Source: Methanosarcina sp. DH2 (GTDB lineage: Archaea > Halobacteriota > Methanosarcinia > Methanosarcinales > Methanosarcinaceae). Taken from it: a stretch of 64,000 bases of DNA. The stretch is from contig NZ_WJBI01000017.1 of NCBI RefSeq assembly GCF_020804225.1, forward strand, positions 1 to 64,000. Reading direction: 5' to 3'. The position numbers and the translations under genes are program-made. A model generated the notes under the pieces. That model did no database searches. It was given only the letters and a program-made list of their open reading frames with translations, and was not told the origin of the DNA. Shown in pieces: positions 1 through 64,000 of this stretch (the first letter of the stretch is position 1; every line of letters starts with the position of its first letter).

Positions 1-240
1 CGCTCCCTGGCTGTGAACCCGCCTATAATCCTGGCAGATGAGCCAACAGGAAACCTGGACACCAAGACCGGAGATTATATTCTGGAATTTCTGGATGGAC
101 TGCATGAAAAGGAAGGAAAGACGATTATCATCGTAACTCATGACCTGGAGCTGGTAAAATATGCAACAAGAGTTGTGTACATAAGAGACGGTGAGATCGA
201 AAAAATCGAGGAGCACAAGAAAAACGAAAAGGTGGAATAA
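1..240 (+). CDS. ABC transporter ATP-binding protein, C-terminal part
   Basis: The reading frame is open from base 1, so the gene starts upstream of the window. About 79 residues remain. They carry the Walker B/D-loop segment LADEPTGNLDTKTG and the switch histidine in IIIVTHDLELVKYA, which is typical of the LolD/MacB-like (MJ0796) ATPase subfamily. The Walker A and signature motifs lie outside the window. It ends 2 bp before a COG1361-type membrane protein, and a MacB/FtsX permease follows, so it should power that exporter or mechanotransmission complex at the inner face of the membrane. The family assignment is firm. The substrate is unknown. Confidence 0.93.
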   Translation, partial: RSLAVNPPIILADEPTGNLDTKTGDYILEFLDGLHEKEGKTIIIVTHDLELVKYATRVVYIRDGEIEKIEEHKKNEKVE

Positions 241-242
241 AA

Positions 243-1625
243 ATGAAGAAATTCTCTTTACTAACATTAATACTGCTGGTTTCAGCATTCATATGCCTAG
301 GGGCTGGAACAGCCCTTGGCGCATCAAACGGAAACATAAATTCCGCATCCGTGCAGGTAAACCTGACCAACCAGAACCCTGATGCTGCCCGGCCCGGAGA
401 AGCCGTAGAGCTTACATTCAGCGTGCAGAATGTAGGAAAAAATGACCTGAAAGATATCACTGTTTCAGTTGAACCTGAGTACCCTTTCTCAAAGCTTTCA
501 GGGGAATCCCTTGAAAAATCGATGTCTTACCTGAATGCACGGCAGGAAGATGATGATGCAGGCGTCCTGAAGTTCAAGCTGCTGACCGATTCCAATGCTT
601 CCGAAGGCACGTATAAAATGAAAGTCACAACCACTTCAAAAAGCGGATCAGGTTCCTCTTCAAGCACGATGACCACTACAAACACCATATATCTCGATGT
701 AAGAGGCAAAGAATACGCCCAGATTGTGACCATAGATAAAGCAAACATTGACCTTGCAAAAGAAGAGCCTCTTAAATTTATAATCACAAACACCGGAAAC
801 TCCCCTCTGAAAAACATGGTCATCTCCTGGGAAGACCCCGAAGGCGTAATTTTACCTGTTTATTCGGACAATACAAAGTATATCAAATACCTGTCAGCCG
901 GAGACTCTATAGACATTATTTACTCGGTAATGGCGGATGTGAATGCTGATCCGGGACTCTATACTCTGAATTTAACCCTCAGTTATGAAGACTTTGAGTC
1001 CAATGAAAAAATAATCAAAACCACAGCAGGGCTTTTCGTAGGTGGAGAAACAGATTTTGATGTATCTTTCTCGGAAAGTGATGCAGGAGAGATCTCTCTC
1101 TCAGTTGCAAATGTCGGCAACAACATTGCATATTCCGTGAAAGTATCGGTTCCGAAACAGGATAATTTCAAGGTAACAGGAAGCTCTTCAAGTATCGTTG
1201 GAAACCTTGAGAAAGGAGACTACACAATCGCTTCCTTTAATGTCGCAAGTACACAGGCTGCTGGCGAGAGTGGAAAATCAGGATCCGGTACAGCAAAAAC
1301 CAGTTCAGGAGACAATGTGCCCCCCGCATCTGGAGCCACCTCTCCATTGAAAGTTCAGATTGAATATACGGATGCGAAAGGAGAAAGAATCACGGTTGAT
1401 AGAGATGTCGAAATCGAGATGACTTCAGCCGCAATGGCCACTGGAGGCAGGCCCGGAGCAGATAGCAACAACCAGGGTTCCTACCTGCCCTACCTCGTAG
1501 TAATAATAGTCGCAGGAGCAGGTGTTTTCATGTACCGCAGGAAAAAACAGTCCGGAAACGGAAAACAGTCCGGAGACAAAAAGCCTGAAGAACAGAAATA
1601 CAGCCTTAAGACGCCCAGAGACTGA
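243..1625 (+). CDS. Membrane-anchored COG1361 (S-layer/CARDB-like) protein of an ABC operon
   Basis: This 460-residue protein has an N-terminal signal peptide (hydrophobic residues about 5-26, ending near ALGAS). Two or three beta-rich Ig-like/CARDB-like repeats follow, with recurring patterns such as FSVQNVGKNDL and FIITNTGNSPL. A Ser/Gly/Thr-rich stretch lies near residues 340-380, and one C-terminal transmembrane helix (about residues 418-436) is followed by a Lys-rich cytoplasmic tail. The start codon lies behind a GGTGGA Shine-Dalgarno inside the end of the ATPase gene, so the two are translationally linked. In archaea such proteins sit between a MacB-like ATPase and permease and act outside the cell. 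The role here is inferred from that context. Confidence 0.8.
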   Translation: MKKFSLLTLILLVSAFICLGAGTALGASNGNINSASVQVNLTNQNPDAARPGEAVELTFSVQNVGKNDLKDITVSVEPEYPFSKLSGESLEKSMSYLNARQEDDDAGVLKFKLLTDSNASEGTYKMKVTTTSKSGSGSSSSTMTTTNTIYLDVRGKEYAQIVTIDKANIDLAKEEPLKFIITNTGNSPLKNMVISWEDPEGVILPVYSDNTKYIKYLSAGDSIDIIYSVMADVNADPGLYTLNLTLSYEDFESNEKIIKTTAGLFVGGETDFDVSFSESDAGEISLSVANVGNNIAYSVKVSVPKQDNFKVTGSSSSIVGNLEKGDYTIASFNVASTQAAGESGKSGSGTAKTSSGDNVPPASGATSPLKVQIEYTDAKGERITVDRDVEIEMTSAAMATGGRPGADSNNQGSYLPYLVVIIVAGAGVFMYRRKKQSGNGKQSGDKKPEEQKYSLKTPRD

Positions 1626-1660
1626 AAAATCAACATCCTTAGGGAACGGAAGGATGCAAA

Positions 1661-2887
1661 ATGAGAAATTCAACCTACCTGAAAATGGGCCTGAACATGC
1701 TTGTACACAGCAAGCTCCGGAGCTGGCTGACCATTATCGGGATAGTTATAGGAGTCGGATCTGTAATTGGCATTGTCTCTTTAGGGGATGCCATGCAGGC
1801 AGACATACAGAGCAGGCTTGCGGAGATGGACCTTACAAAAATAACCATATCTCCAGGATATACTAAAGCATCATCCAGCATGCGTGGTCCTTCCTGGATG
1901 GCAGGGGATGTATCGACAGACTCCGAATTGACAGATGATGATATTGATGCCCTTAAGGGTCTGGACGGTATACAATACATAACCGGTCAGATTTCCGGTA
2001 GTGAAGAGGCAAAATATGCAGGAGAAACCGCAACCCTCTCAATTACGGGTGTGGATCCCCAGGTCTGGAAATATACGACGACACTTAAGACGCAATCCGG
2101 GAGATTGCTTGAACCAGCTGATAAGTATGTCGCAGTCATAGGAAGCGACATTGCCAGTGGAATTTATGACCGGAATATAGGAATTAACCAGGTAATAACA
2201 ATCAACGGTAAAGCAGTCAGAGTTGTTGGAATTTTGGAAGAAAAAGGGGCAGGGGATGACTCAAAAATCTACATGCCAATAGATGGGGCAGTAGAACTTA
2301 TTGATGACGCAGAAAAAGATGTTTATGATAGCATCACTGTGAAAGCCAGGAGTGAGGATCTTGTGAACGGACTTATGGAAGATATCGAGGACAAGCTCAT
2401 GGTTTCAAGACACATTATCCGGGAGGATGACAGGGACTTTTCCGTGACAGCTTCAAAATCCATGGCAGAATCAGTTACCGAAATGACAAGTTCGATGACC
2501 CTCTTCCTTGGAGCTATCGCAGCCGTCTCCCTGCTGGTAGGGTCCGTGGGTATTGCTAACACTATGTTTACCTCTGTCCTTGAAAAAACAAAGGAAATAG
2601 GGACTATGAAAGCCATTGGCGCTAAAAACAGGGATATCCTCATGATTTTCCTTTTTAACTCCGCAATGGTAGGCCTTGTTGGCGGTGTTCTTGGAGTTAT
2701 TCTGGGATGGATTGTTTCAGCTGGTCTCCAATCTATGATGGGAAGTGATATGACTTCAGGAGGCGTAAGCCCTTACCTGATGATTGAAGGGCTTGCCCTG
2801 GCAATTCTGATAGGTGTGATTTCGGGAATGGTACCTGCGTACAGGGCCTCGAAGTTAAAGCCAGTAGATGCATTAAGATATGAATGA
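1661..2887 (+). CDS. MacB/FtsX-family ABC transporter permease
   Basis: This 408-residue protein has the MacB topology. A cytoplasmic N-terminus and first membrane helix (residues about 20-43) are followed by a MacB_PCD extracytoplasmic domain (about 45-260). Three C-terminal helices form the FtsX domain, with the conserved segment VGIANTMFTSVLEKTKEIG, and the end PVDALRYE is the classic family C-terminus. A GGAAGG ribosome binding site precedes the ATG. It is the third gene of the exporter operon, 35 bp after the COG1361 protein. The assignment to the macrolide-export/lipoprotein-release-like superfamily is certain. The substrate cannot be read from the sequence. Confidence 0.92.
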   Translation: MRNSTYLKMGLNMLVHSKLRSWLTIIGIVIGVGSVIGIVSLGDAMQADIQSRLAEMDLTKITISPGYTKASSSMRGPSWMAGDVSTDSELTDDDIDALKGLDGIQYITGQISGSEEAKYAGETATLSITGVDPQVWKYTTTLKTQSGRLLEPADKYVAVIGSDIASGIYDRNIGINQVITINGKAVRVVGILEEKGAGDDSKIYMPIDGAVELIDDAEKDVYDSITVKARSEDLVNGLMEDIEDKLMVSRHIIREDDRDFSVTASKSMAESVTEMTSSMTLFLGAIAAVSLLVGSVGIANTMFTSVLEKTKEIGTMKAIGAKNRDILMIFLFNSAMVGLVGGVLGVILGWIVSAGLQSMMGSDMTSGGVSPYLMIEGLALAILIGVISGMVPAYRASKLKPVDALRYE

Positions 2888-2890
2888 ATT

Positions 2891-2910
2891 AGGAAGGAAT
2901 CACCCTTCCT
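2891..2910 (+). terminator. Hairpin after the ABC operon
   Basis: The arms AGGAAGG and CCTTCCT form a perfect 7-bp stem with a 6-nt loop, directly after the permease stop codon. No strong T-run follows, so it may be a transcript-end stabiliser rather than a true terminator. Confidence 0.35.
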
Positions 2911-3017
2911 TAGTTTCCTGCTTAAGCGGAAAAGGGAAAGTAGGGAAAAGCGAGTCTGATTTATTTGGCCGTTTTTTTAAAAAGAACAGGAGTCTACGCG
3001 GATGTAAAACCCTTAAT

Positions 3018-3695
3018 TTATACAATTTTTCTCCCGAACATCACTGCAAACTGATAGTACTTATATATACAGCTGACATCACGAAAACCTGTTTCTTTAA
3101 GCCAGTCCAGCTGTTGATCTAATTTTGAATCCTTATCAAGCTTGGTTCTTTCATAACCAGCCAGTATTTCTTCTTCAGGCAAGCCGCTGCCTTCGACATA
3201 CAGTCTCCAGGTTGTTTTATTTAAATTTTCTATGAAAGGAGTTTCTCCATGTACCTGATCGGCGTTAATAAAAATTCCGTTCTCTTTAAGTATGGAGTAA
3301 CTTTTTTTGTAGAGATCTCTTTTGTCTTCATCCTCCAGGTGATGGATAGATAGGGCTGAGATTACCATATCATATTTTTCCACGAAATCATATTTTGAAT
3401 AGTCTGCTGCAATGTACTTTACATTTGAGTTATTTTTGAATCTGTCTTTTGCCATATCCAGCATCTTTTCCGAGATGTCAATAAGCGTGAATGATGCCTC
3501 TGGATATCTTTTCATCATAAACGACGATAATAGTCCTGTTCCGGCACCTATGTCCAGTATATCTGGATTTTCCTTATTTACTGATGCCACGGATACAGTT
3601 GTTCCATAAAAATCATTGAAACAGGGTATGAATTTCTTCCTCTGTTCATCATACTTTTTTGAGATAGCATCAAACTTTCTTTGAATTTCACTCAT
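3018..3695 (-). CDS. Class I SAM-dependent methyltransferase
   Basis: This 225-residue protein carries the Rossmann methyltransferase motif I DILDIGAGTGLLS, motif II TLIDISEKMLDMA and the post-II sequence VISALSIHHLEDEDK. It resembles the UbiE/COQ5-like or methyltransferase-type-12 group. The ATG follows a GGAGGA ribosome binding site at a good distance. It is a single gene converging on the exporter operon, and nothing nearby suggests a substrate. A small-molecule methylation role is likely. Confidence 0.85.
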   Translation of the reverse strand: MSEIQRKFDAISKKYDEQRKKFIPCFNDFYGTTVSVASVNKENPDILDIGAGTGLLSSFMMKRYPEASFTLIDISEKMLDMAKDRFKNNSNVKYIAADYSKYDFVEKYDMVISALSIHHLEDEDKRDLYKKSYSILKENGIFINADQVHGETPFIENLNKTTWRLYVEGSGLPEEEILAGYERTKLDKDSKLDQQLDWLKETGFRDVSCIYKYYQFAVMFGRKIV

Positions 3696-3895
3696 GTTTT
3701 CCTCCAGGTCTTTGCACCAGGGAAGGGCGCTTCCTTTCCTTCTTACTGCATATGCGTTTGTTCTGCAATATAATTAATTCATTTTGGCCTGTTACCGTAT
3801 CTAATATTCGTTTTTAATCTCTCTAAACCAGTTTAGGTGGATTTCTACAAAGCTCAATAAATAATTTATTTATATTTTGCGGCACTGTTAGAGTC

Positions 3896-4144
3896 ATGTA
3901 TAATGAAGATAAAGCAGCAGCCAGCGATGATAAGAGCCGTGAATTTGGCGTATTGGGGGATGTCCTGAGAGAACTACAAAGGGAAGAAATGGAACATACC
4001 GAGACTTGCCAGGTAGAAATTTCAGAGACCAGCATAACAAAAGAAATGCTTGAGTTAATAACAGAAATCAACACAACGTTAAAAGAGATCGCGGAAACTC
4101 AGAAGAAGATACTGGAAGAGGTTCAAAAGAACAAGACCGAATAA
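3896..4144 (+). CDS. Small coiled-coil protein of unknown function, probably leaderless
   Basis: This 82-residue acidic protein is not recognised. The second half (about residues 45-80) is a continuous amphipathic helix with Ile/Leu heptads (MLELITEINTTLKEIAE), likely a coiled coil for oligomerisation. The TATA-like box TTTATATT lies near 3868-3875, about 25 bp before the ATG, and there is no Shine-Dalgarno, so the mRNA is probably leaderless. No partner gene is adjacent. Confidence 0.6.
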   Translation: MYNEDKAAASDDKSREFGVLGDVLRELQREEMEHTETCQVEISETSITKEMLELITEINTTLKEIAETQKKILEEVQKNKTE

Positions 4145-4585
4145 ACCTTCTATTCACACCTTTTTTTCAATTATGGTTTATGTATAGTCGTGCTGGTGAC
4201 CGCTTTAGTGTTTAATCGTATACTCTATCGCACATTGATTATCACTACCAAAGCTGATTGACCCATCATTTTTACTCTTCAATTCTAGTTTAAAATTTTT
4301 GGGAGTGGGGAATCTGAAAGAGGTTTATATCCAACTTAGAAAGATCCGTACATACGACTGTTCTCCACAACCCATTTAATATAATACTAAAGTTGTATTT
4401 ATACTTCACTTCTGAAAATGAAAAAAGAATTACCTTTCATTATGTCGATTGATTCTATCAATCCTGGCTCCTAAAGGACAGAAAAGATCATAAAAGGTCG
4501 GGATTATGCAGGGCGAAAGAAATGATTTGCTTTACATGATAACCGTTTTTTGCTCATGTTCTCCTCCTGAGTTTCACCCAATGTA
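4145..4585. other. Intergenic, no gene recognised
   Basis: This is AT-rich sequence with no convincing reading frame on either strand. It contains one small inverted repeat, GATTGAT-TCT-ATCAATC, near 4446-4462. Confidence 0.5.
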
Positions 4586-4741
4586 TTATTCTTTCAATTT
4601 CATCGGTTCTCCGCAGCAGTCCATATCACCAGCACAGCCCATAGAGCAGCGTTCATCCCCACACTCATTTGTTACTTTAAGTTCGAGCCCGCATCTCTCA
4701 CAGACAAGAATTTGACCCTGCTTCAAGTTGGTGCAATTCAT
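4586..4741 (-). CDS. 51-residue desulforedoxin-like/rubredoxin-knuckle protein
   Basis: A short gene encoding 51 residues with eight cysteines. The pattern CERCGLELKV (Cys14, Cys17) followed later by DCCGEPMKL (Cys42, Cys43) is the desulforedoxin signature, an Fe(Cys)4 site built from CxxC and adjacent CC. An insert with Cys27, Cys32 and Cys36 (ECGDERCSMGC) sits between them and is not part of classic desulforedoxin, so a second metal site or disulfide is possible. The ATG is preceded by GAGGA at a correct distance, which supports real translation. A role in electron transfer or oxidative-stress defence is inferred from the fold; it could instead be a zinc ribbon. Confidence 0.8.
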   Translation of the reverse strand: MNCTNLKQGQILVCERCGLELKVTNECGDERCSMGCAGDMDCCGEPMKLKE

Positions 4742-4870
4742 TACATATCCTCCTCGATATTACTTGACAGGAAAAATATGTAATTTAGGTTAAAATTGCT
4801 TTTGAAACAATAGTTCTGAATATTAGTCTACGAACCTGTATTGGTTTGCGAAAGAAGAAACTCGAATCTT

Positions 4871-6232
4871 TCAGTTACTGTCTTCAAAGTTTTTTCTTGC
4901 AGCACAGCTTTCAAGTGACGCATGGGCGACGGCTTTTGCAACCGCAGGCACTACATGCTTATCGAGGGGGTCCGGGATGATATGGTCTTCGGAAAGCTCG
5001 CCTGCGGTCACAACATTTGCAAGCGCACAGGCTGCTGCCATCTCCATCTCTGGTGTTATCTTTCTTGCACAGGTGCCAAGAGCCCCTTTGAAGACACCAG
5101 GGAAACTCAGGCAATTGTTGAGTTGGTTTGGAAAGTCTGACCTGCCAGTAGCAACAATTCTCGCACCCGCTCTCTTTGCAGCTTCAGGCATGATTTCAGG
5201 GACAGGGTTTGCCATTGCCATTACAACTGCGTCTTTTGCCATCGAGAGGACCATATCCTCGGTTACGATTCCTCCTACTGAGACTCCTATAAAGAGGTCA
5301 GCTCCGGGTAAGGCTTCTTTGAGGCCGCCTTTTAACTTCTTAGGGTTCGTAAGCCTGGCAATTTCCTCTTTTACTGGATTCATGCCACTTTCCCGTCCTT
5401 CATATACAATCCCCTGGCTGTCGCAGGTAAGGATTTTTGCAGGGTTTGCTCCTGCCCGGATCAGAAACCTTATAATTGCAACTCCTGCAGCCCCAAGCCC
5501 TGAGATGACTATTTTTAGCTCTCTCAGTTCTTTTTTTACGATTTTAAGGGCATTCAGGAGCCCTGCAAATACTACAATGGCCGTCCCGTGCTGGTCGTCA
5601 TGGATAACAGGAAGGTCAAGCTCTTCCCGCAGCCTCGCCTCGATTTCAAAACAGCGGGGTGCACTGATATCTTCAAGGTTGATGCCTCCGAAAACCGGAG
5701 CCAGGTTTTTTACTGCTTTTATAATCTCTTCAGTGTCCTGTGTGTCCAGGCAGATAGGAAAAGCGTCTATGCCGGCAAATTCTTTGAAGATAATCGCCTT
5801 TCCTTCCATAACCGGCAGAGCCGCATAAGGTCCTATGTTCCCAAGCCCGAGTACAGCTGAGCCGTCAGTTACGACAGCAACTGTATTTTTCTTAAGGGTG
5901 TAAAGGTAAACAAGGTTAGGGTTTTCACTAATTCTCCGGCACGGTTCGGCAACTCCGGGTGTATAGGCAACGCTGAGGTCGTGGATTGTACGGAGGCGAA
6001 CCTTGCTTGCAACCTCAAGTACACCCCCAAGCCTCCTGTGCATTGCAAGCGACTCCTGATACAGTGAATCGTGCGTGCCATCATCTTTTTCGGTACCCTT
6101 TTCAAAGGCCTTTTGGGAATCTGCCTTAAAGTCCGAATCCGCCTCAAAGCCTTTATCAATATTTTCTTTCAGATCTCTTTCCGAGCCTGAAACCGAACGA
6201 ATGTCTTTTATTCCGAAAACCCCCTTTGACAA
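4871..6232 (-). CDS. Malic enzyme (NAD(P)-dependent, oxaloacetate-decarboxylating malate dehydrogenase)
   Basis: This enzyme converts malate to pyruvate and CO2 with NAD(P)H formation. The core shows the malic enzyme N-domain (SVAYTPGVAEPCR, GDGSAVLGLGNIG-like TDGSAVLGLGNIG), the metal-site segment IHDDQHGTAIVV, and the Rossmann NAD-binding domain with VISGLGAAGVAI. The family core begins near residue 57 (YQESLAMHRRLGG). The frame stays open upstream to a TTG at 6232, which would give a charged extension of about 55 residues absent from typical members. The true start may therefore be internal; the ATG at 6043 is too late to keep the full fold. No operon partner. Tandem palindromic repeats lie just upstream. 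Confidence 0.93.
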   Translation of the reverse strand: MSKGVFGIKDIRSVSGSERDLKENIDKGFEADSDFKADSQKAFEKGTEKDDGTHDSLYQESLAMHRRLGGVLEVASKVRLRTIHDLSVAYTPGVAEPCRRISENPNLVYLYTLKKNTVAVVTDGSAVLGLGNIGPYAALPVMEGKAIIFKEFAGIDAFPICLDTQDTEEIIKAVKNLAPVFGGINLEDISAPRCFEIEARLREELDLPVIHDDQHGTAIVVFAGLLNALKIVKKELRELKIVISGLGAAGVAIIRFLIRAGANPAKILTCDSQGIVYEGRESGMNPVKEEIARLTNPKKLKGGLKEALPGADLFIGVSVGGIVTEDMVLSMAKDAVVMAMANPVPEIMPEAAKRAGARIVATGRSDFPNQLNNCLSFPGVFKGALGTCARKITPEMEMAAACALANVVTAGELSEDHIIPDPLDKHVVPAVAKAVAHASLESCAARKNFEDSN

Positions 6233-6286
6233 GGCAAATCCTGTGTCCGAAGAGAGAAATCTCCGGAAAAGATGCCTGTAAGAGAT

Positions 6287-6366
6287 ATAACGTTATACAG
6301 TGATTTATAACGTTATACAATGATTTATAACGTTATACAGTGATTTATAATGCTACATAGTGATTT
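6287..6366. repeat. Four tandem 20-bp repeats with a palindromic core, upstream of malic enzyme
   Basis: Units occupy 6287-6306, 6307-6326, 6327-6346 and 6347-6366. Units 1-3 share ATAACGTTATACARTGATTT; unit 4 is degenerate. The core ATAACGTTAT is a perfect 10-bp palindrome. The 20-bp spacing is about two helical turns, so sites face the same side of the DNA. This arrangement suits a cooperative operator for the malic enzyme gene transcribed leftward. Confidence 0.8.
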
Positions 6367-6538
6367 GCAGAAATAATAGATAAACCCGATGGGGTAAAAT
6401 GAACCCGGACTAAAGAATGCGGGTTCGGGTTGCAATTAAGAAATATCAAAATTAAGAGGGAATTTTACTTCCACGTTTTCTCAATTTGCATGCCTGTTTT
6501 CCAGAAAGAAATATACCACTTAAAGAGAATTACCCTGT

Positions 6539-6934
6539 ATGCAGATTAAAGGAATTGCCCGCGATACTCTTGATTTTATTCTTGAAGCTAGCAGGTCAAT
6601 GGCTCCGGAAGAGTTTGCCGGGCTTTTGCAGGAGAAGGATGGCATAATCACTGAGGTGCTTATTCTTCCAGGCACCGAATCAAGTGATTCAAGCGCGGTT
6701 CTCAGGCTTTACATGATGCCGAATGTAAAAGCTGCAGGTTCGGTCCACAGTCACCCCGGACCCAATCGTAGTCCTTCAGAAGCCGACTTACACCTTTTTT
6801 CGAAAACCGGAAACTGCCATATCATAGTTGGCCGTCCCTACAACAGGCAGAGCTGGACCTGCTATGACAGGGGAGGGAATATTAGAGAGCTTCCTGTCCT
6901 TGACATAGAATTCGAAGAAGACGAGGAAATTTAA
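6539..6934 (+). CDS. JAMM/MPN+ metallopeptidase (archaeal Mov34/PAD-1 type)
   Basis: This 131-residue protein carries the full JAMM zinc site: Glu in PEEFAGLL, then HSHPGPNRSPSEAD (HxH followed about ten residues later by Asp, with the intervening Ser). Archaeal JAMM proteins of this size remove ubiquitin-like SAMP modifiers (desampylases) or process sulfur carriers. The C-terminus is acidic (EFEEDEEI). A TATA-like box near 6511-6515 about 26 bp before the ATG, with no Shine-Dalgarno, suggests a leaderless transcript. The fold and catalytic residues are seen directly. The substrate is inferred. Confidence 0.88.
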   Translation: MQIKGIARDTLDFILEASRSMAPEEFAGLLQEKDGIITEVLILPGTESSDSSAVLRLYMMPNVKAAGSVHSHPGPNRSPSEADLHLFSKTGNCHIIVGRPYNRQSWTCYDRGGNIRELPVLDIEFEEDEEI

Positions 6935-7030
6935 TAAAACAAAAAACGATGTGACTGTTTCTCCCTGCAGCATAAAGTTCTGTTCCAGGCATCCAGCGAA
7001 TGTTCAGGCAACGTCCAGGCTAATATCTCA

Positions 7031-7106
7031 ATCTCGTTCTCTTTAGTAACCTTAAAATCTCGTTCTCTTTAGTAACCTTAAAATCTCGTTCTCTTTAGTA
7101 ACCTTA
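7031..7106. repeat. Three tandem 26-bp repeats
   Basis: Near-identical 26-bp units start at 7031, 7057 and 7083, and the third is cut short at about 7106. Each contains CTCGTTCTCTTTAGTAACC. They lie between the JAMM gene and the promoter of the small Cys4 gene. No open frame covers them. Function unknown. Confidence 0.85.
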
Positions 7107-7217
7107 ACTGTTTTTTTCATTATTATGCCTTAAAAAGTGGCATTTTTCTTCGGACCTGCCTGCTGCCTGCCTTATCCCCTACCAAAAACATTTTATTTAC
7201 AGATACACATTATTTAT

Positions 7218-7326
7218 GGGATACACCCTGAACTTCATTTAAAATGAAGCAGCTTTAACTTCAAGGTTGTATCCGGGAAACATATCTGGGACTCAAGAAC
7301 CAGATAGCCTTCACGTATCTGGAGGT
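7218..7326 (+). promoter_or_regulatory. Structured 5' leader, candidate riboswitch or thermosensor-like element
   Basis: A TATA-like TTTTATTTA at 7191-7199 places transcription start near 7218. The RNA would open with GGATACA (7219-7225) pairing with TGTATCC (7268-7274), enclosing the hairpin CTTCAT/ATGAAG (7233-7238, 7244-7249). Downstream, CCAGATA (7300-7306) can pair perfectly either with TATCTGG at 7283-7289 or with TATCTGG at 7316-7322. The second partner shares its GG with the Shine-Dalgarno GGAGGT (7321-7326) of the next gene. The two stems exclude each other, which is the layout of a translational expression platform. It does not match a riboswitch class known to me. Confidence 0.6.
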
Positions 7327-7336
7327 AGTAATCCTA

Positions 7337-7510
7337 ATGCCTACATGCCAAGACTGCAGATTTTATACGGCTATTGATGAGCTAAAAGGCGAATGTTTCA
7401 GCCTCGGATTTGAAGTACGCGGGAAAACCGATTCCAAGAAGTGCCCGGAGCGGGCTTTCAGGCCAAATAAAGGTCCCAAATCGAAAAACGCCGGAGCGGC
7501 AAGGTATTAA
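7337..7510 (+). CDS. 57-residue Cys4 protein, possible small iron-sulfur/HiPIP-like or zinc protein
   Basis: A 57-residue protein starting MPTCQDCRFY with GGAGGT ten bases upstream. The four cysteines are Cys4, Cys7, Cys20 and Cys36 (CxxC-x12-C-x15-C), enough for one metal or iron-sulfur site. The C-terminal third is basic (RPNKGPKSK). The spacing recalls the small subunits of benzylsuccinate-synthase-like enzymes, but I cannot confirm homology. Its conspicuous structured leader and own promoter argue that it is expressed under a specific condition. Function unknown. Confidence 0.7.
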   Translation: MPTCQDCRFYTAIDELKGECFSLGFEVRGKTDSKKCPERAFRPNKGPKSKNAGAARY

Positions 7511-7758
7511 AAATGAACCGCGGATTGGGGACGAAAAAAGCTCTATTAAACGAGGTTGAAGTGTAAAAATACATTGATCAAGCCTCCAGCTGGACAAAAA
7601 ACCGGAAAGCGCAAAAAATCTGTTTCTGCTTGCCGGAATCAAACGGATTTCAGGTTAAGTCCTATTCAACATTTTCTTTTTATATCTCCTTTTTTACCTT
7701 TACGTTTCTCTCTATACCGATATCTGTTATTATCCCTTTATCTTGAAGCCTTCAGTTT

Positions 7759-10178
7759 TCAGCCGTTTTGTTCTTTCTTATCTGTTCTGTTTTGTTCTTT
7801 CTCATCTGTTCTGTTTTGTTCTTTCTCATCTAACCATGTACTTTCGCCATCTCTTTTATCCCAATTTATAGGAATTGCGAATGCAAAGGTGCTCCCCTCA
7901 CCGGGACTGCTTCTGAACCAGATATATCCTCCATGAAGATTAACAATCTGCTTAACCAGTGAAAGTCCAAGCCCCGTTCCCTGGGACGTTTTTGAGGAAA
8001 ATGGATCAACCTGGCTGAACGGCTTGAAGAGTTTGTGCTGGTCCTCAGCTTTTATCCCGATTCCATTGTCCTTAACCGTTATTTCTACCAGGTCTCCTTT
8101 CTTTCTTGCTTCTATCTTTACAGGGCTATTTTCCTGGGAGAATTTTATAGCGTTATCCATAAGATTGTACATTACCTGAACAAACCTGGCTTCGTCTGCA
8201 AGGATGCTGGTAAGATTGCTATCTACATAGATTTCAATTTTGATGTTTTTCCGGTCTGCAATTGGAGATAGAAGATTCTTTATCATGTTTAGCTTATTAA
8301 CAAGTTCAAACTCTTTATATTCAAGCTCCAGTTTTCCGGCCTCTACTTTAGAAAGATCCAGAATGTCATTAATCAGATTAAGAAGATGCTTTCCACTCCT
8401 TGAAATATTGCCGGTATACTTTAGCTGTTTTTCATTCAACTCCCCAAAGGCTTGTTCATGCAAAAGATCTGAGAATCCTATTATTGAGTTAAGTGGAGTT
8501 CTCAGCTCATGACTCATATTTGCAAGGAACTCGCTCTTGGTACGGTTCGCAATTTCTGCAATTTGTTTTTCCTGAAGAAGTTTCTCTATTGCTTTCTTTC
8601 CTGTAATATCCGTGCAGGTTTCCAGAACGCCTATGATCCTGCCATTATCATCAGTTACCGGGATTGCCTGGACAAACCAGGAGTTGCCATCCTCTGAAGT
8701 AAATTCCCCTGACTTTTGATTTCCTTTCAGAAAGATCTCTTCAAGCTTCAGGTTTTCAACCAGGGGGCTGCTTATGTCCGAAATATCTTTAAGGCGTATT
8801 CCCATTGCTTTTTCAAGGTCCATATGCATATATTCAAGAGCAGCTTTGTTTGCCCAGGTAATTTTAAGCTGAGGATTTACGAAAATAACCAGTTCGTTTA
8901 AAGAATCAAGAAGGACTTTCTTTTCCCTCTCCTGGGCCTTTAACTCCTGTTCTGCCAGCTCGATTTCATTCAGCATCCCGTTTATTTCCTTTGAGAGACG
9001 ATAGAGTTCATCGTCATCTTTTAAAGTCAATCTTTTAGAAAGATCTTTTTCCGATCTGATTCTTGTAACGAAATTATCAATCTCACCAAGTCTCGAAACG
9101 AAGAGACTGTCAAGTAAAACTTTAACTCCAACCCCTGTCACAAGCCCGGTTAGCACAAGGAAAAAATACATATAATTCAGAGCTTTTTCGCCGTTCAAAT
9201 ACAGATCTCTGGGGAAATCGGCTCTCATAATAATTGCAGGCTGGCCTGACACGTCCATTAACTCAAAATAACCTGTTATCTTCTCTTCACTGAAGGGTTC
9301 GACAAGAGCCCTATCCGGAGACCCGGAAAAATTTTGAAATTTTGCTTGAAAATCGGAAGGAATATCTTCATCAATCCTGTACATAGAAATTGAAGAACGG
9401 GTAGTTTCTCTGAATTTTTCCAGAAGAGCACTGTCTAAATACCTCCCGAAAATTAAAGTTCCTTTCACAGGCCCTTCATATTTTGTCGTAAGGATCGGAT
9501 GGCAGGAGATAAACATAGGGTTTTCATCAAGCAAAACATAGCCGCTTATAACATTATCTTCTGACTTTATGGAAAGAACCCCGCTTTCTATCATTTCAAT
9601 AAGCTCTTCAGGGACCGGTTTTTCCTCACCTGTGTTAATGTCTACCGATTTTGTATAGACAAGCGAGCCTGTATCATCCACAAAAAGCATAACATTTACT
9701 TTGAGTCCGGCAAGAGTCTGGTTCTGAAGGTTTACGTTTATATATGAGCTCATCCCAAAACAAGGTTTACTCTAAAATCAATAAGAATCTCAGAACTGTT
9801 TTCCGTGATCAAAAACACGATTGATTATTCAAAATTCGCAGTTTAGAGGAGTAGTTCTGAGTTTTGGGATCGGCTCTATCCCTGATTCCTGTCCTCGATA
9901 AAACGGTAAGTATCGTCCCAGCATGCCCAGTCCTGGACCATATTATCAAGATAACTCTGTTCGGTCGAAACTACATTCTGTACTTTTTTTACATTCTTCA
10001 ATGTATCAGCCTGTTCGAGCTCCAAAAAGTTTGAAAGCTGCATATTATAGGTAAATGTAAAAGTAGCAGTCAGAACGACAAAAATTAGAATTGTTATTAT
10101 AAAAACTTTTTTACTAATATCTATTCCGAACACCCCACAGGCTATGAAGAAAATAGATAATCGAAAGCTAAAAAGCAA
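7759..10178 (-). pseudogene. CHASE4-HAMP-PAS sensor histidine kinase, split by a miniature insertion
   Basis: The two parts are one gene in the same frame. The N-terminal part (9876-10178) has a membrane helix and the first half of a CHASE4 domain (DWACWDDTYRFIEDRNQ), then a TAG contributed at the insertion edge. The C-terminal part (7759-9753, 664 residues) resumes CHASE4 at YINVNLQNQTLAGLKVN. It continues with a second membrane helix (about 195-217), HAMP, PAS (about 283-395), HisKA with FLANMSHELRTPLN, and HATPase_c with DNGIGIK and GTGLGLSL. The join Gln-Gly-Tyr-Ile-Asn is restored if the insert and a short AT duplication are removed. An ATG at the insert edge could still allow translation of the rest, but without the first membrane helix. 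The C-terminus ends in a repeated EKEQNRTD tract. Confidence 0.82.
9746..9876. mobile_element. 131-bp MITE-like element inside the CHASE4 kinase
   Basis: The ends GAGCTCATCCCAAAAC (9746-9761) and GTTTTGGGATCGGCTC (9861-9876) are 16-bp terminal inverted repeats matching at 14 positions. Further subterminal matches lie around CAGAACT and AGTTCTGA. AT-rich flanks (TATAT and TATC) suggest a 2-4 bp target duplication. There is no coding capacity. Lone ends of the same family occur near 29699-29737 and 43773-43795, so it belongs to a family active in this genome. Confidence 0.78.
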
Positions 10179-10515
10179 TTATTATAACATTAAAAAGGAA
10201 AGATAAGTATATAAGACTGAGTCGACATTGGAAATAAATTTGTAGTAAAGTAACACTTGTTCTTCTGATCTCACCCTTCAATTATATCTAAAAAATTAAT
10301 ATGAACTTAAATAGTAATTAATAAAAATATAATTATATTGCATGCAAAATTGACACATCTTTTTCATAATAAGGCTTGGGTCCCTGATTTTATATTTATT
10401 CAGGGCCCTGGATGTTAAAAGCAGTTCTAAGTATATCCCTGTCCATACCTGTGAGATGGTAATTCTCAGTATCTAATTCACCGAAGTGGCTAATTGATCA
10501 CTGATCGGCAGTTAT
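10179..10515. other. Intergenic, no gene recognised
   Basis: AT-rich spacer between the start of the split kinase and the end of pcc1. It holds the TATA-rich upstream region of the kinase (for example AAGTATATAAG near 10206). No coding frame or strong repeat is seen. Confidence 0.5.
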
Positions 10516-10764
10516 TTATTGGGCTCCAGATGTAACCTCAAGGACTTCCTGAGCGATCTGGATTAGCCTGAACCAGGTGTTCAGGGCAGAGCGCAGGGAA
10601 ACAACATCTTCAGCTTCAACCATGAGTACAAGGCAGTCTGCACCTTCAAGAGACAGTCCTATCCTTGACCTTTCAGAGAAGTTGTCATTAAGTTCTGGAA
10701 GGACAGCCTGATAGATCTTTTCGGCAGTTTCGATTTCAAATGTAAACTCTGCGGAAAGTTTCAA
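10516..10764 (-). CDS. pcc1: KEOPS complex subunit Pcc1
   Basis: This 82-residue protein matches the Pcc1 size and fold: beta-strand start KLSAEFTFEIETAEKIYQA, the basic/acidic middle RSRIGLSLEGADCLVLMVEA, and the helix SLRSALNTWFRLIQIAQEVL. Pcc1 is the dimerisation subunit of KEOPS, which makes the universal tRNA modification t6A. The start is TTG, supported by AGGAGG six bases upstream. In related archaea pcc1 sits beside rpl37ae/rpoP, as here, placing it at the 3' end of the translation block. Confidence 0.88.
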   Translation of the reverse strand: MKLSAEFTFEIETAEKIYQAVLPELNDNFSERSRIGLSLEGADCLVLMVEAEDVVSLRSALNTWFRLIQIAQEVLEVTSGAQ

Positions 10765-10796
10765 AGAATTCCTCCTGAGAAGGATCTTACCTTAAA

Positions 10797-10856
10797 AGTT
10801 TTAAACTGACTAGTTTTAAACTGACTAGTTTTAAACTGACTAGTTTTAAACTGACT
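10797..10856. repeat. Four tandem 15-bp repeats upstream of pcc1
   Basis: Four exact copies of AGTTTTAAACTGACT start at 10797, 10812, 10827 and 10842. Each contains the near-palindrome AGTTTTAAACT. They lie in the pcc1 upstream region, about 30 bp before its start. They could be a binding-site array or simple replication-slippage expansion. Confidence 0.85.
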
Positions 10857-11024
10857 CCAGATCATGATTTTAATTTAAAATATCTGTTCTGAAAACTTAA
10901 CTTTAGGATCCAGTCCTGATAAATTGATTTTAAGATTTACTCTGAAAATAGCCTGATACTCCTGAATAACCTGAAATTCTAAAAATCTGAAATTTCAGAA
11001 TCTTCTGAAAAATGGGTTATTTGG

Positions 11025-11498
11025 TCAGTACTTTTTAAAACCTTTGACGGTAAGCTTAAAAAGAGACTTCCCGCTGCCCATGAAATCAATCTCTTTTTCT
11101 TCTGCCACCATCAATGTGGAACGGGGAGGAAGCTGATCAACCTTATCACTTTCTACCCTGTTAAAATGGAAAAAAGACTCAAGTGCGTCCGCAATCTCTC
11201 CCTGGCCTGCAAGCACCGGTTCAACATCTGGAAACCAGTAAGAATTGATTTCCTCAGAATACCAGTCCGAAAACCTGAGGGAAAAAAGAAGCTTCCCCGC
11301 ATCGTCATAAAAGCTGAGTTCCCCAGGGTTTCCGTGGTACTCTCCTGCTACTATGAGAGGCCCGCCCTCTGCAAACTCCAGAAGTTCCTGCATGCCCATC
11401 TTGCCGCGGGAAATGCTCCTGCCGGCAATAAAGCGTGAAAGAAGCTTGCAAAGCGTCCGGGTCTTTGCAGAAGGTTTGCGAGAAGAAGTAACTAACAT
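11025..11498 (-). CDS. Brix domain ribosomal biogenesis protein
   Basis: The protein begins [24 protein letters not shown], the standard opening of archaeal Brix-domain proteins related to Imp4/Rpf2 and used in rRNA processing and subunit assembly. The product is 157 residues with the start at 11498; an upstream in-frame extension runs back into rpoP and is not used. Only six bases separate it from the rpoP stop, so the two are co-translated. The position beside rpoP, rpl37ae and exosome genes fits a role in ribosome assembly. Confidence 0.88.
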
Positions 11499-11503
11499 AC
11501 TTC

Positions 11504-11641
11504 TTACTCGGCCTTGATGCGTTTGATGGTTGTAGGACGCTCTTTTACCAGGATCCGGTGTCCGCAATACGGGCACCTTATGCCTGTGTACTCGTAGTCA
11601 ATTTCCACTTTCTGTTTACATCGAGTGCACTTGTAACCCAT
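11504..11641 (-). CDS. rpoP: DNA-directed RNA polymerase subunit P (Rpb12-like)
   Basis: A 45-residue protein, [20 protein letters not shown] and onward, with CxxC (Cys5, Cys8) and CPYCGHR (Cys23, Cys26) forming the zinc ribbon of archaeal RNA polymerase subunit P. A GAGGT ribosome binding site lies upstream. The size and sequence match the family exactly. It is followed at six bases by the Brix gene and preceded by rpl37ae. Confidence 0.95.
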
Positions 11642-11670
11642 ACAACCTCACATTCCTGAAAATTGTTAAT

Positions 11671-11967
<297 letters not shown>

Positions 11968-12124
11968 TTAAATGTAAATGTTAAGCCAGAAGTGATAGAG
12001 CCCCGCCCTGAACCAATCTATGAGCTGGTTGGACCTGAGACCCGGGTTCTTCTACCATCTTAAGACGTGCACTTAGACCGTAATACTGGCATTTAATATT
12101 TATATTTAATTAATCCTGCCTGAT

Positions 12125-12916
12125 TTATTCGCTTTTTGCAAGCCCTTCAAGGTAGAGCTCGCGAATTTCGGTTGCCTTTTCAATTGCCAGGTCTATTGCC
12201 TCGAATAGCTCTGCCTCGGTAAGCGGGGCAGGACCCATCTTCTGCATGCCTGCAACAGACCCGTCCGAACTGGAAACGATGGTCAGTTTTGTTTCGCAAA
12301 CTGCCTCCTCGTCAAGGGAGGGATCAACCATCAGTTTTGAGCCTATCTTGGCTAGGGTTATGCCGACAGGCATCTCTTTCATTGCAAGGGGCACATTCTC
12401 GCCCAGTCCCTGCTGTTCGTTCGGGACAACTGTGGTCATGAGGGCTGCGATCGCAGCAAGACAGGATGCATCAATGATATTTCCGTCATCGTTCAGGATA
12501 TGGATATCTATAAAGACAATCCATACTGATTCTCCAACCGTTATGCAAAGCTTCTTTATATCAATTGCGCCTGATTCTCGGATCCCTCTGTCAACAACCC
12601 TTGCCATTTCGATTGCTTCTTCTCTTGGAGGCCCGGGCTCAAATTCTGGAGAAGCTATAGGGTTAAGTTCAAGGTTGGTGATAATCACGCCTTCATCCTG
12701 GGAGTCTGGAAATGGAGTTCCGGTCTGGAGCTTCACACCTACAAGAACCTGAGTGTTCCCAAGGGTGACTTTTGCAGAACCTTCAGCTTTGGAAATCACG
12801 TTTGTTTCGAGCTTGAGATCCCTGAACTCTTTAAATCCGCGCCCATCCTGGCGCTTTTCTTTGACCATCAGGCTGTAAATATAGTCCTTCTTAAGTGTAG
12901 CTATGATTTCACTCAT
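12125..12916 (-). CDS. rrp42: Exosome complex component Rrp42
   Basis: RNase PH-like, catalytically inactive subunit of the archaeal exosome hexameric ring, paired with Rrp41 for 3'-5' RNA degradation and tailing. Visible features are LKKDYIYSLMVKEKRQDGRGF at the N-terminus (shared by Rrp42), GNTQVLVGVKLQ, and RVVDRGIRESGAIDIKKLCI. I place the start at ATG 12916 because GAGGTGA lies 6-7 bases upstream; a GTG three codons earlier is less likely. It overlaps the end of rrp41 by a few bases, indicating translational coupling. Confidence 0.95.
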   Translation of the reverse strand: MSEIIATLKKDYIYSLMVKEKRQDGRGFKEFRDLKLETNVISKAEGSAKVTLGNTQVLVGVKLQTGTPFPDSQDEGVIITNLELNPIASPEFEPGPPREEAIEMARVVDRGIRESGAIDIKKLCITVGESVWIVFIDIHILNDDGNIIDASCLAAIAALMTTVVPNEQQGLGENVPLAMKEMPVGITLAKIGSKLMVDPSLDEEAVCETKLTIVSSSDGSVAGMQKMGPAPLTEAELFEAIDLAIEKATEIRELYLEGLAKSE

Positions 12917-14435
12917 CTTTTTCACCTCTGGTTCCGGCTTCAGAGGGGTCTTTTACTACCTTCCAGGGACCTTCGGACTTTTCTTCTTCAGGCTCTTCTG
13001 CCTCCGCCTCTTCAGTGGAAACTTCTGTAGTTTCAGCCTCGGATTCGGCCTCTCTTTCAGGCTCAATAGCTTCTTCTGAGGCAGTGGTTTCCTCAACTTC
13101 GGCTTCTTCCTCAACTTCGACTTCTTCCTCAACTTCGGCTTCTTCCTCAGAAGAGGTCTCTTCTTCGGAAGGTTCCTCAGTTTCAGATCCAAGTTCTATT
13201 TCTTCTTCGGCTTCTCTGGAAGCAGTTTCTTTCTCGAGCCTGGCTTCAATTTCTTCGAACTCTTTTAGTTCGGGAGTACCTTCAAAAGAGGCTTCAAACT
13301 CGGCTTCCTCTTCAAGAGCTTCCTCTTCAAATTCCTCTTCTTCGAGTTCTTCTCCTAAATCTTCCTCTAAATCTTCCTCTAAATCTTCTTCGGATTCAGC
13401 CTCAAATTCAGCCTCTTCTTCAAGAGCTTCCTCTTCAAATTCCTCTTCTTCTGCTTCGAATTCTTCCTCGGTTTCGAACTCTTCTTCAATATCTTCCTCG
13501 AGCTCAATATCTTCCTCGAGCTCTTCTTCGAAGTCAGGTACTACTTCACTGGAAAGGATATCCGCTTCAGATGGTTCTTCCGAGATCTCTGCTCCTAATT
13601 CTTCAGCTTCCTCAAAAGCCTCTTCAACTACTACTTCCGGAGCAAGTTCGGAGGCAGGTACGGCCTCTTCTTTTCCGCCTTCCTTTTCAGCTCCTGTGGC
13701 TACTTCCGGGATCTCATCAACAGGTGTCTCAAACTTCTTTCTAAGAACTGCCTGCTGGATTTCAAGGATTTCCTTGCAGCCTTTCTTTACCAGTTCCATA
13801 CCTTTCTTAATCTCTTCTGGAGTAAGGTGCCCGTCCATCTGGACAAGAGTAATTTCCCCGTCCTGGGTCATTGCTACAGGGAAGTCAGCTTCTCCGTAGT
13901 TGTCCTCTTCCTTGTTGAGGTCAAGTACAATCTGTCCGTCAACTTTTCCGAAAGCACAGGAGGTGATGAGCCCTTTCATAGGAATGCCGGCGTCTGCAAG
14001 AGCTATGCTCGAGGCATTAATTGCTGCTGTCCTTGTCCCTGCATCGGCCTGAAGCACTTCTACAAAGATATCAATTGCTGTCTTCGGAAACATCTCGGCC
14101 ATAATTACAGGTTCGAAAGCTTCCCTGGAAACCTTTGAGATTTCGATGCTCCGCCTGCTGGGTCCCGGACGGGCACGGTCTTCCACGGAGAATGATGCCA
14201 TATTATATCTGTAACGGATAACTGCCGAGTCTGCGCGCTGGCTGCGGCGAGGATGAGCTTCCCTGGGGCCGAAAACGCCTACAAGGATCTTATTCCTGCC
14301 CCATTCAAGATAACATGAACCGTCGGCTCGCGAAAGTACGCCGATCTCAATTTTCATGGGCCTTATCTCATCCGCACGCCTCCCATCAAGGCGCAGCCCA
14401 TCGTCAGCGATTAATTTTTCAGGTTTATCACTCAT
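12909..14435 (-). CDS. rrp41: Exosome catalytic subunit Rrp41 with a very long acidic tail
   Basis: Residues 1 to about 240 are a complete RNase PH-type Rrp41: RLDGRRADEIRPMKIEIGVL, the RNA/phosphate-binding arginines near RPGPSRRSIEISKV, and DAGTRTAAINASSIALADAG. The catalytic Asp region is LDLNKEEDNYGEADFPVA. Residues about 245-508 are a low-complexity tail dominated by Glu with Ala, Ser and Val, containing an internal duplication of EEEFEEEALEEEAEFEA. Typical Rrp41 proteins are about 240-250 residues, so the tail doubles the length. The tail should be disordered and highly negative. The ATG follows a GGAGA site. It sits between rrp4 and rrp42 in the conserved exosome order. Confidence 0.95.
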   Translation of the reverse strand: MSDKPEKLIADDGLRLDGRRADEIRPMKIEIGVLSRADGSCYLEWGRNKILVGVFGPREAHPRRSQRADSAVIRYRYNMASFSVEDRARPGPSRRSIEISKVSREAFEPVIMAEMFPKTAIDIFVEVLQADAGTRTAAINASSIALADAGIPMKGLITSCAFGKVDGQIVLDLNKEEDNYGEADFPVAMTQDGEITLVQMDGHLTPEEIKKGMELVKKGCKEILEIQQAVLRKKFETPVDEIPEVATGAEKEGGKEEAVPASELAPEVVVEEAFEEAEELGAEISEEPSEADILSSEVVPDFEEELEEDIELEEDIEEEFETEEEFEAEEEEFEEEALEEEAEFEAESEEDLEEDLEEDLGEELEEEEFEEEALEEEAEFEASFEGTPELKEFEEIEARLEKETASREAEEEIELGSETEEPSEEETSSEEEAEVEEEVEVEEEAEVEETTASEEAIEPEREAESEAETTEVSTEEAEAEEPEEEKSEGPWKVVKDPSEAGTRGEKDE

Positions 14436-14513
14436 ACTTTAATCTCCAAACAACTCCTAAACCAAAATATTCTAGAGAAGCTTACCTAAAATCCTCTTGA
14501 CTTTATCCGGAAT

Positions 14514-15296
14514 TCAATTCTTCGGGTCCAGCAGTACATCGATCTTTCTGTATATATCTTCGGAATGATCTTCCTTTGATGTGCTCGCACCTTTCTTCTC
14601 ATTTCTAAAAAATTTAACGGGCTTGGACTCTTTCTCTTTCATCCGTTCATTTTTCAAAAAATTGTAGATCCGGTCTGTCAATCCGGAACGCTGGGCTTCG
14701 ACTTCGATTTTCCGGAGAGCCTTGCTCAAAAGCTCTATATCCTCGTCCTTTCCATCAATCCATATTCTGCCGTTCTGGCCTACGAATATGCTGCAGTTTG
14801 TCTCTTTCTTCAGCATGGAAATCATGGAACCGCCGTGTCCTATTACACGGGGGACTTTTACAGGCTCAACTTCAACAATCTGGCCTGTTTTGAGTTTATG
14901 AAGGCTCGGGTCCCTCAGGGCAAGCTCGATTTTCATGGAGCTGTCTACATCTCTTACCCTGAGAATTGCAGAGTCACCTACGTTCAGGATTTCAGGCATT
15001 TCCCGGGATTCGACTCTTCTAGGATACTCGGATACATGGAGCAGACCATCATAAGGACCTGCAATATCCAGTATCCAGTTGGATGGAGTAACCACAATAA
15101 CGATCCCTATCACCACATCATTCACCGAGGGGATATACGCTCCCGCAAGTGGGATCACTCCAACTTTATCCTCTTTGAGGTTTTCAATACCACAAAGCGA
15201 AGAATAGATCTTATCGTTCTTGATATACGTCCCGTATCCGGCTTTTTTCATGCTCTCGGATAACAGGTCACCAGGGATCACTATTTTTTTATCCAT
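14514..15296 (-). CDS. rrp4: Exosome RNA-binding cap protein Rrp4
   Basis: This 260-residue protein has the Rrp4 order: an N-terminal domain with VIPGDLL, an S1 domain (VTPSNWILDIAGPYDGLLHVS), and a KH domain with the GxxG variant IGHGGSMISMLKKET. Together they form the cap that feeds RNA into the Rrp41/Rrp42 ring. The C-terminus adds a charged Lys/Glu-rich stretch of about 30 residues. It is preceded by the SBDS gene at 11 bp and followed by rrp41, the conserved archaeal order. Confidence 0.96.
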   Translation of the reverse strand: MDKKIVIPGDLLSESMKKAGYGTYIKNDKIYSSLCGIENLKEDKVGVIPLAGAYIPSVNDVVIGIVIVVTPSNWILDIAGPYDGLLHVSEYPRRVESREMPEILNVGDSAILRVRDVDSSMKIELALRDPSLHKLKTGQIVEVEPVKVPRVIGHGGSMISMLKKETNCSIFVGQNGRIWIDGKDEDIELLSKALRKIEVEAQRSGLTDRIYNFLKNERMKEKESKPVKFFRNEKKGASTSKEDHSEDIYRKIDVLLDPKN

Positions 15297-15307
15297 CCAA
15301 CATCCTC

Positions 15308-16000
15308 TTATAAAAGTTTAGTTTGAGCCTCTCCCTTCGTTAGATGATTTATAAGAGCGTAAAAATCAGTCTGGACTCCCGCAGGAATCCTCACTACTGC
15401 AACCCAGGAGCCGTCACGCTGCCATTCTTCCTTTGTAATGCTTCCGGCTCTGGAAATATCTCCGTATGCTTTGGGGGCATATTCGGGAGGGATTTTTACA
15501 GCAATACTAATTTCTTCAAAGCGTATCGGGATAAGCGGGCGAATGGCTTTCATCGTAATGGTTACCAGCTGATCTACGCTTTTTAAAGGGTCTATATGCA
15601 CCTTTGCCTCTTCCATCGCTCTTTCTATCCTTGCGGGAGGATGGGGTGCTCTAGTCTGAGGGTTTATAGCATTTCTGGAAATGGTATAGATAACCTTTTT
15701 CTTTTTCTCTTCAAGCATTCGTTTTCTCTGATCAGCGGTGAGTTGAAGCTCTCCGCTCTTCAGGATCACGGCAGCAATTTCAAAGGGGTCGGTTGTCTCA
15801 AAAGAGTTGATTATATCGGACTCTGCTGCCCGATCCCCTTTGTTTGCATCTTCGAAGATAGTTTCAACTGCCAGAATGTCTTCGAGGTTTACTTCCTCTC
15901 CTCGCTTGTAGGCCAGAGCCCCTTCGGGCTCGACCAGGACTTCGAAATGTTTGCTGCCTCTTTTAAGCCGGGCAGTCACTGCCTCGTCCAGGGACACCAT
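15308..16000 (-). CDS. sdo1: Ribosome maturation protein SBDS/Sdo1 homologue
   Basis: A 230-residue protein with the N-terminal FYSH domain ([20 protein letters not shown]), central helical domain ([20 protein letters not shown]) and C-terminal ferredoxin-like domain. SBDS releases the anti-association factor eIF6 from the 60S-like subunit. It lies between psmA and rrp4, its usual archaeal place, and its spacing suggests co-transcription. Length and start agree with the family. Confidence 0.95.
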
Positions 16001-16078
16001 TTTCGAATACCTTCTCTAAAATGTAAGTTTGAGAATCTGAAATTCTCTGCTTACTCATTCTTTAAATATTTATAGGTT

Positions 16079-16828
16079 TTATTCTTTGTTTTCAGTTCCC
16101 TTGTGTTTCTCAAGGATCTGCTGAACGTAGTTCCCAACTTCTTCAGGTTCCAGTTTTCTGAATTTCTTGTCCAGAAGGGATACAACACCTACTTCAAGGG
16201 TTCCGGCATCGAATTTGCCTTCAGCTGCTTTATAAAGTGCATCCATCCCGAGGAGGATAGCAGCTTCAATATTCATATCTTCCCTGTAGTCTGCCTCAAA
16301 AACCTCAACAACTGCATTTCTGCCTGCACCTATGGCTGTTGCCTTATACTCAAGAAGAGCGCCGCTTGGGTCGGTCTCAAAGAGCCTTGGCTTTTTGTCG
16401 TCCACGCCGGCAATCAGGAGTGCAGTTCCGTACGGGCGAACTCCACCGTACTGAGTGTAGGTCTGCTTGTGGTCACAGATTTTCTTGGAGATTACCTCCA
16501 CACCTATGAGTTCGTCATAAGAAACCCTGTTTACCTGGGCTTCTACACGGGCCCTGTCAACAAGGGCGCGGGCGTCTGCCACAAGCCCTGAGGTTGCGGC
16601 TCCTATGTGGTCATCAATCTGGAATATTTTTTCGATTGATTCGGCTTCCACAAGTCTGCTCGTTATTCGCTTGTCGACCAGCAGCACTACCCCATCGGCT
16701 GCCTTGATTCCTACGGCTGTTGTTCCCCTTTTGACCGCTTCGCGGGCATACTCTACCTGGAAAAGTCTTCCGTCAGGGCTGAAAACCGTAATTGCCCTGT
16801 CATAACCCATCTGTGGTGCCATCTGCAT
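16079..16828 (-). CDS. psmA: Proteasome subunit alpha
   Basis: This 249-residue alpha subunit shows the gate-forming N-terminus ([20 protein letters not shown]), the [17 protein letters not shown] motif and the Glu-rich C-terminus that docks activating ATPases. It forms the outer rings of the 20S proteasome. GGAGAT seven bases upstream supports ATG 16828. It is the first gene of the psmA-sdo1-rrp4-rrp41-rrp42 cluster, so the promoter should lie in the following gap. Confidence 0.97.
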
Positions 16829-18135
16829 ATTCCGTATCTCCTTGCCTTTATTTATGTTCCATATGTTTTAATTTTCCCGGCCAGAAACCGGTCATTTTTT
16901 CCCTAAGGATTTCAAATCCGCAGAATCGTCTGCTAAACCACCGCATGCCCAAAAAAGGCTTTGGTCAGTAAGAGCTATAAACCTGTGCGGATATCCCGAA
17001 AATTCAGGAGCTTAAAGTCCCAGACCCAGTGTTCAGGTAAGGAAACCGACTTTTGATTCCCTATAAGGTATTTCTTCCTTATTAGAGTTTTTAGCCTTTT
17101 ACGCGGGACTTTCAATCCTGAACCGATTTTTTCGGACGAAACCAGCGGAAAATACCCGGTTACCGGGAGTTTAAAGGCACTTTTACCCTGTACAGTACAT
17201 TCTTCAGGCGCAACCCGAATTCACGCACTTCAATTAATTTTTTAACAGGGTTTGAAGGTCCATTCCAATGTTAACTATGTCCGTTAATAAAGTGTATTTA
17301 CTCAGTTATAATGCTTATGAGAGCCCGGGCTTTCCGGCGTTTAAAGCCAGATCTGAAACCTGCAGGGAAGAATTTATTTTCCTGCATGCTCCACACCCGG
17401 AACTCAGGGATACCCCCGATTCAGACCCTTTACCACTCATACGTAAATTGCCAGGAGTCCCGGCAAAGCTGCTCTCTTGTCGATCAGTTCTGCCAGTCAG
17501 TATTATACTTTGTTACACTAATACTCATTCAGTATAGTATATATTAGACAGCTTATTCGACAATTGCTGCATCTTTCAACCCTTAGGAATTCGAGCCTGA
17601 AACTTTTACTTAAGCATTCGCTTCTTGTGCAAGCACTCGCTTAATAATGGCTGATTGTACCTGCAGATTTCTGTAACTGCTAGGCAGATATCCGGGTTTT
17701 ACTTCATATAAATAAGACCGGATATAAACGAGACTACATATAAACCCTATGAGCCGGTGTATGTCTGTTGTATGTATAAAGGATACAGGATACCTGTGCT
17801 AAAGAACAGGGTATCTGTGCTCCAGGGTACTGTGTTTAAATTTGCAGGATGCCTGTTTTGCCTGCTTACTTGCCAGGGAGACTTTCTCAACTTTTAAGGC
17901 GGATAACGCACATCCGCTTCCGGATAAACGCTCCGATTAAGTTTTCCCGCATATACCAGAGAGTCAGCATCAAATAAACCAGCATGGTGGTTTGCGGTAA
18001 TAGCCGGGATTCTGAAAACCCTAGGCTCACCCCTGATTTTTCCGTACCGCAGATAAGCTTTCCAGAATTTTTACTTTAGCTATTCTTTAGCTATTTACAA
18101 GTCTCATTCCAGTTTTTAGGAACTTAACTCAAGAT
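16829..18135. other. 1.3-kb gap in the RNA-processing block; no gene assigned
   Basis: No convincing protein gene is found on either strand. The sequence is less AT-rich than most intergenic DNA here and contains several small hairpins, such as CCGATTTTTTCGG (near 17133) and CCCGGTTACCGGG (near 17156). It must hold the psmA promoter at its left end. RNase P RNA was considered because protein subunits of RNase P follow, but the conserved GAGGAAAGTCC-like core was not found. Confidence 0.5.
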
Positions 18136-18480
18136 TTAACTCCAGCTTTCACCCTGTAGAAACTTTTCCGTAGCTCGTTTAACAGTGCCTGAAGATCCCA
18201 GCACATGAATAGTCGCTCTTTTTCCGTTGATCCGGGTCACAGTGGCCAGTGATGCTCTTGTTTCTTTAACCTTCGTATGAGAGCACTGGATAATTCCTTT
18301 TCCGTTTTCAAATCCCAGAACTTTAATATCACAGTCGCTGGTCGTAACATCTCCGAGCAGTGAGGAAGCAGATGAAATGACTTCTTTAACAATGTCACTT
18401 CTGCTCACAGGCTCTTCTGAGATCAGCTCAAAAGCGAGATAGCGCTTTTTAGCGCGGAGTGAAGGTAGCAGGCGTTTCAA
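18136..18480 (-). CDS. rnp2: RNase P protein component 2 (Pop5)
   Basis: This 114-residue protein begins MKRLLPSLRAKKRYLAFELI, the typical Pop5 opening, followed by the ferredoxin-like core and GKGIIQCSHTKVKETRASLA. With Rpp30 it forms the heterotetramer that activates the RNase P RNA for tRNA 5' maturation. The start is TTG, behind an AGG-rich site that lies inside the rnp3 end. It overlaps rnp3 by 4 bp. Confidence 0.93.
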   Translation of the reverse strand: MKRLLPSLRAKKRYLAFELISEEPVSRSDIVKEVISSASSLLGDVTTSDCDIKVLGFENGKGIIQCSHTKVKETRASLATVTRINGKRATIHVLGSSGTVKRATEKFLQGESWS

Positions 18481-19188
18481 AAGAGGTCCTCTCCCTCAAG
18501 CACTTCGATACCTTCCCTTATATATCCCGGACCAAGGCGATTCTTCTGGAGAATTCTTTCAGGAACAGTGCTTATTGCATTAAGAGCCTCATCTTCTTCA
18601 AGCCCGCAAACCTCAGCAAGGGCAATAGTTTCCATGGGGGATCGCAGGTCAAAACAGGACACGGCATCACTGCAAAGTACAAGGGAAACCTCGTATTTTC
18701 TCGCAAGCTCAAGGTTTGCTTTGAGGTCGGACAGCAGGCGAATGCGCCTGAAACCCCGGAAATGAAGAAGAGGTCTCAGGGTAATACCTATTGCAACTCC
18801 GTTTTCTGCAGCTGCTTTTGCCAGAACCTGGTTTAGCCCGCTGCTCCTGTCAAAAGCCGGGTGGTTCAGGATGTCTACCCTGGGATTTTCGAGCGCAGCT
18901 CTGTTGACTGCTTCAGACCCTCCGTGTACAATCAGGACATCCATTGAGTTCCTGAATTTGCCTATCAAGCTGTTCAGTTTTGAGGGGTTTTCCTCCACAA
19001 GCTCAATCCCCTGAAAGACCTCAAAACCCTCTATTGAAGGCAGTACTGGCTTTTTATCAGGGAGTTTATCGGAATGGTTAGCAAGGGCAATCCCGCTGTA
19101 TCCAAGATGCCGGGCAAAGGAGGCAAGTTCCGGAGCAGTATTATCTCCATCCGGAGCTGCATGAACGCAAAAATCATAAAATTTAGGT

Positions 19189-19196
<8 letters not shown>
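18477..19196 (-). CDS. rnp3: RNase P protein component 3 (Rpp30)
   Basis: A 239-residue TIM-barrel protein of the Rpp30 family, with FYDFCVHAAPDGDNTAPELA at the N-terminus (the usual YDL/FDLxVHS motif), DVLIVHGGSEAVNRAALENPRVDILNHP in the middle split over two strands, and SDAVSCFDLRSP near the end. It pairs with Pop5. The start appears to be TTG with GGAG close upstream. It overlaps both neighbours, which makes a tight rpl15e-COG1325-rnp3-rnp2 operon. Confidence 0.94.
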
Positions 19197-20234
<1,038 letters not shown>

Positions 20235-20369
20235 TCACTTATGTTTCATGGTTCAGCCCTGCCTGCAGGACCACATTCCAACGGGATCTAATCCCGAAAA
20301 TGAAACATGCGATACAACTGAATCATTTGATTTAAAGCTTTGCCCTTAAGAAAGCTTTTTAGAAACAAA

Positions 20370-20500
20370 GAATTAGAGAACAAGAATTAGATAACAAGAA
20401 AAAGAAAAGAATTAGAGAAAAAGAACAAGAACAAGAAAAAGAAAAAGAAAAAAGAAACATAGGCGAAAAACGAGAGAAAAATAAGATAATAGAAAAAAGT
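20370..20500. repeat. Purine-rich low-complexity tract
   Basis: About 130 bp made of variants of AGAACAAGAA, AGAAAAAG and GAATTAGA, with almost no pyrimidines on the plus strand. On the minus strand this is a long C/T tract lying upstream of rpl15e's promoter region and after the end of the neighbouring kinase. Slippage origin is likely. Confidence 0.75.
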
Positions 20501-20527
20501 ATGGATTCTACATAACAACATAACTGC

Positions 20528-23500
20528 TCATACTTCTATATCACTAAACCAGATAGTAAATTTTGTTCCCTGATCTCTTTCAAGCTTTATACAGCCGTCT
20601 ATCTGTTCAACAAGAATATTTACTAACTGGAGTCCAAGAGAAGTCGAGTTCTCTATATCTATTCCTTCCGGTATCCCTTTACCGTTGTCCGATACTTCGA
20701 GTGTGTAATGGAAACCTTTTTTTTCTATATAATCTCTATTTTGACAGGAAATACCATTTTTGAAGGCAGAAGCTTCAGTCCTGCGAAGGTTTATGTAGAT
20801 CTCGCCTCTGCTTCGGGCAGGAAAAGCATATTTAAAAGAGTTTGAGACAAGCTCATTTACAATGATTCCAAGAGGGATTGCAGTATCCATGCCGAGATAA
20901 ACCTGCTCAAGGTCCAGCTTGAAGCTGAAATTTTTATTTCCAAGATTGTATGATCTGAAAAGCTCTGTAGTTAGCTTCCTGAGGTAAGCTGCAAAGTCGA
21001 GAGTGTCTATTTTATCTCCTCTGTATAGCTCTTCATGAATGAGAGCCATAGAAACTACGCGGCTCTGGCTTTCCATGAAAGCTTTGACAACTTCCGGAGT
21101 CTTACAAACCTCAAGCCTGGAGAAGGTTTCTGCCTGCAGGTCAAGCAGGGATGAAATTACCTGCAGATTATTCTTAATCCTGTGGTGAATTTCTTTTATG
21201 CGGATTTTTTCCAGCTTTGCCAGAGTTTCTTCAGCTTCTTTTCTCTCGGTAATATCATATATCGCACCCTGGTACTTATCCGGGGTTTTGTTATTTCCAG
21301 GAATCTTCTGGTAGATTTCGTGCACCCATTTTATTTTTCCATCCCTGTGAATAATCCGGAAATCGATTTCTCCATACGCTCTATATGGAGAATTTCGAAC
21401 CTTTTCCTCTTCTTCATAAATGCGGGGCAGGTCTTCGGAATGAATTATATCCTTCCACGGCTGCCTGGACATAAAATCTTCTTCATTGTATCCTGTAATC
21501 TCTTCAACTGTCCCGTGCATGAATACCGGAATAAAGTTCTCGTCTGCCTGGAAAGCAATTCCCTTGAAGTTTTCTATGAATGATCGATATCTTTCCTCAC
21601 TCTCCTGTATTTTCTGCTGAGCAAGCTTACTTTCCGTAATATCCTGGACCGTCCCCCTCATTCTAACCGGGTTATTTTTTTCATCAAAAACAACTTCTCC
21701 CTGCTCATTGACTATACGCTCTGTTCCGTCAGCTGAAATTATTTTAAAATCTATATTGAAAGGTTTTCCGTTTAAAGCCTGTTTAACCGCATTATCTACG
21801 TAATCTCGATCATCTGGCTGTATATAACTTAAAAATACATCGTAGGCAGGTTTGAGTTCTTTAGGGCTGAGTCCGAGGATCCGATAAGTTTCATCAGACC
21901 AACAAGATTTATCATTTACAATATCCCATTCCCAGTTCCCAATATGAGCCATTTTTTGAGCATCTTCAAGACCTTTTTTACTCTCTTTTAAAGAATTATA
22001 AGCTCCCTCAAGTTCTGCTGTTCGCTCTCTAACTTTCTCTTCTAGACTGTCGAGTGTTTCCTTCAGTTTGTCTTCTGCTTTTTTACGCCTGGTAATGTCG
22101 GTAAGCATGCTCATAGAGCCTGTAAACTTGCCATCGTCATCAAAGAGGGATTTTGAACTTACAATTGCCCATAGGGGTGAGCCATCCTTGCGTATAAATT
22201 TAAACTCATAGCTCTCGTCAATACCCTGCCATCTTCTTTCAATATTCTTTTTGACAACTTGCTTTTCTTCCTCGCTGGCAAAGTCCCAGGCAAATTTGCC
22301 AATCATTTCATCCGGAGTATACCCCAGCATCTCAGTCAATCTTTTATTAACATAAATAGTCCTGGCTTCGGGATCACCTATCCATATACCTTCACTGGCT
22401 GTTTCTACGATATTGCGGTATTTTACCTCGCTCTCTTGCAGTTCTTTCTCTATCTTTTTACGTTCTGTCACATCACGAGTGTAGGAGAGTACACCAGTTA
22501 TCTGCCCGGCAGCATCGTATCGCGGTTCGTAGATAGCTTCAAACCATCGTGGTTCACCGCCAGGGGATAGCTGTAAGAGAACGTGCTCATGCTTTCCTGT
22601 ATAGAGCACCCGATGTTTGATCGACTCAAGTTGCTGTGCCTGGTCTGGTGGCAGCAAATCCGCTTCTGTCTTACCTATTACATCCGATGCAGATAATGGG
22701 TATAACGGGTTATATATCCAGGTATAACGCAGGTCGCGGTCTTGCTCGAAAATAATATCCGGGGAGTTTGCAACTATAACTTGCAACCGTGCCTCGCTCT
22801 CGCGAAGTGCCTTATTTACTTCATGAAGTATCTCATGCTGAGCCTGCAACTCCTCATGGAATACTTGCAGCTCCCTGGACTGTTTTTGAATCTGCTCGTA
22901 CGCTTGACGCAGTTCTTCTTCAGCCTGTTTACGCTCAGTAATGTCTCTGACAATCATGCTCGTTTTTATAATGTCATCTGTATCTGCAAAAAGGTTGGAT
23001 GTAACATTACATACGAAAGTTGATCCATCTTTTCGTCTGCACGTGAGCTCGGCGTTCATCCGACCGTTTAGCTCCCTTTCCTCAAGTGCAGCCGCAAGCT
23101 TCTCGTCCTTAACTACAAGACCTTCCCTTCCCGCCTGTATAATCTCATTTTCGGTCATACCAAAAAGGTAACATGCCTGAGGATTTGCAGAAAGAATAGT
23201 GCCATCGGGCTTGGTTAGTAAAATTCCATCAAGGCTGTTTTCATACAGAGATTTATATTGTAATTCAGTCTCCCGCAGTGTCTGCTCAACCTGCGTGCAC
23301 TCAGCAGTAATTTTCATTCCTGTATTTTCCGTTTTCTCCCATTTCCCATTCTTCCTGGACAAAATAAACTGATGATTTGTAACGATGTCAATTATATCAG
23401 TTACACTGCATATCTCGAGGGAATAGGTGCACAGAGCTATCACTGGATACATGCCTGTAGCAGAATCCAGCCTTTCTTCATAATTAACGAAATCATTCCA

Positions 23501-23905
23501 GCTTTTATTATCCAGCCAGCAGATATTCTCAATGAATCTCAAGCCATCGTAGCCACTGGCCAAAGATTGACTGGCTTTTTCAGTCAGGTTGTTTAAAGCT
23601 TTCTTCGAATCAAAAACACCTTCTTTTGTATGCCAGTCAGCATGGGGAATAATCTCAATTTGTCCTTTTTCCAGATAAACATCAATATCAGGAACAGTCT
23701 TTTTCAGAGCTGCTTTTGCTTCTTCCTTGTCCAGAGGTTTTGAGGTGATCCAGATACAGAATTCGTTATTTTCCAGTCCTGTTTTCAAATATGGAATTAG
23801 TATATGCTTTAAGTCTTCTTTTGTTTGATAAAATTGACAAAGGTGTGTTCCCCACGGCACATTTCCGATGACATCAATGCCAGAATCTCTGATTTCATTT
23901 TCCAT
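20528..23905 (-). CDS. Soluble MEDS-(PAS)5-HisKA_2 sensor histidine kinase
   Basis: This 1125-residue protein has no membrane helix. Residues about 12-195 form a MEDS domain (GTHLCQFYQTKEDLKHILIPYLK), a sensory module first described with DcmR in methylotrophs and methanogens. Five PAS/PAC units follow (about 215-330, 370-490, 495-615, 660-780, 785-905), separated by coiled coils. The HisKA_2 dimerisation/phosphoacceptor region carries EIHHRIKNNLQVISSLLDLQ, and the HATPase_c carries VSNSFKYAFPA and DNGKGIPEG. No response regulator is adjacent. Its ends are nearly identical to the downstream paralogue, while the middle PAS units differ. Ligands, possibly redox or small molecules, are not evident; no haem motif is asserted. 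Confidence 0.92.
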   Translation of the reverse strand: MENEIRDSGIDVIGNVPWGTHLCQFYQTKEDLKHILIPYLKTGLENNEFCIWITSKPLDKEEAKAALKKTVPDIDVYLEKGQIEIIPHADWHTKEGVFDSKKALNNLTEKASQSLASGYDGLRFIENICWLDNKSWNDFVNYEERLDSATGMYPVIALCTYSLEICSVTDIIDIVTNHQFILSRKNGKWEKTENTGMKITAECTQVEQTLRETELQYKSLYENSLDGILLTKPDGTILSANPQACYLFGMTENEIIQAGREGLVVKDEKLAAALEERELNGRMNAELTCRRKDGSTFVCNVTSNLFADTDDIIKTSMIVRDITERKQAEEELRQAYEQIQKQSRELQVFHEELQAQHEILHEVNKALRESEARLQVIVANSPDIIFEQDRDLRYTWIYNPLYPLSASDVIGKTEADLLPPDQAQQLESIKHRVLYTGKHEHVLLQLSPGGEPRWFEAIYEPRYDAAGQITGVLSYTRDVTERKKIEKELQESEVKYRNIVETASEGIWIGDPEARTIYVNKRLTEMLGYTPDEMIGKFAWDFASEEEKQVVKKNIERRWQGIDESYEFKFIRKDGSPLWAIVSSKSLFDDDGKFTGSMSMLTDITRRKKAEDKLKETLDSLEEKVRERTAELEGAYNSLKESKKGLEDAQKMAHIGNWEWDIVNDKSCWSDETYRILGLSPKELKPAYDVFLSYIQPDDRDYVDNAVKQALNGKPFNIDFKIISADGTERIVNEQGEVVFDEKNNPVRMRGTVQDITESKLAQQKIQESEERYRSFIENFKGIAFQADENFIPVFMHGTVEEITGYNEEDFMSRQPWKDIIHSEDLPRIYEEEEKVRNSPYRAYGEIDFRIIHRDGKIKWVHEIYQKIPGNNKTPDKYQGAIYDITERKEAEETLAKLEKIRIKEIHHRIKNNLQVISSLLDLQAETFSRLEVCKTPEVVKAFMESQSRVVSMALIHEELYRGDKIDTLDFAAYLRKLTTELFRSYNLGNKNFSFKLDLEQVYLGMDTAIPLGIIVNELVSNSFKYAFPARSRGEIYINLRRTEASAFKNGISCQNRDYIEKKGFHYTLEVSDNGKGIPEGIDIENSTSLGLQLVNILVEQIDGCIKLERDQGTKFTIWFSDIEV

Positions 23906-24300
23906 CTAATTGTCCCCGACTTTTAGAAATAAAGTCAAAAAACATTGATTAAGAGTTCCTTATCTATATTCCAAGATCACCTTTCCAAGACCACCTATAA
24001 TTCAATATTAAGCCGGTTATTTCCCCTAAGGTACTACAAAAATTCGCAACAATATCCAATCCCTTAGGGAAGTATATCCTGAAACTCTTTTTTAACCAGA
24101 CCGTTGGCTTGTCGGCAGAACTTTAATTCAAAAATTCTGCTTTTTGTCTTGGTGAAATAGCAGGTTTAATCCGATAATGAGGCTTTGAAAACGCAAGTCT
24201 TACCGGAAAAAGCTTTGTGGATAATTATTGTATATTCTATTTATAATATTTTTCTCAATAAAAAATACCTAACTACATTTTCTAGCTAAAAATTACTGGT
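23906..24300. other. Spacer between the two kinase paralogues
   Basis: No gene is seen. An 8-bp inverted repeat (CCCTAAGG at 24024-24031 and CCTTAGGG at 24062-24069, extended by flanking TTCC/GGAA) lies about 120 bp upstream of the 1125-residue kinase and could be a regulator site. The 24200-24290 segment is very AT-rich. Confidence 0.5.
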
Positions 24301-27210
24301 TCATATATTTATATCATTGAACCATATAGTGAATTTTGTTCCATGATCTCTTTTTAGCTCTATACAGCCGTCTATCTGCTCAACAAGAATATTTACTAAC
24401 TGTAGCCCAAGGGAACTGGAGTTCTCAAAATCTATTTCTTCAGGAATCCCTTTTCCATTATCCGATACTTCAAGTACATAATGGAAGTCTTTTTTTCCTA
24501 TATGATCCATGTTTTGACAGGAAATATCACTTTTGGGGGTAAAATCGGCTATGCGAAGGTTTATGCGGATTTCGCCTTCCCGTCTTGCAGGAAAAGCGTG
24601 CTTAAAAGAGTTTGAAACCAGTTCGTTTACAATAATTCCAAGAGGGATTGCAGTATCCATTCCAAGATAAACCTGCTCGAGTTCCAGATTGAAACTGATT
24701 TCCTTATTACCAAGATTGTAAGAATTGAAAAGATCCGTAGTCAGCTTCCTCAGGTAAGCTGCAAAGTCAAGTGTGTCTATTTTATCTCCTCTGTATAGCT
24801 CTTCATGAATGAGAGCCATAGAAATAATGCGGCTCTGGCTTTCCATGAATGCTTTGACAACTTCCGGAACCTTACAAACTTCAAGATGAGAGAAGGTTTC
24901 GGCCTGCAGGTCAAGCAGGGACGAAATTACCTGCAGATTATTCTTAATCCTGTGATGGATTTCTTTTATGCGGATATTCTCCATTTTTGCCAGGGCTTCT
25001 TCAGCTTCTTTTCTCTCGGTAATGTCCTGAACTATTCCTTTTATTCGAACAGGAGTATTTTTGTCATCAAAAATAACTTCGGATTGCATATGGACTGTGC
25101 GTTCTTCCCCATCAGCCCGGATTATTCTGTAATCAATACTGTAAGGCTTTCCTTTTATGGCTTTCATAGCAGTATTATATACATATTCTCTATCGTTGGG
25201 ATGTATATGATTTAAAAATTCCTCGTAAGTTGGATGCGGTTCCTGAAGACTGCGTCCAAAAATGTGGTCCAGCTCATCAGACCAGTATGATTTCTCAGTC
25301 TCAATTTCCCATTCCCAGTTCCCAACATGGGCCATCTTTTGAGCTTCAGCAAGACCTTTTTCGCTTTCTTTTAAAGAATTGTAAGCCTTTTCAAGCTCTG
25401 CTGTGCGTTCTCTAACCAGTTTTTCTAAATTGTCGAGTGTTTCTTTTAATTTTGTTTCTGCTTCTTTTCGCTCGGTAATATTAATAAATGAGCCCACGCT
25501 CCCGCGCACACGCCCGTTTACATCATGTAGCGGGCTTGCTGATGCGAGAATGGTCTGCCATTTTCCACCAGGCATCAGCACGTCTATCTCTACATCGCGT
25601 ACGTCTGTATTTTTTAAGGTGGCTTCTTGCATGGGTAATTCGTCTGCGGTCAACTCGTGGTCCTTCCGGAAGAAGCGTATTGACTGTGTAAGATTAGGTG
25701 AGATATTTTCTCCTGATTCGGCATTGAAAAGTTCGTTTGCCATCCGATTGCCTGTGATGTTGTTACCTTGCGGGTCGTGACCGATCAGGATAGATACAGG
25801 TGCCACTTCCATTATCGTTTCCATTTCTTCGGCTCGCTGGCGAGTTTTCTCTTCCAGATGCTTGCGCCCGGTAATGTCTCTAAGGATCAGTGCTAATTTA
25901 CCTTTCTCAGGACTGAATACGTAAATATCGAGATATTTATTCGCCATCTGGCTAAAAATCTCAAAGTGAACTGGCTGGCCTGAAATCGCCACCTTATGGT
26001 ACTTTTCGAGCGCTATTGGGCTTACATTGGGAAATACTTCCAGCATAGTCCTGCCTAACATCTGTTCCCTCTCTACGCCTAAACACCGGCCAAAAGCAGG
26101 ATTTATCTCAATGTAACGGTAGTCTGAAGGCTCGCCATCATTATAGATAACTTCTACAAGGCCGAAACTGTCGGTCATGTGTGTGAAAAGCATTTTGTAG
26201 CGCTCCTCACTTTTCCGCAGGGCATGTTCAGCTTTTTTACTATCTGTAATATCCCTAATGATCATGCTTGTCTTTATACTGCCATCAGCGTCTGCAAAGA
26301 GGCTGGACGAGGTCTCACCGATAAAAGTTGATCCATTTTTTCGTCTGAATGTGAGTTCGGCCTTCGCCAGGCCTGCCAGTTCTCTTTCCTCAAGTGCTGC
26401 TGCAAGCTTGCCGTCCCTGACTACCAGCCCCTCTCTCCCTGCCTGTCTGATCTCATCTTCAGTCATGCCAAAGAGGTAACACGCTTGAGGATTTGCAGAA
26501 AGAATAGTTCCATCGGGCATGGTAAGCAAAATCCCATCGAAACTACTTTCATACAGAGATCTATAGTGTTCCTCGCTGATGCATGCTTCTTTAGCGCTCT
26601 TGGTCTCGGTAATATTTCTCCTCCCGCAACTTTCGATTTGCTCCCATTTCCCTTCTCTTTTAATCAAAGCAAACTGGTGATTTGCTATAATGTCGATTAT
26701 ATCGGTTGCATTGCATTTATCAAGGAAGTAAGTGCATAGAGTTATCATCGGATATCTGCCTGTGATATAACCTACTCTTTTCTCATAATTTACAAAATCA
26801 CTCCAGTTTTCTCTTTCCAGCTTGCAAAAATTCTCTGCCGTTCTCAACCCTTCATAGCCGATGGCAAGGGCATTGTTAAGTTTTTCAACCCAGCTGTCCG
26901 TGGCCTTCCCTGAATTGAAAATACCTTCTTTTAAACACCAATCAGCATAAGAAATAAGCTCAATTTGCCCTTTTTCCAGATACACATCAAAATCAGGAAC
27001 AGACCTTTTCAGGGCTTTTTTCGCCTCCTGGATATTTAGAGGCTCTGATGTGATCCAGATACATAGTTCGTTATCTTCCAGCCCTGCTTTGAAATAAGGG
27101 ACAAGTATGTATAACAAATCTTCTTTTGTCTGGTAAAACTGGCAGAAATGTGTTCCCCAGCATATGTCACCAATGATCTCAACACCGGAAACTCTGATGT
27201 AATCTTGCAT
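24301..27210 (-). CDS. Soluble MEDS-(PAS)4-HisKA_2 sensor histidine kinase, paralogue
   Basis: Domain order is MEDS (about 5-190), PAS (about 215-330), a second PAS (EERYKMLFTHMTDSFGLVEV), a third (ETIMEVAPVSILIGHDPQG), a fourth (GNWEWEIETEKSYWSDE), then HisKA_2 with EIHHRIKNNLQ and HATPase_c with DNGKGIPEE. I place the start at ATG 27210 because it aligns with the paralogue's start and has GGAGAGG just upstream; a frame to 27225 adds five residues. It lacks membrane helices. One PAS fewer and different internal PAS units from its neighbour show duplication followed by module exchange. No cognate regulator lies beside it. Confidence 0.92.
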   Translation of the reverse strand: MQDYIRVSGVEIIGDICWGTHFCQFYQTKEDLLYILVPYFKAGLEDNELCIWITSEPLNIQEAKKALKRSVPDFDVYLEKGQIELISYADWCLKEGIFNSGKATDSWVEKLNNALAIGYEGLRTAENFCKLERENWSDFVNYEKRVGYITGRYPMITLCTYFLDKCNATDIIDIIANHQFALIKREGKWEQIESCGRRNITETKSAKEACISEEHYRSLYESSFDGILLTMPDGTILSANPQACYLFGMTEDEIRQAGREGLVVRDGKLAAALEERELAGLAKAELTFRRKNGSTFIGETSSSLFADADGSIKTSMIIRDITDSKKAEHALRKSEERYKMLFTHMTDSFGLVEVIYNDGEPSDYRYIEINPAFGRCLGVEREQMLGRTMLEVFPNVSPIALEKYHKVAISGQPVHFEIFSQMANKYLDIYVFSPEKGKLALILRDITGRKHLEEKTRQRAEEMETIMEVAPVSILIGHDPQGNNITGNRMANELFNAESGENISPNLTQSIRFFRKDHELTADELPMQEATLKNTDVRDVEIDVLMPGGKWQTILASASPLHDVNGRVRGSVGSFINITERKEAETKLKETLDNLEKLVRERTAELEKAYNSLKESEKGLAEAQKMAHVGNWEWEIETEKSYWSDELDHIFGRSLQEPHPTYEEFLNHIHPNDREYVYNTAMKAIKGKPYSIDYRIIRADGEERTVHMQSEVIFDDKNTPVRIKGIVQDITERKEAEEALAKMENIRIKEIHHRIKNNLQVISSLLDLQAETFSHLEVCKVPEVVKAFMESQSRIISMALIHEELYRGDKIDTLDFAAYLRKLTTDLFNSYNLGNKEISFNLELEQVYLGMDTAIPLGIIVNELVSNSFKHAFPARREGEIRINLRIADFTPKSDISCQNMDHIGKKDFHYVLEVSDNGKGIPEEIDFENSSSLGLQLVNILVEQIDGCIELKRDHGTKFTIWFNDINI

Positions 27211-27300
27211 GTTCCTCTCCGACATTCGAGTATAAAGTTGAAAGATTCTTTGTCCTTATTTCAAGCGTGTTCTATCAATAATGTAGTTTTATGCTGCTTT

Positions 27301-27335
27301 ATCTAGATTTAGATTTACTCAATCTAAATCTAGAT
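27301..27335. promoter_or_regulatory. Perfect 15-bp inverted repeat in a divergent promoter region
   Basis: The arms ATCTAGATTTAGATT (27301-27315) and AATCTAAATCTAGAT (27321-27335) are exact reverse complements around a 5-base centre. It sits between the leftward kinase (start 27210) and the rightward DUF2207 gene (start 27562). A dimeric regulator site controlling one or both genes is likely. As RNA it would be a strong AT-rich hairpin. Confidence 0.75.
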
Positions 27336-27561
27336 GTATCTTTACAGAAATTAATTTCATTGTTGAATGTTATATAATTGAATGCTTATATAAAAGTAAG
27401 AATTAACCATTTGTCTCTGTAATTTTCCTTTTGAAGACTACTCATAAATTGATTTTTCTTCTCAATACTATAGATTAAAAAACTGAGTTCTGGAACCAAG
27501 TCTTAAGAGGATTCAGGAGAATACCATATTGAGGAATAAGGTGGGGTTGGAGGATACTTGA

Positions 27562-29481
27562 TTGAGGCTCTCAAATGGTTCTTTTGAACCTGCCAGGGGA
27601 TCAACTATCAGTTCTACTGTATCAAACATTAATTCTACTTTATTAGACATTAGTTCTAATGTCTTGAAAATAACCATTGTTTTGCTATCTGTCCTTTTTC
27701 TGGTACCTTCGGTCAGTGCAGAGGGTTACACACTCGAAGAAGCGACAACGAATATAACTATTGACCCGAATGGTGTAGTTCACGTTGAAGAAGCAATCTC
27801 ATACGCATTTGACAGAAATTATACCTATGTCTACAGAATGCTTAACACGTCGACAGGAGAATCTATTCAGAATATAGAGGGATACTGTTCGGACAATGCA
27901 TGTAAATTCAGAGTTGAAACAATTCCTGAGGGCTGTAAATTAATAGGTGAGCTTCAGGAACCTGCTCCGAAAAATTTGACATTCTTTATTTCTTACGACC
28001 ATTACGGAGCAGTCAGAGTTCATAATGACGTCTCTGAGTTTCACAAGATCTGGGGAGAAGAATGGGAAAAACCTCTTGGAAGCTTCAAGGGAAGCATTAC
28101 TTTTCCGGTGGACAACGGAAATGAAATCCGATACTGGACTCGTCCGGCTGTCTATACGCAGGAAGAGAGTATAGAAAATAATGTCCTCAATTTAAGGACA
28201 AAAGAGATCCCCCCTTCTCACTTGTATAAAATCAGAGCGGTTTTTCCAAGAATCGAATCCCCAAACTCCAGCTTTGTTCAGGTAGATGATGCAGAAAAGC
28301 TTGAAGAAATATTAACTACTGAGAAAGAATATCAGCAGAAAGAGTTGAATTTAGAAAGCCTTTATAGAATAACTAGTTACTTTTTGCTCTTTGTCCTAAT
28401 ATTTCCTTTCTTTATATACATTATATATGGAAAAGAGCTAAAAACAGATTACGAAGAGAAAACAGATTACGAGGAGAAAACAAATTATGAAAAGAAAATA
28501 AATTACGAAGAGAAGTATAAGAGAGAGCTGCCTGCAGATTCCAAACCTGCTGTAGTTAACGCCATCATGAAGGGGAGAATGGGTATTCCCACAATGGATG
28601 GATTTACTGCTACGTTCATGGATCTTGCTAATCGTGGTTATATTTCTTTGCGAAATTTAAAACCCGAAGAGATAAGCTCATCACATATTCCAAAATCCGA
28701 GCCAGAAGACTTTATGATAGAACTTAACTATGATGTATATTCCAAAGCTAAAGGAAACCTGTCTGAACTGGAAGACTTTGAAGAAGATATACTTTACCTG
28801 TTAAAAGACCATGCTTCTGAAAGAAAAATCTCCTGGAAAGAACTTAGAAAGGAACTTGACGGTAGTATGGATTTTTATCAATTTATTACTTCCTGGAGTA
28901 AAAAAGTTCAAACCCATACTGAAATTAATAGGTTCTTCCAATCAACAGGATATCTATATATGAAATGGTTTTCTCGAGGCATTTTAATAGCGGCAATTGT
29001 TTATTATATTACAATTTCCGGATATTTCCCTTCCGACGAGTTTCCCCGGGTGTCAAAGATTAATGCACTGACCGCTTTAATCGGTATTTTAGGGTTCTTT
29101 ATGACAAAAAACTCCGGAATGTTCGTAAAGACATTCGGACGCTGGACCCCTGAAGGAAATCTCTACTATGAACGCTGGGATAATTTTAAAGAATATCTAA
29201 CAGACCTTTCTGCTCTCAAAGAATACCCCCCTGAATCAATAAAGACCTGGGATTTATATCTGGTATATGCGGCTTCTCTTGGAGTTGCAAAGCAGGCTTT
29301 TCAAAATATGTCCCTGGTTGTTCCTTTTGAACAGCTTAAAGAGAGCTACTTCCGTCCAATAAGTTACTATTATAATCAGTCTGACCACAGATATGGAAAT
29401 ACCTGCTCTCCATACTGTCCAGACGGGGAAGGTGGCGATATAGGTGGTGGTCTTGGGAATAGGGGCGGCGGTGCTGAATAA
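27562..29481 (+). CDS. DUF2207 membrane protein, copy 1
   Basis: This 639-residue protein has an N-terminal signal or anchor helix (about residues 34-52), an extracytoplasmic DUF2207 domain (about 55-265, with ITIDPNGVVHVEEAISYAF), a membrane helix near 272-290, a cytoplasmic region, two further helices (about 475-525), and a Gly-rich C-terminus typical of the family. After the first helix it contains four in-frame copies of a six-residue unit (TDYEEK variants, near residues 294-317) that the paralogue lacks. The start is TTG with GGAGG eight bases upstream. DUF2207 proteins often neighbour LemA, as here. Function unknown, probably cell-envelope related. Confidence 0.85.
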   Translation: MRLSNGSFEPARGSTISSTVSNINSTLLDISSNVLKITIVLLSVLFLVPSVSAEGYTLEEATTNITIDPNGVVHVEEAISYAFDRNYTYVYRMLNTSTGESIQNIEGYCSDNACKFRVETIPEGCKLIGELQEPAPKNLTFFISYDHYGAVRVHNDVSEFHKIWGEEWEKPLGSFKGSITFPVDNGNEIRYWTRPAVYTQEESIENNVLNLRTKEIPPSHLYKIRAVFPRIESPNSSFVQVDDAEKLEEILTTEKEYQQKELNLESLYRITSYFLLFVLIFPFFIYIIYGKELKTDYEEKTDYEEKTNYEKKINYEEKYKRELPADSKPAVVNAIMKGRMGIPTMDGFTATFMDLANRGYISLRNLKPEEISSSHIPKSEPEDFMIELNYDVYSKAKGNLSELEDFEEDILYLLKDHASERKISWKELRKELDGSMDFYQFITSWSKKVQTHTEINRFFQSTGYLYMKWFSRGILIAAIVYYITISGYFPSDEFPRVSKINALTALIGILGFFMTKNSGMFVKTFGRWTPEGNLYYERWDNFKEYLTDLSALKEYPPESIKTWDLYLVYAASLGVAKQAFQNMSLVVPFEQLKESYFRPISYYYNQSDHRYGNTCSPYCPDGEGGDIGGGLGNRGGGAE

Positions 29482-29517
29482 GTACTCATGTTACCTAGAG
29501 AGCCACCGAAAAGAAAT

Positions 29518-29589
29518 ATGAGAATCAACATGAGAATCAACATGAGAATCAACATGAGAATCAACATGAGAATCAACATGAGAATCAAC
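29518..29589. repeat. Six tandem 12-bp repeats
   Basis: Six exact copies of ATGAGAATCAAC lie directly behind the first DUF2207 gene. They create a short open frame with repeated Met-Arg-Ile-Asn, which I regard as accidental. Confidence 0.9.
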
Positions 29590-29698
29590 AGGCCAGAATT
29601 AATCAGAACAGCCAGAATTAACCAGCTTTGGAATATGTTACAGTGCCGGGTTGCAGATTACAGGAAATCAAAAGCCTGACCACTTAAACCGGATTTCT

Positions 29699-29737
29699 AT
29701 CCATAGAGCTGATCCCAAAACTCATAACTACTTCTCT
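29699..29737. mobile_element. Solo end of the MITE family
   Basis: The segment starting ATAGAGCTGATCCCAAAACT matches the right-hand end of the 131-bp element in the CHASE4 kinase over about 38 bases, including CTACTTCTCTAA versus CTACTCCTCTAA. No matching opposite end is seen close by, so this is probably a decayed copy. Confidence 0.6.
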
Positions 29738-29797
29738 AAGAAAGGTTTGAAGAAAGGTTTGAAGAAAGGTTTAAAGAAAGGTTTAAAGAAAGGTCGA
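29738..29797. repeat. Five tandem 12-bp repeats
   Basis: Units of AAGAAAGGTTTG with G/A variation start at 29738, 29750, 29762, 29774 and 29786, abutting the MITE end. The period and purine bias resemble the other 11-15 bp arrays in the window. Confidence 0.85.
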
Positions 29798-29975
29798 AAG
29801 ATGCCATTAAGGCTGCCCTATAATAATCAACCGACTAACTGTGGACCACCAAAAAATCGAAAATAACAAAATATGCCTGTGCCTTTTTTTCCAACTTTTT
29901 GTTTTTTCCGATTTTTAAGAAAACTCTGGCAAAATATTAGTATTCTTAAAATAATATAGAGTTGGAGGAATCTGG

Positions 29976-31832
29976 TTGCGGCTTTTAAAAAGTTCTGTTG
30001 AACCTATCAGAAAAGCAAATATTAATTCTACGGTACTGAAAATAGCGATAATGACTGCTCTTCTGCTGGTTCTTCTCTGCCTTGTGCCCTCAGCCAGTGC
30101 AAGAGACTATGCGCTGGAAGGAGCAACAACGAATATAACTATAGATCCCTACGGCATAGTCCATGTTGAAGAATCGATTTCATACACATTTGAAGGGAAT
30201 TACAACGAAGTTTTCAGAATACTGGAGGTGTCTTCCGGGGAATCTATCCGGAATATAGAGGGGCATTGTTCAGATGAAGCATGTACCTTCAGAGTCGAAC
30301 CTGCTTCCGAAGGGTATGAGTTGATAGGTGAACTTCCGACTCCCACCCCGGAAAAAGTGACTTTTTTTGTTTCCTACGACCATTACGGCGCAGTCAAAGT
30401 CCACAGTGACATTTCCGAATTCCACTATAAGCTCTGGGGCGAAGAATGGGAAAAACCTCTGGGAAGCCTGAGAGGAAGCATCGCGCTCCCTGTGGAAAAT
30501 GAAAGTGAGATCCAGTACTGGATCCATCCGGCTGGCTATACTCAGAATGCAAACGTGGAACAGAATATCCTCAGTTTAAAGACAAACGAAATTCCCTCCT
30601 ACCAATGGTATGAAATCAGGGTTGCTTTTCCCAGAATTGAATCTCCCAATTCCAGTCTGGTCCAGATAGACGATGAAGAGGGACTTGAAGAAATATTAGC
30701 TATTGAGAACGAGTATAAAACAAAAGGCTCGATCTTAAAGAACCTTTATTATCTGACAATTTTGTTTGCTCTTCTTGTCCTGGCATTTCCTTTCTTCGTT
30801 TATTTCAGGTACGGAAGAGAGCCAAAAATAGATTATGAGGCGATATATGAGAGGGAACCACCTACAGATTCCAGGCCTGCCGTGGTCAATGCCATCATGC
30901 AGGGGAAAATAGGCACTCCTACAATGGACGGGTTTACTGCTACGGTTATGAACCTTGCTAACCTTGGTTACATTTCTCTTCTCACTATTAAATCAGAAGA
31001 AAACGGGGCATTCGGTCTGTTCAAATCCGAATCCGAAGATATTTTAATTGAACTTGTCAGCCCCAAATCATATGCAAAAGCTCAAGGAAACCTCCCTGAA
31101 CTGGCAGATTTCGAGAAAGACGTGTTCAATTTATTGAAAAAACATGCTTCCGGAAATAAAATCTCATGGGATAAACTGAAAAAAGAACTTGGAAGAGGAA
31201 CTGATTTCTATCAATTTATGCTCGCCTGGAATAAAAAGGTTGAAAGGCATATTGTAATTGAGAAATTCTTCCGGTCCACAGGGAACACATATATGAGTAT
31301 TTTCGGTATAGTAACTTTAATAGCTGCAATTGTTTATTTTATTGCACTCTCTAACTATTTCCCTTCAAATTCATTTCCCCTTGTATCAAGCATGAATATA
31401 CTGGTGATTTTAAGCGGGTTTTTCGGGCTGGTTATGATAATTTTCTCCGGGGCATTCGAAAAGGTACTGGGACGCTGGACTCCTGAAGGAAGGCTCTATT
31501 ATAAACGCTGGACCAACTTTGAAAAATATCTTACCGATTTTTCTGCGCTCAAAGAGCACCCCCCGGAATCGATAAAGATCTGGGATTCTTATCTGGTGTA
31601 TGCAACTGCTCTGGGAGTTGCAGAAGAAGTTCTTAAAAACATGTCTTTAGTCGTCCCTTCTGAACAGCTGAAAGCGAGTCACTTTTATTATGTGCACCAC
31701 AGTTACGGCCAGTTCGGTTCCGGCTTCGGGAGAGCCTACTCATCATCCGCCCCATCTTCAAGCGGAAGTGGAGGCGGTGGAGTAGGCGGCGTGGGCGGCG
31801 GTTCGGGTGGAGGCGGCGGCGGTGCCCGATAA
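29976..31832 (+). CDS. DUF2207 membrane protein, copy 2
   Basis: A 618-residue paralogue of the preceding gene, alignable along its whole length: a signal helix (about 20-40), the DUF2207 domain with ITIDPYGIVHVEESISYTF, membrane helices near 250-275 and about 440-495, and a C-terminus of Ser and Gly runs (SGGGGVGGVGGGSGGGGG). The start is TTG with GGAGG seven bases upstream, as in copy 1. It lacks the six-residue repeat insert of copy 1. It is followed at 30 bp by lemA, so these two form an operon. Confidence 0.87.
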   Translation: MRLLKSSVEPIRKANINSTVLKIAIMTALLLVLLCLVPSASARDYALEGATTNITIDPYGIVHVEESISYTFEGNYNEVFRILEVSSGESIRNIEGHCSDEACTFRVEPASEGYELIGELPTPTPEKVTFFVSYDHYGAVKVHSDISEFHYKLWGEEWEKPLGSLRGSIALPVENESEIQYWIHPAGYTQNANVEQNILSLKTNEIPSYQWYEIRVAFPRIESPNSSLVQIDDEEGLEEILAIENEYKTKGSILKNLYYLTILFALLVLAFPFFVYFRYGREPKIDYEAIYEREPPTDSRPAVVNAIMQGKIGTPTMDGFTATVMNLANLGYISLLTIKSEENGAFGLFKSESEDILIELVSPKSYAKAQGNLPELADFEKDVFNLLKKHASGNKISWDKLKKELGRGTDFYQFMLAWNKKVERHIVIEKFFRSTGNTYMSIFGIVTLIAAIVYFIALSNYFPSNSFPLVSSMNILVILSGFFGLVMIIFSGAFEKVLGRWTPEGRLYYKRWTNFEKYLTDFSALKEHPPESIKIWDSYLVYATALGVAEEVLKNMSLVVPSEQLKASHFYYVHHSYGQFGSGFGRAYSSSAPSSSGSGGGGVGGVGGGSGGGGGGAR

Positions 31833-31862
31833 AACTATTTTGATAAACGGACGGTGGTCTAT

Positions 31863-32411
31863 TTGATAGCAGAAATTCTGGTAGTAGCAGTAATAATTCT
31901 CGGTTTGCTCTTCGTTATAATTTACAATGACCTTATAAAGCAAAGAAACAGGGTAGAAAATGCCTGGGCTCAGATAGAAGTCCAGCTAAAAAGGCGCTAT
32001 GACCTTATCCCTAACCTGGTAGAAACAGTTAAAGGGTATGCAAAACACGAAAAAACCCTTTTAGAAAACATTACAAAAGCCAGGGCTGCAGTAATGTCTG
32101 CAAATAACGTACATGAAACGGCAGAAGCATCAAATTACCTTTCTTCCACCCTTAAGTCCCTCTTTGCAGTTGCAGAAAATTATCCTGACCTGAAAGCCAA
32201 CCAGAATTTTATGCAGCTCCAGAAAGACCTTATGGAAACCGAAAACAAAATTGCCTATGCAAGACAGTTTTATAATGATACGGTTATGAAATACAACATC
32301 AGTATTCAGACAATTCCAAAAAATATTGTTGCTTCTATCACGGGATTCCAGAAAAAAGAGTTATTTGAAACCCTGCAAGCAGAATGGGAAACCCCGAAAG
32401 TTGAGTTCTGA
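31863..32411 (+). CDS. lemA: LemA family protein
   Basis: About 182 residues: one N-terminal membrane helix ([19 protein letters not shown]), then the conserved LemA helix [20 protein letters not shown] and [20 protein letters not shown], and the C-terminal pattern [13 protein letters not shown]. LemA proteins are membrane-anchored helical bundles of unclear function. They are commonly linked with DUF2207/TPM proteins, as here. TTG 31863 has a GGTGG site close upstream; GTG 31854 would add three residues. Confidence 0.9.
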
Positions 32412-32499
32412 TATCGTGTGCTGGCTCAGATTACTGGCTCAGTCACTTATTTTTTTATTTAGTTTATTTTTTGGTTTACTTTTTTTGGATCTCTGATCA

Positions 32500-33040
32500 G
32501 TTCCCAGAGTTACTCTACTTGTGAACCTTTTAACTCTAAGGCGAGAAGTCCCCTTCCTCGACAGGTCGGATTTATCCGAGATGGCAGGTGGGGGATGAAA
32601 GCCGTCAACTTTCACACCTTCTATTGTTATTGATTCCATAAATTTTCTTATACTTTCAACTCTTATTGCATGTTATCCGTAGCTCTTCCTCGCCCTCGTG
32701 GTAACAAAGTAGGGAATAGCCGGAACTGTCAGGTACAAACTTTCTGAACTTAGACTATAAGGTTCGTCGAAGAAGTTTCGAAGGTAAAAGTTTGAACGGT
32801 GAACAGTAGAGCTTGACTGAGTATCTCGCAATTGAAGGTTGTGAAACCTATTGCAAAATGCTCTGTGGACGAGCTTTCGGTAGCTTGCTACTGGAAATCT
32901 ACGATAAACAGGTTTATTGAGGAATTGAGGATCTTTGAGATCCAAAGGCATATGAGATAATGTACTCGTAGGAAGCTCATCCCTCGAAACTGAGCCGGAA
33001 GGCGAAGAATTCAGGGAGGAGTAGTTCACACACGTTTTCA
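32500..33040 (+). mobile_element. IS200/IS605-type remnant (ends without intact transposase)
   Basis: The left part (about 32519-32600) has the hairpin-rich sequence GCGAGAAGTCCCCTTCCTCG with a matching GGTGGGGGATGAAAGCC, typical of IS200/IS605 element ends. The right part (about 32965-33030) contains CTCATCCCTCGAAACTG and GGGAGGAGTAGTTCAC, resembling the omega-RNA/right end that follows tnpB. The ~350 bp between have stops in the plus frames and no recognisable TnpA or TnpB. A 122-residue open frame on the minus strand is probably spurious. Confidence 0.5.
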
Positions 33041-33261
33041 ATCATCCTTACTTACTCGTTTCTTTTTCTTTTTTGTCTGCAAAGCCGCTTTCTTTCGTCG
33101 AGCGTACAAGAATGGTCAGGTATAGCTAATACTATGTACAGGTCATAAAAGAAATCCTCCACCCCGGAAACGTCTTTTTAATTCACATGGCATCGAATTC
33201 CTCCGCCAGCCTGTCTGGCGGGCTTTCCCATAAAGAAGAAAGAGTTAAGAGAATACAAAAT

Positions 33262-33326
33262 AAAGAAGACAAATAAAGAAGACAAATAAAGAAGACAAAT
33301 AAAGAAGACAAATAAAGAAGATAAAT
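33262..33326. repeat. Five tandem 13-bp repeats
   Basis: Units of AAAGAAGACAAAT start at 33262, 33275, 33288, 33301 and 33314; the last has one change. No open frame. Confidence 0.9.
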
Positions 33327-33493
33327 AAAATGAAGCTTGAAAGAGACTGAAATGCTCCTCTTGTTTTCAAATAGTCTGTTTTTTCTGTTCTAAAGCTTAC
33401 CATTTTTTTATTTCACATTATTTTCCGGCGTTTTCCTGTTTTTCTGTGGATATCCGGTTTCATCAGGTGATTTTTACTTTTTGATTTCTTATT

Positions 33494-33882
33494 TTTTTCT
33501 TTCTCTTCTTTTTAGGAAAGGCCGCTCTTCTGCGTCGAACGTGACAGGAATGACCTGGTACAGCGAATAGGGCTGTAAGGGTCAAAAAGTTATAATTTAT
33601 TCTCTTGAATGAAGTTCACTGCTATAAGCCATAGATTGGTCCTTTTGAGCGAAACGAAAAGGACCTTGTTGCTGTTGCACTTGCAGTGCAAGTCCCAGAA
33701 AGTCTCTGATTTCCTGTGATCCCGAAGCGAAATTAGGGAAGTAAAATCTGTGATTTTATAAATTAGTCTGCTTGAGCGAGCGAAGCGAGTGAAACAGACC
33801 TCGTGCTCCCGAAGCGAAACTCGGGAAGCGAAACTCGGGAAGCGAAACTTGGGAAGCGAAACTCGGGAAGTGCAGCCGGTAA
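33494..33882. repeat. ~390-bp dispersed repeat rich in hairpins (copy 1)
   Basis: Begins with a T-rich tract and GGAAAGGCCGCTCTTCTGCG, continues through GGTCCTTTTGAGCGAAACG-type hairpins, TTGCACT/AGTGCAA-like and CAGAC/GTCTG stems, and ends in four ~14-bp units of GAAGCGAAACTCGGG. The same order of blocks recurs at 61048-61425, with shorter pieces at 57290-57420, 58700-58760, 58955-59010 and 63470-63610. Several blocks fold as short stems (for example CCCGA/TCGGG). It lies ahead of the helicase gene. Confidence 0.75.
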
Positions 33883-34103
33883 GTAGTCAATAGATTAATA
33901 TTACTCAAGGGCAAGCTGAATTGTATCTCTTATCTATTCTATCCCGCGCCGCACATTTGAGCTGTTAAGCTTGGATCAGGTCAAAGCATAATCTTCATCT
34001 GCATCGGAAAAATAAAAAATTAAATATTAGCTCCAAATATTAGCCCCGATGTGGACTAGCAAAACATGATGTATATAAATGTGAAATAAAGTGGAGTCGA
34101 AAA

Positions 34104-36854
34104 ATGGAAATTTCCCGCCTGCTAAATGAAATAAAAGCTTCCAGTCGCTATGAAAACCAGATAGTTCATATTGAAGAAACACCCTCGAGGAATGCGCTTT
34201 ATTCACCTCTTGAGCTTAAGGCACAGATTAAAGCTGCCCTTTCAGGCATCGGGATTGAAGCCCTGTATTCCCACCAGGTTGAAGCGATCGAAGAGGTTAG
34301 GGAAGGAAAAGACATAGTGCTCTGCACAAGTACGGCAAGTGGAAAGTCCCTTACTTACATGATCCCTATTTTTGAAACTATTATGAAAGGACCTGAGACT
34401 ACTGCCCTTTATATCTCTCCTCTCAATGCCCTTGTAAACGATCAGTTGAAAGCTTTTCTTGAATTTGAAGGGGCACTTAATTCCGGGGCAGGTATAGCCC
34501 GTTATACCGGCGCCCTGACTGCAGCCCAGAAACGGGAAATCAGGGAAGGGCAGACGAATATTGTGTTCACAAACCCTGAAATGGTACACATGAGTTTCCT
34601 TGCCTGGCACCATCTCTGGAGGCGTTTTTTTTCAAACCTCAAATTCATTGTTGTTGACGAGAGCCATTACTACAGGGGAGTTATAGGGAGCAATATGGCA
34701 AATGTGCTCAGAAGGCTTCTCAGGGTTGCGGAATACTATGGGGCTTCCCCGCAGTTTATCTGCTGTTCGGCAACCATAGGAAACCCGAAAGAGCATACCG
34801 AAACCCTCCTGGGGAGAGGGGCAGAGGTGGTTGAGAATAACGGGTCTTCACATGGTCCCCAGAAATTCGTGTTCTGGAACCCTCCACTTTACCTTAACGG
34901 GAGAGGGTCTACGATCAGGAAAAGCAGCTTTTCCGAAACTTCAACTCTTTTCACGCGGGCAGTCCAGGCTGGGCTCCAGACACTTGCCTTTACGCGGTCA
35001 AGGCAGGGAGTGGAACGCATGTATAAAAGCTGCAGGGAACTTTTAAGAGAACGTGGTCTATCTTCTGCAGTCTGCTCTTACAGGAGCGGCTATTTTGAGC
35101 GGGAAAGGGAAGAAATCGAAAAAAAGATGAATTCGGGAGAGCTCAGGGGCGTTATTTCAACAAACGCCCTCGAACTCGGAATAGATATCGGAGGGCTTGA
35201 TGCCTGCATTCTTGACGGCTATCCCGGTACGGTCATGAGCGCAAGGCAACAGGCGGGAAGGGCAGGCAGGAGCGGAAACGAAAGTCTTGTCCTTATGGTA
35301 GCCGGCACAAATGCCCTTGACCAGTATTATATGAGAAATCCGGACGACTTTTTTGCAAGGAGCAGCGAAAACGCAGTTCTTAACCCTAAAAACCCCTATA
35401 TCCTTGCAGGGCACCTGCTCTGCGCAGCAAAAGAAATTCCTCTCAGGGCATCCGATGAAAAGTACTTTGGCAAAGGGTATTCAAGAGTTGTCGAGCTTCT
35501 GGAAGCCGAAGGGTTGCTTGCAGGCAGTGATATGAAGTATTCCACTGACCCCTTTCCTTATAAACACGTCTCTCTGCGGGGGATAGATAACAATACTTAC
35601 TCTCTTCTTGCCTTTGAAGGGGAGAAGAGCTTTCCCCTCGAAAAGGACATAGAGGAGACACTGGCTTTCCGGGAGTGTCATCCGGGTGCGGTCTACATGC
35701 ACAGAGGGGAACCCTTCTACATAAACAGGATCGACCATGATAAAAGGGAGATCCATGCCATAAAAACACACGACAGCTATTACACAAAACCCATGATAGA
35801 TTCGTCAGTCCTGGTGCAGGAGACCTATGCGGTAAAGCCGCTCCTGCACGCTCCTGAGGTAGAGGTCGGGCTTGGGGAAGTAGAGGTAACTGATAGGATA
35901 ATAGGTTACAGGAAAATCAGGACCCATAGCGACGAGATCATGAGTGCACATGACCTTGAAATGCCTCCGATAACTCTCCAGACAGTTGCCCTCTGGCTTA
36001 AACTTCCAGACAGGCTTCAGGAATTGATCGGAAAGCATAAGCTTGACTTTGCAGGCGGGATCCATGCTGTCGAGCATGCAATGATTTCCATGTACCCTCT
36101 GCACCTGCTAGTGGACAGGAGTGATGTAGGCGGGGTTTCAACTCCGTCCCATCCTGACCTTGGAGGCAAAAGCGGGATTTTTATCTACGATGGACACAGG
36201 GGAGGGGTCGGATATGCCGAAAAGGGCTATGACCTGATCGAAGAGGTACTGGACGGCACCTTAAAAGCCATTGAAAGCTGCCCCTGCGAAAGCGGTTGCC
36301 CTGGCTGTATCCAGTCTCCCAAATGCGGAAACAATAACGAACCCCTTGACAAGCACGCTGCAATTATGCTCCTGCACGAACTCCTGGGAAAAGTCCCCTA
36401 CATCCCGCCCGAAAAAAAAGAAAAACACCTTTCCGAAGCCAGAGCCCTCAAGCAGAGCTCGCAAAAAACGGATTCCGGGGATGCCCTTGACAGAGTCAGG
36501 AAGCAGCTCAGGCGGGAAACCATAAAACAGGAACCTCAGGCAGGGCAGGAGAAAAAGGAAAAGACATTCATTGCCACGGACGAAAATGGGGGAATGATCG
36601 GAGTTGTTTCAGCCCCTGCTCCGGAAAAAGCTGTGGTAAAAATATTCCAGCAGAAGTTCAGGGGAAACGAAGAACCTGCAAAGGAGAAGCCCCTGGAAAT
36701 CCGTATCCGTGACCTTGGGGCAGGCAGTGATTATAACTTCAGGGTATGGATTGAAATTTCCGAAAATAAAGAGAATGAGAATATTGACGAAGATGTTAAC
36801 GAAAAGGATGGAAAAAAGGTTGTGAAGAAACTGATTATCAGGAAAGTAAACTGA
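34104..36854 (+). CDS. MrfA/Hrq1-type DEAD/DEAH helicase with DUF1998
   Basis: This 916-residue superfamily 2 helicase has motif I STASGKS (about residue 75), motif II DESH (about 185), motif III CSATIGNP, and motif VI QQAGRAGRSG. The C-terminal DUF1998 module carries the zinc-binding cluster CPCESGCPGCIQSPKCG (about residues 725-741). This architecture defines the MrfA/Hrq1 family of 3'-5' DNA repair helicases acting on crosslink or mitomycin-type damage. The last ~130 residues form an extra charged extension with a short beta-rich segment and a Lys/Glu-rich end, whose function is unknown. It is a single gene with no partner nuclease. Confidence 0.93.
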   Translation: MEISRLLNEIKASSRYENQIVHIEETPSRNALYSPLELKAQIKAALSGIGIEALYSHQVEAIEEVREGKDIVLCTSTASGKSLTYMIPIFETIMKGPETTALYISPLNALVNDQLKAFLEFEGALNSGAGIARYTGALTAAQKREIREGQTNIVFTNPEMVHMSFLAWHHLWRRFFSNLKFIVVDESHYYRGVIGSNMANVLRRLLRVAEYYGASPQFICCSATIGNPKEHTETLLGRGAEVVENNGSSHGPQKFVFWNPPLYLNGRGSTIRKSSFSETSTLFTRAVQAGLQTLAFTRSRQGVERMYKSCRELLRERGLSSAVCSYRSGYFEREREEIEKKMNSGELRGVISTNALELGIDIGGLDACILDGYPGTVMSARQQAGRAGRSGNESLVLMVAGTNALDQYYMRNPDDFFARSSENAVLNPKNPYILAGHLLCAAKEIPLRASDEKYFGKGYSRVVELLEAEGLLAGSDMKYSTDPFPYKHVSLRGIDNNTYSLLAFEGEKSFPLEKDIEETLAFRECHPGAVYMHRGEPFYINRIDHDKREIHAIKTHDSYYTKPMIDSSVLVQETYAVKPLLHAPEVEVGLGEVEVTDRIIGYRKIRTHSDEIMSAHDLEMPPITLQTVALWLKLPDRLQELIGKHKLDFAGGIHAVEHAMISMYPLHLLVDRSDVGGVSTPSHPDLGGKSGIFIYDGHRGGVGYAEKGYDLIEEVLDGTLKAIESCPCESGCPGCIQSPKCGNNNEPLDKHAAIMLLHELLGKVPYIPPEKKEKHLSEARALKQSSQKTDSGDALDRVRKQLRRETIKQEPQAGQEKKEKTFIATDENGGMIGVVSAPAPEKAVVKIFQQKFRGNEEPAKEKPLEIRIRDLGAGSDYNFRVWIEISENKENENIDEDVNEKDGKKVVKKLIIRKVN

Positions 36855-37019
36855 TAAATAACAGGCCTGATAATAGTTCTCAAATCTGGCCATCAAGGCT
36901 AAGGGGTTGACTTTATCATAAAGATTTGTTTGCCATATTTGATCAATTGCTTCCGATTTGCTCCTTAGCCCTGACTTTACTGATTTTCGGTTTTTCACTG
37001 ATTTTTCAATTTAAGATAT

Positions 37020-39971
37020 TCATTTACTTTCGGAGACTGTAATATACCCAGGCATGATTCTGGTGTTGCTGCCGTTTTCATTCGTTACGGTAAGACTTAC
37101 ATCATACTTTCCCGGTTCAGTAAATGTATGAGTTGCGTTTAAAGCGTGTTTTGAATTAATACCATCTCCGAAATCCCAGAACCAGTAAATCGGTGCACCT
37201 GTACTGTTGTCAGTAAATAATACTTTTAAGGGTGCATTTCCTGATGTTGTATTCGCAAAGAAGTCAGAGACAGGCGTTTTTAGTGATGGTTCTATTACTG
37301 AGACAGTACACACGTAAATATCCGCATTTTCTATGTCAGGATGACCATCCAGTCTGTATTTATTACGCCAATCCATCCAAACTATCCTGTCGCCATAGAT
37401 TGCAGGAGCTCCCTGCTCTGATTTGTTTGAGGTAATCTGAGTTTCCGTATTAGTAGAGAGATTGTACATGTAGATATCGGCATTTCTATTGCGATCATCC
37501 ATCCATACTATCCTGTCACCGTAGATAGCAGGATTATCCTGTCTTGATTCATAGGTGGTGATCCTGGTTTCCGTAGATGTAGAGAGATTGTACATATAAA
37601 TATGGCTATTATTCACGTAAACTAGCCTGTCACCGTGAATTTTGGAATTCGATGCCAATCCGCTGGTGGTAATTTGAGTTTCTGTAGATGTAGAGAGATT
37701 ATACATGTAGATATCAGTTTTACTCGATGTATTATTTCCATTGCGCCAATCACGCCACACGATCTTATCGTCATAGATAGCTGGATCATCCTGAGTTGAT
37801 TCATTTGTAGTTATCTGCGTTTCCCGGGCTGTGGAGAGATTATACATATAAAGATCTGCGTTTCCATAGCGAGCATCCGTCCAGACTACCCTGTCCTCGT
37901 AAATATCAGGCTCGAACGCGTTTATACTATTTGTGTTTGGAGTTTCTTTAGAGGTAGACAGATTATAGACGCGTATACCAAAGTTCTCCCATACTCCATT
38001 GATATTGCGATTCCCCTTCCAAACTATTCTATCACCATAGATTGCAGGTCCCATAGTATAGCCATGGGAAGAACCGTTGATTGTAATCTGAGTTTCCTTG
38101 GAAGTAGAGAGATCATACACGTAAATATTGTAATTCCCCAACCCACTTCGATCATCAAAAAACACTATTTTATCCCCGTAAATAGCAGGCATTGTCTGAT
38201 TTGATTTATTTGTAGTGATCTGAGACTCCGTGAGAGTGTATTGAGGCCTATTGGACGCTATTACTGGATATAGTCTCGAGGAAGTACCGTTTTCATTGCT
38301 TACTGTCAGATTGACAGTATAGGTGCCGGATATAGGGTATATGTTGACTGGCATTTTACCGGTAGAGTCAGCGACTCCGTCATTGTCGAAATCCCATACC
38401 CTGGATGTTGCATTCTGGGAAAGGTCTGTAAACAGGACAGAAAGAGGTACATAACCACTGCTTACATTAGTACTGAAGTCTGCAATAGGAAATACTGGCT
38501 GCCGGTCTTTGGGCATAGAGACGAGAGGAAGGTAATCAATATCATACGCACTGGCTGTATAGATCAAGTCCCCGATCCCATCTGTATTCCAGTCGTTGCA
38601 GTTTTGAGAGAATCCGGTTCCGTCAGGTTTTGCCCAGAAGTTTCCGCCAAGGTAAGATCCGCCTGCAATGTTAGTGCCTGAGGTCTTTGTGTTATTCAGA
38701 GCAACAGTATTTTTTCCGCCGCTGATGTTTGTTGCCTTTGCAATAAAATAATTGCCTGTATAGTTGCCTGTATCGTTATAGAAATTGATTGTATTATTGA
38801 ATATATTATTGTAGAATCGATTAGTTCCATTATATGGAACCTCAGAGTTAACTTGTTTGATATATACTCCGTATTGCTTGTTTAGTTCCACCCTGTTATT
38901 GGTAACCAGATTACCGGAAGAATCGCCTTCTAATGATATTCCTATATTGTTGTTTGAAATGGTGTTGTTTAAAAGTGAATTGGCTCCTGCGTGGTCTATA
39001 GTCGAGCCGCTTAACAATATCCCAATGTTGTTTTTTGAAATAGTGTTGTTTAAAAATGAGTTGCCTCCTGAGTCCCCAACATAAATTCCTATGTCATTAG
39101 ACATCAGAGTATTATTGTGAACTATGTTAGACCCCGTGAGCCGGGTTAGACAGATACCTTCACTACAATTTACAATCGTATTATTTTCTATGTCAGAAGA
39201 AGTTTCAAAAAGTCCAATTCCGTGGCCATTTGAAATATAGTTACCAATAATTTTGTGGCTACCGCCTTCACTCACCCATATGCCACCCTTGAGAAGGGTA
39301 TTATTAAGCAGAAGACATCTATACGATCCGTAAGAAATACCAATACCTCCGTCGACAAGTAAATTGTCAGATATTGTAAAATTAGAATCATCCCAAGGAC
39401 CAACTACACTGATACCTGATTTCAAAACTATGTTTTTCTCAATAGTGGAATTATAACAATCATCAGCCCCAATACCTAGTTCCAAAATGTTATTTTTAAC
39501 AGTGCAGTTTTCAATTTTAGCATACCAGAGTTCACCATTACGACCTTTTAAAACTAAGTTTTCTTGTATTTTAAACCCGCTTAAGGTAATATTGTTTACA
39601 CTAAGTTTAAAAGCCCTAACAGCAGTATCTTCAGGATTTTCAGAATTAGAAAGGATGCTTATGTTCTGTATTCCTATATCCACACTTTCGTTATAGATAC
39701 CCGGATAAACAAGAATAATATCTCCTGATGACGAATTGTTTACTGCTTCCTGAATCAATTTGAAATCTGCACCTGAACCATTATTATCTACCGTAATCTC
39801 CCTGGCAGATACAGGACTGCAAACCTCAGCCAAAAGAAAAATAGCAGCTACTAAAAAAATGGTTAATTTACTTTCCCACGCCAGATACCTTCCCCCTTTA
39901 AACCAGAAATATGAAATTAATAAAATCCTATGAGATCCTGAGAAGAATTGAAATCCTGAGAATTCAGCCAT
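37020..39971 (-). CDS. Surface protein: NosD beta-helix, PKD, TolB-like propeller, PKD
   Basis: Up to 983 residues. A signal peptide (ending SPVSARE) is followed by ITVDNNGSGADFKLIQEAVN and a right-handed beta-helix (NosD/CASH, about 60-430). Then come a PKD domain (about 455-540), a propeller of about eight repeats with the pattern IYGDRIVWMDDRN...DIYMYNLST, and a last PKD domain. It is secreted and possibly bound to the S-layer. The start is uncertain. The ATG at 39971 gives a 30-residue leader before the signal peptide, while the position matching the paralogue's GTG start reads GCG here (39879-39881), although the GGGGGAAGG ribosome binding site is kept. A CTG at 39882-39884 is possible. 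Confidence 0.87.
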   Translation of the reverse strand: MAEFSGFQFFSGSHRILLISYFWFKGGRYLAWESKLTIFLVAAIFLLAEVCSPVSAREITVDNNGSGADFKLIQEAVNNSSSGDIILVYPGIYNESVDIGIQNISILSNSENPEDTAVRAFKLSVNNITLSGFKIQENLVLKGRNGELWYAKIENCTVKNNILELGIGADDCYNSTIEKNIVLKSGISVVGPWDDSNFTISDNLLVDGGIGISYGSYRCLLLNNTLLKGGIWVSEGGSHKIIGNYISNGHGIGLFETSSDIENNTIVNCSEGICLTRLTGSNIVHNNTLMSNDIGIYVGDSGGNSFLNNTISKNNIGILLSGSTIDHAGANSLLNNTISNNNIGISLEGDSSGNLVTNNRVELNKQYGVYIKQVNSEVPYNGTNRFYNNIFNNTINFYNDTGNYTGNYFIAKATNISGGKNTVALNNTKTSGTNIAGGSYLGGNFWAKPDGTGFSQNCNDWNTDGIGDLIYTASAYDIDYLPLVSMPKDRQPVFPIADFSTNVSSGYVPLSVLFTDLSQNATSRVWDFDNDGVADSTGKMPVNIYPISGTYTVNLTVSNENGTSSRLYPVIASNRPQYTLTESQITTNKSNQTMPAIYGDKIVFFDDRSGLGNYNIYVYDLSTSKETQITINGSSHGYTMGPAIYGDRIVWKGNRNINGVWENFGIRVYNLSTSKETPNTNSINAFEPDIYEDRVVWTDARYGNADLYMYNLSTARETQITTNESTQDDPAIYDDKIVWRDWRNGNNTSSKTDIYMYNLSTSTETQITTSGLASNSKIHGDRLVYVNNSHIYMYNLSTSTETRITTYESRQDNPAIYGDRIVWMDDRNRNADIYMYNLSTNTETQITSNKSEQGAPAIYGDRIVWMDWRNKYRLDGHPDIENADIYVCTVSVIEPSLKTPVSDFFANTTSGNAPLKVLFTDNSTGAPIYWFWDFGDGINSKHALNATHTFTEPGKYDVSLTVTNENGSNTRIMPGYITVSESK

Positions 39972-40174
39972 TTAAGAGCTAATAAACCTTATTTTGTGGA
40001 TTTATATAACTCTAATCTTTTATTCAAGGAAAATATAGCAGGTTGAGAAGTTATATTATACTTAAGTATCTAAAGGTCACTATTTTTGTTTTTAATAGAT
40101 TTTATCCCTTATTTTCCTGATAAGTTGAAGGAAATAATGTGAAAAGTTTGTCTCGACACTGTTGTATTTTATGA

Positions 40175-42931
40175 TTAACAGTATGTCTCAGGGGTCGGGA
40201 ATGCAGAAAGGTCTTCAGCAGGCGGTTCTTCATCCTGTTCCGAGATAGTGCATATATAAATATCGGCATTTCCACTGCGTCCATCCTCCCACACTATCTT
40301 ATTTCCATAGATAGCTGGAGAGCTTGCTGATCCGCTGGTGGTTATCTGGATTTCCCTGGAAGTAGATAGATCGTACATGTAGATATCTGAGTTCTCTATG
40401 TATTCCTTGTCATTGCGGTTGTCCCGCCACACAATTCTGTCTCCGTAGATAGCAGGATTCCATGCCGATCCACTGGTGGTTATCTGGATCTTCTTGGAAG
40501 TAGATAGATCATACATGTAGATATCCTTGTTTCCATTGCGGTAATCTTCCCAGACAATCCTGTTCCCGTAGATGGCAGGAGATTGCTGATGGGATTCATC
40601 TGTAATTATCTGAGTTTCCTTTTCAGTCGAGAGATCATACATAAAGATCTTAGAAGATCCATTGACAGTTGGGCGACTCTCCCACACTATTCTGTTCTCA
40701 TAGATAGCAGGCTGATAAGAGGCTGATTTATTGTTTGTTATCCGAACTTGCTTTGAGCTAGAGATATCATACATATATATACAGTCTCCATTACATTCAC
40801 CCTGCCAGACAATCTTATCGCCGTAAATAGCAGGATATATTCCCAACCGATTCGAGATCAGAGTTTTGGTAGAAGTTGAGAGATTGTACAGGTATATTTT
40901 CCCGGATTCCCGCCACACAACCCTGTCATCATAGATAGTGGGGAAAAATTCGGAATTGTTTCTGCTGACAATGGGAGTTTCCGAAGAAGTGGATATATTG
41001 TATAGATGTACAGTATAAGTTTCATTATGATTACTCTGCCATACTATTTTGTCCCCGTAGATGGCGGGTTTTGTCTCATCTGATTTATTGGTGGTAATCT
41101 GATATTCCGTCAGGACGAGTTTACCTTCAAGACGCTGTGCAGGAGATACTGTTACTGTAGATGATTTTGAGTCCATACCTTTTGTATTGTTTACTGTCAG
41201 GTTAATGGTATAGTTTCCAGGATAGGTATATGCATAAACTGGGTTTCTCTCTGTAGAGTCAGGAATTCCATCATTGTTGAAATCCCATACTACTGCTGTT
41301 GCATTTTTCGAAAAATCTGTAAACTGGACTGAAAGAAGGACCTGTCCACCTGTAACATTGGTACTAAAATTTGCTACAGGAGGAATTTTAGCTTCCTGCA
41401 CAATTATTTCTTGAATTTTTGAGGATGTCTCTTTTCCGTTGCTTGCTGTTAAATTGACAATGTAGGTTTCCAGGGATGCATACACATGAACCGGATTTTG
41501 GCTTGTAGAATCCGATATTCCATTATTGTCAAAGTCCCAACTCCATGCAACAGTATTTTGCGAGAGATCTGTAAACTGGACAGAGAGTGGGACAAGAGTA
41601 TGCGTAATGTTGGTACTGAAGTTTGCAAAGGGAATTATGGATTCTTGCGATCTGGATACAGATACAAGCGGAAGATAATCAAAATCAGTCCCATTGATAT
41701 TATAGGGCAAATCACCAATCCCATCCCCGTCCGAATCCGCGCAAATTTGAGAAAAACCGGTCCCATCTGGATTTGCCCAGAAATTCCCACCAAGGTAAGG
41801 TCCACCTACAATGTTAGTTCCTGAGGTTTTTGTAGTGTTCAAGGCAACAGGAATTACTCCGGCTCTATTGTTTACTTCTGTAGTATAATGGTTGCTTGTG
41901 TCGTTAAAGAAGTTGATTGTATTGTTGAATATATTGTTGTAGAACCGATTTGTTCTATTAAACGGTGCTGTATAGGCAATTCCGTTTAGATATACTCCAC
42001 ATTCTTTGTTTAGTGCCACCTTATTATTTGCCACTAGGTTATTCGAAGAATCCCCTTCCAACCATATCCCAATATTGTTATTTGAAATCGTGTTATTTAA
42101 GAGTGAATTTCCTCCTCCAGAACCTTTGATCCAAATTCCTTTATCATTACAAGCCGTCAGGGTGTTATTGTTAATTATGTTCTGCGATGAGAGAAATTCC
42201 ATAGAGATGCCATTACTACAATTCACAACCGTATTATTTTCTATCTCATTGGAATAAGATTCCCAGAGACCAATTCCGTAACCATTTGAAATATAATTCC
42301 CGAGAACTTTGTGGTAACCACATTCTACCAACGCTATACAACCATTTAAAAGAGTATTATTAAGCAAAACACAATAATTTGGTCCTTGATAAACGTCAAT
42401 ATTTCCTTTAACAATTAGATTATCAGAAATTGTGAAATTAGCTGCAGCAAAACTATGTACACCGATGCCTGAGTTTAAAATTATATTTTTTTCAATAGTA
42501 GAATCGTAACACTCATAAGCATCAATACCCAGTCTCAGCATGTTATTCCTAACAGTACAATTTTCAACTGGATAGTTATAATAGTCATCATATCCCCGTA
42601 CGGTTAAACTTTCCTGTACGCTAAACCCACTTACAGTAATGTTATTTGCACCTAGATTAAAAGCCCGAACAGCAGTATCTTCAGGCTTTTCAGAATTAGA
42701 AAGGATACTTATGTTCTGTATCCTTATATCCACACTCTCATTATAGAGACCCGGATAAACAAGAATAATGTCTCCAGCCGACGAATTGTTTACTGCTTCC
42801 TGGATTGATTTAAAATCTGCACCTGAACCATTATTATCGACTGTAATCACCCTGGCGGATGCAGGGCTATAAACCGTGACTATAAGAAAGACAGCAACCG
42901 CTAAAAGAACGGTTAATTTATTTACCCACAC
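40175..42931 (-). CDS. Surface protein: NosD beta-helix, two PKD, TolB-like propeller
   Basis: A 918-residue paralogue of the preceding protein. The GTG start lies behind AAAGGGGGAAAG. A signal peptide (to SPASAR) leads into ITVDNNGSGADFKSIQEAVN, then the beta-helix (about 30-400), PKD 1 (about 430-510), PKD 2 (about 520-595), and a propeller of eight or so units with YGDKIVWQ and IYMYDLSTSK patterns (about 605-905). It lacks the C-terminal PKD of its neighbour and has a second PKD before the propeller instead. The PKD order therefore differs between the copies. Function likely adhesion or envelope carbohydrate interaction; inferred. Confidence 0.9.
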   Translation of the reverse strand: MWVNKLTVLLAVAVFLIVTVYSPASARVITVDNNGSGADFKSIQEAVNNSSAGDIILVYPGLYNESVDIRIQNISILSNSEKPEDTAVRAFNLGANNITVSGFSVQESLTVRGYDDYYNYPVENCTVRNNMLRLGIDAYECYDSTIEKNIILNSGIGVHSFAAANFTISDNLIVKGNIDVYQGPNYCVLLNNTLLNGCIALVECGYHKVLGNYISNGYGIGLWESYSNEIENNTVVNCSNGISMEFLSSQNIINNNTLTACNDKGIWIKGSGGGNSLLNNTISNNNIGIWLEGDSSNNLVANNKVALNKECGVYLNGIAYTAPFNRTNRFYNNIFNNTINFFNDTSNHYTTEVNNRAGVIPVALNTTKTSGTNIVGGPYLGGNFWANPDGTGFSQICADSDGDGIGDLPYNINGTDFDYLPLVSVSRSQESIIPFANFSTNITHTLVPLSVQFTDLSQNTVAWSWDFDNNGISDSTSQNPVHVYASLETYIVNLTASNGKETSSKIQEIIVQEAKIPPVANFSTNVTGGQVLLSVQFTDFSKNATAVVWDFNNDGIPDSTERNPVYAYTYPGNYTINLTVNNTKGMDSKSSTVTVSPAQRLEGKLVLTEYQITTNKSDETKPAIYGDKIVWQSNHNETYTVHLYNISTSSETPIVSRNNSEFFPTIYDDRVVWRESGKIYLYNLSTSTKTLISNRLGIYPAIYGDKIVWQGECNGDCIYMYDISSSKQVRITNNKSASYQPAIYENRIVWESRPTVNGSSKIFMYDLSTEKETQIITDESHQQSPAIYGNRIVWEDYRNGNKDIYMYDLSTSKKIQITTSGSAWNPAIYGDRIVWRDNRNDKEYIENSDIYMYDLSTSREIQITTSGSASSPAIYGNKIVWEDGRSGNADIYICTISEQDEEPPAEDLSAFPTPETYC

Positions 42932-43814
42932 CTGTTACTTTCCCCCTTTAAACCAGAAATATGAAATTAATAGGGCCCTTAAAAAAGATCAGTTATTCAA
43001 GAGCTAATAGGATTTATTTCCTTTATTATATATTCCTGATTGCTTCCTCAGTAAAAACAATGCAGGTTAGAAAGTTAGATTCAGTTTAAAAGGTCAAAAA
43101 TCTTTTAATTTATTTTTTAATGCTTCTTATTTCTTAATTTTGCATTCAATTCAGACGCACCTTTATACATTTGAGAAAAATGAAAGTTTTTGTACAGACA
43201 GTTTTACACTTAATTAAAGCACAGGGAAAGAGCTGTTTGCGAAAACTACGTCTGTCATAGGCTTTTGTCTATTTTTTGACTTATATTTTCCAGTTTCCTT
43301 TAATTCGGCGTATCTATAAACATAAGGAGAAGTAACATAAGGAGAAATTTAAAGTAAAGTAGAATGTGGGTATGTTTCTGCAGCACAAAAGAAGATCACA
43401 GATTACTTTATTCTGGCGAATTCAGGGTTTCGGATTTTGGGCCAGCTATTGTTTTATTTTTGAGCCTATCCGAAACTAATATTATGCTGGAATTATAAAT
43501 AGAAGTGAATTATTCATGAAATCAAAATGATTTCATCACTATGGCTCTAGCCAACAGTTAGTAAACAGTTAGTAAATAGTTCATAGATAGTTCATAGATA
43601 GTTCATAAATTCCATTTCTACCAATATGAGCACGGTATCTATCAGAAAATCTTTAATGAACTTTCAAGCAAAAGGTTCTTTAGCTGGATAGGGTATGCAA
43701 AGAAGTATTTCCAGGACATAGAATTAAAGGAATATCATACCTTGAAGTATAATATTAACAGCAATAATGAAGTTAAATCAGGTTTTGGGATGAGCCCATA
43801 AAGGAAGTGTTAAT
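42932..43814. other. Intergenic region with mobile-element debris
   Basis: No intact gene. From about 43615 to 43790 the plus strand reads as a gene fragment (EHGIYQKIFNEL, SWIGYAKKYFQDIELKEYH) ending GFGMSP. It runs into GGTTTTGGGATGAGCCCAT (43773-43795), the right end of the MITE family seen in the CHASE4 kinase. This is probably a decayed insertion sequence. A small direct repeat of AGTTCATAGAT lies near 43577-43605. Confidence 0.5.
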
Positions 43815-44312
43815 GTGACTGAACGACAGGTTGAAAGTGTGCTTATCGAAATTCCAAAAGGAAGTCGGAACAAATATGAGTACGATAAGGAAAGGAAAGT
43901 AATTAAATTTGACAGAATGCTTTTTTCTTCAATTGTATATCCCTGTGATTATGGCTTTTTTCCCGATACTTTAGCGCGTGACGGTGACCCTTTGGATGCC
44001 ATGGTATTGACATGGGAACCTACATTTCCGGGATGTGTAATAGATGTACATCCGGTTGCATTATTTGACATGGAAGATGATAAAGGAAGAGATGAAAAAA
44101 TCCTCTGTGTCCCGAAGAACGACCCTTTATGGAATTTTATAGAAACGATTGAACAGGCTCCTCCTCATCTGTTAAAGGAAATTACTCACTTCTTTGAAAC
44201 TTATAAGAATTTAGAACACAAACACGTGAAGGTTATTGGCTGGGACGGTCTCGAAGCAGCAGTCAATGTAATCCGGGAAGCTAAATCTCGACATATTGAA
44301 CAAAATAAATAA
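43815..44312 (+). CDS. ppa: Inorganic pyrophosphatase (soluble, family I)
   Basis: This 165-residue enzyme hydrolyses pyrophosphate in the cytoplasm. Seen are the N-terminal IEIPKGSRNKYEYD, YPCDYGFFPDT, the metal-binding motif DGDPLDAMVL, and KVIGWDGLEAA near the end. All are hallmarks of hexameric family I enzymes. The start is GTG behind GGAAGT. It is a single gene flanked by mobile-element debris on both sides. Confidence 0.95.
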   Translation: MTERQVESVLIEIPKGSRNKYEYDKERKVIKFDRMLFSSIVYPCDYGFFPDTLARDGDPLDAMVLTWEPTFPGCVIDVHPVALFDMEDDKGRDEKILCVPKNDPLWNFIETIEQAPPHLLKEITHFFETYKNLEHKHVKVIGWDGLEAAVNVIREAKSRHIEQNK

Positions 44313-45016
44313 CGTAATCAGTGATGAGTTATCCTTTAGTTTTGGGTTGTGGGATGTTCACAAGTGGGGACATATACTATCGGCAGCATAATTTCTTTTT
44401 TAAAGGAGATTGGCAGCCGTGTGAATGTGAACGACCAGATTCCCAAACTTTCACAGAATAGGGGTGCATTTTTAAGAGGTTTCAAGGTAATAATTTACTT
44501 TTTATTTATATTTATGACATTGGATGAAAGTTTTTTATACCGAGAACTCCATATAGTTAGATAGTGGGAAAAAGTATGAAAATAGTGGGAACAGGAGGAG
44601 GATTATTTGCAAAAGTTGTTTTTTCTGATGGTGTTCACCTGCCTATTTATGGTCATGATGCTTGCAATTCCTTTCATCCAGTGATTTATGAACTGGTAAC
44701 TGGCTTTATATAAATATAAAGCACGCCAATAGTAGGGGCTCAGCGCAGATTTTGTCCTGATACGGGGATTCAGGTATGACGCGGCTTTTTGCCGAAGCTT
44801 TTTGCCGAATAGACTGTTCGGTGGAAGCAGATGTGGCATGGAGGTAGGTGTAAATACAAATAGAAAATATGGAGTCTGTTAAAGACTTTGGATTACAGAA
44901 ATTAGAAATAAGTTTATATTGATAACCTTAAAGAAATTAGCAGGTTACTCCGGTGCTTAAGGTTATCCGGTGTTTAAAATTCCGGAGCTTAAAGTGAAAT
45001 TCCAGGGGGGTTGCCC
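44313..45016. other. Intergenic, possible transposase debris
   Basis: No confident gene. The plus frame at 44349-44564 (TIGSIISFLKEIGSRVNV) loosely recalls the DUF4277 N-terminus of IS1634-type transposases but has no continuation. Reading frames at 44600-44840 are unrecognised. The FAD gene's ribosome binding site AGGGGGG lies at its right edge. Confidence 0.4.
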
Positions 45017-46459
45017 ATGGGTGATGGAAATCAGGCTGTTGAGAAAGAAAAGATCAGCTCAGCATATGATATTGTAATTATAGGGGCAGGGCCTGCGGGG
45101 ATGTTTGCAGCTTATGAACTTGCAGCCGGGAAGCTGAAAATTCTTGTTATTGATATGGGCAGGGACATTGACAAACGCCTCTGTCCTATGAAAACCCAGA
45201 CTTACTGTATGCACTGCACTCCGTGTGAGATCATGTGCGGGGTCGGGGGCTGCGGGACTTTTTCTGACGGGACCCTGAACTTGCGGCCTGATATTGGTGG
45301 AGACCTTGCAGCCCTGACAGGAGACCAGACAGAAGCCTGGGAGCTGGTGAATAGGGTTGATAAAGTTTTCCTGAAATTCGGAGCGCCTCAGGACGCCCTC
45401 CTTACCGAAGGCCCGGAAATAGAGGAGCTAAAACGCAGGGCTGCCTCGGTCGGAGCCCGGTTTATAGAAATTAAGCAGCGGCATATAGGTTCGGACAACG
45501 CCCCTGCAGTCATAGGGCGTTTCAAACAGGACCTTGTTGACAAAGGCGTGGATTTCTTGATAGAGACCGAAGTTCAGGACCTGCTTATTGAGGGCGGAGT
45601 TTGCAAAGGAGTTATACTCTCAGGCGGAAGAGTCATCCGCGCACGTTACGTGCTCCTGTCTCCGGGAAGAAGGGGCTGCAACTGGGTCTCGGAGATGATT
45701 GAAACTCACGATATAGAAGCCCGTTACGGCGGAATTGACCTGGGGGTCAGGGTAGAAGTCCCTGCAATTATTATGGACCCTGTAACGAAAATCAACAGGG
45801 ATCCCAAGTTCCATATCCAGAGCCGTCGCTATGATGACTTTGTCAGGACTTTCTGCACCAACAGGCGTGGCTTTGTCGTAAAAGAAGAGTATGAGGATTT
45901 TATTGCGACCAACGGTCATTCGATGGCAAACACGGAATCGGAAAACACCAATTTCGCATTCCTTGTGCATATCGAATTGACCGAGCCCATGGAAAACACA
46001 ACCAAATACGCACGCTCAATCGCAAAGCTTGCGACAACAATAGGCGGAGGAAAGCCTGTCCTCCAGCGCATGGGCGATCTCAGGCGCGGACGCCGTTCTA
46101 CAAAAGAGCGACTTGCCAAAAACCTGGTCATAAACACATTAAAAGACGTCACACCCGGCGATATCTCAATGGCTCTCCCGCACAGGATAGTCATGGATAT
46201 AATCGAAGGCCTCGAGACTTTAAATGAGATCATTCCCGGCGTTGCCTCAGACTCGACCCTGCTATACGCCCCTGAAGTCAAGTTCTACGCCATGCACCTG
46301 AAAGTCGACCGCCAGATGGAGACCAGCATCAAAAACCTCTTTGCAGCAGGAGATGGCGCAGGCCTCTCAAGGGACATAGTCAATGCCGCTGCGACCGGAA
46401 TCATGGCTGCTGAAGGGATTCTTAAAAAGGTTCAAGAAGGTATCAAGAACGCCGAATAA
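45017..46459 (+). CDS. COG2509-type FAD-dependent dehydrogenase
   Basis: A 480-residue flavoprotein with the FAD dinucleotide fold IVIIGAGPAGMFAAYEL near residue 20. A Cys-rich loop follows (CPMKTQTYCMHCTPC, then CGVGGCGTFSDG), and a C-terminal FAD-binding GDGAGLSRDIVNAAATG. This is the uncharacterised COG2509 family, found widely in anaerobes; the cysteines may be structural or bind a cluster. ATG 45017 is chosen because AGGGGGG lies seven bases upstream; a TTG two codons earlier is also open. Single gene. Substrate unknown. Confidence 0.88.
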   Translation: MGDGNQAVEKEKISSAYDIVIIGAGPAGMFAAYELAAGKLKILVIDMGRDIDKRLCPMKTQTYCMHCTPCEIMCGVGGCGTFSDGTLNLRPDIGGDLAALTGDQTEAWELVNRVDKVFLKFGAPQDALLTEGPEIEELKRRAASVGARFIEIKQRHIGSDNAPAVIGRFKQDLVDKGVDFLIETEVQDLLIEGGVCKGVILSGGRVIRARYVLLSPGRRGCNWVSEMIETHDIEARYGGIDLGVRVEVPAIIMDPVTKINRDPKFHIQSRRYDDFVRTFCTNRRGFVVKEEYEDFIATNGHSMANTESENTNFAFLVHIELTEPMENTTKYARSIAKLATTIGGGKPVLQRMGDLRRGRRSTKERLAKNLVINTLKDVTPGDISMALPHRIVMDIIEGLETLNEIIPGVASDSTLLYAPEVKFYAMHLKVDRQMETSIKNLFAAGDGAGLSRDIVNAAATGIMAAEGILKKVQEGIKNAE

Positions 46460-46536
46460 TACTAAAAACAAACTAATACTAAAAACAAATATTGAAGGCT
46501 CTAACGGTTGAAAAAATCCTTAATAGGTTAAATAAT

Positions 46537-46577
46537 TTCAAAAATTATTTTCTTTTTTGTTTTTAGTTTTGTTTTTT
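46537..46577 (+). terminator. T-rich tract after the FAD dehydrogenase
   Basis: Runs of T (TTATTTTCTTTTTTGTTTTT and TTTTGTTTTTT) follow the dehydrogenase by about 80 bp. Archaeal termination occurs at such T-tracts. This tract may also be part of the tandem unit that starts here. Confidence 0.5.
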
Positions 46578-46585
46578 AAAAGAGG

Positions 46586-46795
46586 TGCGTTCCCACCTAA
46601 AAACCTGGAAGTTCCGAAAGGCGTTTAAAAGATTTAAATTTTTAACTTTTTAATTTTTAGTTTGGGAAGAGTTTTGAGGTATCTGACTTGTGGGTTGAGA
46701 GTTTTTCGTTTTTTAATCTTTTAGTTTGGGGTAGATCTTTTTGTAGTAGGTGTTTGTTCGCTAGTGGGTGTTCATTTGATGAGAACGCAATTCAT
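46586..46795 (-). ncRNA. Candidate small RNA, unit 1
   Basis: On the minus strand a TATA-like box (46811-46820) lies about 20-25 bp before the conserved start ATGAATTGCGTTCTCATC. The ends TGCGTTC and GAACGCA pair and close a ~200-nt A/C-rich interior. A seven-codon open frame (MNCVLIK, 46772-46795) begins at or next to the predicted transcript start. Inferred from conservation across three units; not proven transcribed. Confidence 0.45.
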
Positions 46796-47150
46796 ACTAT
46801 GCACTCCGGGTATATATTATTTTTAACGAATAATCGCAACGCAGCTCTATAATCATTAGTGAATTATATTATCTTTTAGTTTATTGATTCAATGTTTATA
46901 TTCATAGTATAATAAAATCAAAAAAAATTATAAACACTCTATAAAATCATTGAAATCACTATGGAATACCCTAAAAACTGTTATAAAACATACCGAAAAC
47001 TGTTGAAAAATATTCAGGGAAATGCTGAAAAAATATTGTACCTTCAAGAGTTTCAAAAGTACAAGAAGCTTGGTAGAGCACAGGTAGAGCACAGGTAGAG
47101 CACAAGAAGTTAGTAGAAGTGAACTACAACGAAAGTTATTTTAAAAGAGT

Positions 47151-47349
47151 TTGCGTTCCCACCTGAAAAACCTGAAAGTTCCGAAAGGAATTGAAAAGAT
47201 TTAACTTTTTAATTTTTAGCTTGGGAAGAGGTTTGAGGTATTTGTGGGTTGTGAGTTTATCGTTTTTTAATCTTTTTAGTGTGGTAGATCTTTTTAGAGT
47301 AGGTGTTTGTTCGCTAGTGGGGTGTTCATTTGATGAGAACGCAATTCAT
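47151..47349 (-). ncRNA. Candidate small RNA, unit 2
   Basis: Same layout as unit 1: TATA-like box at about 47365-47374, terminal arms TTGCGTTC (47151-47158 on the plus strand) and GAACGCAA (47337-47344), micro-frame MNCVLIK at 47326-47349. The bases between box and start differ from unit 1, while the box and RNA body are kept. Confidence 0.45.
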
Positions 47350-47680
47350 ACTATGTATTTGTAGTATATATTATTTTTAACGCATAATCTCAACACAACT
47401 CTATAATCATTAGTGAATAAGGATACTTTTGGTTTAATAGCCTAATGTTATATCGGGGGTATAATAAAATCTGAAAATTAGAATAATTTCTCTAAAAAAT
47501 ACTAAAATATGCTGAAAAGCAGTATATCTACAAGAATTTCAAAAAGACCGGAAATCTAAAACACAATAAATCTAATAGTCGAAGCAGGAATTACAATAAC
47601 TTACCGTCTAACACGATATGATTGGATAACTACTAAAAATTATGTTAGTTCAGGTTATTTTTAATTTTGTTTAAAAGAGT

Positions 47681-47883
47681 TTGCGTTCCCACCTAAAAAC
47701 CTGGAAGTTCCTAAAAAATTTAAAAGATTTAACTTTTTAATTTTTAGTTTGGGAAGAGTTTTGAGGTATTTGACTTGTGGGTTGAGAGTTTTTCGTTTTT
47801 TAATCTTTTAGTTTGGGGTAGATCTTTTTGGAGTAGGTGTTTGTTTGCTAGTGGAGTGTTCATTTGATGAGAACGCAATTCAT
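47681..47883 (-). ncRNA. Candidate small RNA, unit 3
   Basis: TATA-like box near 47899-47907, arms TTGCGTTC (47681-47688) and GAACGCAA (47871-47878), micro-frame MNCVLIK at 47860-47883. It is the copy nearest hsdR and is transcribed away from it. Confidence 0.45.
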
Positions 47884-48171
47884 ACTATGCATTCCGGGTA
47901 TATATTATTTTTAACATATAATTACAACGTTGAGATATAATCATTAGTGAATCATTGTAACTTTTGGTTTAATGGTCTAAGTGTTATACTGGTAGTATAA
48001 TGTATTGTCAAAATCAGAAAACCATCGAAGCGTATTGAAAAACGGTTTGTTGAATAAATGTCATACCTGCAAAATTTCAAAAACACAAGACATTTAATAG
48101 TTAGAGTAGTGAATTACACTAAAAATTATTTGCCGTCTAAAGTGATAGTAAATTCTGCCGAATGACTGTAA

Positions 48172-50490
48172 ATGGAAAACATTGATAAAAAAGAACTGAG
48201 TGAAAGGGATATTTGCTCGAAGTTTATCACGCCTGCGATCAAATTGGCTAACTGGGACGAACGCCAGATCCGGGAAGAAGTTAATCTCACCAAAGGCAGA
48301 ATCATTGTCAAAGGCTCGGTTGCAAGCAGAGGAAAACCAAAGAGGGCCGATTATGTCCTTTCCTACAAACCCAACATTCCTCTTGCAATAGTCGAAGCTA
48401 AAAGAAATATCTATACTGTTGGAGAAGGCATGCAGCAGGCACTTATGTATGCCGAGATGCTGGACATTCCTTTTGCTTTCAGCTCGAACGGGGACGCCTT
48501 TTTGCTTCACGACCGGACAGGGACGCTCGGGAAAGTGGAAGAGGAAATCCCGCTGGACAGATTTCCTGCTCCCGAATTCCTGTGGCAAAAGTACTGCGAA
48601 TGGAAAGGGCTTGATGAAGGAAAACAGAAGATCATAACTCAGAATTATTTTGCTGATTTCAGGAAACCTCTACGCTATTACCAGAGGATAGCAATTAACC
48701 GCACAGTAGAGGCAATTGCGAAGGGTCAGGATCGCATTCTTCTTGTTATGGCAACAGGCACGGGAAAGACACTTACGGCTTTTCAGATCATCTGGCGCCT
48801 CTGGAAAGCAGGGGTAAAGAAAAGAATCCTCTTTCTGGCAGACAGGAACATTCTGGTCGATCAGACCCGGATAAACGATTTCAAGCATTTCGGAAATGCC
48901 ATGACAAAGATTCAGAACCGGGAAGCTGAAAAGTCCTATGAAATTTACCTTTCCCTTTACCAGGCAGTTTCTGGGACCGAAGAGGAGAAGAACATCTACA
49001 AGCAGTTTTCCCCTGACTTTTTTGACCTCGTAATCATTGATGAGTGCCACAGGGGAAGTGCAGCTGAGGATTCTGCATGGAGGGAAATCCTCGAATATTT
49101 CTCCTCTGCGACACATATAGGGCTGACCGCAACCCCGAAAGAGACAAAGGACATTTCCAATATCCATTATTTCGGAGAACCTATCTACACATATTCCCTG
49201 AAACAGGGGATTGAAGACGGGTTTCTTGCACCTTACAGGGTTGTCCGCCTTGATCTTGACAGGGACCTTCAGGGCTGGAGGCCGGAAAAGGGTAAGGTAG
49301 ATAGGTACGGCACAGTAATTGAGGACAGGATCTACAACCAGAAAGACTTTGACAGGGACCTTGTGCTTGAAAAAAGGACTGAACTGGTCGCAAAGAAGGT
49401 CACAGAGTTTTTGAAAGCCAACGATCGCTTTGACAAGACTATCGTTTTTTGTGAGAATATAGACCACGCAGAAAGGATGAGGGAAGCCCTCGTAAACGAA
49501 AACCCGGATCTTGCAGGAGAAAATCGAAAGTATGTGATGCGGATTACGGGAGACAACCCTGAAGGGAAAGCCGAGCTTGACAATTTCATAAGCCCCGAAA
49601 GCCGCTACCCTGTGATCGCCACCACCTCAAAATTAATGAGCACCGGCGTGGATGCCCAGACTTGCAAGCTGATCGTCCTCGATAAGCGCATCCAGTCCAT
49701 GACCGAGTTCAAGCAGATAATAGGCAGAGGGACCCGGATCAATGAAGATTACGGGAAATACTATTTTACGATAATGGACTTCAAAAAAGCCACCGAGCTT
49801 TTTGCTGATCCTGATTTTGACGGCGAACCCGTGGAGATATACGATCCAGGTGAAGGAGGCCTGGGTAAAGGAGGAGAGGGAGGAGAAAGCGGGGCCGAAA
49901 AATATTATGTAAGCGATGTGGATGTTGAGGTCGTTACCGAACGCACGCAGTATTACGGACCTGACGGTAAACTGATTACGGAATCCTTAAAAGACTACAC
50001 CCGAAAGACCGTGCTCAAAGACTTTGAGTCCCTTGACTCTTTTTTGAAACACTGGAACGAAGCCGAGAAAAAGCAGGCAATCCTCGCAGAACTTGAAGAC
50101 AGGGGAGTTTTGCTTGATGCCCTTGCCGAAGAGATTGGAAAAGACTTCGACCCCTTTGACCTGATCTGCCACATTGCCTTTGACCGCCCGCCCCTGAGCA
50201 GGAAGGAACGGGCTGAGAGGGTAAAAAAGAGCAACTATTTCGGCAAGTACGGGGAGCAAGCTCAGGAAGTCCTTGATGCTCTGCTTGACAAGTACGCAGA
50301 TGATGGGATTGAAAACCTTGAAAATATGAGCGTCCTGAAGGTGCAACCTTTTGACCGGATAGGGACGCCCCTTGAGATTGTAAAACTTTTTGGGGGCAAA
50401 GACAGCTACCTCTCAGCAGTCCGGGGGCTCGAGTCCCAGCTTTATACACTTGAAGCCTCACTGCTGGAAGCCTCACTGCTGGAAGCCTGA
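48172..50490 (+). CDS. hsdR: Type I restriction enzyme R subunit (HsdR)
   Basis: A 772-residue motor and nuclease subunit. The N-terminus carries the PD-(D/E)xK nuclease ([21 protein letters not shown], about 60-82). The SF2 translocase follows with Walker A MATGTGKT (about 195), [15 protein letters not shown] and [19 protein letters not shown]. The EcoEI-type C-terminal domain binds the methylase. The protein ends in three copies of LLEAS/LEA encoded by a 15-bp tandem repeat, and the repeat continues past the stop. It opens the hsdR-hsdM-nuclease-like-hsdS operon. Confidence 0.95.
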
Positions 50491-50540
50491 CCACTGAAAG
50501 CCTGACCACTGAAAGCCTGACCACTGAAAGCCTGACAGAC
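50446..50540. repeat. 15-bp tandem repeats spanning the hsdR stop codon
   Basis: Repeats of GAAGCCTCACTGCTG inside the gene pass into GAAAGCCTGACCACT repeats after the stop. Because the period is 15 bp, copy changes inside the gene keep the frame, and loss of the TGA variant would extend the protein. Confidence 0.8.
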
Positions 50541-50751
50541 TGAAGCCTGATTCGAAGGACTTATGTGGGATTACAAAATAGTGTTCCCAGTTTATTTTTT
50601 ATAATGGTTTAAATCAGCAGAACCACCTGTCACCAAAATCGTCGAAATTCGAATCGGGTTAGCAAAATAACCTGAACCAGAATTACCAAATCATCAAAAT
50701 TACAATTACCGAATTATCAAAATCACAACTCAATTGCGGGAAAGGAAAAAC

Positions 50752-52197
50752 ATGTCTCTGGATACTACAGTCAAAACGATTCAGGATATCATGCGGAAAG
50801 ACGCAGGCGTTGACGGAGACGCCCAGCGCATAAGCCAGCTTGGCTGGATGCTGTTCCTGAAGATCTTCGATGCAAGGGAAGAAGAGTACGAACTTGAAGA
50901 TGAAAACTATGTCTCCCCTATCCCGGAAGAGCTTCGCTGGAGGAACTGGGCGAAAGACCCGGAAGGGATTACCGGAGACTCCCTGCTCGATTTTATCAAC
51001 GAAAAGCTCTTCAAAACCCTGAAGAACCTCTCCTTTGACGAAAACGCCGACCCCAGGGGTTTTGTTGTCAGGGACGTCTTTGAAGACTCGTACAATTACA
51101 TGAAAAACGGGACCCTGATCCGCCAGATCATAAATAAGATAAACGAGATCGACTTCACGACTTCCAGCGACCTGCACACCTTCGGCTCAATCTACGAAAA
51201 AATCTTAAAAGACCTGCAAAGCGCAGGCAACGCAGGCGAGTTTTACACACCCCGCGCAGTCACCCAGTTTATGGTGGACATGGTTGATCCCAGGCTTGGC
51301 GAAAAAGTCCTTGACCCTGCCTGCGGGACAGGCGGCTTTCTGACAAGTACAATAGAACACATCCGCGAAAAATACGTGAATTCCGTAGACGACCACCGCA
51401 TTTTGCAGGAACCCATCTCAGGCGTTGAGAAAAAACAGCTCCCCCACCTGCTCTGCATAACCAACATGCTTCTTCACGGCATAGAAGTCCCTTCCCGCAT
51501 CCGCCATGACAACACTCTCGCCCGCCCGCTGCGGGACTACACCCCAAAAGACCGCGTAGACGTAATTGTTACAAATCCACCTTTCGGAGGCGTGGAAGAA
51601 GATGGCATAGAGACAAATTTCCCGGCAAACTTCCAGACCCGCGAGACTGCTGACCTCTTCTTAGTCCTGATAACGCACATTTTAAAAGACGGAGGCCGCT
51701 GCGCAATAGTCCTACCTGACGGCACCCTTTTCGGGGAAGGCGCAAAGACCCGCATCAAAGAAAAACTCCTTCAGGAATGCAACCTGCACACAATTGTCCG
51801 CCTTCCGAACGGCGTTTTCAGCCCTTACACCGGCATAAAGACAAATCTCCTTTTCTTCACTAAAGGCGAACCCACAAAAGAAGTCTGGTACTACGAACAT
51901 CCTTATCCCGCCGGCTACAAGTCCTACTCCAAAACCAAACCCATGCGCATAGAAGAGTTCGCTTCAGAAAAAGCATGGTGGAACAACCGTGAAGAAAGCG
52001 AAAATGCCTGGAAAGTCAAAGTAGAAGACATAATCGCCAGCAACTACAACCTCGACATCAAAAACCCCAACACCGTTGAAAACGATCAAGGCGACCCTGA
52101 AGAACTGCTGGGAAAGTACAGAGCCCTGCTTGACGAAATATCTAATATAAGGACGGAACTTAAGGAAGAACTTATAAATGCTTTCAACCATAACTAA
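50752..52197 (+). CDS. hsdM: Type I DNA methyltransferase M subunit (HsdM)
   Basis: A 481-residue N6-adenine methyltransferase. It has the HsdM N-terminal helical domain (residues about 1-140), the SAM-binding motif DPACGTGGFL and the catalytic motif NPPF within VIVTNPPFGGV. Later VRLPNGVFSPYTGIKTN is conserved in HsdM. I choose ATG 50752 with GGAAAGG upstream rather than the TTG at 50734. It is 261 bp after hsdR, so a separate promoter is possible. It acts with HsdS for protection and with HsdR for restriction. Confidence 0.95.
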   Translation: MSLDTTVKTIQDIMRKDAGVDGDAQRISQLGWMLFLKIFDAREEEYELEDENYVSPIPEELRWRNWAKDPEGITGDSLLDFINEKLFKTLKNLSFDENADPRGFVVRDVFEDSYNYMKNGTLIRQIINKINEIDFTTSSDLHTFGSIYEKILKDLQSAGNAGEFYTPRAVTQFMVDMVDPRLGEKVLDPACGTGGFLTSTIEHIREKYVNSVDDHRILQEPISGVEKKQLPHLLCITNMLLHGIEVPSRIRHDNTLARPLRDYTPKDRVDVIVTNPPFGGVEEDGIETNFPANFQTRETADLFLVLITHILKDGGRCAIVLPDGTLFGEGAKTRIKEKLLQECNLHTIVRLPNGVFSPYTGIKTNLLFFTKGEPTKEVWYYEHPYPAGYKSYSKTKPMRIEEFASEKAWWNNREESENAWKVKVEDIIASNYNLDIKNPNTVENDQGDPEELLGKYRALLDEISNIRTELKEELINAFNHN

Positions 52198-52223
52198 ACT
52201 TTATCAAAGAGTGAGGTTTAGAT

Positions 52224-52889
52224 ATGGGATATTTTTGTTCTGTTTGTAAATCAGGTATAAAGGATGAAGAATTCGATTATTCAATGAACAAGTACGGACA
52301 AGCTCTATGCAGGCAGCATCAGAAGGAAGCTACCAATCATCAACAACCGGAAGCTCCAAAAGCTTCGTCTTCTTCATCAAGTGAAGAGCAATCGATTAAT
52401 TTTACCAAGAGGGACAGCAATTTTGTGGAAAGCATGATAAAAGGAAGAATTGCTGAAACTCTTATCGAAGAATTATTCCTCTACCTCGATTATTCAGTCT
52501 TCAGATACGGCATGGAAAACACAGTTCCCGGCATTATGAAGCTTCTCCGAGGTGTCCGAAGCGACGTTGCCACAAATATCCGCAGGATGCCCGATTTTGT
52601 AATCCAGAACAACAAAAATGGAGAGGTTTTCTTCATAGAAGTAAAATTCAGAAAAGGTGAAGTTTTCACCTTTGAAGACCTTGCCAAAGACTACCCCTAT
52701 GAAAACTGTTACTTCGTTGTCGTTTCAAAAAAGCATATCAAATGCATAACCTACGAAGAACTCAAAGCAGGAGATGCAATTACTCCAACCTCCAGAAATT
52801 ATCTCGGCAACAGAGAAGAATTCGAACTTGATAGAGACGTGATCATCCAGTTCTGCGATTTTGCAGTAAAATTCTTCTCAGTTGTCTAA
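52224..52889 (+). CDS. Zinc-ribbon plus PD-(D/E)xK nuclease-like protein inside the hsd operon
   Basis: A 221-residue protein of no named family known to me. Residues 4-30 form a zinc-binding motif (CSVCKSG, later LCRQHQK). After a Ser-rich linker, residues about 68-190 match a PD-(D/E)xK nuclease fold: helix with Glu (GRIAETLIEELFLYLDY), then PDFVIQNNKNGEVFFIEVKF with Asp, Glu and Lys of the active site in place. GAGGT precedes the ATG. It lies 26 bp after hsdM and 21 bp before hsdS, so it is co-expressed with the methylase. An accessory nuclease, or a sensor of unmodified DNA, is inferred. Confidence 0.75.
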   Translation: MGYFCSVCKSGIKDEEFDYSMNKYGQALCRQHQKEATNHQQPEAPKASSSSSSEEQSINFTKRDSNFVESMIKGRIAETLIEELFLYLDYSVFRYGMENTVPGIMKLLRGVRSDVATNIRRMPDFVIQNNKNGEVFFIEVKFRKGEVFTFEDLAKDYPYENCYFVVVSKKHIKCITYEELKAGDAITPTSRNYLGNREEFELDRDVIIQFCDFAVKFFSVV

Positions 52890-52910
52890 AAACCAACAAT
52901 AGGCTTAAAA

Positions 52911-54623
52911 ATGAACCTGGAAACCTTTTTTGAAAATCTCGACCTTTTGTGTGAAGCCCCAAACAGTATCGAAAAGCTGAGGGAATTAATTCTTCAGCTT
53001 GCGGTTATGGGAAAACTTGTACCGCAGGACCCTAATGATGAACTGGCATCGGTTTTGCTTGAGAAAATCAAAGCGGAAAAAAGAAAATTATCCATAAAAG
53101 AGAATCCCCTTCCCTTAATTGAAAATAAAGAGACACCATTTGGAATACCTCAAAGTTGGGAATGGGTAAGACTTGGAGAAGTGATCAATTATAACGGAGC
53201 GCAAAAAATATCATCAGGAGACTTGCCTGATGATGCATGGATTCTTGATCTTGAAGATATTGAAAAAAATACGTCTAAAATTCTCAATCGCGCGCATTTC
53301 AAAGATAAAAAATCAAAGAGTACAAAAGCAGAGTTTAAAAAAGGAAATGTTCTTTATGGCAAACTTAGACCTTACCTCAATAAAGTAGTTGTTGCCGATG
53401 AAGATGGCTATTGTACTACAGAAATCGTGCCTTTGAGCATCTATACTGATATCGATCCCTATTATTTAATGTACACACTCAAGAGACCAGATTTCCTTGA
53501 ATATATTAATTCAAAGACATATGGAACTAAAATGCCTAGACTGGGAACTGAGGATGCAAGAAAGTCGCTTTTACCTCTTCCACCCCTCACCGAACAAAAA
53601 CGCATCGTTTCCAAAGTCGATGAACTGATGGTTCTCTGCGACAAACTCGAAGCCCGCCGCCAGAAAAAACAGGAACTCCAGAGCAAACTCAACAGCGCTG
53701 CCCTTGACAGAATGCTCAGCGCAGAAAATCAGGAAGAATTCGAACAATACTGGCAGCGCATCTGTGAAAATTTTGATCTTCTCTACGACAACCCTGAAAA
53801 TGTTGGAAAACTAAAGCAGGCGATTCTTCAGCTTGCGGTTCAGGGGAAACTTGTGGAGCAGAATCCTGAGGATGAGCCGGCGAGTGTTTTGATCGAAAAA
53901 ATTGAGATGGAGAAAAAGAAGCTACTTAATGAGGGGAAAATTCAAAAAGCAAAAAATTCACAGGCTGTTGATGTCGAGGAAATTCCATATAATATTCCTA
54001 ATGGATGGTTATGGATTCGCTTTGGGAACATTGCTCCACACATAGAAGCCGGATGGAGTCCAATGTGCGAAAAAAGACCTAAAGAAGGCGAAGAATGGGG
54101 CGTTTTAAAAATAAGTGCGGTTTCATGGAATGTATTCAATCCCTCCGAAAACAAAGCACTCCCATCGAATCTAAATCCAAGACCGGAATATGAAGTAAAA
54201 CCAAATGATTTTCTCATGTCCAGAGCGAATACATCAGAACTTGTAGGGAAAAGCGTAATTGTTGAGGAGACAACTCCAAAATTAATGATAAGTGACAAGG
54301 TATTAAGGTTATTTTTTTCCAGTTTTGCATCTCACAAATTTTATAACCTATTCAACAATAGCCAAACTGCACGTTTTTATTATGCAAAAGAAGCGTCTGG
54401 AACAAGTAGTTCAATGAAGAACATCTCCAGAGAAGTAATATACAATATGCCTGTTCCTCTCCCGCCCCTCAATGAACAAAAACGCATCGTTGAAAAAGTA
54501 GAGCAGCTCATGGGTTTGTGTGATGAACTTGAAGCAAAACTAAGGAAGTCTCGGGAAGATAGCGAGAAACTTATGGAAATGGTTGTTAGGGGTTTGTTAG
54601 AGGGAGCCGTCGCCGAAATATAA
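52911..54623 (+). CDS. hsdS: Type I specificity subunit (HsdS)
   Basis: A 570-residue specificity subunit with two target recognition domains (about 75-235 and 350-515). Each ends in a conserved spacer helix: PPLTEQKRIVSKVDELMVLC, and PPLNEQKRIVEKVEQLMGLC. The two halves repeat: LRELILQLAVMGKLV and LKQAILQLAVQGKLV begin each half. The tail EDSEKLMEMVVRGLLEG is the sequence that reappears, decayed, three times downstream. A complete subunit that should specify a bipartite DNA target. Confidence 0.94.
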   Translation: MNLETFFENLDLLCEAPNSIEKLRELILQLAVMGKLVPQDPNDELASVLLEKIKAEKRKLSIKENPLPLIENKETPFGIPQSWEWVRLGEVINYNGAQKISSGDLPDDAWILDLEDIEKNTSKILNRAHFKDKKSKSTKAEFKKGNVLYGKLRPYLNKVVVADEDGYCTTEIVPLSIYTDIDPYYLMYTLKRPDFLEYINSKTYGTKMPRLGTEDARKSLLPLPPLTEQKRIVSKVDELMVLCDKLEARRQKKQELQSKLNSAALDRMLSAENQEEFEQYWQRICENFDLLYDNPENVGKLKQAILQLAVQGKLVEQNPEDEPASVLIEKIEMEKKKLLNEGKIQKAKNSQAVDVEEIPYNIPNGWLWIRFGNIAPHIEAGWSPMCEKRPKEGEEWGVLKISAVSWNVFNPSENKALPSNLNPRPEYEVKPNDFLMSRANTSELVGKSVIVEETTPKLMISDKVLRLFFSSFASHKFYNLFNNSQTARFYYAKEASGTSSSMKNISREVIYNMPVPLPPLNEQKRIVEKVEQLMGLCDELEAKLRKSREDSEKLMEMVVRGLLEGAVAEI

Positions 54624-54900
54624 AAAAAGAGTTGTGAAAATCTTCCCGGAAAAACCATATTCACTATCTCGGACCTGTATTTTCACCGAGCGCCAGCTCG
54701 GGCCAGTCCTAAAAAGCAAAAAAAGCAATGAAATGATTTTTCACACACAGAATTCATGAGTTTTCATCTCATAAAAAACTGTCATAATGGCACTTTAAAA
54801 CCCATTTTTTTTCTTTTCTTATATTACGGGAAAGCCGCACTTCGTGCGTGACAAGCTCCGTTAAAGACACTAATGATGTTGCTTTGGCTCTTAACCAAAA
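54624..54900. repeat. Downstream sequence of hsdS, template of the local repeat blocks
   Basis: Block D (about 54660-54715) includes TTTTCACCGAGCGCCAGCTCGGGC, a small hairpin. Block B (about 54775-54895) includes GGAAAGCCGCACTTCGTGCG and GACAAGCTCCGTTAAA. Both recur after the decayed hsdS tails: D near 56034, 59048, 60820 and 61754; B near 59130-59270 and 61835-61985. Confidence 0.75.
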
Positions 54901-54922
54901 GTTTTCAAACTTGGCTGCGAAA

Positions 54923-55279
54923 TTAACAATTTTCCATTTCACCGAGAATTTTCTCAATTAATGGTTTCACAGAAGGTATATCCTCATTTACCGTACTCCA
55001 GACAACTTCGAGGTCAACCCCGAAATAACCGTGAATTACTTTATCACGGGTTCCAGTCATTTTTCTCCATGGGACTTCAGGATGGTTCTTTTTCAAGGAT
55101 TCTGGTAGATTCTTTGTTGCTTCGCCCATGATTTCAAGAGCTCTGATCACAGCGTATACGGTTTTGTCGTCTTCAGCGAATTCATCGAAATCCAATCCTT
55201 CAATAAAACTCCCAATTTTGTCGACTGAGTCAAGGATGTCCCTTAAAAAGTCCACAGGGTCTCGATCTTCGGCTTTCAT
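54923..55279 (-). CDS. HEPN-domain toxin (DUF86/HepT-like)
   Basis: A 118-residue all-helical protein with the HEPN catalytic motif RDKVIHGYFGVD (Arg-x4-His). It pairs with the MNT gene just upstream, whose stop overlaps this start by 4 bp. HepT-like proteins are RNases or, in the HepT/MntA type, are inactivated by AMP transfer from the MNT partner. All key residues are present. Confidence 0.9.
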   Translation of the reverse strand: MKAEDRDPVDFLRDILDSVDKIGSFIEGLDFDEFAEDDKTVYAVIRALEIMGEATKNLPESLKKNHPEVPWRKMTGTRDKVIHGYFGVDLEVVWSTVNEDIPSVKPLIEKILGEMENC

Positions 55280-55584
55280 AGGGCTTCAACCTCATTAAGG
55301 ATCCTTTTTCCTATATTGGGTTTAAGCGCACTCTTCATTACCAGGTCAACCTTCACTCCTAAAAGGTCGCTCAGATAGTCCTCAAGTTCTATATACTTAA
55401 AGAAGCCGGGCTTCTTATCAAATTGTACCAGAATATCGAGGTCACTATCTCTGTTTTGCTCCCCGCGAATATAAGAGCCAAAAATCCCGAGATAGTTTAC
55501 ACTATATTTCTCTCTTAACTCAGGCAGATGTTGCCTTAATATTTTAATAAAATATTCTGCGTCTTTTAGCTCTTGAGAAGGCAT
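55276..55584 (-). CDS. MNT nucleotidyltransferase antitoxin (MntA-like)
   Basis: A 102-residue minimal nucleotidyltransferase with GSYIRGEQNRDSDLD, i.e. GSxxxG and the metal-binding DxD, plus the later acidic VKVDLV. It is the first gene of the HEPN-MNT module and should neutralise the HEPN protein, probably by adenylylation. Overlaps the toxin gene by 4 bp. Confidence 0.9.
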   Translation of the reverse strand: MPSQELKDAEYFIKILRQHLPELREKYSVNYLGIFGSYIRGEQNRDSDLDILVQFDKKPGFFKYIELEDYLSDLLGVKVDLVMKSALKPNIGKRILNEVEAL

Positions 55585-55744
55585 TAGCTATGGAGTCCTC
55601 CAAACATCTCCACATAAATGTGGTGAAACGTGAATTTATCGCTAAAGAGAATATGCGTAGTATCTATTTGTCACTTTCTCCAGTTTGCCTTTTTAACAAA
55701 TGAATCTACAGAAAGACATCGTTGAGAAGTAAATTAGCTCACGA

Positions 55745-56060
55745 ATTTGTGTGATGAGCTCGGATCAAAACTTAGAAGGCGCGGGAAGATAACGAGAAAC
55801 TTATGGAAACTGTTGTGAAGGGTTTGTTAGAAGGTGCAGCCGCCGAAAAAACAGAAATGGATAAGCGTATCCCAATCCAGGCAGCGGCTATTCAATTGAA
55901 GTAAATTAAATTTTATTTCAATTTTTCAGCCTCATTGAAAAAGTTAGGTTAGTGGGGTTGCTGCCTGAAAAATAAAAAATAAGCTATGAATCAGACCTGA
56001 AAGACCATATTCACTGTCCTTAACGTGTATTTTCACCGAGCTACGCGCGGGTGGTTCTAA
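55745..56060 (+). pseudogene. Decayed hsdS 3'-end copy 1
   Basis: From TTTGTGTGATGAGCTCGG on, the sequence follows the last ~40 codons of hsdS (GAGAAACTTATGGAAAC, GGGTTTGTTAGAAGG) but with a frameshift, and then its downstream block D (TTTTCACCGAGC near 56034). No start codon or upstream hsdS part is present. Confidence 0.75.
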
Positions 56061-56342
56061 ATGAAAATAATTTATCTGGATTAAATTGTCTTTCCACTTA
56101 GCAATAGCTCAGGCTAGTCTGAAAAAGTACAATATTCACTAACATCCAGAAAAAGCACTTTTAATCAAAGCACTTTGAGACTAATTTCTGAAAATATATA
56201 TTAATATGCAGCTTAATAGATCTCAAATGAATAAACAGTTTTAATCAAAAAAGTTATTAGTTTGGCTTGCATACTATAACATGGGTTTTTGTTGACGGGG
56301 TTTATCATATTTTTAAAAGAGGGAAATTGTTACTTTAAGAGA

Positions 56343-57227
56343 ATGAAGAACTTGATATCAAGATACACTTCTGGAAAAGCCAAAAATCTGGACTCGAATC
56401 TCGGGAACAAGAAATATGAAATCAAATCTGGCAGACTTAATCCCGATAGCCGGACAACTCAAAAAGCACTTAATTTCCCATATAGATCAGGTAGGGTTTT
56501 CGGTGAAGTTAGTTAAGGGAGCAAAAAATCTCCCCTGAGAATTCACTATGAGCTTGACCTCGAAAAAGATATTGCGGTTCTCAAGTATGAAGGAGAATTC
56601 AAGAAGTACAGCAAGTCAGTCATGAAAAACGCGCAGAAATTGTGTGAAAAAGGTTTTCGCATTGATGAGGGGGGCTGGAAAAGTCTTTTTCCAAGAGGTA
56701 TGCTGGCAATATTAGCAGGGTTATTAATTTTAGAAAAATATCCAGCTCTGGCATTGGTAATTGTAATTTACGGATTTTATGAGATGGAAAAATTTGGCTC
56801 TTTAGATGATGATTCTGTTATGAGCTATCTGGAAGAAAAAAGATGTAAAAAATGCGGAAGAAACCTGGCTTACGCAGAAACCAGAAAGCCAGAAGTTAGG
56901 GAAATAAGTACTCCTCAGGATTATCAGATACTGATAAAAAGGTTTCAAAAATGCAAATACTGCGGGCACGAAAGTATTGAAGAAGGTTCAGAGGGATTCT
57001 ATACTTCAAAAGCTAGTACTAATGACTCATCGGAAAAAATACTGGGAATGCACCCAAGATGCAATAAATGCAAATGCAGAAATGCTTATGAAGAGTTCAG
57101 AAAAGAAGATATAAAAATTAAAGATTCCATAAGGACAACAACCAGATATTATAAGTGCAGGTACTGTGGAAACATAGAGCTCAAAATTAAAACAGAAAAT
57201 ATAGCATATGTAGATATAGGTTCATGA
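56343..57227 (+). pseudogene. Zinc-ribbon membrane protein with an in-frame stop
   Basis: A single frame runs from ATG 56343 (a further frame to 56289 is open) but is cut by TAA at 56514-56516. It then continues without interruption as helical, charged sequence (ELDLEKDIAVLKYEGEFKKY) into the intact frame 56622-57227 (201 residues). That part has one or two membrane helices (about 27-54) and four CxxC knuckles (RCKKCGRN, KCKYCGHE, RCNKCKC, KCRYCGN). Either the gene is broken near its start or a shorter protein from ATG 56622 is still made. The family is not recognised. Confidence 0.55.
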
Positions 57228-57289
57228 AAACTTCTATCTTCTGAAATCGAATACGAGTAAAGTCAGGATACAACAAGGCAAATGCCATT

Positions 57290-57420
57290 TTTTTCTTTTT
57301 TCTTCTTTATAGGAAAGGCCGCTCTCCTGCGTCGAGCGTGACAAGAAAGGTTCGGTAAAGTGAGTATGGTTGTACAGTCAGAAATATTATAACTTAGTTT
57401 TTCGTCTCTTGAATGGCTAT
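57290..57420. repeat. Dispersed repeat block A
   Basis: T-rich tract, then GGAAAGGCCGCTCTCCTGCG, TCGAGCGTGACAAG and ATATTATAACTTAGTTTTTC. Matches the first third of the long repeats at 33494 and 61048. Confidence 0.7.
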
Positions 57421-57511
57421 TTTTTCCACGAGAAAAAGGTTCAGGAAGGTCCAAAAAAGCACAAAAACCAAGAATGGGTCATGAATGAGTCATGAATCCT
57501 GGTATTTAAGA

Positions 57512-58552
57512 TCAAAAATTAAGTACATAATGGATACTCTGACCTTTTTCACCGATTTGTTTGAGAGCTTTTTTATCTGCCATATCCTGAAGATCTCGTT
57601 TTGCTGTAGAAGCACTTACTTCGCAAAGTTCTTGATACTCTTTATTCGTGATTTTCCCCTTTTCTTTGATATATTCAACAGCTTTTATCTGACGTCTGCT
57701 CAACCCTATCTGCCCAAATTTTTCTTTCATTGAACGGTCACTGCTTAGTTTTTTAACTGTATTTTCTACTCTTGAGATTTCTACCGCAATGCCAAAAAGG
57801 AAATATTCGAGCCATCCCGTAAGTTCTCCTTCTTTTGCATCGGCATCTGCAAGCGCTGAATAGTAAGCCTGACGGTCTTCATTGTAGTATTCTTCAAGGG
57901 CGAAGAATTTCTTCGTATCAAAACCTCTTTTTGTCAGAATAAGTGTAGAAAGAGCTCTTGCAGTCCTGCCGTTGCCGTCAAGGAAAGGATGGATTCGGGC
58001 AATTTCGTAATGGGCTATTCCGGTCTGTACAGCAGGCAAGAGGTCTAAAGCTTCTTCACTGTTTAACCATTCCAGAAGGGATCTGGTCAGGAAAGGTACT
58101 TCTTCAGGTCCCGGTGGGGAATAGGTAATCTTGCCGGTTTTTGGATTTCCGACAACTACCCTGACTTTGCGGTAATTTCCTGCAGAAGTGGCTGGCAGGA
58201 TATCTTTTACCGTCAGCCTGTGGATTTCAAGGAGGATCTCTTCGGCAATTGCATTGCTTTCTTCCAGGCTGTCTATATATTCAAGCACTTCAACATAGTT
58301 CTGAACTTCTTTTTTATCCTTCTCGCCTGCAAGAATGTCTTTTCCTTCAATGAGCAGGCTCACTTCTTCAAGAGTAAGCTGGTTTCCTTCTATACTTGTT
58401 GTGTGGTGAGTTTGCTTTATAAGAGCTTCTCGCTGGAGCTCTTTCTCCCATGCCGGAATGAGAGAACTATTCATAATAATCTCCCTGGCAGCCTGGATTC
58501 TTGCAAGCAAACGCACGATTTTATTTGTGTATTTAAAATTAGGCTGAAACAT
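57512..58552 (-). CDS. Fic family protein (adenylyltransferase) with winged-helix domain
   Basis: This 346-residue protein has the Fic active site HPFLDGNGRTAR (about residues 190-201), complete with catalytic His and the Arg. The N-terminal segment TTSIEGNQLT fits the inhibitory motif (S/T)xxxE(G/N), so activity is self-inhibited as in class II Fic proteins. A C-terminal winged helix (LSRRQIKAVEYIKEKGKI) may bind DNA. Fic enzymes add AMP to Ser/Thr/Tyr of target proteins. It is flanked by repeat blocks, and its 3' third is duplicated as a fragment at 62940-63205. Confidence 0.92.
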   Translation of the reverse strand: MFQPNFKYTNKIVRLLARIQAAREIIMNSSLIPAWEKELQREALIKQTHHTTSIEGNQLTLEEVSLLIEGKDILAGEKDKKEVQNYVEVLEYIDSLEESNAIAEEILLEIHRLTVKDILPATSAGNYRKVRVVVGNPKTGKITYSPPGPEEVPFLTRSLLEWLNSEEALDLLPAVQTGIAHYEIARIHPFLDGNGRTARALSTLILTKRGFDTKKFFALEEYYNEDRQAYYSALADADAKEGELTGWLEYFLFGIAVEISRVENTVKKLSSDRSMKEKFGQIGLSRRQIKAVEYIKEKGKITNKEYQELCEVSASTAKRDLQDMADKKALKQIGEKGQSIHYVLNF

Positions 58553-58699
58553 GACCAGTTATCCGATTTTTTGTCCCTATTAAAAGAGCTATTCCTTTCA
58601 TTATTAACTTAGCGATGTTTATTCCAAAATCCAGGGAATTCTGAAGTTTATCAGAATAGGCAGCCACCAAAAAATAAATATGGAGTTATATATCTGCCA

Positions 58700-59280
58700 A
58701 AAATTAGTCCTCTTGAGCCAAGCGAAAAGGACACCTTGATACCGAAGCGGAACTCGGGAAATTGAGCAGCTCATGGGTTTATGTGATGAGTTCAAATTTA
58801 AACTTAGAAAAGCGCGGGAAGATAGTGAGAAACTTATGGAAACGGTTGTCAGGGGTTTGTTAGGGGGTTGTTAGGGGGTTGTTAGAGGGTTGTTAGAGGG
58901 GGCTGACGTCGAAATATATAAAAGAAGTTATGAAAACTCCTTCTAAAAAGTCCTCTTGAGCGTAGCGAAAAGGACCGCGTACTCCCGAGGCGCGATTCGG
59001 GGTGTGAAACTCTACCCTAAAACCACATTCGCTATCTTGAACTTGTTTTTCACCGAGCGCTAGCTTGGGTCGGTCCGAAAAAACACAAAGATAAAATAAA
59101 AGGATTTTTTACATACAGAAGCGAATGAACTTGTTTTTTATCGAAAAACCTACACACTGGCACTTTGAAACTCTTTTTTGCTTTTCTGGTATTACAGGAA
59201 AGCCGCACTGCGTGCGTAACGAGCTCCGTTAAATACGCTAATTTTGTTACCCCGGCTCCTATATCATATAACCAAAATTT
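58700..59280 (+). pseudogene. Hairpin repeat fused to decayed hsdS 3'-end copy 2 with blocks D and B
   Basis: A hairpin repeat ending ACCGAAGCGGAACTCGGGAA joins directly at 58761 to the hsdS tail, which stays in frame: IEQLMGLCDEFKFKLRKARE and on to VVRGLLGGC then TAG. Four 11-bp units (TTGTTAGGGGG or TTGTTAGAGGG, 58857-58899) have expanded the tail's end. Block D follows near 59048, then block B to 59280. Confidence 0.8.
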
Positions 59281-59411
59281 GTGAAAATAAGTGTGACTAG
59301 TATATTTTACTAAAATATACATTTCATCAAAAGTATAATTTATTAAAATATATTTTGTCATTAATTTGTATCATAGCAAAATACATAAGTTCTTGGTACC
59401 TAAATTAAAGC

Positions 59412-60653
59412 ATGGAAAAAACAATAATCAAGCAGACAATCCTTGAACAAAGGGGACTCTTCGAGAGAGAAGAAGATATTGTAAAAAGGACTGTTCCTGA
59501 ATACCTCCTTCAGAGCCAGAAAATCATTGTGATAACAGGCATAAGAAGGTGTGGAAAATCCACTCTGCTAAAAGAGATCTCTGGAGACTTCAAAAATCAC
59601 GCTTATGCAAACTTTGAGGACGAAAGGTTCCTTGAATTTACAGCAAAAGACTTCAATACCCTGCTTGAGATATTCCTAGAGCTTGACCCCAAAACAAACA
59701 CATTATATTTTGACGAAATCCAGAACATTTCTGGGTGGGAAAAATTTGTCAGGAGGCTGTTTACGGAAGGGTACAAAATATTCGTTACCGGTTCAAGCTC
59801 AAATCTTCTGAGCTCAGAGATTGCAACAAGCATCACCGGAAGAAACCTGAAGTATGAGCTCTTTCCCTTCAGTTTTAAAGAATACCTGCTGTACCGGAAA
59901 TTTGAGACAAAAGACACTTACACAACAAAAGAAAAAGCATCCCTTTCCGGATATTTTGAGGATTACGTGAAATACGGAGGATTTCCGGAAATCATAAAAT
60001 CAAGAAATGAAAAAGAACTCATGGAGATCTATCAGGACATTTTGATAAAAGACCTGCTTGTAAGGCTGCAGATAAGGGACTCAAAGGACTTTCGGGATCT
60101 TTCAATGTATCTGCTTTCCAATATTTCTAGAAAAATGAGCTACAATAACCTGAAAAATCTCCTGGGATTCAGCAACACCTCAAAAGTAAAAAATTATATT
60201 GAATTTTTGGAAGAAGCATATCTCTTCTTTACCCTGAAAAAATACGCCCCCTCCTTAAAAAAACAGATCATGAGCCCAAGAAAGGTTTATTCAATAGATA
60301 CAGGCCTCGTAAACGCGGTCTCGTTCATGTTCTCTGAAAATACAGGGCCTTTGCTTGAAAATATCGTATTCCTTGAACTGAAAAGACGTTTCCAGGAAAT
60401 ATATTACCATGAAGACAAAAAAGAATGTGATTTTCTGGTCAAGGAAAAAGAAAAAATAATAAAGGCAATCCAGGTAACGGCTTCAATCGCAGACCTCAAA
60501 ACAGAAAAAAGAGAAATCGAAGGTCTTAAAGAAGCAATGGAAAAGCACAACCTGAAAGAAGGATACATAATTACAAAAGACACGGAAAAAACAATAAATC
60601 TGGAAGGCAGGGTAATACACATAAAGCCGATAATAACATGGCTTATGGAATAA
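59412..60653 (+). CDS. AAA ATPase with DUF4143 domain
   Basis: A 413-residue protein: Walker A GIRRCGKSTLL (about residues 42-52), Walker B TLYFDEIQN, sensor TGSSSNLLSSE, a winged-helix region and the C-terminal DUF4143 part with CDFLVKEKEKIIKAIQVT, a decayed PD-(D/E)xK-like strand pair. Such ATPases are frequent in archaea and often lie in accessory or defence regions; their role is unknown. It is bounded by hsdS-tail copies on both sides. Confidence 0.9.
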   Translation: MEKTIIKQTILEQRGLFEREEDIVKRTVPEYLLQSQKIIVITGIRRCGKSTLLKEISGDFKNHAYANFEDERFLEFTAKDFNTLLEIFLELDPKTNTLYFDEIQNISGWEKFVRRLFTEGYKIFVTGSSSNLLSSEIATSITGRNLKYELFPFSFKEYLLYRKFETKDTYTTKEKASLSGYFEDYVKYGGFPEIIKSRNEKELMEIYQDILIKDLLVRLQIRDSKDFRDLSMYLLSNISRKMSYNNLKNLLGFSNTSKVKNYIEFLEEAYLFFTLKKYAPSLKKQIMSPRKVYSIDTGLVNAVSFMFSENTGPLLENIVFLELKRRFQEIYYHEDKKECDFLVKEKEKIIKAIQVTASIADLKTEKREIEGLKEAMEKHNLKEGYIITKDTEKTINLEGRVIHIKPIITWLME

Positions 60654-60679
60654 CACCATCGATACCCTGAAAATCAAAA

Positions 60680-60880
60680 CTTAAAAATATCGAGAAGATT
60701 ATGTGATACTTATGGAAACAGTTGTCAGGGTATTTGTTGAAGAGGACTGCGACCTGAAATGTAAAAAACGAGTTATAAATCTCTCCTGAAAAACTATATT
60801 CAGCATCTTTAATGTGTCTTTCACCGAGCGTAGCTCGGGCCTGTCCGAAAATGCATAAAAACAAAAATAACGGGCTTCTT
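60680..60880 (+). pseudogene. Decayed hsdS 3'-end copy 3
   Basis: Short match to the hsdS tail (ACTTATGGAAACAGTTGTCA), with an internal deletion after GAGAAGATTATGTGAT. Sequence like that after hsdS follows (AAAAAACGAGTTATAAA) and then block D (TTTCACCGAGCGTAGCTCGG near 60820). Confidence 0.7.
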
Positions 60881-61047
60881 AAAGACAGAACTCAGCGAAT
60901 TTTTCCGATTTAAAAATGGAACATCAAAAATTTATTCTTTCACTAAAAGAAGGCATGAGCAAGTTCAAAAGATCACAAAAGAAAAAAAGGCTTTTTAGAG
61001 ACAAAGTTCAGTAAATCTTTCTGCTTTTAAAAAACAGGTAAGTACCA

Positions 61048-61425
61048 ATTTTTTCTTTTCTTCTTTCTGGGACTACCGCTCTCCTTCGTCGAGCGTGACA
61101 ATAACGGTTTGGTAAAGCTAATGACGTTGAATGGGTCAGAGACTTTATAACTTAGTTTTTCGACTCTCATTAGTGAAGTTCACCATTTTATCTTGTAAGT
61201 TAGTCCTCTTGAGCGAAGCAAAAAGGACACCGTGCTGTTGCACTTGCAGTGCAACTCCCAGGAAATCTCCAATTTCCTGTGGTCCCGAAGCGAAACTCAG
61301 AAAGTAAAAGCTATGATTTTATAAATTAGTCTGCTTGAGCGAGCGAAGCGAGTGAAACAGACCTCGTGCTCCCGAAGCGCAACTCGGGAAGCGCAACTCG
61401 GGCAGCGAAACTCGGGCGGGAAGCT
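61048..61425. repeat. ~380-bp dispersed hairpin repeat (copy 2)
   Basis: Same blocks in the same order as 33494-33882: the CCGCTCTCCTTCGTCGAGCG block, GTCCTCTTGAGCGAAGC hairpin, TTGCACTTGCAGTGCAA (a perfect 7-bp stem), GTCTGCTTGAGCGAGCGAAG, and CCCGAAGCGCAACTCGGG units. Lies just ahead of the MNT pseudogene. Confidence 0.75.
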
Positions 61426-61454
61426 TTAAATTGAAAAAAACGTGATATGCCGCC

Positions 61455-61752
61455 ATGCAAACTGCGGAAGAAAGGGAAGAGCTGTTTCGCAAAATCTCAT
61501 CTTTTCTGAAAAAATACGGGGCAACCAGAGTCTCAGTTTTTGGGTCTTACGTTAGGGGGCGAAGAGCAGCCAGAGAGTGGTATTGATGTCCTGGTTGAGT
61601 CTGCTGATCGAAAAAGCCTGCTGACCCTTGTGAACATTGAACTGGAACTTTCGGATTACCTGGGGATTAAGTTTGATCTGTTAACTGAAAAATCGATCAG
61701 TCCCTATTTGATAAACGGAATTAAAAAAGAGGCAAGAGTGATCTCTGAATGA
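61455..61752 (+). pseudogene. Frameshifted MNT nucleotidyltransferase
   Basis: Starts MQTAEEREELFRKISSFLKK and reaches VFGSYVRG, then a run of five G shifts the frame; removing one G continues with GEEQPESGIDVLVES to the end at 61752. The metal motif reads GxD instead of DxD, so the fold has also lost a catalytic Asp. No HEPN partner is present. Most likely a dead antitoxin gene. Confidence 0.8.
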
Positions 61753-61990
61753 ATTTCCACCTAGCCAAAGCTCGGGCCAGTCCGAAAAAGCAAAGAAAAA
61801 AGAAAGATTTTTTGCACATCGAATTCAGTGAGTTTTCTATCTCCTAAAAAACTGTCACATTGGCACCTTAAAACTCATTTTTTACTTCTCTGATATTAAG
61901 GACAAGCCTCAATGCGCGCGGGACAAGCTCCATTAAATAAGCTAACTATGTTGCTCCGGATCTTATCACTTAATCAAAAAACGACTGTAT
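61753..61990. repeat. Blocks D and B, further copy
   Basis: Block D remnant (AGCTCGGGCCAGTCCGAAAA at about 61772) followed by block B (CTGTCACATTGGCACC and GGGACAAGCTCCATTAAATA). No gene in this stretch. Confidence 0.65.
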
Positions 61991-62082
61991 GAACTAAGTT
62001 CATTAAAACGGAACAGGTTATGAATAGGTTATGAACGGGCCAATTAACGGATCGCCAATAGGTCACCAGTGGGCCACCAATT

Positions 62083-62358
62083 TCAATATTTTCTGTAAAT
62101 TTTGCTCCGGTGGCCTGCTTCATGGCCTGCTTCAATGACAAAAATAACAAGCTGGTCGTTCTCTATGGTCATTAAAACTCTATATTCGCCAACCCTCAAA
62201 GAATAAATAGGGGAATCAGATGCTGTTTTAAGCTTCTTAATATGAGAGTAAGGATTTTCTTTGATTTCTCCTACAGCAAGAAATAGCTTTTTTGCGACCT
62301 CAGGCGGCAGTTTTTTAAGATCTTTTAAAGCTGAGGAGGTATAGATAACCGAATACAT
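62083..62358 (-). CDS. RelE/ParE-family toxin
   Basis: A 91-residue RelE-fold protein: MYSVIYTSSALKDLKKLPPE, IKENPYSHIKKLKTA and YSLRVGEYRVLMTIE, ending in a basic YRK-type tail. RelE-type toxins cleave mRNA at the ribosome. The start shares one base with the stop of the antitoxin gene, which is the standard layout. Confidence 0.92.
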   Translation of the reverse strand: MYSVIYTSSALKDLKKLPPEVAKKLFLAVGEIKENPYSHIKKLKTASDSPIYSLRVGEYRVLMTIENDQLVIFVIEAGHEAGHRSKIYRKY

Positions 62359-62600
62359 TAATCGTCCCTGATCCCGAGTTCAGCTGCAACCTCTTCTTCA
62401 GTATAGTACCTGCCTTCTTTAATGTCTTTTAATCCCTTCTCAATTTTCTTTATGGTTTCTTCGCTGAGAGGCTCGGAGTCGACTGCCGTATTCACAAGCC
62501 TCTCGACAACAGAGTTGTAGGACTCCTCGGGATGCCTTTTCAAGCTTTTGAGCATCTCCTTAACTTTTGGGTCAAGACAGATTGTCGTTGTAGCTGCCAT
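62358..62600 (-). CDS. RelB-like antitoxin
   Basis: An 80-residue protein with an N-terminal strand typical of ribbon-helix-helix regulators (TTICLDPKVKEMLKSLK), and an acidic C-terminus (YYTEEEVAAELGIRDD) that should wrap the toxin. It is first in the RelBE pair and likely autoregulates. A direct repeat TATAGGATAT around 62610-62627 upstream may be its operator. Confidence 0.88.
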   Translation of the reverse strand: MAATTTICLDPKVKEMLKSLKRHPEESYNSVVERLVNTAVDSEPLSEETIKKIEKGLKDIKEGRYYTEEEVAAELGIRDD

Positions 62601-62850
62601 ATAGCATCCTATAGGATATTATAGGATATGAAAGTTTGCCGGAAAAAGAAGTATAGTAAAAAGCAGTATAGTACTCAGGATTTTTCCCAAAAAATCGTAT
62701 TCAATATCAAGATCCTGTTCAGTCACTCATTCTTTTTCAAGCTCCCTGTCTGCACTGACTTTTTAAAAAGTAACCAGAAGAAATGGCTGTATGAATTAAT
62801 TTCATTAAAATTGAATGAGGAGAATGAAATTTCCTCCTTCAGGCATGGGT

Positions 62851-62927
62851 CATGAACGAGCCATGAACGAGCCATGAACGAGCCATGAACGAGCCATGAA
62901 CGAGCCATGAACGGGTCATGAATGGGT
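62851..62927. repeat. Seven tandem 11-bp repeats
   Basis: CATGAACGAGC is repeated five times, followed by two variants (CATGAACGGGT, CATGAATGGGT). The period is close to one helical turn. Single related units also precede the fic gene end near 57478. Confidence 0.9.
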
Positions 62928-62939
62928 TTCCAGTCTTCA

Positions 62940-63205
62940 CATGTTTAAGATCAAAAATTAAGTACATAATGGATATTCTGTCCTTTTTCACCTATTTGTT
63001 TGAGGACTTTTATCTCCTAAATTCTGAAGGTCACTTTTTGCCGTAGAAGCGCTTACTTTACAGAGTTTCCGATACTCTTTATTTGTGATCTGTCCATTCT
63101 TTAAGATATCCGATAGCTTTTATCTGACGGCTGCCCAGTCCTATCTGCCCATATTCCTTCATTGAACGGTCACTACTCAGTTTCTTGACCGTATTTTCAT
63201 TCTTT
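62940..63205 (-). pseudogene. Duplicated fragment of the fic 3' end
   Basis: From TTTAAGATCAAAAATTAAG onward the sequence follows 57505-57775, the last ~85 codons of the Fic gene and its downstream flank, with several small indels that break the frame. It stops near TTTCTTGACCGTATTTTC. No Fic motif part is included. Confidence 0.85.
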
Positions 63206-63267
63206 TCGGGAAGTAAAACTAGGGAAAAAGGGAATGGAAAAAGAGAATGATAAGATATCTGTAATAT

Positions 63268-63312
63268 GGGGAATGGGCATCTGGATTTTGGGGAGTTGGG
63301 GGGTATGGGGGG
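63268..63312 (+). other. G-run cluster, potential G-quadruplex
   Basis: Runs of G at 63268-63271, 63275-63277, 63290-63293, 63298-63303 and 63307-63312 with short loops fit a G-quadruplex. This is unusual in otherwise AT-rich intergenic DNA. The rest of 63205-63740 shows no gene. Confidence 0.5.
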
Positions 63313-63469
63313 TTATTAAAAAGAGTTAAAAAACAAGTCTTTAACGACCTTTCCAGATGCCCAGTATCTTAGTGGACTCCATGGTATATATAATTAAAGT
63401 TTAATCGTTTATTCACAAAGTGCTATCAAGGCAATCCTATGTGATTTGCGGGCGGACTGTTTAATCTAA

Positions 63470-63610
63470 AAAATAGTCCTCTTGAGCTAAGCTCACTGCT
63501 ATAACTTATGAATTAGTCCTCTTGAGCGAAACGAAGTGGAGCGAAAAGGACCTCGTGCTCCCGAAGCGAAACTCGGGAGGCGGAACTCGGGAGGCGGAAC
63601 TTGGGAATCA
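63470..63610. repeat. Hairpin repeat block C
   Basis: AGTCCTCTTGAGCGAAACG, AAAAGGACCTCGTGCTCCCG and two GGAGGCGGAACTCGGG units match the second half of the long dispersed repeats. Lies before the last gene. Confidence 0.7.
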
Positions 63611-63740
63611 AATTCTACTGGTACAATTCCGGAATATTATTCCCTCGACCTCTGACATATAATTTTTTGAGAATAAATATTATATTCAGTGTAGTGTAAC
63701 TGTATAATTGCATTAGGGGTATTGCATCAGGGGGAGCTGT

Positions 63741-64000
63741 ATGACTGTTAAAATTGTTGTTGCGGGGGATGTGAGTGTAGACTGGTATTACTGGCCGAGA
63801 CCTTCATACTCAAGCAAGGAAGATACAAACTGGAAGCTGTACGAGGGTATTGATACAAACCCGCAGCTGGGTGGAGCTACTCTCTTAGCAGAGTGGTTGA
63901 GGGATATTCTCCGGATTAGAACAGAGGAATCACCTTACTCATTGGCGTCTCAGAGCTGTGAGGATCTAATTAGAAAGAGCCTCAGTGAAGTTCTGCACAC
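63741..64000 (+). CDS. Unknown protein, N-terminal part
   Basis: The frame opens at ATG with GGGGAG five bases upstream and runs off the window end (86 codons visible). It begins MTVKIVVAGDVSVDWYYWP and contains NPQLGGATLLAEWLRDIL. The GD-x-x-x-DW start and the later Gly-Gly are reminiscent of ribokinase-like N-termini found on large proteins with RyR domains, but this cannot be confirmed from the fragment. Confidence 0.65.
   Translation, partial: MTVKIVVAGDVSVDWYYWPRPSYSSKEDTNWKLYEGIDTNPQLGGATLLAEWLRDILRIRTEESPYSLASQSCEDLIRKSLSEVLH

Follow-up and report, generated by a model that had tools for sequence, protein, structure and literature searches.

In the genome of Methanosarcina sp. DH2 the gene of a small protein with four cysteines (the Cys4 protein) is preceded by a leader in which the heptamer CCAGATA can pair with either of two TATCTGG copies, the second of which reaches into the Shine-Dalgarno sequence (SD). 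Within the window analysed here (a stretch of 64,000 nucleotides) this arrangement had been read as a candidate new riboswitch, composed of an aptamer and a translational switch with mutually exclusive stems. The question is whether the leader is a conserved RNA element and, if so, whether it works by such an exchange of stems. It makes a convincing orphan cis-regulatory RNA, and translation is the step on which it most likely acts. To our knowledge, few natural cis-regulatory RNAs have been described in archaea.

Layout of the leader and its surroundings

The elements on which the original prediction was built are present in the sequence (Table 1). CCAGATA and both of its perfect TATCTGG partners lie exactly where they had been placed, the second partner indeed shares two G residues (G7321-G7322) with the SD GGAGGT, and a small product with four cysteines is encoded downstream.

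Table 1. Features of the Cys4 leader, its promoter and its gene in the window
Feature	Position	Strand	Remarks
BRE CCAAAAA and TATA box of predicted promoter	7182..7199	+	TATA-like TTTTATTTA at 7191-7199
TATA-to-start spacer CAGATACACATTATTTATG	7200..7218	+	identity 0.87 between clades
P1 5' strand GGATACA	7219..7225	+	exact in sequence; in consensus; pair-keeping changes
P1b 5' strand CC	7227..7228	+	past 1x1 mismatch C7226/U7267
Inner hairpin CTTCATT/AATGAAG of P1 domain	7233..7249	+	window-specific, identity 0.50
P1b 3' strand GG	7265..7266	+	pairing-change test
P1 3' strand TGTATCC	7268..7274	+	exact in sequence; in consensus
P2 5' strand TATCTGG	7283..7289	+	window minimum free energy (MFE) fold, consensus, kept-pair test
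P2 3' strand CCAGATA	7300..7306	+	consensus; directly abuts P3
P3 5' strand GCCUUCA (anti-SD)	7307..7313	+	near-invariant, 31 genomes
Second TATCTGG, ALT partner of CCAGATA	7316..7322	+	mostly P3 loop plus UGG
P3 3' strand UGGAGGU	7320..7326	+	contains SD GGAGGU, 7321-7326
ORF of the 57-aa Cys4 protein	7337..7510	+	putative distant HiPIP-like/BssC-TutF-like small Fe-S protein

The leader RNA of the window folds into the three stems P1, P2 and P3, and does so better than shuffled sequences (z -2.9, 3/200). P3, a hairpin of 7 bp with two G.U pairs that covers the whole SD, is present in both the MFE fold of the window and the consensus; this main regulatory stem (GCCUUCA/UGGAGGU) was absent from the original prediction. 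P2 and P3 abut with zero nucleotides between them in nearly all genomes, and in the absence of a gap they could stack into one rod. The closed domain that had been placed at the predicted transcript start is upheld as far as P1 is concerned, which is exact and conserved, but not for its inner hairpin, which is window-specific and therefore rejected as an aptamer core. Likewise rejected were the outer GGGA/UCCU closing pair of the window MFE fold, which by eye is not kept across species, and a conserved upstream ORF, since the ATG at 7244 falls in a variable region and is absent from relatives.

The predicted promoter has a cross-clade identity of 0.82-0.83, against 0.32 farther upstream, and the distance from the TATA box alone predicts a transcript start at about 7216-7220. 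The spacer between the two is conserved at about the level of coding sequence. The motif GATACA occurs at 7202-7207, within the spacer, and again at 7220-7225, with an inverted TGTATC at 7268-7273, and an operator in the spacer, besides the RNA element, is possible. Upstream of the promoter the 26-bp unit AATCTCGTTCTCTTTAGTAACCTTAA occurs in three perfect head-to-tail copies (7030-7107). A Prok-JAB domain gene (6539-6934) precedes the Cys4 gene on the same strand and adjoins it in most Methanosarcina genomes, which makes a functional link possible. Elsewhere in the window, a 24-bp repeat at 7765-7831 lies at the 3' end of a histidine kinase gene and encodes a repeated DEKEQNRT-like C-terminus, and the sole Rfam match is an eL15-Euryarchaeota ribosomal protein leader (RF03144; 20245-20296, 46.9 bits).

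Conservation and pairing of the stems

The Cys4 protein was found in 28 Methanosarcina genomes (27 others besides that of the window) and in three genomes of a sister genus, and the leader could be aligned in every one of these. A covariance model built from 27 leaders matches 28 of 31 Methanosarcina genomes and three of four sister-genus genomes, always at the Cys4 gene. There is one real copy per genome and a single target gene; no further copies were found in the host's own genome or in the family, the second match in the own genome (E=2.9) being noise. Leader and gene are both missing from four genomes (G017, G018, G020 and G064). In one assembly (L002:1669-1960) a stretch of N lies between two partial leader copies, probably an artefact of scaffolding that joined two strains. 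A search against Rfam, which had been proposed along with the riboswitch, matched the leader to no family at either gathering or permissive thresholds, the best sub-threshold matches being unrelated, and no description of this leader was found in the literature searched.

Few non-coding stretches of the locus are as well conserved as the leader. When the two main clades are compared, identity rises from about 0.32 ahead of the promoter to 0.83 within it, drops to 0.50 in the apical portion of P1, and reaches 0.76-0.94 in the blocks containing the two strands of P1 and the anti-SD with the SD. As a control, the sequence preceding the neighbouring JAB gene mostly stays under 0.35; exceptions are its final 30 bases, which are promoter-like, and a patch between -180 and -160. 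The consensus fold of 27 orthologues amounts to -38.0 kcal/mol, versus -18.9 in column shuffles that preserve conservation classes and gaps (z -5.8, 0/500), and the 3' half of the leader alone gives z -4.0. Since the reverse complement of the alignment likewise gives a significant fold (z -4.95 vs -5.5), folding alone is no proof of the RNA strand, which is argued instead from gene orientation, the G.U pairs and the SD.

P1 and P2 are supported by pairing-preserving changes. They were compared with a null in which columns evolved independently on the tree of the JAB and Cys4 genes, with the observed number of changes kept. Within the genus 96% of the P2 pairs are kept versus 82% under the null (p=0.002 with a hand-chosen one-base bulge in one clade; p=0.15 ungapped), and double changes are in excess (p=0.014); restricted to the five inner pairs, the test gives p=0.05. 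Pairing retention in P1 plus P1b has p=0.02, and p<0.0005 is obtained for P1, P1b and P2 together; P1b as a helix is not significant on its own. Among the changes are U-A to C-G in P1 in two genomes of the sister genus, G-C to A-U in L028 (P1) and in L012 (P2), C-G versus U-A in the outer pair of P2, and, in both L012 and L020, C-G to U-A in P1b.

P3 is the best-conserved stem and almost invariant: its pairs hold in 30 of 30 sequences tested, and, apart from one outer pair lost in L028, its few changes preserve pairing, those in L022 being C-to-U changes only. Because its partner strand is the SD, P3 hardly varies and cannot covary, so that its support rests on conservation plus energy. Its Boltzmann probability is 0.7-0.97 in most species; it is predicted to be weak or displaced in L022, L024 and L026, with the weakest P3 (-3.4 kcal/mol) in L022. 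Of 193 start sites sampled in the own genome (400 kb plus the window, some spurious ORFs included), 13% at leader scale to 21% locally are at least as SD-occluded, and 21% have a stem of at least 7 pairs over the SD. Occlusion is thus not rare, and in one genome it is weak evidence; the argument lies in its retention over 31 genomes. A conserved anti-SD pairing over the SD, the mark of an SD-sequestering leader, is present.

The alternative stem (ALT), formed by CCAGATA and the second TATCTGG, is unbroken in the window and most species. In about 7 of the 31 genomes it is disrupted, by an A.G mismatch in five species, by a deletion in L020 and by a mismatch at the end in L006, and it is lost in L028. 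Kept pairs show no excess over the tree-based null (p about 0.15) and there are no double changes, so the compensatory changes looked for among the orthologues occur in P1 and P2 but not in ALT. At about -8 kcal/mol, versus -16.7 for P2 and P3 together, ALT falls short by about 8 kcal/mol, and in nearly all species it has a Boltzmann probability close to zero. It would compete with P2, which is transcribed earlier, and may be an intermediate in some species. The proposal that mutually exclusive stems form a conserved switch is therefore not borne out; the conserved feature is P3.

The Cys4 protein

The product of the ORF (MPTCQDCRFYTAIDELKGECFSLGFEVRGKTDSKKCPERAFRPNKGPKSKNAGAARY) displays the pattern CxxC...C...C, and its four cysteines are near-invariant among relatives. 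Weak profile matches were found to BssC/TutF, 4HPAD gamma and HIPIP, that is, to small HiPIP-like Fe-S proteins, and to the MasC subunit (chain 9o8u_C, E=0.012). The score of the window protein against PF08201 (BssC/TutF) is 14.1 bits, below the gathering cut-off of 25 bits, and among 26 relatives 21 give a weak match, at best with E=0.0012. As the Pfam match of the window protein stays under the curated cut-off, an Fe-S cluster in it is suggested rather than established. The structure model has a pLDDT of 46, which renders a fold search from it meaningless.

More distant relatives were found in ANME-1, the Archaeoglobales, Thermoplasmatales, Methanoperedenaceae and Asgard archaea. The Methanosarcina proteins end, at the C-terminus, in a tail rich in Lys, and in the distant orthologues tail and leader are both missing; L092, of the sister genus, has a short tail and has kept the leader. 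A neighbourhood that recurs in distant archaea (L096, L099, L103, L106 and L109) has the Cys4 gene behind a gene of the AbrB family, in several cases with a radical-SAM-like gene (CIYCY motif) nearby. In the Methanosarcina genome L028 (1501-1674) the fourth cysteine is lost (KKYPERAF) and the leader is degenerate, which suggests that leader and protein decayed jointly. Among small proteins described in M. mazei, sORF_06 has four clustered cysteines (PMC11456600). Identity with MtrI, which is helical, has 68 aa and bears a zinc ribbon (PMC12774963), was rejected, as was identity with MtrR, which has 49 aa and no aromatic residues (PMC13370731), of which the Cys4 protein has several.

Possible modes of control and comparison with known systems

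The leader, about 118 nt long, is probably a cis-regulatory 5' UTR, conserved in Methanosarcina and one sister genus, that covers the SD and restrains translation of the Cys4 protein. In the computed fold P1 closes the 5' end, followed by P2 and by P3 over the SD; the default state would be off or low. A trans-acting event, acting most plausibly via the P1/P2 domain, would open P3 and raise translation; candidate triggers are a small ligand, an RNA, temperature or ion conditions, and a protein, for which the Fe-S product itself is one possibility.

The aptamer-plus-switch layout of the original prediction holds for the structured leader and its link to the SD; a conserved unpaired core and two mutually exclusive conserved structures were not found among the orthologues, so that of the proposed new riboswitch the conserved 5' UTR structure is what stands. 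A metabolite or metal riboswitch, in which P1, the apical hairpin and J1/2 form the aptamer and the ligand shifts P2 plus P3 (off) to another state, perhaps ALT or an open P3, appears unlikely. The conserved 5' domain next to an SD-blocking expression platform, the integrity of ALT in the window and most species, and conserved A residues in the stretch joining P1 to P2 would agree with it, but the conserved nucleotides lie mainly in stems, the apical domain is poorly conserved and the junction is changed in the sister genus; moreover, only one gene per genome is involved, ALT lacks detectable pairing selection and no Rfam class matches. Autogenous or otherwise protein-mediated control is no less likely than a riboswitch for a small molecule, in view of the single gene, the lack of a conserved unpaired core, the joint decay in L028 and the joint absence of leader and gene elsewhere. 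Its specific form, in which the apo or cluster form of the Cys4 protein binds its own leader and cluster status sets translation, is a tentative proposal that we rate slightly above the riboswitch. Most autoregulatory leaders serve a single dedicated gene, distant orthologues without the Lys-rich tail are also without the leader, L028 combines a degenerate leader with a lost cysteine, and gene and leader are jointly absent from the four genomes named above. Yet L092 keeps the leader despite its short tail, and L028 is one draft genome in which general decay or sequence error is possible.

An RNA thermometer, or constitutive damping, with P3 melting with temperature or fixing translation at a low level and no ligand involved, is also doubtful. 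The best-conserved stem is indeed an SD hairpin with two G.U pairs, but conservation of P1 and P2 would then be needless, and the weakest P3 is that of L022, which may be M. thermophila TM-1, where a thermometer should be stronger. Least probable is a DNA-level element, in which the GATACA repeats and the GGATACA/TGTATCC inverted repeat bind a transcription factor and RNA folding is incidental. The strongly conserved spacer, the repeats themselves and the significant folding of the reverse complement fit such an element, whereas the stem changes mostly preserve RNA pairs (U.G included), P3 uses G.U pairs and matches the SD, and the first GATACA is missing in several species; a transcriptional operator could coexist with the RNA element. 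It is a rather speculative reading that the leader represents a new archaeal RNA sensor class for a small Fe-S protein, which would read iron-sulfur, metal or redox status, directly or via the apo protein, and open an anti-SD hairpin stacked on the sensor stem.

The leader is short, serves a single gene and is conserved across a genus and its sister genus, and since genetic tools exist for the host organisms it is directly testable. The Cys4 protein looks like an orphan Fe-S protein, and knowing what triggers the leader could shed light on its role as well. In BssC/TutF and 4HPAD gamma, its weak profile matches, the CxxC...C...C pattern recurs; it differs from them by a score below the Pfam gathering cut-off, by its Lys-rich tail, and by the absence from the window of a noted radical-enzyme partner beside its gene. 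The translational SAM-II and preQ1 riboswitches resemble the leader in having a 3' hairpin over the SD beside an upstream folded domain, but the Cys4 leader has neither a conserved ligand core nor a conserved alternative stem, and has a single target. With autoregulatory leaders, of ribosomal proteins and of the archaeal L7Ae k-turn type (PMC6298567), it shares a gene-specific structure, likely translational control and a narrow range; in contrast, the Cys4 product is no known RNA binder, and no k-turn was noticed by eye in the leader. M. mazei is known for its long 5' UTRs, which Methanosarcina mRNAs have likewise, and leader-based control has been reported for the CODH/ACS and methyltransferase genes, the mechanism of the CODH/ACS leader being described as uncharacterized (PMC3600222). 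In those leaders, as proposed here, the 5' UTR controls the gene, although the genes are different ones (PMC3600222).
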